Assembly: GCA_030590945.1 (NCBI GenBank)
Contig: JAUVBY010000010.1
Span: forward strand, 1-36,334
Direction of reading: 5' to 3'
Length of the DNA: 36,334 bases
Source: Gammaproteobacteria bacterium
GTDB lineage: Bacteria > Pseudomonadota > Gammaproteobacteria > Arenicellales > Poriferihabitantaceae
Position numbers and translations under genes: made by a program. How positions within the stretch are numbered: the stretch's first letter is position 1; each line of letters begins with the position of its first letter. Shown here piece after piece: positions 1 through 36,334 of this stretch. The notes under the pieces are model-generated. The model ran no database searches, was not told the origin of the DNA, and saw nothing but the letters and a program-made list of their open reading frames with translations.

Positions 1-2
1 CT

Positions 3-278
3 TTTCACGATTCCAGCCCTGCTTCCATTCGTTCGCGCCTGTTTATGCAATTATTCAATCCGGTACTGTGGCATAACAATTTAAACCATGTGGTTGATCA
101 GGGCGTCAATTTGATCATTGAGTTTGGCGGTGGGATCGGAAAAGGTGAAAGTGCAGCTGATAAACGTCCTAACCTCGAAGGAATCGTTAAAAAAACCTTC
201 CGCCGGCATGAATCACCACCCCGGCACCTCGCGGTTATTAACATTAAATCACTGGAAAATGCATTAAGCGAGGTATAA
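3..278 (+). CDS. ACP S-malonyltransferase (FabD-like), 3' fragment
   Basis: The reading frame is already open at base 3 and runs to the TAA at 276-278, so this is the C-terminal ~91 residues of a gene starting outside the window. The ORF track begins at an internal ATG (45). The visible part, with RSRLFMQLFNPVLWHNNL and then an EFGGG motif ahead of LEGIVKKT, matches the last segment of malonyl-CoA:ACP transacylases, where 'QL..PVRW' and 'E.GPG..L.GL.K' are conserved. That enzyme loads malonyl units onto acyl carrier protein in the cytoplasm. The stretch GKGESAADKRPN between the glycine motif and the last helix is longer than in classical FabD, so a specialised or secondary-metabolism acyltransferase is possible. 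The catalytic Ser and His region is not in the window. Family call fairly good, exact substrate uncertain. Confidence 0.6.
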   Translation, partial: FHDSSPASIRSRLFMQLFNPVLWHNNLNHVVDQGVNLIIEFGGGIGKGESAADKRPNLEGIVKKTFRRHESPPRHLAVINIKSLENALSEV

Positions 279-387
279 GAAACTTGTAACCTCAGGTTTT
301 ATGTTTTAATATCGATTCTGAATTCGCATAAAGCAATGCACATAAACAATTGATCAAAATAAATAATTAGCTTCTAAAGAGGGTATT

Positions 388-1011
388 ATGACTAAATTAC
401 AGTCAACTGAGAAAACCTTGTTACCAGGCGTAAAAATAGTATTGGCCTGCTGCCTGCTGGCCGTCAGTTCAACTACTTTTGCTGATTCACACTCTGCTGA
501 TTCGCAAACCACCTGGTTCGGTGAAGTCGCCGATGGCGAGTGGTTAGCCGGCATTAAACTGGGAGGAATCGCACCTGATATTGGTGGCCATGACGACGCT
601 TTCACGGGCACCGTAATGCTAGGCTATCAGTTCTCCAGACCTGCTGGAGACAGAGGACGATCATCAATCGAGTTCGAATTCAGCACCTCGGATGATGCTG
701 ATATCGTCCCCGACGGAATTCGGGGTCCGGGAGAATACGATATACATACTTTTGGCGTATTTTTTAATTATCGCTCTCCGGGCACCGTCTACTTCAAAGG
801 CAAACTGGGCCTGCTTGATTCCAATGTAGATTCACGCTTTGATTCGGGCGAAAACATAAAATCCAATGATGCTAATTTCGCATTGGGTTTAGGCTTTGGC
901 GTACGTTTAGGCGGTAATGACAGCCGTACCGCGCTTGAAGCCGAATGGGTATCCAGCAGCGGCGACAATGATATCAACTATTATAATCTTGGCCTGAATG
1001 TTGAATTTTAA
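388..1011 (+). CDS. Outer-membrane beta-barrel protein (OmpA/OmpW-like barrel fold)
   Basis: 207 aa. Residues 1-32 form a signal peptide (hydrophobic IVLACCLLAV, cleavage near TTFA-DS). The rest alternates hydrophobic and polar residues in short strands separated by Gly/Asp-rich turns. It ends in ...LNVEF, the terminal phenylalanine recognised by the BAM assembly machinery. It therefore looks like a small 8-stranded barrel of the outer-membrane-protein beta-barrel family. The start is supported by an AGAGGG ribosome-binding site 6 bases before ATG. The gene stands alone, downstream of the acyltransferase fragment by ~110 bp and closed by a strong terminator. No catalytic motif is visible. It may be structural or a minor porin; specific function unknown. 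Confidence 0.72.
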   Translation: MTKLQSTEKTLLPGVKIVLACCLLAVSSTTFADSHSADSQTTWFGEVADGEWLAGIKLGGIAPDIGGHDDAFTGTVMLGYQFSRPAGDRGRSSIEFEFSTSDDADIVPDGIRGPGEYDIHTFGVFFNYRSPGTVYFKGKLGLLDSNVDSRFDSGENIKSNDANFALGLGFGVRLGGNDSRTALEAEWVSSSGDNDINYYNLGLNVEF

Positions 1012-1072
1012 TCCCTGAGCAATTGTGAGATAATGCGCCGTTCTGTCGACACAATATCGACAGGGCCAGCAA

Positions 1073-1096
1073 AGCCCGGTTTTACCGGGCTTTTTA
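1073..1096 (+). terminator. Rho-independent terminator after the barrel gene
   Basis: Perfect 8-bp stem AGCCCGGT / ACCGGGCT around a TTT loop, followed by a T run. It lies ~60 bp past the barrel gene stop and ends its transcript before the LeuB-like gene. Confidence 0.88.
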
Positions 1097-1133
1097 CTGG
1101 TCTGCGCAAGCACCACACCACTATACTTAATAC

Positions 1134-2225
1134 ATGACTACCCACAAAATTGCATTACTGGCCGGTGACGGCATTGGCCCTGAAATCATGAAGCAAGCCG
1201 AAAAAGTATTAGCGGCGGTAGCTTCTCGTGGTACGGTTAAATTTGAACTCATGCCTGCCCTGTTCGGTGCCAGCGCCTGGTTTGAAGTGGGCCACAGCCT
1301 GCCTCAGGAAACCCTGGATATTTGCGACAAAGCTGACGCCATTTTAAAGGGCACGATTGGTCTTAACCATGCGGATACTGAAAAAATACCGGTTGAAGAA
1401 CGCCCTGAACGCGCCGGCCTGCTTCCATTGCGCAAACATCTGGATACCTATGCGAATTTTCGACCGGTCTATCTGCCTGAAGGGCTCAAACACTTCTCGC
1501 CTTTAAAGCCTGAAATCATCGGTGATGGCATCGACATCATGATTATTCGAGAATTGGTTGGCGGCCTCTATTTTGGTGATAAAAAACTCGGGGTGGACGA
1601 AAATGGCCAACGCTATGCGATCGAAACACTCGAATACACAGAGTTTCAAATCGAACGTATTTTACGCGTCGCATTCGAAACCGCTCGCAAGCGTAAAGGT
1701 GTGCTGCACAATATACACAAAAGTAACGTGCTTAAATCCAGCGTCCTATGGAATGAAATACTCCATGAAATCAAAGATGAATACGCTGATGTTCATGTTG
1801 TGCACATGCTGGTTGATGCGGCGGCCACCTATTTATGCCTGAACCCCGGTCAGTTTGATGTGATGGTGATGGAAAATATGATGGGCGATATTCTCAGCGA
1901 TCAGGGAGGCGGCATTTTAGGCTCTCTTGGCTTGATGCCATCTGCATGTATCGGCCCGGTTAAAGCGTATTACGAACCTTCTCATGGTTCCGCACCGGAT
2001 ATCGCCGGGCAAAACATCGCCAACCCTTATTCCATGCTCGGTTCGGTAGCGATGATGCTTGAATACAGTTTTGGTATGAAGGCAGAATCACAGGAAATAT
2101 TTAATGCCATGGAAGCCCTGTTTGTTGAAGGCTTCACCACGCCGGATCTCAGACAGCCCGGTATAAACAATAAAATGATCAGCACCGATGAATTTGGTGA
2201 TCGCGTGGCCGCTGCATTAGTTTGA
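1134..2225 (+). CDS. Isopropylmalate/isocitrate-type beta-decarboxylating dehydrogenase (LeuB-like)
   Basis: 363 aa, the usual LeuB length. Family features visible: LLAGDGIGPEI at the N-terminus (nucleotide-fold start), LLPLRKHL with ANFRP (substrate-binding arginines), RELVGGLYFG (LeuB-type, unlike IDH 'RENTEDIY'), HKSNVLK (catalytic lysine region), MGDILSD (metal aspartates) and EPSHGSAPDIAG (NAD-binding loop). These enzymes oxidise and decarboxylate a 2-hydroxy-3-carboxy acid using NAD. Some positions differ from typical LeuB: MENMMGDILSDQGGG instead of N-L/F-GDILSDEA, and no leuA/leuC/leuD neighbours. The true substrate could therefore be 3-isopropylmalate or a related malate derivative. 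A TATACT hexamer (1122-1127) sits so close to the ATG that a leaderless transcript is possible; no Shine-Dalgarno is visible. Family certain, substrate not. Confidence 0.8.
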   Translation: MTTHKIALLAGDGIGPEIMKQAEKVLAAVASRGTVKFELMPALFGASAWFEVGHSLPQETLDICDKADAILKGTIGLNHADTEKIPVEERPERAGLLPLRKHLDTYANFRPVYLPEGLKHFSPLKPEIIGDGIDIMIIRELVGGLYFGDKKLGVDENGQRYAIETLEYTEFQIERILRVAFETARKRKGVLHNIHKSNVLKSSVLWNEILHEIKDEYADVHVVHMLVDAAATYLCLNPGQFDVMVMENMMGDILSDQGGGILGSLGLMPSACIGPVKAYYEPSHGSAPDIAGQNIANPYSMLGSVAMMLEYSFGMKAESQEIFNAMEALFVEGFTTPDLRQPGINNKMISTDEFGDRVAAALV

Positions 2226-2387
2226 ATACTCCACTGGCACTGAATCTGTTGTTTTTCCCCTTAAATCACGGTACATAATAAATATTCGAGGTAACTATAA
2301 TAATATTTACCGTCCATTTACACAAAATATATCAAATTAGAGATATAAGGCATTTATAATCGTGTCTTCGCCGATATAAACCGCCCG
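2226..2387 (+). promoter_or_regulatory. AT-rich leader/promoter region of the methylmalonyl-CoA operon
   Basis: 162 bp without a gene and strongly AT-rich. A perfect TATAAT occurs at 2355-2360, which would start RNA about 20 nt before the mutase ATG. No convincing TTGACA lies at the right distance and no Shine-Dalgarno precedes the ATG. A further TATAATAATATT stretch lies near 2296. Most likely the operon promoter is here, but the exact boxes are uncertain. Confidence 0.4.
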
Positions 2388-4520
2388 ATGACGCATTTTA
2401 AACACAGCCCATACCAGGATTGGGAATCCCTTGCTCTTAAGGAGCGACGTAAAGAAGCCCCTGACGAGATGTTGCACACCACGCTCGAAGGCATCGAGCT
2501 AAAACCATTGTATACCGCTGCGGACCTCGCCGAAATTGAATACCACGAGAGCCTTCCCGGTCTTGCCCCTTTCCTGCGCGGCCCACGCGCGACAATGTAT
2601 ACCGGCCGCGCATGGACAGTGCGACAATACGCGGGTTTTTCAACCGCTAAGGCCTCAAACGAATTTTATCGAAAAAATATAGCCGCCGGCCAGACCGGGC
2701 TTTCGATTGCGTTTGATCTTGCAACCCATCGCGGATACGACTCGGATCATCCGCGCGTGGAAGGTGATGTCGGTAAAGCAGGCGTCGCCATCGACTCGGT
2801 TGAAGACATGAAAACCCTGTTTGACCAGATCGAGCTGGATAAAATGTCGGTATCGATGACCATGAACGGCGCGGTTCTTCCTGTAATGGCCATGTTTATT
2901 GTCGCTGCAGAAGAACAGGGTGTTAAGCCTGAGCAGTTATCTGGCACCCTGCAGAACGATATCCTTAAGGAGTTTATGGTTCGCAACACCTATATCTACC
3001 CGCCCGAACCTTCAATGCGCATAGTGTCAGATATCATCTCCTACACCGCCACGAATATGCCCAAATTTAACCCGATTTCTATCTCGGGATACCATATGCA
3101 GGAAGCAGGGGCGACCTGCCTTCAGGAGCTTGCGTTTACCATTGCCGATGGCATTGAATACGCCCGCGCCGCACGAAATAACGGGCTGGATATCGATGCG
3201 TTTGCGCCCCGCCTGTCATTCTTTTTTGCAATCGGCATGAATTTTTTCATGGAAATTGCCAAGCTGCGGGCAGCACGCGTATTATGGGCGGAATATATCG
3301 ATAAACTGTTCAAACCGAAAAACCCCAAGTCGCTGATGCTGCGCACGCATTGTCAGACATCCGGCGTCAGCCTGACCAGCAAAGACCCGTATAACAACGT
3401 AGTACGTACCACAATCGAGGCCATGGCTGCGGTGCTCGGCGGCACGCAGTCATTACACACTAACTCGTTCGATGAGGCGCTCGCCCTGCCCTCTGAGACA
3501 TCCGCGCGCATTGCCCGCAATACGCAGCTCATTATCCGTGATGAAACCGAGATGACCAAAGTAGTCGACCCCCTGGGCGGTTCGTACTATATTGAATCAT
3601 TGACTCAAAGCCTGATCAACGAAGCGCGTAAAATTATTGACGAAGTCGAAGAAATGGGGGGCATGGCCCAGGCGGTTGTCAGCGGCATGCCTAAGCTTAA
3701 AATTGAAGAATCTGCTACCATACGTCAGGCGCGAATTGATAAGAATGAAGATGTCATCGTGGGCGTGAATAAATTTCAGTCGGATGATGAACAGCAGCTT
3801 GATGTACGGGTCATTGACAACCAGCAGGTTCGAGTGGGCCAGCTTAAGCAAATTGATGAAATCCGAAGTACGCGCAATGCGAGTGTGGTGAATTCCGCGC
3901 TCAAATCGCTCAGTGCGGCAGCAGAATCAAACAGCAACCTTCTCGAGGCTGCCATTGTTGCGGCTCGAGCACGAGCGACGCTGGGCGAGATTTCTGATGC
4001 ACTGGAATCTGTATATGGTCGTCATCAGGCGCAGAACCAGTCGGTTGGAGGTGTTTACGGGCGGGCATTTGAACATAATGAGCAATTTATGGAACTGCAA
4101 TCACAAATATGCGAATTTGAGGAAGAGCATGGAAGACGCCCGCGAATTCTGGTCGCAAAACTGGGGCAGGATGGGCATGACCGCGGCGCCAATGTCATTG
4201 CCACTGCGCTGGCAGATATAGGCTTTGACGTTGATCTAAGCCCCTTATTTCAGACACCTGAAGAAATCGTTCGCCAGGCACTGGACAACGATGTTCATAT
4301 TATTGGAATATCAACCCAGGCGGGTGCGCACACCCAGTTGGTGCCCGAAGTGATGACACTACTCAAACAGCAAAGCATGAACGATGTCGTGGTGATTTGC
4401 GGTGGAGTAATTCCACCTCAGGATCACGCTGCCCTGTACGAAGCTGGTGTATCCGAAATTTTCGGCCCGGGCACCCACATACCCGATGCAGCTGCCAACT
4501 TACTTGACCATCTAAAATGA
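2388..4520 (+). CDS. mcm: Methylmalonyl-CoA mutase, adenosylcobalamin-dependent, single-chain
   Basis: 710 aa, close to E. coli Sbm/ScpA (714) and the mature human enzyme. It rearranges (R)-methylmalonyl-CoA to succinyl-CoA with coenzyme B12 in the cytoplasm. The N-terminal ~540 residues form the substrate barrel, with [16 protein letters not shown] (radical-shielding tyrosine) and SGYHMQEAG (catalytic histidine). A linker leads to the B12-binding domain with the base-off motif DGHDRG (D595, axial H597, G600) and the GGVIPPQD loop. Both domains are on one polypeptide, so no separate small subunit is needed. The stop overlaps the pccB start by ATGA, implying translational coupling. This gene opens the propionyl-CoA module mcm-pccB-pccA-meaB-mce. 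No Shine-Dalgarno is seen before the ATG. Very sure. Confidence 0.97.
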
Positions 4521-6049
4521 CAGATATACTCCAGCAACTTGAAGATAAACGCGCCGCGGCCAGATTAGGTGGCGGGCAAAAACGCATCGATACACAGCAT
4601 GCCAAAGGCAAACTGACCGCGCGCGAACGCATCGACGTTTTGCTGGATGAAGGCAGTTTCGAAGAATGGGACACCTTTGTCGAGCACCGCTGCCAGGACT
4701 TTGGCATGAATAAGAATACTATCCCCGGTGATGGCGTGGTCACGGGCCATGGCACGGTAAACGGGCGCCTGGTCTTTGTTTATAGCCAGGATTTCACCGT
4801 ATTCGGCGGCTCGCTCTCGGAAACCAATGCCGAGAAAATTTGTAAAATTATGGACCAGGCCATCAAGGTACGAGCTCCTCTCATCGGAATCAATGATTCT
4901 GGTGGCGCACGCATTCAGGAAGGCGTCGCCTCGCTGGGTGGTTATGCCGAGATATTTCAGCGTAATGTGCTGGCTTCGGGCGTAATACCTCAGTTGTCGT
5001 TGATCATGGGGCCTTGCGCGGGAGGTGCCGTCTATTCTCCAGCCATCACTGATTTTATTTTCATGGTCCGTGATACTTCCTACATGTTTGTCACCGGGCC
5101 AAGCGTGGTAAAAACTGTGACACATGAAGAGGTAACCGCAGAAGAACTTGGTGGTGCGCACACCCATGCCACTAAATCCGGCGTCAGCGACGGCAGCTTT
5201 GAGAACGATATCGAAATCTTGATGATGTCACGAACCTTTATCGATTTGTTGCCGTCCAACAATACCTCTGGCGCCCCCTCCAGGCCATTTGATGATCCGG
5301 CTGATCGCACGGATTACTCGCTTGACACCCTGATCCCCGAAAATCCAAATGTGTCGTACGATATGTATGAAGTCATCAACAAAATTGTTGATGAGCAGCA
5401 TTTCTTTGAAATCAAGCCGGATTACGCAAAAAATATCATTATAGGATTAGGCCGCATCGAGGGTGATGTGGTGGGTATCGTCGCAAACCAGCCCAAAGTT
5501 CTGGCCGGGTGCCTGGATATCAATGCCTCGGTTAAGGCCGCTCGTTTTATTCGCTTTTGCGATGCGTTTAGCATTCCTATTCTAACCTTTGTTGACGTGC
5601 CTGGATTCATGCCTGGAACCGATCAGGAGTTTGGCGGCATTATTAAACACGGCGCGAAATTGCTCTATGCGTATGCAGAATGCACCGTACCCAAAGTCAC
5701 TATTATCACGCGCAAGGCCTATGGTGGCGCGTATGATGTCATGGCATCAAAACACCTGCGCGGCGATGTCAACTTTAGCTGGCCAAGCGCAGAAATTGCG
5801 GTAATGGGCCCTAAAGGAGCGGTCGAAATTATTTTCAGAGAAGACGCCAGGGACCCTGAGAAACTCGAGAAGCGTACGGAAGAGTATCGAGAAAAATTCG
5901 CCAATCCTTTTATCGCGGGCAGCCGCGGATTCATTGACGATGTCATCTTCCCTCATTCCACGCGTCACCGCGTTGCGCGTTCATTAAACATGCTCAAAAC
6001 CAAGAAACTTGAAAACCCGTGGCGCAAGCACGGCAATGTCCCCCTTTAG
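4517..6049 (+). CDS. pccB: Propionyl-CoA carboxylase, beta (carboxyltransferase) subunit
   Basis: 510 aa, the normal size for acyl-CoA carboxyltransferases. It transfers CO2 from carboxybiotin to propionyl-CoA, giving (S)-methylmalonyl-CoA. It shows the paired crotonase-like halves: the first carries [13 protein letters not shown] and [12 protein letters not shown] (oxyanion-hole glycines), the second [13 protein letters not shown] and [11 protein letters not shown]. The segment [13 protein letters not shown] is typical of propionyl-CoA rather than methylcrotonyl-CoA carboxylases. It overlaps the mutase gene by 4 bp and is 9 bp upstream of pccA, with which it forms the holoenzyme. A long antisense ORF (4565-5167) is a codon-bias shadow. 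Confidence 0.96.
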
Positions 6050-6058
6050 CTCTCTATC

Positions 6059-8062
6059 ATGACACCCATGCCACTTTTTAAGAAAATACTGATCGCCAAT
6101 CGTGGTGAAATCGCCTGCCGCGCCATGCGTTCGGCCACCAATCTCGGCATTGCAACCGTCGCAGTTTATTCAGAGGCCGACAGCCGAGCTAAACATGTCC
6201 GTGAAGCTGACGAAGCCGTATTACTCGGTGGTAACGCGCCCGCTGAAAGCTATCTGAACATCGAGAAGATTGTGAACGCCTGTAAACAGACCGGGGCCGA
6301 CGCGGTCTACCCGGGTTATGGTTTTTTATCCGAAAATGCCGCATTTGCCATTGCCCTGGAAAAAGTAGGCATTACCTTTATCGGCCCGAATGTGCGTGCG
6401 ATCGAAGCCATGGGGGACAAAATTACCTCCAAAAATATTGCGGAAAAAGCCGGTGTAAATGTCATACCCGGGCATACCGAAGTGCTCAAGGATGCAGATG
6501 AGGCGGTTAAAATTGCCAACCGTATCGGCTACCCAGTCATGCTCAAAGCCACCGCGGGTGGTGGTGGCAAGGGTATGCGCGTCGCCTTTAATGATAAAGA
6601 ATGCGTCGATGGTTTCGCCCGCGCGCAAAGCGAAGGCCTGTCAAGTTTTGGCGATGATCGCCTTTTCATTGAAAAATATATCGAGCAACCGAGGCATATA
6701 GAGATCCAATTAATTGCCGATACCCACGGCAAAGTCATTACGCTCAACGCACGCGAATGCTCTATTCAGCGCCGCCACCAGAAAGTTATCGAAGAGGCAC
6801 CCTCACCTTATATTACCCCTGATACGCGTCGAATCATGAGTGAACAGGCGGTATTACTGGCCAGGGCCGTTGATTATGTCTCTGCCGGTACGGTTGAATT
6901 AATCGCAGATAAAGACCAGAATTTTTATTTCCTGGAAATGAATACACGCCTGCAGGTTGAACACCCGGTCACCGAATTGATCACCGGCATCGACCTGGTG
7001 GAATTGATGATCCGCGTGGCTGCCGGTGAGGCCCTGCCCCTCGAACAGGAAGATGTACAACTCGAAGGCTGGGCGATCGAATCACGTATCTATGCTGAAA
7101 ACCCGATGCGCGATTTTGTTCCCTCGATCGGGCGTCTTACGCGTTATGTAGAACCCGAACACAGCCAGATGGTGCGCGTGGATTCAGGCGTGGCCGAAGG
7201 TGATGAGATTTCGATGTACTATGATCCGATGATCTCTAAGCTCATCACCCACGCCCCGACGCGTGACCTGGCCATCGAAGCCATGCAACTGGCGCTGGAT
7301 GAATATACGGTACAGGGCGTTGAAACCAATATTGGTTTTTTATCTTCGATTCTTCAGCAGCCTCGATTCATTGCCGGCGATCTGGATACCGACTTCATCT
7401 CAGCTTTGTATCCGGAAGGGTATGATGAAACCACCTGCGTGCCTGATAATGTTAATTCACTCATTCCGCTGGCCGCTACACTACACTACCGTTATGCCCT
7501 TCGGGCAGCCGAGCTATCGGGGCAGCTACGCCACCATGCCTACCAGGTTCCCACAAAATGGGTTGTGGTTGATGATGCCGGCGAACATCATCCGGTGGAT
7601 ATTTGCCAGGATGAAAAACAAACCCGAATAGAATACTTTGGAAAACACTATTTCATTAAAGACCAATGGACGCCCGGGCAACCGCGTTATCGTGGTGAGA
7701 TTAATGGCCAGCCAGTGGCCGCGCAGGTGAAGCGCGAGCAGTACCGCTATGTAATCTCGCATAAAGGGTACAGCCTCAATGCCTGCGTTTTGACTCCGAA
7801 TGTTGCCAGACTATCTCGATTAATGCCGGAAAAGAAGGCGCTCGACCTGTCCAAATTCCTGCTTTCGCCCATGCCCGGTTTGCTCATTGGCCTCAAAGTA
7901 AAAGCCGGGGATCGAATTGACCAGGGAGATGAGCTGGTTATAATTGAAGCAATGAAAATGGAAAACTCAATCCGCGCTGAGAATGATTGTATTATAAAAG
8001 AAGTTTTCTGTGATTCAGGCTCTACACTGGAAGTGGATCAGAAAATTCTGGAATTTGAGTAA
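6059..8062 (+). CDS. pccA: Propionyl-CoA carboxylase, alpha subunit (biotin carboxylase + biotin carrier)
   Basis: 667 aa, the typical PccA length. It starts with FKKILIANRGEIACRAM, the biotin carboxylase N-domain. The ATP-grasp glycine-rich loop KATAGGGGKGMR and the catalytic segment EMNTRLQVEHPVTE follow. After about residue 450 comes the BT linker domain that joins alpha to beta subunits, and the C-terminus is a biotinyl domain with EAMKMEN; K633 is the biotin site. It carboxylates biotin using ATP and bicarbonate, then passes CO2 to PccB. An in-frame ATG at 6068 (MPLFKK) is an equally plausible start. It sits between pccB and meaB on the same strand. Confidence 0.96.
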   Translation: MTPMPLFKKILIANRGEIACRAMRSATNLGIATVAVYSEADSRAKHVREADEAVLLGGNAPAESYLNIEKIVNACKQTGADAVYPGYGFLSENAAFAIALEKVGITFIGPNVRAIEAMGDKITSKNIAEKAGVNVIPGHTEVLKDADEAVKIANRIGYPVMLKATAGGGGKGMRVAFNDKECVDGFARAQSEGLSSFGDDRLFIEKYIEQPRHIEIQLIADTHGKVITLNARECSIQRRHQKVIEEAPSPYITPDTRRIMSEQAVLLARAVDYVSAGTVELIADKDQNFYFLEMNTRLQVEHPVTELITGIDLVELMIRVAAGEALPLEQEDVQLEGWAIESRIYAENPMRDFVPSIGRLTRYVEPEHSQMVRVDSGVAEGDEISMYYDPMISKLITHAPTRDLAIEAMQLALDEYTVQGVETNIGFLSSILQQPRFIAGDLDTDFISALYPEGYDETTCVPDNVNSLIPLAATLHYRYALRAAELSGQLRHHAYQVPTKWVVVDDAGEHHPVDICQDEKQTRIEYFGKHYFIKDQWTPGQPRYRGEINGQPVAAQVKREQYRYVISHKGYSLNACVLTPNVARLSRLMPEKKALDLSKFLLSPMPGLLIGLKVKAGDRIDQGDELVIIEAMKMENSIRAENDCIIKEVFCDSGSTLEVDQKILEFE

Positions 8063-8086
8063 ACCTATACAAATTCTGCCCGGAAA

Positions 8087-9073
8087 ATGAGCACTAAACA
8101 GGAACTCGCGGCCAAGCTACTTGAGGGAGATCGCCGCGCGCTCTCAAAAGCCATTACTCTGGTTGAATCCAGCCATGCGCAAGATCGGGAAACCGCTCTG
8201 GCGCTACTCGATTCAATCATGCCCCACACAGGCAAAGCACGCCGAATAGCGATTTCGGGAAGCCCCGGCGTCGGAAAATCTACGTTCATTGAAGCTTTCG
8301 GTGAGTACCTTATTAATGCCGGCAAGCGCGTGGCCGTGCTCAGCATCGACCCCAGCTCCAGCCTGACCGGTGGCTCAATCCTGGGTGACAAGACACGCAT
8401 GCCCATGCTGGCAAATAACCCGGCAGCCTATGTTCGCCCTACGCCCTCAGGCAGTATGCTGGGCGGTGTAGCCAGGCGCACTCGTGAAGTCATCGCGCTG
8501 TGTGAAGCCGCCGGGTACAATACGATTCTGATCGAGACGGTAGGGGTCGGGCAATCAGAAACCGAAGCAGCCAATATGAGTGATTGTTATTTACTATTGC
8601 TGCAACCGGGCAGTGGCGACAGCCTGCAGGGAATTAAAAGAGGCATCATGGAACTGGCAGACCTGATTATTGTCAACAAAGCAGACGGCGTTTTGCTCAG
8701 TTCAGCGCAAGAATCTGCCACACAATATATGCGCGCACTCAGCCTGATGCAGGAAAGAATGCCCGGCTGGCAGTGCCCTGTCGTTTTATGTTCCTCGACC
8801 GAAAAAACCGGCCAGAGTGAAACCAGCGCTCAAATTGATGCCTATTTTTCGCATGCGCAAGCATCCGGAGCCTTCACGCAAAAGCGTCTCGCACAAAAAC
8901 TTTACTGGCTGGAAGACGAGACAATTGCTGACCTGGTAGATCGCTTTAAGCGAGATAAATCGATACAGGCGCGCTACGCAGAGGCCGTAAAACAACTCGA
9001 GTCGGGACGTTCTCCGGCCAGAATTGCATCAGAATTTGTATCTCTCCTTCTTAATAACTCCCAAAAATCATGA
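8087..9073 (+). CDS. meaB: Methylmalonyl-CoA mutase-associated GTPase MeaB (ArgK family)
   Basis: 328 aa G3E P-loop GTPase. The Walker A motif GSPGVGKST is at residues 58-66, DPSSSLTGGSILGDKTRM is the family signature after the base of switch I, ETVGVGQSE is the switch II region, and VNKADG provides guanine specificity (NKxD). MeaB protects and reactivates methylmalonyl-CoA mutase and gates adenosylcobalamin delivery. It lies 24 bp after pccA and overlaps the epimerase gene by ATGA, so mutase and chaperone are made from one transcript. The older name ArgK (arginine transport kinase) should not be used here. Confidence 0.95.
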   Translation: MSTKQELAAKLLEGDRRALSKAITLVESSHAQDRETALALLDSIMPHTGKARRIAISGSPGVGKSTFIEAFGEYLINAGKRVAVLSIDPSSSLTGGSILGDKTRMPMLANNPAAYVRPTPSGSMLGGVARRTREVIALCEAAGYNTILIETVGVGQSETEAANMSDCYLLLLQPGSGDSLQGIKRGIMELADLIIVNKADGVLLSSAQESATQYMRALSLMQERMPGWQCPVVLCSSTEKTGQSETSAQIDAYFSHAQASGAFTQKRLAQKLYWLEDETIADLVDRFKRDKSIQARYAEAVKQLESGRSPARIASEFVSLLLNNSQKS

Positions 9074-9474
9074 TCGGAAAACTTAACCATATTGCCATTG
9101 CTGTTCCAGATCTCGCTAAAGCCACCGAGTTTTATCACGATGTGCTCGGTGCCCGCGTAAGTGACCCCCAGGACCTGCCCGAGCACGGCGTTACCACGGT
9201 GTTCGTTGAACTTGACAACACCAAACTGGAATTACTCTACCCTTTGGGTGAAAAGTCGCCCATTAAAAAATTCCTGGAGAAAAACACCGCGGGTGGTATT
9301 CATCACTATTGCCTGGAAGTTGAAGACATTGACGCGGCAATTTCACAAGCCAGAGCACATAATATACGCCTGCTGGGCGACGGTTTGCCCAAAATCGGCG
9401 CCCACGGTAAGCCGGTGATATTTATACACCCCAAAGATGCCCTGGGATGTCTGCTGGAATTTGAAGAAGTTTGA
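9070..9474 (+). CDS. mce: Methylmalonyl-CoA epimerase
   Basis: 134 aa, usual family length. It is a vicinal-oxygen-chelate (glyoxalase-fold) protein with two beta-alpha-beta modules: KLNHIAIAVPDL gives the first metal-binding His, HHYCLEVEDI the second, and LLEFEEV at the C-terminus contains the Glu ligand. It interconverts (S)- and (R)-methylmalonyl-CoA, linking the PCC product to the mutase substrate. The gene is translationally coupled to meaB by a 4-bp overlap and ends the module. Its stop is 10 bp from the convergent stop of the CAP-repeat protein gene. Confidence 0.94.
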   Translation: MIGKLNHIAIAVPDLAKATEFYHDVLGARVSDPQDLPEHGVTTVFVELDNTKLELLYPLGEKSPIKKFLEKNTAGGIHHYCLEVEDIDAAISQARAHNIRLLGDGLPKIGAHGKPVIFIHPKDALGCLLEFEEV

Positions 9475-9489
9475 TTAGCCCTGGCTAAT
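9474..9489. other. Short inverted repeat at the convergent gene junction
   Basis: ATTAGCC-CT-GGCTAAT is a 7-bp perfect inverted repeat straddling the ends of mce (plus strand) and the CAP-repeat gene (minus strand). It covers the last base of one stop codon and the whole of the other. It may act as a weak bidirectional transcription-end hairpin, but no T run follows on either strand. Confidence 0.35.
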
Positions 9490-11113
9490 TAGGCTCACAA
9501 AACTGGATATAGATCTCGTCATTGAGGCGCGTACTCAATAGCACCGGAGCGCAACTCGACCCACCGGCAATTATTTCGATCGTATTGGTATCGATCACCT
9601 CTATGTCTACAAATGGCCTGTCCCGATACTTCAAGCCCACATTTTCAAAAGGTGTAGAATCGTGCGCGTCGGGCTCCCTATACAGGATAAAATGATTCTC
9701 GGCGACCGAAACCTGGTTAACCGCCCCTTCTACAGCATAAACCGGCACGGGCAGCTGTGTAGTATAAAACTCCGCGGTATAGCGTCTAAATGCGCCATCC
9801 AGCAGCACATCGATATGATAGCGATAGTGTGCCCCCCACTTAAGACGACGAAGCGGAAACCAGGCGAACTGATGACTAGTAAATTGACCATTGATGTCGG
9901 TTGTTTCATCAATTTGTCGAATCTGTGCTACCGGTGACCACTTACCGTGTGCAGACATGTCTTCCAACTCCAGCCCGAAACCCATTACAGATATGGATTC
10001 GATCGTTTCCGAGTTAAATTGAATCGAAATCGGATAACCCGTCATAAGCAGATCGGGAGTCGGATGCGGCTCTTCGTCATAAAACACGGGTTGTATGTTG
10101 CTTGTGCCGTCGGCAGGCCAGAAAACCGCATCCGGGCGGCTTAACAATGCGTTTGAATTCAGAGCGCCAAAATATTCCGACTTTATTTGAAAATTATTGC
10201 TGCACAAACTGTAATACTTACCAGAGCCGGTATCCACCAATGCCTCGGGTAAATTTTCGCAATATGCCTGATACCAGTCGGCGTGCACCTGAACCAGTGG
10301 AGAACAAATCTCATAGGAACTACCAGTATGCTGATAAATAACCGAAGGCCTGCTTGACTGGCATGCTCGTTCAAACCAGTCGGCACTAATTTTGAGGCCA
10401 TTACCACAGGCATCGTAATATCGGCCTGCGCCTTTCAATACAGCGCCCTTCGGTGGTATCTTACAAACCTTTTGCATAAACTCGCTGTTTAGCATCGCGC
10501 CATTAGCGCAGCGACTGGGGAAGGGTTTTGTAAAGTATGCAGTTTCAGGCAAATTTGCACACATGCTTTGAAAGGCAGACGCTTTCATTTTTCGGCCCAG
10601 GCAATTATGTGCAGCTTTAATTTGAGCTGATTCAATCTGCTCACCACACACCTGCGATAAATCTTTTCGGCCCATGTTATAAACATATCGTGTGCCAGCT
10701 TGCGCTATACCAATTTCGTCGATTTGCATATCTAAAAACGCAAAACGATGATATATGGCCGACATTAAACTGGAAATTGATTCCTGCTGCGAAACGTTTC
10801 CAAGGCTCACATTCTCGAGAACCTGGGAATGAGGATATCTAAAATATTGCGCCCGTTCGGGTGCCAGATGGCCGGTAAACCCGGGCAAGTTTTCCTGTTC
10901 CTCATGCGCAGAAACCGGTGCACGGCTAGCTGGCTGCATATAACGCTCAATATATTGCGCGTGCGCCTGGGCCGCCTCCTGCAGCTGTGGTGATTGTGTC
11001 AATACCGGCAGTCCCGCAGTACTGCGTATCACGTTTATGTCGTCTATTGCTGCAGCGCTCGCACCTACTGAGGTGCAAAATAGAATTAGAAACAGTAGCT
11101 TCCTTACTAACAT
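9485..11113 (-). CDS. Secreted CAP-like protein with tandem 34-residue cysteine repeats
   Basis: 542 aa from the ATG at 11113. The track uses a GTG at 11125, which has no Shine-Dalgarno; the ATG has a GTGAG seven bases upstream and gives a clean signal peptide (LLFLILFCTSVGASA). Residues ~25-150 resemble a CAP/SCP domain: LQEAAQAHAQYIERY, LENVSLGN, YHRFAFLDMQIDEIGIA and RYVYNMGR. Residues ~156-320 hold ten cysteines, eight of them in a tandem repeat of the form xFxxxC-(16 to 18)-C with an exact 34-residue period over the last three units. The C-terminal ~200 residues look like an Ig-type beta domain. It is the last gene of a three-gene operon, touching the lipoprotein gene. Probably extracellular or periplasmic, perhaps disulphide-bonded. 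Specific role unknown. Confidence 0.68.
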   Translation of the reverse strand: MLVRKLLFLILFCTSVGASAAAIDDINVIRSTAGLPVLTQSPQLQEAAQAHAQYIERYMQPASRAPVSAHEEQENLPGFTGHLAPERAQYFRYPHSQVLENVSLGNVSQQESISSLMSAIYHRFAFLDMQIDEIGIAQAGTRYVYNMGRKDLSQVCGEQIESAQIKAAHNCLGRKMKASAFQSMCANLPETAYFTKPFPSRCANGAMLNSEFMQKVCKIPPKGAVLKGAGRYYDACGNGLKISADWFERACQSSRPSVIYQHTGSSYEICSPLVQVHADWYQAYCENLPEALVDTGSGKYYSLCSNNFQIKSEYFGALNSNALLSRPDAVFWPADGTSNIQPVFYDEEPHPTPDLLMTGYPISIQFNSETIESISVMGFGLELEDMSAHGKWSPVAQIRQIDETTDINGQFTSHQFAWFPLRRLKWGAHYRYHIDVLLDGAFRRYTAEFYTTQLPVPVYAVEGAVNQVSVAENHFILYREPDAHDSTPFENVGLKYRDRPFVDIEVIDTNTIEIIAGGSSCAPVLLSTRLNDEIYIQFCEPN

Positions 11114-11124
11114 AAAACCGCTCA

Positions 11125-12288
11125 CTAATTAACTTTTACAACCAGCCTTAGCTGACCGTCCTGTATGGTATTAATAAATATCGGTCGGGATGCCTTGCCG
11201 TCTGCATTGATTGAAAACTTTGAAATAATTCCCTGATGATTTTCCAGGGACCGGATATTCCGGTTTACACAAAGTCCATTGCCCGGATCAAGGCAGCGAT
11301 TGATCGCAACCTTCATGACCTGGTACGCCTCAACACCCAGCGCCGTATCGGTACTGGGTTGATCACTAAACATCTGATCATAATAATCGGCCAGCCGCTT
11401 AACAAAGTTTGCCACGCTCACAAATTCATTGGTATGGCTGAATACATCGGTGACATATATTCCATTCAACTCATCCAGGCGATCAGGATATTTTTGCAAT
11501 ACGGTGGCGAGCAGACCATCCGCGGCCATGATTTCGGGCGCCCAGCCCAGCTCATTTGCCGTTTCCAGTACATGAAAAACCTGCTCTGCGCCAAGCGGTA
11601 TATACAATACCTGTGTCTTTCTCGTTTTTAGCCCCGCCAGTGCAGTTTGATCAAACTCTGAAAAAATCGAAAATGCATCGACTCGACCTCCTGCCAGCTC
11701 AAACGTGGTCCTGAAAACCTGTGCCAGATAACTGGAATACGGGTCGCTTTCATCAAACCACACCGCCGCTGTTCTTAATGCCAGTTCATCCAGTACAAAT
11801 AATGCGGCAGACTGCGCCTGTCGTTCATCATCAAAACTAAGCTGACTAATAAAGTAGACTTCTTCCGTAACCGCAGGGTGCGTTGCGATCACAGCGAGAG
11901 TCGGCACACCCAGGGCATTAATATTTTGTTTGGCCTCCAGTACGGTCTTGCTGTCAGCACCGAGTAAAACGGCCGATATATGATCCTGTTTGATATGCTC
12001 GTTTATGATTTCTGTGATGCCCCTGATAGGCGTATCTCCAGCGCCCATATTCTCTATATATACAACTTCCAGCTGATCGCCATTATCCAGCAAGGGATCA
12101 GCCGCATTGGCCGCGAGTATACCTTCAAGTATATCCTGATCTTTATATGCTTTTTCACTACTCCCATCACCCACAAACGCAATTTTAATGACCTTACCTG
12201 AAACTTGCGGTTTTACAGCAATATCATCGCAGCCTGATATCCAGATGCTCAAAAAGGCCACAACACACCACTTTCTAAAGATATTCAT
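11125..12288 (-). CDS. Periplasmic-binding-protein-like lipoprotein (LivJ/LivK type)
   Basis: 387 aa. The N-terminus MNIFRKWCVVAFL...ISGC is a lipoprotein signal with lipidated C20, followed by Asp-Asp. Asp at +2 retains lipoproteins in the inner membrane in E. coli. The mature part reads as a type-1 periplasmic-binding protein of the branched-chain amino acid receptor kind: KIAFVGDGSS at the first strand, EGILAANAADPLLDNGDQLEVVYIENMG, then AVLLGADSKTVLEA and GVEAYQVMKVAINRC. No permease or ATPase genes are near, so it is an orphan and may sense or bind rather than transport. Its start abuts the DUF389 stop (TAA then ATG) and its TAG overlaps the upstream GTG of the CAP-repeat gene, so the three are co-transcribed. 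Ligand unknown. Confidence 0.78.
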   Translation of the reverse strand: MNIFRKWCVVAFLSIWISGCDDIAVKPQVSGKVIKIAFVGDGSSEKAYKDQDILEGILAANAADPLLDNGDQLEVVYIENMGAGDTPIRGITEIINEHIKQDHISAVLLGADSKTVLEAKQNINALGVPTLAVIATHPAVTEEVYFISQLSFDDERQAQSAALFVLDELALRTAAVWFDESDPYSSYLAQVFRTTFELAGGRVDAFSIFSEFDQTALAGLKTRKTQVLYIPLGAEQVFHVLETANELGWAPEIMAADGLLATVLQKYPDRLDELNGIYVTDVFSHTNEFVSVANFVKRLADYYDQMFSDQPSTDTALGVEAYQVMKVAINRCLDPGNGLCVNRNIRSLENHQGIISKFSINADGKASRPIFINTIQDGQLRLVVKVN

Positions 12289-14187
12289 TTAGAGTATGTA
12301 CGTGATAGTGGCTCGAATGAGTAGCTTTCGATCCGTGGTATTTCTGATTTTTCCTTTTAATATATCGAGATCCAGCCGGGTCAAACTATCGCGCGCCACG
12401 ATCTCCATTTCAATCACATCTGCACCCCCTTGCTTGTAACGCTTCGTTTGTTTGATGATCAGGTATTTACCGTTCACCAGAAAACGTTCTTTTTTCCAGG
12501 CTGATTCAGCTCTCACGTTTTCAACAATTTTCTCGTAGCTAAGATAGAGAGGAACGCTAATCAATGCCAGCGTCAACACCACGTAGATGAAACTTTTCCT
12601 GGATTTTATGGCAGCTGAGTATCCCAGCACTCTGAAGACCAAAGCAGCTGATAATATAATGCCGACTAAATTTGTAAAAAACAGCAGAAATGCCTGACCG
12701 AAATAATTAAGATCTAAACGCCCCAGACCCACCCCCGCCACCGACAACGGCGGCACCAGTGCAACAGCGATGGCAACCCCCGCGAGCCCGGACAGCATTT
12801 TTTTATCGGATTTAGTGTATGCAGCCGCGATGCCCGCAAAAATAGCGACGGCAAGATCCAGCAGGCTTGGGTTTAGCCTGGCCGACATTTCTGCGGTAAC
12901 CAGCGCGCTTGGTAACAAATACGAAAACAATGCAGACGCACCCAGGGCGATGAGTATACCGGCGGCAATGGTTTTGGCAGACTGAAGGTATAAATCATAG
13001 TCAGAGCGCAGCATGCCCATAGCCAATGACACGATGGGTGCCATCAACGGTGCCAGCAACATCGCGCCAATTATCACCGAGGAACTATTAAGAAATAAGC
13101 CGACCGTCGCCAGCATAGTACTCAGGAACATTAATGTCAGGTAGGACACATCTAGACGCGCGTCCTGCCTGAGCACCACAAACAAATCTTTAAAGCGCTC
13201 TTCTGTTGCGTAGGGAAAGAAGGGAACTTTCTTTCTCATCGCTTTAATTTTCTCATTGCCCATCGGCAAATTGCTTAACTCAATACGCTCAGACGTATCA
13301 ATTTTAGCTGTGTTAGCGATGTTTGGGGCCCGGTTAACTTTCAGAACCAGGGGTTGAACTTTGCATGTAACCGGAGTCTTACTCGCTGCCGTGCCATCAA
13401 TATCCAGCTGCAATATTTTTGATGTCTCGATCGTCAACTCCCGGGTTTTGATGTATCCCAGCGTGTCCGGTAATTTCTGAATTGTTATATGGCCTTTTAA
13501 CACTCTGTACAGAAACCCAAGATATCTCATCACAGAAGATGGCGCGGCTACGAGTAATGAAACCATCCCATCAATTTCATTTTCATCGGATCCAATCAGG
13601 CGGGTGGTAAAATTATCCGCAGCGTGAGTCACAATAACGCAGCCGCTTGCTGCGGTGTCTATCGGCTTTTGATTCGGCAATGTAAAGGTGAAGCCGAGTA
13701 GTCGAATACGCCTTAAATCTGATATAAATTGCCTGAAAAGGCGAAACCGACTCTCGCCTTCGCCCATTTCTGCAACCGGCACACGCCCCATTCTCGCGCC
13801 AAACAATACAATTTGATCATTGCAACGAATCAAATCTATGGCTTGCTGATTTTTTTGTAATGCCAGATCGACCTGATGCTCTTCATCTCCCGGCAGCCCA
13901 ATATAATATTGCAACTTTTTTTGATCTTTGTCAGGCAGAATACCCAGGCTAATATCGAGCTGAAGTGCAATTTCAATCACCGCCTTTAGATGCGCAAGTG
14001 TCGCGCATACGACTAGATGCTCGATGGCTGGATCAATGTTATGCGCTGACTCCAGGAAATGGTCTATAGACTGAGCCCGGATATCTATATCCGGCTTGAA
14101 TTGCCTTAGCTCCTCAATTCTGGTTGCATTTTCTCCATCATAAACAAAAAGCGCATTCTGCACGTATTCTATGTTTTGCTCTTTCAT
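12289..14187 (-). CDS. DUF389 membrane protein with degenerate diacylglycerol-kinase-like N-terminal domain
   Basis: 632 aa from the ATG at 14187 (GAAG upstream). The track start at 14202 is a TTG with no ribosome site. The C-terminal half carries the DUF389 signature: LFLNSSSVIIGAMLLAPLMA, then several helices with GLAGVAIAVALVPPLSVAG, about six transmembrane segments in all. The N-terminal ~290 residues follow the layout of a DAGK/sphingosine-kinase catalytic domain: nucleotide loop, LGILP, Y-IGLP, an internal beta sandwich, and DENEIDGMVSLLV where the family has D..LDDGLLD. The GGDGT nucleotide motif is replaced (VVCATLAHL), so catalysis is unlikely. A soluble tail (~575-632) follows the membrane part. 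Inner membrane; function unknown. First gene of a three-gene operon. Confidence 0.78.
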   Translation of the reverse strand: MKEQNIEYVQNALFVYDGENATRIEELRQFKPDIDIRAQSIDHFLESAHNIDPAIEHLVVCATLAHLKAVIEIALQLDISLGILPDKDQKKLQYYIGLPGDEEHQVDLALQKNQQAIDLIRCNDQIVLFGARMGRVPVAEMGEGESRFRLFRQFISDLRRIRLLGFTFTLPNQKPIDTAASGCVIVTHAADNFTTRLIGSDENEIDGMVSLLVAAPSSVMRYLGFLYRVLKGHITIQKLPDTLGYIKTRELTIETSKILQLDIDGTAASKTPVTCKVQPLVLKVNRAPNIANTAKIDTSERIELSNLPMGNEKIKAMRKKVPFFPYATEERFKDLFVVLRQDARLDVSYLTLMFLSTMLATVGLFLNSSSVIIGAMLLAPLMAPIVSLAMGMLRSDYDLYLQSAKTIAAGILIALGASALFSYLLPSALVTAEMSARLNPSLLDLAVAIFAGIAAAYTKSDKKMLSGLAGVAIAVALVPPLSVAGVGLGRLDLNYFGQAFLLFFTNLVGIILSAALVFRVLGYSAAIKSRKSFIYVVLTLALISVPLYLSYEKIVENVRAESAWKKERFLVNGKYLIIKQTKRYKQGGADVIEMEIVARDSLTRLDLDILKGKIRNTTDRKLLIRATITYIL

Positions 14188-14307
14188 AATATACTTCGTC
14201 AAGCTGATCGAGCGTAGAGTGAGTAAGGTGCATTTTTTCGCATTATTTATAGTAACACGATGCTGCTAAGTCAGCATCCATCTGCGCGCCAAATTTAATG
14301 CAGGCAC

Positions 14308-14338
14308 AAAAAAAGCGCTGCGATGCAGCGCCTTTTTT
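14308..14338 (-). terminator. Strong bidirectional-looking terminator after the 64-aa gene
   Basis: Stem GCGCTGC / GCAGCGC with a GAT loop, flanked by seven A on one side and six T on the other. On the minus strand it closes the 64-aa gene 18 bp after its stop. It could also stop plus-strand read-through. Confidence 0.9.
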
Positions 14339-14355
14339 ATGCTAAAAACTGCGTA

Positions 14356-14550
14356 TTAATTAACGAATTTTTCAGCCTGATCGGTATTATGTGCCTGACC
14401 GTCTTTATATCCTGCTTCATAAGCATCGTTTACGCGCTGTTCTTCGCGCTCAGGGTTTTCCAGGTAACCACCTGCCCAACCAATGAAGTAGTCGTTGTTA
14501 ACACCCATAGTTTGCAGTTTCGACAAGGTATCGTAATATTCTTTATCCAT
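14356..14550 (-). CDS. Small soluble conserved-looking protein, 64 aa, unknown function
   Basis: 64 aa, acidic and tyrosine/glycine-rich, with no signal peptide or membrane segment. It has a good ribosome site (GGAG, 7 bases before ATG), a dedicated terminator right after the stop, and no overlap with larger genes, so it is very probably a real single-gene unit. Motif-like parts are NDYFIGWAGGYLENPEREEQ and DAYEAGYKDGQ. A possible -10 box (TACAAT on the minus strand, 14592-14597) lies upstream without a good -35. I do not recognise a named family. Confidence 0.72.
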   Translation of the reverse strand: MDKEYYDTLSKLQTMGVNNDYFIGWAGGYLENPEREEQRVNDAYEAGYKDGQAHNTDQAEKFVN

Positions 14551-14712
14551 CGTTATCTCCGAAAGAAAGCCAAATTAGTTCAAGAAAGGCTATTGTAAGG
14601 CAAGCCTGACCGGTACGGAATTCTCCACATCTGTCATATCGCAGCGCAAATGAGATAAAAACGATATCTATTTTGGACAGTGTATTAACACAATCTGTGA
14701 ACAAAATATCTT

Positions 14713-18389
<3,677 letters not shown>

Positions 18390-18441
18390 AAAACCATCCC
18401 GCTGCGGTACCTGAACATTTTAAGACGTTTTGGCGAAACCG

Positions 18442-19491
18442 CTAGTTTAAAAACAAAACAGCAACGCGCCTGTTGAGTAATCGGCCCTTTGCCAGCGTAT
18501 TGTCACCCAATGGTCGACGTTCTCCGTATCCAAGGGCTTTCACTCGATTTGATTCAATGGCCTGCCCAATAAGGTGATTTGCTACGGCATTAGCACGCAA
18601 CTGCGACAAGCGTAAATTCGAATTCGCAGAACCTGTGCTATCTGTATAACCATTCACCTGAATGCTGAGTTCCGGGTTCTGGTTTAGATGCGCAACCAAT
18701 GCATCCAGCGTTTGAATGGAATGCTGTTTAATTTCGGCTGAGCCCTGATCAAATTCCAAACCTTCGATGACCCATTCATTTGACGCTGCAAACCGGGCAG
18801 GTGTTTTGTTCTGCAGGTTATCTGGCACCACCTCAAGCTGTTGCCGCTCAGCGAGCAGGTTTTCGATTACCTCATTTGCGGTGCCTAATTCTACTTCCAG
18901 TTGTTGAAACAGCGCCTGATTGCTTTCCAGCTGTTCTGCCGCAAGATTAGACCTGGCGGTATTTTCAAATGCAGACGTTTTAATTTTCTGATTATTGTTC
19001 TGTATTTCTTTTAGCTGGTTTTCCGCCTGTATGCGCGATTCATTTTCTTGATCGAATTGGTTTTGTAAGGTATCGAGACGTATTTTCAACGCCGCCAGCT
19101 GATCACCCCGATCCGCAAGTTGTCTGGCATGTAATTCCTTTAGTTCCAATAACTCATTAAATTCATCCGGCGTAGGCCGCTCCTGGCTTTCGCCACCACC
19201 GACAGATTTATCTATGCGCTGCACGCGTGTCCGAAGGGCCTCATAATCTACCGTCAACTTAAGAATTTGCGATATAGCCTTATCCAGCGCCAATTGAAGC
19301 TCAACGCCTTCTTGTGTTGAAAGCATTGGTGCCTGCAGAGTCTCAGGGCGTGAGGTATTCGCCCGGGGTTGAGCTCCCTGGATGGTGTATGAAAAGCCAT
19401 CAAAATTTGGTACCTTCGCCTGAGCAAATGCTCTTTCAGAGAACACAGTAACCATGGCTGCCCACAACAATAATATACGAAAAAAGGACAT
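18442..19491 (-). CDS. OmpA-domain peptidoglycan-associated protein with coiled coil
   Basis: 349 aa from the ATG at 19491; the track start one codon earlier is TTG. A signal peptide (FFRILLLWAAMVTVFSERAFA) is followed by a short linker and a long heptad-rich region (~60-225, Glu/Gln/Leu-rich) predicted as coiled coil. The C-terminal ~105 residues are an OmpA-like domain: LEFDQGSAEI, VNGYTDSTGS, NLRLSQLRANAVANHL and LLNRRVAVLF. These contain the aspartate and arginine that bind the meso-DAP peptide of peptidoglycan. It has no barrel or lipobox, so it is probably periplasmic. It is 52 bp upstream of queA on the same strand and may share its transcript. Exact function unknown. Confidence 0.85.
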   Translation of the reverse strand: MSFFRILLLWAAMVTVFSERAFAQAKVPNFDGFSYTIQGAQPRANTSRPETLQAPMLSTQEGVELQLALDKAISQILKLTVDYEALRTRVQRIDKSVGGGESQERPTPDEFNELLELKELHARQLADRGDQLAALKIRLDTLQNQFDQENESRIQAENQLKEIQNNNQKIKTSAFENTARSNLAAEQLESNQALFQQLEVELGTANEVIENLLAERQQLEVVPDNLQNKTPARFAASNEWVIEGLEFDQGSAEIKQHSIQTLDALVAHLNQNPELSIQVNGYTDSTGSANSNLRLSQLRANAVANHLIGQAIESNRVKALGYGERRPLGDNTLAKGRLLNRRVAVLFLN

Positions 19492-19629
19492 CAAAGGTCT
19501 TATCTAGATTAAAAATTAGTTGGAAAAACAAGCGCGTAGTTTACCACGATGAACATAAAATTCTTTTCAATTACCCGTCTCAAAGCGGCGGACATTGGAA
19601 GCTAAATTACACCAACTTCATTTGGCAGA

Positions 19630-20037
19630 TTATCCCGAAAACGCGGAACAACGTTTTGCTGTCAAACCGGTTTCATACCATTGTGGTGCTTCGCCCCAAA
19701 AGATATTACGCGTCACGGACAGGCTCACATCCGTATCTAGAGAACCCGCAGGTATAAATAAGGTGCTTTCACTTACGTTCATAAATGGTAAACCTGAACC
19801 ACAATCCTGACAGAAAACATGCGTAAATTCACGCCCGGTCGATGCATCATAACGCACGACCCGGTTCTCACCGCTCAGCCACCGGATGGGTGCAGGTTCC
19901 GTTAATATATTTGCGGCGTGCGCCGAGCCGGTTAATTTCCGGCATTGCTTGCAATGTCAAAAGTAGAACTTCTTCACTTGCGCCTCGATCGCGTAGTGAA
20001 CGGCTTCGCACAGACAGCTTCCAGTAAATTTCATCAT
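19630..20037 (-). pseudogene. GFA-family (glutathione-dependent formaldehyde-activating enzyme-like) gene with in-frame TGA
   Basis: The track shows only the distal 75 codons from a GTG at 19857. Reading the same frame upstream gives an uninterrupted GFA/CENP-V-type protein of 135 codons from ATG 20037 except for one TGA (19957-19959, codon 27). Before it: MKFTGSCLCEAVHYAI (first zinc motif C-x-C). At it: FYF-stop-HCKQCRKLTGSAHAANI (second zinc motif). After it: FTHVFCQDCGSGLPF (third motif). The family usually has Cys at the TGA position (CHCxxC). The ATG overlaps the TGA stop of the upstream amidohydrolase gene by 4 bp, as in an intact operon. Most likely a recent nonsense mutation or sequencing error; recoding as selenocysteine is a less likely alternative. 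Confidence 0.75.
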
Positions 20038-20840
20038 GTGGTTCGGGTAATGACCGTATTGAGCGTTGCCTGAATCATTTCAAGCGCCCCCGCGAGCAAG
20101 CCGGCAAACTCCAACTGGCCCTGACTATCCGAAATTAAATCCTGGCGAATCTCTATCAGGACATGCGGGTAGTGATTTGATTCTGCGTGTGTTCTTACCG
20201 TATAACCTAGTGGGTTGCAGGCATGATACGGTTCGTTTTCACCCACATGATAATCCGTATTTTCGCGTAAATAATCGATTAACAGACTTGCAACACCATC
20301 GTCCCCTTCCCATAACACGCCAATTTCCCAGGGGCGTTCAAAACCCTGAAATATGGGAGTATAACTGTGAACCGACAAAATCAAAGGCATGGAAAAATGA
20401 CGGAGCAAATAGCTAATCGCGTGATTGATCGCCATATGATAGGGAATGAATAATTCCTCCACACGCAGCATTCTATCGGCTGCACTAAGTGATTCATTGC
20501 CCGGAATGACCACACCATCGCTGATGCTGGGAATGGAATCATGTGCCGTTAAAAAGCGGTTTGGGTCCAACACCAGTCGCGAAAAACCAGCCAGTACAGC
20601 CATCACTTTCATATTGCCCGCCATATATCGGCTGACGCCGGCTGCACCAATATCGTATGCGATATGTTTCTGCAGGTGCGGTTGATCTATGCCCAGCCCA
20701 TTCAGAGCGAGCGGCACATAATTACTGGCGTGGTCGCACACGATCAGTACCGGACTGTCAGACCGGGAATTATTGATGATCTCGAACGGCAGTGAATCTT
20801 CAGCAGTAAGCAGTTGATGTTCTTTAGTACATCCGGTCAT
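20034..20840 (-). CDS. N-formylglutamate amidohydrolase family protein
   Basis: 268 aa. It belongs to the N-formylglutamate deformylase/amidohydrolase family, zinc hydrolases that release formate (or another acyl group) from N-acylated glutamate, often in histidine breakdown. Visible motifs are PVLIVCDHASNYVP (metal His), AYDIGAAGVSRYMA, LVLDPNR, LSVHSYTPIF (second metal His region), and a C-terminal VLIEIRQDLI, where family members have a conserved E-R-N/Q-D. It is preceded by a LysR gene (9 bp) and overlaps the GFA-like gene by ATGA. No other hut genes are present, so the physiological substrate is open. Confidence 0.85.
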   Translation of the reverse strand: MTGCTKEHQLLTAEDSLPFEIINNSRSDSPVLIVCDHASNYVPLALNGLGIDQPHLQKHIAYDIGAAGVSRYMAGNMKVMAVLAGFSRLVLDPNRFLTAHDSIPSISDGVVIPGNESLSAADRMLRVEELFIPYHMAINHAISYLLRHFSMPLILSVHSYTPIFQGFERPWEIGVLWEGDDGVASLLIDYLRENTDYHVGENEPYHACNPLGYTVRTHAESNHYPHVLIEIRQDLISDSQGQLEFAGLLAGALEMIQATLNTVITRTT

Positions 20841-20849
20841 AGTGGTTGG

Positions 20850-21713
20850 TCAATTCGTCGCACTTTGCAAAATAAAGTCCGCCAGACGGCGAACCAGTTC
20901 ACTGGGATTATCACTTAAAAAATGCAAAGATACGCGGGCATTTTTGAGCCTGGGTAATAAATTTGACTGTTTAATGATTTTGAGACCACTCGGCACGGTA
21001 CTCTTAGCCAGTGCTGTCACGCCCAATCCGGCCATGACAGCCGCACGTATGCCTCCATAGCTGGATCCCGTATAAACGATCTGCCAGCGGGTTGACGCAT
21101 TATTCAGGGTTTCCAGCATTCGATCCCGATACATACAACCCTGCGGCGCTACAATCAATGGCAAGTACCCCTGCTGCTCGAACCGGGCATCACTGCTTTG
21201 CACCCAAACCAGTTCCTCTGTCCAGGCCGCCGAGGCGCGCGCCTGGCTTTGCTCATTAAAGGCAACCACCAGGTCCAGTTGCTGCGTTGCCTGTTCATTC
21301 AGTAAATTACGCGACAACTGGCTGACCACCTCAAGGCGAACATCAGGGTAACGCCGGGTAAACCCTGCCAGGATTTGCGGCAGGTATGACATTGCAAATT
21401 CGTTGGGAATGCCCAGGCGTACCGTTCCGGATAACTGCGATTGTTGTAAACGATGTTGTAATTCATCGTTGAGGCCCAGAATTCGCCGCCCGTAATCCAG
21501 TACCAGTTCACCGGTCTCAGTCAGCGCCACATCGCGACTGGAACGGCGTATCAACTCGCTACCCACCATAGCTTCAAGACGCTTGATCTGCAAACTCATG
21601 GCGGGTTGAGAACGCCCGATAATACTGCCTGCCTGGCTGAAACCACCATGTTCAACCACCGCTACAAAACTGCGTAATAAATCTGTCGGGAAATTCTGCA
21701 TACCAAATTTCAA
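20850..21713 (-). CDS. LysR-family transcriptional regulator (LrhA-like effector domain)
   Basis: 287 aa. The N-terminal winged helix-turn-helix (~residues 8-66) reads TDLLRSFVAVVEHGGFSQAG...SQPAMSLQIKRLE. The effector domain starts near SGTVRLGIPNEFAMSYLPQ and continues to YTGSSYGGIRAAVMAGLGVTALA, the pattern of the LrhA-like subgroup rather than GcvA. It is transcribed away from gcvT across a 123-bp AT-rich spacer and is first in an operon with the amidohydrolase and GFA-like genes. LysR proteins commonly control divergent neighbours, so both the amidohydrolase operon and gcvTHP are candidate targets (inference). Confidence 0.9.
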   Translation of the reverse strand: MKFGMQNFPTDLLRSFVAVVEHGGFSQAGSIIGRSQPAMSLQIKRLEAMVGSELIRRSSRDVALTETGELVLDYGRRILGLNDELQHRLQQSQLSGTVRLGIPNEFAMSYLPQILAGFTRRYPDVRLEVVSQLSRNLLNEQATQQLDLVVAFNEQSQARASAAWTEELVWVQSSDARFEQQGYLPLIVAPQGCMYRDRMLETLNNASTRWQIVYTGSSYGGIRAAVMAGLGVTALAKSTVPSGLKIIKQSNLLPRLKNARVSLHFLSDNPSELVRRLADFILQSATN

Positions 21714-21836
21714 AGTTATTGATCATTGAATATCGTATTTATAATATAAATACCACAATTTCAACTATTCATTTAATTAAATTCTATATATGCACTATAT
21801 TCAGCTGTATATATTACTATCCAGGCGCTTAATCTT
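21714..21836. promoter_or_regulatory. Divergent promoter region between LysR gene and gcvT
   Basis: 123 bp, very AT-rich, between divergent starts. Both operon promoters must lie here. Candidate AT-rich -10-like strings occur (for example TATAAT near 21740), but no glycine riboswitch motif is visible and the spacer is too short for a tandem one. LysR T-N11-A half-sites are plentiful but not distinctive. Confidence 0.5.
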
Positions 21837-22952
21837 ATGACTGAATCCATTCAAACCACCGCCCTGACCGCACTGCACATCGAAAACGGCGCTAAAATGG
21901 TGCCATTCGCGGGTTATTCCATGCCCGTTCAATATCCAGATGGCGTATTAAAAGAACACCTGCATACGCGCGCGAAAGCTGGCCTGTTCGATGTATCACA
22001 CATGGGTCAGGCGCTGATCACGGGGCAGGACGCCGGCGCAGCGCTGGAACAGCTTATTCCCATTGATATTCAGGATTTAGCCACTGGTGAGCAACGCTAT
22101 GGCTTTTTTACCAATTCGGCGGGCGGCATTGAAGATGATCTGATGGTATCGCGTTGGCCTGAAGGCATAATGGTAGTGGTCAATGCCGCATGCAAAGTAA
22201 ATGATTTCGCTTATCTTGCGGCCAATATGCGAGGAGATGCCAAACTAAATATTCTTGAGGACCTGGCATTGATTGCTATTCAAGGTCCGTCCGCTAAAGA
22301 TGTGCTGGCCAGATTGGGCCATGATATAAACGATATGGGTTTCATGCAATGCCGTGAAATAGACATTAAAGGTATCACCTGCCGTATGAGTCGCAGCGGT
22401 TATACCGGTGAAGATGGTTTTGAAATTTCTGTGAGCAACGACCATGCTGACGCGCTTGCGCGTATCCTGCAGGCGGATCCAGATTGTGCCTGGATCGGCC
22501 TTGGCGCGCGCGACAGCCTCAGACTTGAGGGCGGCATGTGCCTGTACGGGCACGACATTGATACCACCACCACGCCGATTGAAGCCGCAATTGGTTGGGC
22601 AATTTCACCGGCCAGACGCAATGGCGGTGTTCGAGAAGGCGGCTTCCCTGGCTCAGATATCATTTTAGCGCAGATGCCGGCGAAAATTTCGCGTAAGCGC
22701 GTGGGCCTGAAACCCACTGGTAGAGCGCCCATACGCGAAGGAACAGAGATTTATGATCAGCAGGAAAACCGAATTGGCACGGTTACCAGCGGCGGTTTTA
22801 GCCCTAGTTTAAGTAAGCCTATTGCCATGGGCTACATAAACAAGCAAAATGCCAAGACGGGCACGATCGTTTTTGCTAAGGTACGCGGCAAGTTACTTGA
22901 GATGGAAGTCAGTTCATCTGTCTTCGTCGCAAACAATTTTTACCGACTCTGA
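21837..22952 (+). CDS. gcvT: Glycine cleavage system T protein (aminomethyltransferase)
   Basis: 371 aa. GcvT takes the aminomethyl group from lipoyl-GcvH, releases ammonia and forms 5,10-methylene-tetrahydrofolate. Family motifs are MVPFAGYSMPVQYPDG, GLFDVSHMGQ (with the aspartate of the folate pocket), GGIEDDLMVSRWP, RSGYTGEDGFEI, LGARDSLRLEGGMCLYGHD, and C-terminal KRVGLKPTGRAPIREG. It is the first gene of gcvT-gcvH-gcvP-lipA, 10 bp upstream of gcvH. Confidence 0.96.
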   Translation: MTESIQTTALTALHIENGAKMVPFAGYSMPVQYPDGVLKEHLHTRAKAGLFDVSHMGQALITGQDAGAALEQLIPIDIQDLATGEQRYGFFTNSAGGIEDDLMVSRWPEGIMVVVNAACKVNDFAYLAANMRGDAKLNILEDLALIAIQGPSAKDVLARLGHDINDMGFMQCREIDIKGITCRMSRSGYTGEDGFEISVSNDHADALARILQADPDCAWIGLGARDSLRLEGGMCLYGHDIDTTTTPIEAAIGWAISPARRNGGVREGGFPGSDIILAQMPAKISRKRVGLKPTGRAPIREGTEIYDQQENRIGTVTSGGFSPSLSKPIAMGYINKQNAKTGTIVFAKVRGKLLEMEVSSSVFVANNFYRL

Positions 22953-22962
22953 GAGGATTAAA

Positions 22963-23340
22963 ATGAGTGAAACCAGATACACAGAAGATCACGAATGGGC
23001 AGAACTGGATGGCGAGGTGCTAACCATCGGCATCACCGACTATGCGCAAGGCCAGCTGGGCGACATCGTATATATTGAATTGCCAGAAGTGGGTCGCACC
23101 CTTGACCAGGGAGAGGAAACCGTTGTGGTTGAATCCGTAAAAGCTGCAGGTGACGTGAAATCGCCTGTCACGGGCGAAGTGATCGAAATCAATGACGTGC
23201 TAAATGATGAACCTGAACTGGTCAATCAGGATCCAGAAAATGAAGGCTGGATTTTTAAGATGAAAATGATGGAACCTGAGCAATACGCACAAATGCAGGA
23301 CAAAGACAGCTATACGAAATTTGTAGACTCGCTTTCCTAA
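22963..23340 (+). CDS. gcvH: Glycine cleavage system H protein (lipoyl carrier)
   Basis: 125 aa, the usual size. The track ORF starts 38 codons early inside gcvT; the true start is the ATG at 22963, preceded by GAGAGG, giving MSETRYTEDHEWAEL. The lipoyl lysine is K60 in VVESVKAAGDVKSP. GcvH shuttles the aminomethyl intermediate between GcvP, GcvT and the L protein. It needs LipA for its cofactor, and lipA lies at the end of the same cluster. Confidence 0.96.
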   Translation: MSETRYTEDHEWAELDGEVLTIGITDYAQGQLGDIVYIELPEVGRTLDQGEETVVVESVKAAGDVKSPVTGEVIEINDVLNDEPELVNQDPENEGWIFKMKMMEPEQYAQMQDKDSYTKFVDSLS

Positions 23341-23342
23341 GA

Positions 23343-23427
23343 AGCCAACCACCTGAGTACAATTGGCTAACGGACCGGGTAAGCCGAACAGAGGACGCCC
23401 TGCATCTTATCTGAGCCCATACGGGCT
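23343..23427 (+). other. Hairpins in the gcvH-gcvP spacer
   Basis: The 115-bp spacer is long for this operon. It contains AGCCAA...TTGGCT (23343-23368) and AGCCC-ATAC-GGGCT (23414-23427). There is no T run, so these are not simple terminators. They may tune mRNA stability or gcvP translation. Confidence 0.3.
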
Positions 23428-23455
23428 GACACGAATTTACTAGAGACACACACCG

Positions 23456-26332
23456 ATGCCACAACTATTTTCTGCACGCCACCTTGGGCCTAATACTGAC
23501 GAGAAATCAAGCATGCTCAAGGCGCTGGGGCTGGATTCTATTAATCAGCTCATTGATCAAACGGTCCCCGCTTCCCTGCCCCGTACCGGCGACCCGCGTA
23601 TAGGGGAAACCCTGAGTGAGGAACAGGCGTTGCAAACGCTCAGTGATCTCGCTGATCAAAACGAACTCAAGGTATGCATGATAGGCTGTGGTTACCACGG
23701 TACCCGCTTGCCCGCGGTCATTCGCCGTAATGTGCTGGAAAACCCGGATTGGTATACCGCCTATACGCCCTACCAGCCTGAAATCAGCCAGGGTCGCTTA
23801 GAAGCCCTGATGATTTTTCAGCAAATGATCATGGACCTGACAGGCATGGAGATTGCCAATGCCTCACTGTTGGATGAAGCGACCGCTGCGGCCGAGGCCA
23901 TGACCATGTCGAAGCGCCTTTCCAGGAATAAAAGCGATCTTTATTTTATAGACGAAAATACGCACCCGCAAACCATTCGCGTGATGCAGACACGCGCCGC
24001 ACCCCTGGGGATCGAGTTGTTCATCGGGGACCCCAAAACTCAGTTAGCTGACAAAGACGTCTTTGGCGCATTATTTCAGTATCCCGGTACCACCGGCGCA
24101 ATTGTTGATTTCAGCGACGAAATAAGCGCTGTACAATCGAAAAAGGCCTTTGCCACGCTGGCGGCCGATATAATGGCGTTGACCTTATTAAAATCGCCTG
24201 CTGAAATGGGTGCCGATATCGCCGTTGGCAGCACCCAGCGCTTTGGCGTACCCATGGGCTACGGCGGCCCGCATGCTGCCTACTTTGCCACGCGTGACAG
24301 TTACAAGCGTTCCGTTCCCGGTCGCCTGATCGGCCTGTCAATCGATGCACAGGGCCACCCGGCTTACCGCATGGCCCTGCAAACCAGAGAACAGCATATA
24401 CGCCGCGAAAAAGCGACCAGCAACATCTGTACCTCGCAGGCGCTATTGGCAATTATCGCTGCGTTATACTGCGTTTATCACGGCGCTGACGGCGTCAGGC
24501 GGATTGCGGAACGCATCAATCGTTTAACGCGTATGCTCGCAGACAAACTCAAGCAAATTGATATACAACTTGTACATCAACACTATTTTGATACCTTGCT
24601 GGTACACGTGCCCGGGCAGGCCGGCAATGCTGTCAACGCGGCGCTGGAGCACGATGTTAATATCCGCTACATCGATGAGAATCACGTCAGCATTGCGCTG
24701 GATGAAACGCATGATGAATCGCATATAAACCAACTGGTCAACGCCTTTGCATCCCCCTTTCGAAATTCAAGGGATATGGTAAATAATCAGACGCCGGCGA
24801 GCAGTTTACCCGACGCCCTGATGCGCAAAAGCACGTATTTCAGTCATCCGGTATTTAACCAGCACCGAAATGAAACATCGATGATGCGTTTTTTACGTGG
24901 CCTGGCCAGAAAAGACATCACCCTGGCACGTGCGATGATCCCTCTGGGTTCCTGTACCATGAAACTAAACTCGGCCACCGAAATGGATTCCGTGTCGAAT
25001 CCACGGTTCGCCGCATTGCACCCTTTTGTACCTCGTGATCAAGCCGCCGGATATCAGCAAATCATCCAGGATTTATCCGATGATTTGTGCGAAATCACCG
25101 GTTACGATGCCTTTTCCATGCAGCCGAACGCCGGATCTCAGGGCGAGTTCAGTGGCCTGCTCTCGATCCATGCCTATCATGTCTCACGAGGAGATTTACA
25201 ACGCACCATTTGCCTGATCCCTTCATCTGCGCACGGCACCAACCCGGCCAGCGCCGTCATGGCAGGAATGAAAGTCGTTATCGTGAAATGCGATGATGAA
25301 GGCAATGTTGACATGGACGACCTACGGGAAAAAACTGAAAAGCATAGCGCGGAACTGGCGGCATTGATGATTACCTATCCTTCAACCTACGGTGTATTTG
25401 AAGCCACGATACAGGAGGTTTGCCAGCTGATTCATAATCATGGTGGGCAGGTATACCTTGATGGTGCCAATCTAAATGCGATGATCGGCCTGGTCAGGCC
25501 GGGTGATCTGGGAGCCGATGTCTCCCACCTGAACCTGCATAAAACCTTTGCCATTCCCCATGGCGGTGGCGGCCCCGGCATGGGCCCCATCGGCGTTAAA
25601 AAACACCTCGCGCCTTTTTTGCCGGACCATGTACTGGTTAAGGGTGTAAACCCGCACCCGAATGCACAGCCTTTGGGCAGCGTTTCAGCCGCACCCTGGG
25701 GCTCGCCACTCATTTTAACGATTTCCTGGGCCTATATTAAAATGCTGGGTGGTCACGGACTGACCAAAGCAACCAAAATGGCCATCTTGAGCTCGAACTA
25801 CATCGCCACAGCGCTCAGCGAGCACTATCCGGTGCGCTATACAGGCGCCAAAGGCCGCGTCGCACACGAATGCATTATCGATTGTTCTGCCTTTAAAGAA
25901 AGTTGTGGCGTCATGGTCGAAGACATTGCCAAGCGCTTAATGGATTATGGTTTTCACTCACCGACTATGTCCTGGCCAGTGCATGATTCTTTAATGATCG
26001 AACCCACCGAGAGCGAGCCCAAATCCGAACTGGATCGATTTATCTCGGCGATGATCTCCATTCGCGCTGAAATAGCAACTATTGAAGCAGGTACGTTGGA
26101 TAAAACCAATAATATGCTCAAGAATGCGCCGCACAGCAACCAGCTAATTGATATTGAAGAATGGCCGTATCCTTATACGCGTCAGCAGGCCTTTTTTCCG
26201 GAAGCCGGCAGTAAGTTCAGTAAATACTGGCCCCCTGTCGGGCGAATTGACAATATCTACGGCGATAAGAACCTGCATTGTTCATGCCCGACTCCAGAAG
26301 AATATACTGACATTCCTGATCGAACAACATGA
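23456..26332 (+). CDS. gcvP: Glycine dehydrogenase (decarboxylating), P protein
   Basis: 958 aa, a single-chain P protein as in E. coli (957) rather than the split gcvPA/PB form. It decarboxylates glycine with pyridoxal phosphate and loads the aminomethyl group on GcvH. The N-terminus has FSARHLGP, both halves of the duplicated aminotransferase-like fold are present, and the PLP lysine is K696 in [17 protein letters not shown]. Other motifs are [12 protein letters not shown] and [11 protein letters not shown]. It is 10 bp upstream of lipA. Confidence 0.97.
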
Positions 26333-26342
26333 CCCAAACATT

Positions 26343-27296
26343 ATGACCCGGGCGATCATACAAGGCGAGAAATTGCGCGGTGAAGCAAAAACCGCGCGTA
26401 TTCCCGTAAAGATCAAACCACAGCCCAACGATCAGGTACTGCGCAAACCTGCATGGATTCGTGCTCAATTTCCCGGTTCTGCAAAAGTAATTGAACTGAA
26501 AAAAGTACTACGCGAAAAAAAGCTAAAGACTGTCTGCGAAGAAGCCGCTTGCCCTAATTTAGGGGAATGTTTTGCAAAGGGTACCGCCACTTTTCTGGTA
26601 ATGGGTGATATTTGTACGCGTCGCTGCCCTTTTTGTGATGTCGCACACGGCCGGCCCGATGCACTGGATGAACACGAGCCACAGCATCTGGCAGAAACCA
26701 TCGCCCAAATGGGCTTGCGATATGTCGTCATAACCTCAGTAAATCGCGATGATCTGCGCGATGGGGGCGCACAACATATAATGCGATGTGTTGCGGCTAC
26801 GCGAGCAGCCAGCCCGGATATTAAAATTGAAATTCTCACGCCTGATTTCAGAGGCCGGACACGCCAGGATGCCTTAAAGATCCTGGCGCAGAGCCCTCCA
26901 GATGTTTTTAATCATAACCTTGAAAGCGTACCGCGCCTGTACAGACAGGTTCGCCCCGGAGCTGACTATAAGGTTTCATTGCAGTTATTGCGTGATGTCA
27001 AAACTTTGATGCCCGGTATACCTACAAAATCGGGCATCATGCTGGGCCTGGGAGAATCCACCGACGAAGTCGTGCAAACCCTGAAGGATATGCGCGAATA
27101 CAGTATTGATATGCTTACCCTGGGCCAATATTTACAACCCGGTAAGCACCACCTGGCCGTTGAAAAATATTATACGCCGGAGGAGTTTAAAGAACTTAAA
27201 CTCGTGGCTGAATCCCTGGGGTTCAGCAATGTTGCATCAGGGCCCATGGTGCGATCCTCCTACCACGCTGATTTGCAGGCCGATCATATCGTATAA
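26343..27296 (+). CDS. lipA: Lipoyl synthase
   Basis: 317 aa. The track ORF extends 65 codons upstream into gcvP; the first start outside gcvP is ATG 26343 ([10 protein letters not shown]), giving near-E. coli length. This radical-SAM enzyme inserts two sulphurs into octanoyl groups on GcvH and 2-oxoacid dehydrogenases. The auxiliary cluster cysteines are C65, C70 and C76 ([12 protein letters not shown]), the SAM cluster is CTRRCPFC (C91, C95, C98), and the C-terminal RSSYHAD contains the serine ligand. lipB is not next to it; placement after gcvP fits its use on GcvH. It converges on the glycosyltransferase gene with a 9-bp gap. Confidence 0.96.
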
Positions 27297-27305
27297 AATG
27301 GCTAT

Positions 27306-28154
27306 CTAATTACCGCCCTTCTCCTGCCGGTGATATTTATGCTGCAAGACCATCGCATCATGACGGTTATCCGTTTTCCGCTCCATATAGGTTTTATTGA
27401 AATAGGTCGGGTAGTGCAAGACTCTAAACGAGCGATCCTGCACCGAGGTCAGCACCCCGACTGCCCGACTAAAAAAATCCGCGTGATCCATTCTTTTTAA
27501 ATTATCGTCCCAACCGACCAGACGAATTTTATCGCTTCGGCCTATATAAAAATTAGGTACTTTAAGGTGAACCGGATACGGTCCTATATAACTCCCCGGT
27601 TCGTGTAACGGTGTTCTTCCGGTTTCAAAGACACCGGTATGAGAATAATCATGCACTATTCGCAACGGCAGATAAATAACCTCACCTGCCAAAATATCGA
27701 TTTGGGGGTGCGTTTCCATCGCCTGAAACGCATTTAATAACTCAGTGTGACGGTTAAATACAAAATCATCATCCAGGCACATCATGTATTTCGTGGTAAC
27801 GGCGCTTAAACCGGCGTTACGACCCGCAGACACACCACTATCGTACGGTAGAATAATTGTTTCAACGCCCGCCAGCTGACGGGGTTGTTTGCTGTCATCG
27901 ATGACAATGATTTTCAAGGTCGGGTACAGCCTTTTTATACTTTTCACCAGACCGGCTAATTTTTTTGGCCGTTCGAAGGTTTTGATAACCGCTGTAATTT
28001 CGTCCAGCTCAGGCGCCCGGTTGGGACGATGAAACAGCGCATCCAGCACACGCTCGAGCAGCAATGCTGTATTAACCAGAATTTCATAGCCAAAGGCCAC
28101 CACATATTTGAACCTGCCCGTTCTGGAATTTTTTAAAGTTTGAATAATATTCAT
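27306..28154 (-). CDS. GT-A glycosyltransferase resembling the GM2/GD2-synthase (GT12) type
   Basis: 282 aa. After an amphipathic N-terminal ~45 residues (VVAFGYEILVNTALLLERVL) comes a GT-A nucleotide-sugar fold: ITAVIKTFERPKKLAGLVKS, IIVIDDS, GVSAGRNAGLSAVTTKYMM, and a DxD metal motif in CLDDDFVF (D128-D130). Later, VPNFYIGRSDKIRLVGWD and DHADFFSRAVG recall the acceptor region of beta-1,4-N-acetylgalactosaminyltransferases. From memory of those families, this arrangement is closer to GT12 than to ordinary GT2 enzymes. It lacks a signal peptide and stands alone, convergent with lipA. A role in surface glycan or glycolipid assembly is inferred; sugar and acceptor are unknown. Confidence 0.75.
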   Translation of the reverse strand: MNIIQTLKNSRTGRFKYVVAFGYEILVNTALLLERVLDALFHRPNRAPELDEITAVIKTFERPKKLAGLVKSIKRLYPTLKIIVIDDSKQPRQLAGVETIILPYDSGVSAGRNAGLSAVTTKYMMCLDDDFVFNRHTELLNAFQAMETHPQIDILAGEVIYLPLRIVHDYSHTGVFETGRTPLHEPGSYIGPYPVHLKVPNFYIGRSDKIRLVGWDDNLKRMDHADFFSRAVGVLTSVQDRSFRVLHYPTYFNKTYMERKTDNRHDAMVLQHKYHRQEKGGN

Positions 28155-28240
28155 GGTGTTTTTTAACGACTTATCCGTATACGATTCTCATAGCATGCTT
28201 AGCCTGCTCCTGGAGCCACCAATAAAAATCCTGCCCTCTA

Positions 28241-28272
28241 TGTAAATATTTACACTGCGGATTATTTACATA
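28241..28272. promoter_or_regulatory. Palindromic operator-like element with three ATTTACA half-sites
   Basis: TGTAAATATTTACA (28241-28254) is a perfect 14-bp palindrome. A further ATTTACATA (28264-28272) mirrors the TATGTAAAT beginning at 28239. The last half-site contains TTTACA, which could be a -35 box with CATACT (28289-28294) as -10, placing RNA start near 28300. It sits between divergent genes (glycosyltransferase, membrane peptide). Binding protein unknown. Confidence 0.5.
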
Positions 28273-28279
28273 GTTTTAG

Positions 28280-28318
28280 CCACTCACTCATACTAAAGTT
28301 CCCGTAGGGAACGAGTGG
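28280..28318 (+). other. Leader RNA hairpin upstream of the membrane peptide
   Basis: Inner stem GTTCCC-GTA-GGGAAC (28298-28312) and flanking CCACTC (28280-28285) / GAGTGG (28313-28318) could stack with a one-sided 12-nt bulge. A structured leader or part of the promoter; function unknown. Confidence 0.4.
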
Positions 28319-28391
28319 AACATGCCTTTGACCATCCGGTCCCGCGAGACGGAATATGCCGGTTCGTTAATTGATGTCAGTGGAGGATAAA

Positions 28392-28490
28392 ATGCTTGAT
28401 TTATTAATTAAAACACTGTTTTGGTGGTTCCTTATCGGAATGCTTCTGTTTGTCACCATGGGTTACATTATCTCTAATACAACGATGTGA
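28392..28490 (+). CDS. Predicted 32-aa single-pass membrane peptide
   Basis: This ORF is too short for the track. It begins with ATG at 28392 after a near-perfect ribosome site (GGAGG, 7 bases upstream) and ends with TGA at 28490. The peptide is short with a hydrophobic core, FWWFLIGMLLFVTMGYII, flanked by polar ends (MLDLLIK and SNTTM), a clear single transmembrane helix. Size and shape resemble small accessory subunits of membrane complexes (CydX- or KdpF-like in style, but no sequence match that I recognise). Upstream lie a palindrome and hairpin; downstream lie more hairpins. The strong ribosome site and hydrophobic pattern argue for a real gene; no homology support is available. Confidence 0.55.
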   Translation: MLDLLIKTLFWWFLIGMLLFVTMGYIISNTTM

Positions 28491-28570
28491 GTCAGAGCAT
28501 CAGGCTCCTTACATTCGCCTGATAGATACGCGACTCATCTTGTCGGAAACTCATCGTTGGTTTCAGACAA
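28480..28570 (+). other. Structured RNA region with two hairpins and a possible pseudoknot
   Basis: Hairpin A: ATCAGGC / GCCTGAT (28499-28505, 28517-28523) with an 11-nt loop and an outer GAGTC/GACTC. Hairpin B: TTGTCGGAAAC / GTTTCAGACAA (28540-28550, 28560-28570), 10 of 11 pairs. The 9-nt loop of B contains CATCGTTG, complementary to CAACGATG at the peptide gene's 3' end (28480-28487). No T run, so not an ordinary terminator. Could be a regulatory RNA or a 3'-UTR element. Confidence 0.4.
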
Positions 28571-28658
28571 GCCGGATATGCCAGACATATTTATAGTGGC
28601 TTGCCCTATTTAGGCCGGAAACGATTATGCTGGAAAAGCAGATACCAGGAAAGTATTT

Positions 28659-29345
28659 TTAGCGCCGCAGGGGAAATTCTTTTAGCAGCGTGATGGTTCG
28701 GCCATCCACGCGTAGATAATCACCGATTTTTAACTCTTTCATAATTATGGAAACCATTTCACGGGAAGAACCGACCATCTCCGCTAGTTCAGTCTGCGTA
28801 ATACCGGTGATTTTATGCCCGGTGTCGCTTTCTTTCGCCAACGCAAGCAGCGTGCGTCGCAACCGCCCGTAAACATCTTCCAACGCCATAACGCAAATAC
28901 TCTCAATGACCTGGCGCGTACGTTGAGACAAGGTTTCAAGGAATAGACACATAAAATCAGAGTGTTTTTGAAACATTGCATACACCCTATCGTGCTCAAT
29001 CTCTAAAACAGTACAATTTTGCAGGGCTATGATATCGGCCGTGGTGGCCTGGCCGTTGATCATCGATAGTTCTCCGAACATATCTCCTGATCGCAGTACG
29101 GCAAGGGTTAGATGTCTTTTATTTTCACAATGCGTGACTTTCATCGTGCCTTTGATCAGTATATACAAAAGCCCGCTGTTCGTGCCTTTGGCGAGCACTA
29201 ACTGCTCCCGTTTATACCAACGAATTTTCCCCTGAGCATACAATTCTTTTTGTATGTCTGGTTCAAGTCCGGATAAGAATCTGGCAGGCCCTGAATCCGC
29301 TTCAGGCCCCGACTCCACATCCTTAGCTAATGCGCTCACGACCAT
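28659..29345 (-). CDS. Crp/Fnr-family transcriptional regulator
   Basis: 228 aa. An N-terminal cyclic-nucleotide-binding-type beta roll (~25-140) is followed by a dimer helix and a winged helix-turn-helix (ITQTELAEMVGSSREMVSIIMKEL, ~175-205). The recognition helix keeps SRE, as in CRP, suggesting a CRP-like TGTGA-type site. The phosphate cassette retains FGEL, but the CRP Arg82-Ser83 pair is replaced by Thr-Thr (GQATTAD), so binding of cAMP as in CRP is unlikely. No cysteine cluster for an Fnr-type iron-sulphur centre is seen. The start has GAGG 9 bases upstream. It lies alone between the structured 28.2-28.6 kb region and acnA, on the same strand as acnA. Confidence 0.9.
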   Translation of the reverse strand: MVVSALAKDVESGPEADSGPARFLSGLEPDIQKELYAQGKIRWYKREQLVLAKGTNSGLLYILIKGTMKVTHCENKRHLTLAVLRSGDMFGELSMINGQATTADIIALQNCTVLEIEHDRVYAMFQKHSDFMCLFLETLSQRTRQVIESICVMALEDVYGRLRRTLLALAKESDTGHKITGITQTELAEMVGSSREMVSIIMKELKIGDYLRVDGRTITLLKEFPLRR

Positions 29346-29553
29346 TTAACGCCACCTCGTACCGTTCACCGCTTTATACTACCGAATATCTGTATTTTTT
29401 GACCGTTACGATATTAGCAATTCATCGCTCGCTGGTCAACGGTTTGTAGATCGCCCGGCATGCATCACCTATTCAAACGTTTAAGGCTCTTTAATTCCAT
29501 ATTGCTCGAACTATAAGGAATAATGTTCGTCGATATTTCTAACAAAATGTATT
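29346..29553. other. Intergenic stretch upstream of the Crp/Fnr gene
   Basis: About 200 bp between the acnA terminator and the regulator start. On the minus strand a TATAAA lies ~30 bp before the regulator ATG without a good -35. I see no ORF or RNA gene here. Confidence 0.4.
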
Positions 29554-29592
29554 AAAAAAGGTTGGCAAAGCCAGCCCTCCGGAAACCTTTTT
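29554..29592 (-). terminator. Terminator after acnA
   Basis: On the minus strand AAAAAGGTT pairs with AACCTTTTTT around a 20-nt internal part that itself contains GGC-TTT-GCC. It starts 12 bp after the acnA stop and ends in a T run. Confidence 0.7.
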
Positions 29593-29603
29593 GAGCCTGA
29601 GAA

Positions 29604-32264
29604 TCAGCCTGCCAGTTGCCGTAATACGTAGTGCAAAATGCCACCATGGTCATAATATTCCCACTCTTTGGGCGTATCAATGCGTACTTTCGCGGTGAAG
29701 GTTTTCTGCTCACCCGCCTGATCAGTCACGGTAATGGTTACATTCTTCGCGCCCGCAATCACGCCTGTGATATCGTAGGTTTCCGTGCCATCCAGTTTCA
29801 ACGTCTCGCGCGTATCGCCTTCATTAAATTGTAAAGGCAACACGCCCATACCCACCAAATTCGACCGATGAATTCGCTCAAAACTTTCAACCAGTACCGC
29901 CTTCACGCCAAGTAATTTAACGCCTTTCGCCGCCCAATCTCTGGAGGAACCCGTGCCATACTCTTTACCACCGATGATCACAAGCGGTGTATTAGTCTGA
30001 CGGTAACGTTCAGCGGCATGAAAAATACTCATCACTTCACCATCAGGCTGATACACGGTCCAGCCTCCCTCGGTGCCGGGCGCCAGTTCATTGCGTAAGC
30101 GTATATTGGCAAACGTACCGCGCATCATCACTTCATGATTTCCTCGTCGCGACCCGTAGGAGTTAAATTCTACCGGGTCTACGCCGGCCTCTGAAAGATA
30201 TGCACCCGCCGGAGAATCTGCTTTTATCGCACCGGCCGGGGAAATATGATCCGTAGTAATTGAATCACCCAACCTGGCCAAAACACGCGCGCCGTTTATA
30301 TCGCCAAAACCCGGCGGTGTAGCCGTAATACCCTCGAAGTATGGCGGCTGCTGGATGTAACTCGAATCTTTGCTCCAGTTGAAACGATCCGATGCAGTTG
30401 TTTTAACCGCCTGCCAGTGCTCGTCACCTTTAAACACATCTTTGTATTTTTCAATGAATATATCCCGTGATAAGGCCGCATCAATCGCTGCATTCACTTC
30501 TGCCTGTGAAGGCCAGATATCACGCATATACACATCCTGACCATCGTTGCCCTGTCCCAACGGTTCGGTGTCTAAATCAATGCTCGTGGTACCGGCAAGC
30601 GCATAGGCCACAACCAACGGCGGTGATGCAAGAAAATTCATTCTAACTTCAGAATGCACGCGACCTTCAAAGTTTCGATTTCCTGATAGCACCGAACTGA
30701 CTACCAGATCACTTTTGTGAATCGCTTCGACAACCGGTTGAGGCAATGGGCCGGAATTACCAATACAAGTCGTACACCCGTAGCCGACGACATCAAAACC
30801 CAGAGCCGCCAGAGGCTCGATCAAACCGGCATTTTTAAGATATTCCGTCACCACTCGTGACCCCGGTGCGAGCGAAGTCTTCACCCAGGGTTTAACCGAT
30901 AGACCCAACTCAATGGCTTTTTTCGCGAGCAGGCCCGAAGCCATAATCACGCTGGGATTGGAAGTATTGGTACAGGAGGTAATGGCTGCGATAACGATAT
31001 CGCCATCGTGCATATCTACATCACGGCCATTGATCACCGTTGATGCACTGCGAGGAGTATCGCTGCCTGAAATTTCTGCCTGCGCCGCAAGTATCACCTG
31101 CTTTGCGTTTATAAGGTCTATCCTGTCCTGGGGACGCTTGGGACCGGCGATACATGGTTTGACCGTCGACATATCAAGGCTCAGGGTATCGCTATAATCC
31201 GCTTCGGCCGCGCCGCTCTCACGAAACATGCCCTGCGCCCTGGTATACGCTTCAACCAGCGCGATCTGTTCTTCGCTGCGACCGGAAAGATACAGGTAAT
31301 CGAGCGCAGCCTGATCGACCGGAAATATGCCGCAGGTTGCACCATACTCCGGCGCCATATTGGCGACGGTGGCCTGGTCTGCCAACGACAGATCGTCAAG
31401 CCCATCGCCGTAAAACTCAACAAATTTACCAACTACACCCTTCTCTCGCAGCATTTCAACAATGGTTAATACCAGGTCGGTCGCCGTGACACCTTCTCTA
31501 ATTTGCCCGCTTAACTTAAACCCTACCACCTGCGGTATTAGCATAGTAATTGGCTGGCCCAGCATCGCGGCTTCGGCTTCGATACCGCCCACACCCCAGC
31601 CTAATACACCCACACCATTAATCATCGTGGTATGTGAATCGGTACCGACAACCGTATCAGGGTACAGGCTAAATGAACCATCTGCCTGTTCACGCTTAAA
31701 AACCACCTGCGCAAGATTTTCCAGGTTGACCTGATGCACGATACCGGTGGAAGGCGGCACCACCCGAAAATCTTTAAATGCCTGTTGGCCCCACTTCAAA
31801 AAGGCGTAGCGTTCCGCATTGCGTTCATACTCGCGCTCAGTATTTTGTGTCAGTGCGTTACTGGTGCCAAAATTATCCACCATCACCGAGTGATCAATTA
31901 CCAGGTCTGCCGGGCTCAATGGGTTGATTTTATCCGGGTCTCCGCCTAAATCCTGCATGGCGTCGCGCATGGCGGCCAAATCAACCACCGCCGGAACACC
32001 AGTGAAATCCTGCATGAGTACACGTGCTGGCGTGAAAGCGATTTCGATAGTCGGTTCAGCGCTGGCATCCCAATTGGCCAGGGCGAGAATATGCTCACGA
32101 GTGATATTCTCACCGTCTTCAAAACGTAGTAAGTTTTCCAGGAGGATTTTTAAGGAATACGGTAGCCGATCAAGCTTTGCTTCATTTGCCAGCGCATTAA
32201 GCGAGTGGTATTGATATTCAGTTCCTTCAACGGTAAGCGTTTGTAATGCATCAAAAGTATTCAT
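29604..32264 (-). CDS. acnA: Aconitate hydratase A
   Basis: 886 aa, AcnA/IRP-type aconitase (E. coli AcnA 891). It interconverts citrate and isocitrate in the TCA cycle using a 4Fe-4S cluster. Cluster cysteines are in [13 protein letters not shown] and [15 protein letters not shown]. Other motifs are [33 protein letters not shown] and the C-terminal swivel segment [15 protein letters not shown]. It is not the AcnD type associated with the methylcitrate route, consistent with the methylmalonyl-CoA route for propionate seen here. A perfect TATAAT on the minus strand (32302-32297) lies ~33 bp before the start. An inverted repeat ATGTA...TACAT overlaps the promoter region. Confidence 0.96.
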
Positions 32265-32296
32265 AATATTTTCTTATGGTAAGTTACTATTTATCT

Positions 32297-32302
32297 ATTA
32301 TA
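32297..32302 (-). promoter_or_regulatory. Putative -10 box of acnA
   Basis: TATAAT on the minus strand, about 33 bp before the acnA ATG, in AT-rich DNA. The -35 region (ATGTAA) is poor, so an activator may be needed. Confidence 0.45.
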
Positions 32303-32376
32303 CCTTATGTATCGTCTGTTTACATCCAGGCTATTTATGCTGTGATGAAAAAAGCTATACAGCTTCTCTTTCTGGT

Positions 32377-33195
32377 TTAGCCATGCCGGCCGGGTTGATT
32401 GTACATTTGAACCCATTCAAACCAGGCATCGTAAAGATCAGGGCTACACGCCGCAATCGCGGATTGTTTAATCAATTTGTTTGATTTTATTGGCTTGCCC
32501 TCAAGCCGCGATGCGATTCCGCCTGATTCCGACAAAATCAGATGCCCGGCGGCATGATCCCACAGGTGCTGACCTCCGTGTAAATACAACTGGATGCGAT
32601 TGGCTGCCAGCCAGCACCACTCCAGAACACAACTGCCCATATTTCGTTGTGAACGATAAGGCGGGCAACTCACCAGTCGCTCGGCCAGCGCACCGGTCAG
32701 ACGCTTGTAGTCCACATTTGCAACACAACTGTTGAGCGTATCGATACGGCCCGGATACAAGCGTTGCCCGTTCAAATACGCGCCTTCACCCCGTTTTGCA
32801 GTAAAACTTTCTGCGCGGTTCGGGTCATATATAACCGCAAGCTGGGTTTCGCCATTTTTCACATAAGCAAGTGATAAACCATATATGGGAAAACCCACGG
32901 TAAAATTTGTGGTGCCGTCCAGCGGGTCCAGAACCCACAACCCCTGCTCTGAATACGTCAGCATATCCTGCTGTTCGCCATGCGCCATTTCCTCGCCCAG
33001 CATAGGCGTCTGTGGCGAGTACGCTTTGAGCGCCGCTTGAATTTTATGCTGCAAATTGGCATCGACCTCGGTAACCACACTGCCGTCCGGCTTGGCGCGT
33101 TGCGCAATCTCGCCTACGGCCTGGCTATCAGGAAGATAGCGTTGCGCAGCGTCAATCAGGATATTTTCTAAAACATGAATGTCAGGCACAGGCAT
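32377..33195 (-). CDS. Inositol monophosphatase family phosphatase
   Basis: 272 aa, the typical size for the family (SuhB, CysQ/BPNT, fructose-1,6-bisphosphatase relatives). It is a lithium-sensitive, Mg-dependent phosphatase fold. Metal motifs are GEEM (E68-E69), WVLDPLDGTTNF (D90-F98) and WDHAAGHLILSESGG near the C-terminus. The substrate could be inositol-1-phosphate, PAP or a related sugar phosphate; sequence alone does not decide. It has no signal peptide, is upstream of acnA on the same strand by 112 bp, and is divergent from the TonB-like gene. Confidence 0.9.
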   Translation of the reverse strand: MPVPDIHVLENILIDAAQRYLPDSQAVGEIAQRAKPDGSVVTEVDANLQHKIQAALKAYSPQTPMLGEEMAHGEQQDMLTYSEQGLWVLDPLDGTTNFTVGFPIYGLSLAYVKNGETQLAVIYDPNRAESFTAKRGEGAYLNGQRLYPGRIDTLNSCVANVDYKRLTGALAERLVSCPPYRSQRNMGSCVLEWCWLAANRIQLYLHGGQHLWDHAAGHLILSESGGIASRLEGKPIKSNKLIKQSAIAACSPDLYDAWFEWVQMYNQPGRHG

Positions 33196-33271
33196 GAATT
33201 AAGAATTTCGATAAGTAGTATTGTACTGATTATATCGCGAGACCCCGCAGTATTTGCTAACAATTTTGCGC

Positions 33272-33277
33272 TATAAT
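33272..33277 (+). promoter_or_regulatory. Putative -10 box of the tonB-like gene
   Basis: TATAAT with a run of T-rich sequence upstream but no good TTGACA. RNA would begin near 33284, giving a ~26-nt leader to the TTG start. Confidence 0.45.
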
Positions 33278-33309
33278 GAGCTTCACTAACTACTCACTTC
33301 TTCGGGCAA

Positions 33310-34062
33310 TTGGCACGCTACCACGCCGTAAATTCATTCGCGCAGCAAAAACTCGCTAAACAGGATAGCGAGTCCATTTTCTGGAATTTCTCCGGCTCAA
33401 CACTAATCCATATCTTCGTCATTCTAGGACTGGGATTCTACGTATCTCAGGTGGAGCCACCCCCGCAGCAACGCACGATTACGGTCAACCTTAAATCCGT
33501 ATCCGAACTCAGTGCTGAAACCAAAATAGGCAAAGGCGCACAAATGCAAAAAGAGGCGGGCCAGTCTTCTGAACAGCGTACAGAAGATATCATCCGTATA
33601 GAAGATGGAAACACACCCTTTGATAGCGGAACATTTGTACTCGCGCAGGAACGCCTGATCAAAGATATACAGGAAAATAAATCCGCGATGGAAGAGAGTG
33701 AGCGCATTGGTTTTCTGGGCGTTTACGATGATCAGCCAGCTTATCGTCAATATCAACAATACTGGCAGACCTATGTCAGCGAGTTTGGTACGCAGCACTA
33801 CCCCGGGGAATTAATAGAAAAAGGGTTAAACGGCTCACTTGAACTGGATATCGCAATCGATCGACACGGCGTGGTACGCAGCACGACCATCCATCGATCT
33901 TCAGGCAATGCAACGATCGACAATGCCGCCATTAAAATTGCGGTGGCCGCAGGCCCCTATAAATCCCTGCCTGAAGGCATGGCTAAAGACATTGACGTAC
34001 TGCATATTATTCGAATCTGGGAATTTAACAATAGCACGCTAAGCAGTCGGGCCAGGCAATGA
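33310..34062 (+). CDS. TonB-family energy transducer
   Basis: 250 aa. A short cytoplasmic N-terminus is followed by one membrane anchor (TLIHIFVILGLGFYV, ~31-45), a PPPQQR stub, a long polar periplasmic linker, and a TonB C-terminal domain (~165-240: GSLELDIAIDRHGVVRSTTI, IRIWEF). TonB couples the inner-membrane proton motive force to outer-membrane receptors. The usual long Pro-Glu/Lys spacer is missing, so reach across the periplasm depends on the polar linker. The start codon is TTG; the frame has no ATG/GTG between it and an upstream stop at 33277. exbB/exbD are not nearby. In many gammaproteobacteria this gene lies between gshB and yqgE; gshB is absent here. Confidence 0.82.
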   Translation: MARYHAVNSFAQQKLAKQDSESIFWNFSGSTLIHIFVILGLGFYVSQVEPPPQQRTITVNLKSVSELSAETKIGKGAQMQKEAGQSSEQRTEDIIRIEDGNTPFDSGTFVLAQERLIKDIQENKSAMEESERIGFLGVYDDQPAYRQYQQYWQTYVSEFGTQHYPGELIEKGLNGSLELDIAIDRHGVVRSTTIHRSSGNATIDNAAIKIAVAAGPYKSLPEGMAKDIDVLHIIRIWEFNNSTLSSRARQ

Positions 34063-34072
34063 ACCTCGGAGC

Positions 34073-34223
34073 CTGTCGGATTTAGCATGTTTCGTTCAAA
34101 ACCCACGAATATCGATAAACTGAGCCTATTATGATCGTCAAATGGAGCAACCATTCTTCTCACACAATAAACTCATTTTATTCGATCTCGAGGATTTTGC
34201 TCCAAAACAGCCAAATCCGACAG
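34073..34223. mobile_element. Possible MITE: 151-bp element with ~20-bp imperfect terminal inverted repeats
   Basis: Ends CTGTCGGATTTAGCATGTTT and, in reverse, CTGTCGGATTTGGC-TGTTT: 11 perfect pairs extending to ~18 of 20. Inside is a second inverted pair, GGAGCAA (34144-34150) / TTGCTCC (34197-34203). It lies between the TonB-like gene and yqgE and encodes no plausible protein. A non-autonomous element or an IS end remnant is likely. No clear target-site duplication is visible. Confidence 0.55.
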
Positions 34224-34298
34224 CCCCCAGGAGATTGATATTCAGTTTGTTGCCCGCATTTTCAGGTAATATACATTGACGGATATAAACTATTTATT

Positions 34299-34868
34299 AT
34301 GAATACCACCATCGAGACCAGCCTGGAAAACCAGTTTTTGATTGCCATGCCCCAATTAAAAGATTCGCTTTTTGGCGACACCGTGTCGGTGGTTTGTCAG
34401 CATAGCGAAGAAGGCGCCATCGCGCTGGTAATTAATAAAACTTTACCGCAAACCCTGGGCGAAGTGTTTAAGCAGATGAATCTGTCGGTGGACAGCCTGA
34501 AAAACCCGGATCAGGCCATATTATTTGGCGGCCCGGTTCAACCCGAGGCCGGTTTCGTATTGCATACCGAAAAGGGCCAATGGCAATCGACACTCAGCAT
34601 CAGCGAGACCCTTTATCTGACCTCTTCCAAAGACATACTCGAGGCCATCAGCGAACTTAAAGGACCGGAAGATTATTTATTTATACTGGGTTATTCTGGC
34701 TGGTCTTCCGGGCAAATCGAACAGGAACTCGAACAAAATAGCTGGTTACACAGCCCGATCGAATCCGATATTGTATTCAATACACCCCCGGATAGAATCT
34801 CAGACCAGGTCATCAAAAAACTCGGTATTGACCCACACCGAATTTCAAATCAGATCGGCCACGCCTGA
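34299..34868 (+). CDS. yqgE: YqgE/AlgH family protein (DUF179)
   Basis: 189 aa, the usual length. Family features: LENQFLIAMPQLKDSLFGDTV at the N-terminus, GAIALVINKTL, ILFGGPVQPEAGFVLH, and LFILGYSGWSSGQIEQELEQNSWL. Cytoplasmic protein of unknown biochemical role, almost always next to ruvX/yqgF in gammaproteobacteria, as here (17 bp apart). It is separated from the TonB-like gene by the repeat element. Confidence 0.93.
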   Translation: MNTTIETSLENQFLIAMPQLKDSLFGDTVSVVCQHSEEGAIALVINKTLPQTLGEVFKQMNLSVDSLKNPDQAILFGGPVQPEAGFVLHTEKGQWQSTLSISETLYLTSSKDILEAISELKGPEDYLFILGYSGWSSGQIEQELEQNSWLHSPIESDIVFNTPPDRISDQVIKKLGIDPHRISNQIGHA

Positions 34869-34885
34869 GTTTTACAAAGCTGCTC

Positions 34886-35335
34886 GTGCCGACAAGCTAT
34901 CTGGCCTTTGATTACGGCACTAAACGTACCGGACTGGCAGTGGGTAACGATCTACTGTGTACCACACAGCCGCTACCGGCGATTGCAACCTCATTATTAC
35001 GCGATGCCGACGGAAAACTGGTTCTGTCGACTATCCGGAAAATTGTCAAAACCTGGGAAATACAACACCTGATCTTTGGTGCCCCGCTTGATTCACAGGC
35101 GCAGGAAACAGATTTAAGCAAACGCATCAAACGCTTTGGCCATCAGCTGGGCAATGCACTGGCGCTGCCTGTCGATTTCGCCGATGAGCGCTATAGCTCG
35201 AGTGAAGCTGACCGTTTGCTGCGAGATAACCAGCCAGGCGGCAGGAAATTTACTGCAAAAAAGATCGCCTTGCGTGATTCAGTCGCTGCGCAACTGATCC
35301 TGGAAGCCTATTTTTCAGAGATAAAGAGAAACTAA
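34886..35335 (+). CDS. ruvX: Holliday junction resolvase-like protein RuvX (YqgF)
   Basis: 149 aa, start codon GTG. RNase H-fold protein with the first acidic residue in AFDYGTKRTGLAVG, the middle FGAPLD and DERYSSSEAD, and the last aspartate in RDSVAAQLILEAYF. YqgF is implicated in 16S rRNA 5'-end maturation and has a RuvC-like fold. It follows yqgE in the same transcript. In Pseudomonas-like genomes pyrR and pyrB come next; here an acyl-CoA dehydrogenase gene follows instead. Confidence 0.94.
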   Translation: MPTSYLAFDYGTKRTGLAVGNDLLCTTQPLPAIATSLLRDADGKLVLSTIRKIVKTWEIQHLIFGAPLDSQAQETDLSKRIKRFGHQLGNALALPVDFADERYSSSEADRLLRDNQPGGRKFTAKKIALRDSVAAQLILEAYFSEIKRN

Positions 35336-35352
35336 ATCAACGTTTTTACAGG

Positions 35353-35381
35353 TTGACGTTTACGTAAACGTCATATATCTT
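35353..35381 (+). promoter_or_regulatory. Promoter with a 20-bp palindrome resembling a LiuR site
   Basis: TGACGTTTACGTAAACGTCA (35354-35373) is a perfect palindrome. It fills the spacer between TTGACG (35353-35358, -35) and TATCTT (35376-35381, -10, 17-bp spacing), the placement typical of MerR-family regulators. The core TTTACGTAAA and the isovaleryl-CoA dehydrogenase gene behind it fit LiuR, the MerR-type regulator of leucine/isovalerate catabolism in proteobacteria (comparison from memory). Confidence 0.65.
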
Positions 35382-35409
35382 TTGGCTAGTCTAAAATCTG
35401 CCCTGTCCC

Positions 35410-36334
35410 ATGATTCAACTCCCCGGCCTTAACTTCAATCTTGGCGAAGATATTGATTTACTGCGCGATGCAGTGCAGAGCTTCGCGCAGCAGGAAATTG
35501 CGCCGTTCGCGGCTGAAATTGATGCACAAAACGACTTCCCTGCCCCGCTGTGGAAAAAACTGGGTGACATGGGACTGCTCGGCGTTACTGCGCCTGAAGA
35601 ATATGGCGGCGCCAATATGGGCTACCTGGCGCATATCGTGGCCATGGAAGAAATCTCCCGCGCCTCGGCATCAGTTGCTCTAAGCTACGGCGCACATTCC
35701 AATTTATGCGTAAACCAGATCAGGCGCAATGGAAACGAGGCTCAAAAACAACAATACCTGCCAAATTTAATCAGCGGTGAACATATAGGCGCACTGGCCA
35801 TGTCAGAACCCAATGCCGGTTCGGATATCGTCAGCATGAAAATGAGTGCACAGAAAAAAGGCGACCATTACGTACTCAACGGTACCAAGATGTGGATCAC
35901 CAATGGCCCGGATGCCGACACCATTGTGGTCTATGCCAAAACCGATACAAGTGCCGGGGCCAGAGGCATTACCGCGTTTATTGTAGAACGGGGCTTTGGT
36001 TTTCAAAGCGCGCAAAAACTCGATAAGCTGGGCATGCGCGGCTCCAATACCGGAGAACTGGTATTCAAAGATGTGGAAGTGCCCGAAGAGAATATTCTAG
36101 GCGCCTTGAATAAAGGCGTAAACGTGTTAATGAGCGGCCTGGATTATGAGCGCGCGGTACTCGCGGCTGGTCCGACCGGTATTATGCTGGCCTGCATGGA
36201 CATCGTGGTACCCTACATTCACCAACGCGAACAGTTTGGCCAGCCCATCGGAGAATTCCAGCTTATTCAGGGCAAAATTGCCGATATGTATACCACCATG
36301 AACGCCTGTCGTGCATACGTATACGCCGTCGGGC
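35410..36334 (+). CDS. ivd: Isovaleryl-CoA dehydrogenase, 5' part (runs off the window)
   Basis: 308 residues are visible from ATG 35410, open to the last base; the track misses it because the stop lies outside. It oxidises isovaleryl-CoA to 3-methylcrotonyl-CoA in leucine breakdown, passing electrons to ETF via FAD. Visible: [28 protein letters not shown] (FAD/substrate signature), [26 protein letters not shown], and [15 protein letters not shown] with E247 at the catalytic-base position of isovaleryl-CoA dehydrogenases. This position separates it from short-chain enzymes, whose base lies near the C-terminus. There is no Shine-Dalgarno; the palindromic promoter is ~30 bp upstream. Methylcrotonyl-CoA carboxylase genes would be expected next. 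Confidence 0.9.

Follow-up and report, generated by a model that had tools for sequence, protein, structure and literature searches.

The window analysed here is a stretch of 36,334 nucleotides from a gammaproteobacterial genome. It carries, in order, gcvT, gcvH, gcvP and a lipoyl-synthase-like gene on the plus strand, a glycosyltransferase gene on the minus strand, a small open reading frame (smORF) on the plus strand, and genes for a Crp/Fnr-type regulator and aconitase on the minus strand. The smORF runs from ATG to TGA over 99 nt and translates as MLDLLIKTLFWWFLIGMLLFVTMGYIISNTTM*, a peptide of 32 residues; the initial annotation had called a frame of this length at exactly these positions. 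Together, the glycosyltransferase gene, the smORF and the crp gene form a block of about 2.3 kb (27300-29600) at the lipA-acnA junction. The features of the region are the following:

27306-28154, minus strand: family 2 glycosyltransferase gene, divergent from the smORF, within the block; absent at the junction in the nearest relative
28238-28273, no strand assigned: perfect 11-bp inverted repeat CTATGTAAATA-N14-TATTTACATAG, resembling an operator and situated between the smORF and the divergent glycosyltransferase gene; found in 0.4% of gap shuffles
28265-28294, plus strand: weak sigma-70-like promoter from a promoter scan (TTTACA, 18 nt, CATACT; 9/12)
28367-28411, plus strand: predicted hairpin around the Shine-Dalgarno (SD) site and start codon, with 28367-28375 pairing with 28403-28411 (folding, z -0.93)
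28382-28386, plus strand: GGAGG, SD-like site
28392-28490, plus strand: candidate ORF for a 32-residue peptide with a single transmembrane (TM) segment (translation, Kyte-Doolittle, AlphaFold2)
28488-28571, plus strand: two predicted tandem hairpins starting at the stop codon, a possible transcript 3' end with no clear T-run
28659-29345, minus strand: Crp/Fnr-type regulator gene, convergent with the smORF, within the block; best relatives in the order 27-36% identical
29604-32264, minus strand: aconitase gene (acnA), from the window gene list

Reading frame and flanking DNA

The GGAGG motif was present as initially annotated, but its spacer to the ATG is 5 nt (ATAAA) and not seven. An alternative in-frame ATG at 28374, which would give a 38-residue form, is not preceded by an SD site. 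The proposed 18-residue hydrophobic helix was borne out, with a best Kyte-Doolittle (KD) mean of 2.19 over 18 residues and an AlphaFold2 model consisting of a single helix over residues 2-31 (pLDDT 96). The smORF is present in a single copy and overlaps no other gene. Its codon adaptation of 0.61, reached in 7% of non-coding-like simulations, lies between that of the genes (0.668) and the non-coding expectation (0.535), and is thus mildly gene-like; its GC3 is 35% as against 54% in genes.

The flanking DNA had been described as regulatory-looking, which holds in part, for the inverted repeat (arms 28238-28248 and 28263-28273) and for a 14-bp palindrome within it, TGTAAATATTTACA at 28241-28254, found in 3.7% of gap shuffles. 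The repeat overlaps the -35 element of a promoter match that is weak, the five promoter-like sites of the region are within chance (3.4 expected), and the leader folds no better than its shuffles (z -1.40 and -0.93). The tandem hairpins beyond the stop codon were calculated at -29.2 kcal/mol (z -2.65), and equally stable structures were found in 2 of 200 shuffles. Repeat and hairpins lend weak support to a putative discrete, regulated transcript; the repeat could equally serve the divergent glycosyltransferase gene. An Rfam search of the smORF region gave no match.

Several candidate regulators of the repeat were considered and rejected. The TyrR box has the form TGTAAA-N6-TTTACA, and the spacing in the repeat is wrong for it. 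An operator regulon was discarded as well: with up to two mismatches allowed, TGTAAATATTTACA has 12 matches in the genome and the reversed control 9, and the matches other than the one in the repeat do not lie upstream of genes in any consistent way. LexA/SOS control was dismissed on the ends of the site, which reads ATG-N10-CAC and lacks the outer CTG and CAG of CTG-N10-CAG; the promoter of this genome's own lexA, which carries the box CTGTATAAATATACAG, served as reference. A lexA gene with this canonical box was located at L073 (1057-1695, minus strand) and at L086, and a RecA-like gene of SulA/ImuA type lies 3' of lexA on contig C177. A RecA family search of the assembly returned only a sub-threshold match, beside lexA, and the assembly thus appears to lack a true recA.

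Synteny and conservation

Both neighbours of the smORF are on the opposite strand, one divergent and one convergent, and hence it stands alone on its strand and is not in an operon with a membrane complex. It had been proposed that the peptide is an accessory subunit or regulator of such a complex; this proposal is unsupported, as no membrane-complex genes adjoin it, the neighbours being the glycosyltransferase and Crp/Fnr genes. The GC content of the block is about 43-47%, compared with about 48-55% for most of the flanks, and the intergenic DNA around the smORF has 42% GC.

The syntenic junction was located through the lipoyl synthase gene and was found in one relative only, the nearest one (G002, locus L109; LipA 85% identical). 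In that genome, lipA adjoins acnA at a distance of about 0.5 kb, and the spacer has no similarity to the window; the glycosyltransferase gene, the smORF and crp are all absent. Relative to G002, the block is, as read from this comparison, inserted at the junction or lost from it. Homologues of the glycosyltransferase occur in G001, where the surroundings differ and the adjacent gene is precorrin methyltransferase-like (as read from the translation), and in G142, where the homologue is split; no relative of the smORF was found beside either.

The homology search in relatives that the initial annotation had called for found a homologue of the smORF in none of the genomes searched. Protein searches covered 24 genomes of the family, 109 of the order (E≤1) and 369 of the class; those of 60 relatives, the order and the class returned the window itself, helices of long proteins (chiefly one DctM-like protein) and a few unsupported short frames. 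A DNA search of the 60 relatives returned nothing, and nothing significant was obtained against plasmids, phages, PHROGs, NCBIfam, Pfam, PDB and, in a degenerate scan, viral contigs; the only Pfam match was FeoB_C, sub-threshold at E 0.12. Lack of conservation in close relatives had been named in advance as evidence against a gene, and this is what was observed as far as the comparison reaches, G002 being without the whole block. Since G002 lacks the entire block, rather than carrying a decayed ORF, there is room for a species-specific gene. Either the smORF was acquired or arose recently, or it was never a gene; both fit the comparison because no genome has the block without the smORF or the reverse.

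The Pro-SMP criteria were applied as a test of a genuine bacterial small membrane protein; they comprise an ORF of 60-180 nt, a membrane segment of 15-30 residues, tblastn conservation outside the species (30 hits by default) and RNA or ribosome evidence of expression (PMC10903887). The smORF falls within the length range at 99 nt and within the membrane-segment range by its hydropathy and modelled helix, and it shows no conservation outside the species in the family, order and class genomes, plasmids and phages.

When the neighbourhoods of Crp homologues in the order were screened for small ORFs, one family (f2) gave a different picture. In five of its genomes, an ORF for a single-TM peptide of 38 residues, preceded by an SD-like site, lies about 130 bp downstream of a crp homologue and on the same strand; these Crp homologues are 33-36% identical to that of the window. 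The ORFs, all co-oriented with crp, are:

L134: 2255-2371
L135: 2256-2372
L137: 1241-1357
L138: 2255-2371
L139: 1227-1343

The peptides follow the pattern MxDYRPEDHIAPGRYVAGSW...VVISxSxV and match nothing in Pfam or NCBIfam. Their dN of 0.07-0.21 against a dS of 0.25 to above 2 gives a dN/dS well below 1, which indicates purifying selection; the frame thus probably encodes a genuine small protein that annotation has passed over. L137 holds a further tandem copy, at 965-1069, which has diverged. Like the smORF, the f2 ORF is a small single-TM frame with an SD site, and its neighbour is a Crp-type regulator from the same broad family; it is, however, co-oriented with crp and conserved, whereas the smORF is convergent with crp and an orphan. 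The two show no sequence similarity (score 17-24, with 17-88% of shuffles as good). Recovery of the f2 peptide indicates that the approach finds a conserved small gene where one exists, and the smORF is without such support.

Competing readings: a chance frame, a toxin or a gene remnant

The frequency of such ORFs was estimated with dinucleotide shuffles, scoring ATG ORFs of at least 20 residues with a 5-nt SD and a KD of at least 1.8, criteria that were fixed after the smORF had been seen. When the smORF's own 504-bp gap was shuffled, 0.2% of the shuffles gave such an ORF; when every gap of the window was shuffled, 0.5% of the sets did. The genome background was taken from 363 kb of the same genome, which contain 340 small intergenic ATG starts; an SD of at least 5 bases precedes 23 of them, and 24 open a frame with a TM-like segment. 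About 1.6 ORFs with both are expected if the two are independent, and 2 were seen. The only other one in this sample is a 63-residue hydrophobic intergenic ORF with a 6-base SD (L097, 4240-4431), possibly a real small gene. The combination is thus unusual locally, but roughly one or more per genome is expected by chance, and SD and hydrophobicity alone are no proof at the genome scale.

The strongest competitor of an orphan gene is accordingly a chance reading frame, in which AT-rich intergenic DNA happens to hold a lucky GGAGG-ATG and a hydrophobic frame and the repeat belongs to the glycosyltransferase promoter. The absence of conservation, the low GC3 and the genome-scale count all speak for it; the rarity of the combination in shuffles of the window, the hairpins after the stop codon and the codon adaptation lean the other way. 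This explanation is a serious one, somewhat short of an even chance, and ranks close behind that of an orphan gene.

A type I toxin-like peptide would be one particular form of a real gene, with a structured leader and with its ribosome-binding site (RBS) held in a hairpin and masked by an antisense RNA. TisB, IbsC and LdrD are small hydrophobic type I toxins, and TisB has 29 residues (PMC6550523). The smORF shares with TisB, Ibs and Ldr its shortness and hydrophobicity and possibly an RBS hairpin, as one is predicted, and an antisense promoter-like sequence (minus strand, 28495-28467, inside the ORF) is followed in the right order by a terminator-like hairpin (minus strand, 28312-28298). Such promoter and terminator matches, however, occur at chance numbers, and the RBS hairpin is no more stable than those of shuffled leaders. 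Unlike these toxins, the smORF has neither paralogues nor a supported antisense RNA; it lacks a LexA box and matches no Rfam family, and the NCBIfam and Pfam scans revealed no homology to a known toxin. A toxin is therefore improbable.

Descent from the gene of a larger membrane protein, with a helix of the TRAP transporter subunit DctM as one instance, was rejected and is the least probable explanation of all: residues 6-30 align at about 32-44% with a DctM-like helix in dozens of genomes of the order (E 0.04-0.2 per genome), but these helices are orthologues of one protein, so that one chance event is counted repeatedly, the translated frame beyond the smORF bears by eye no further likeness to DctM, and Pfam offers only the sub-threshold FeoB_C.

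A candidate orphan membrane peptide

The reading preferred here, given about an even chance, is that the smORF is a species-restricted orphan gene whose product, 32 residues long, spans the inner membrane once. With the toxin case included, the smORF is rated slightly more likely than not to be a translated gene. A real small gene that had been missed would fit the start signals, the hydrophobicity and the repeat upstream. An orphan gene is supported by the rarity of the SD and TM combination in window-gap shuffles, the rare inverted repeat, the hairpins after the stop codon, the mildly gene-like codon adaptation, the confidently modelled helix, the single copy and the freedom from overlap. 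It is weakened by the lack of homologues, the absence of the block in G002, the low GC3, the chance frequency and the weak promoter. At best, the smORF encodes a small protein confined to this species, and it may be a chance reading frame.

AcrZ, CydX, KdpF and YohP are enterobacterial small membrane proteins with one TM helix and short polar tails, and adjacency to partner genes is not required for AcrZ. CydX is 37 residues long (PMC4325964), and AcrZ is paired with AcrB (PMC7267776). The smORF peptide resembles these proteins in length class, in its one helix and in its short polar tails; those proteins, however, are conserved in multiple genera, and several have a partner complex, whereas the smORF has neither a homologue nor a nearby partner gene, its neighbours being lipA, the glycosyltransferase gene, crp and acnA, with no kdp or cyd genes among them. 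It matched none of the curated Pfam and NCBIfam models for KdpF, CydX and AcrZ. A likeness to the AcrZ sequence, equalled by 1.4% of shuffles, is a lead only.

If the smORF is an orphan gene, a monocistronic transcript would begin near 28301, from a promoter overlapped by the inverted repeat as operator, and GGAGG would drive initiation at 28392. The peptide would insert in the inner membrane as one helix, and the lone Lys7 near its N-terminus suggests an N-in/C-out orientation. Characterised single-TM small proteins act by binding or perturbing membrane proteins; by analogy, this peptide, if active at all, might do so through helix-helix contacts. It is further conceivable, though unlikely, that the young, species-specific gene came or arose with the glycosyltransferase-Crp block, under a new operator of the TGTAAATATTTACA type, and acts as the membrane effector of the block.

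The smORF is a case of how a good SD site and a hydrophobic frame can convince without any comparative support. If it is translated, it would add one more orphan to the small membrane proteins, a class routinely missed by annotation, and would alone change little.
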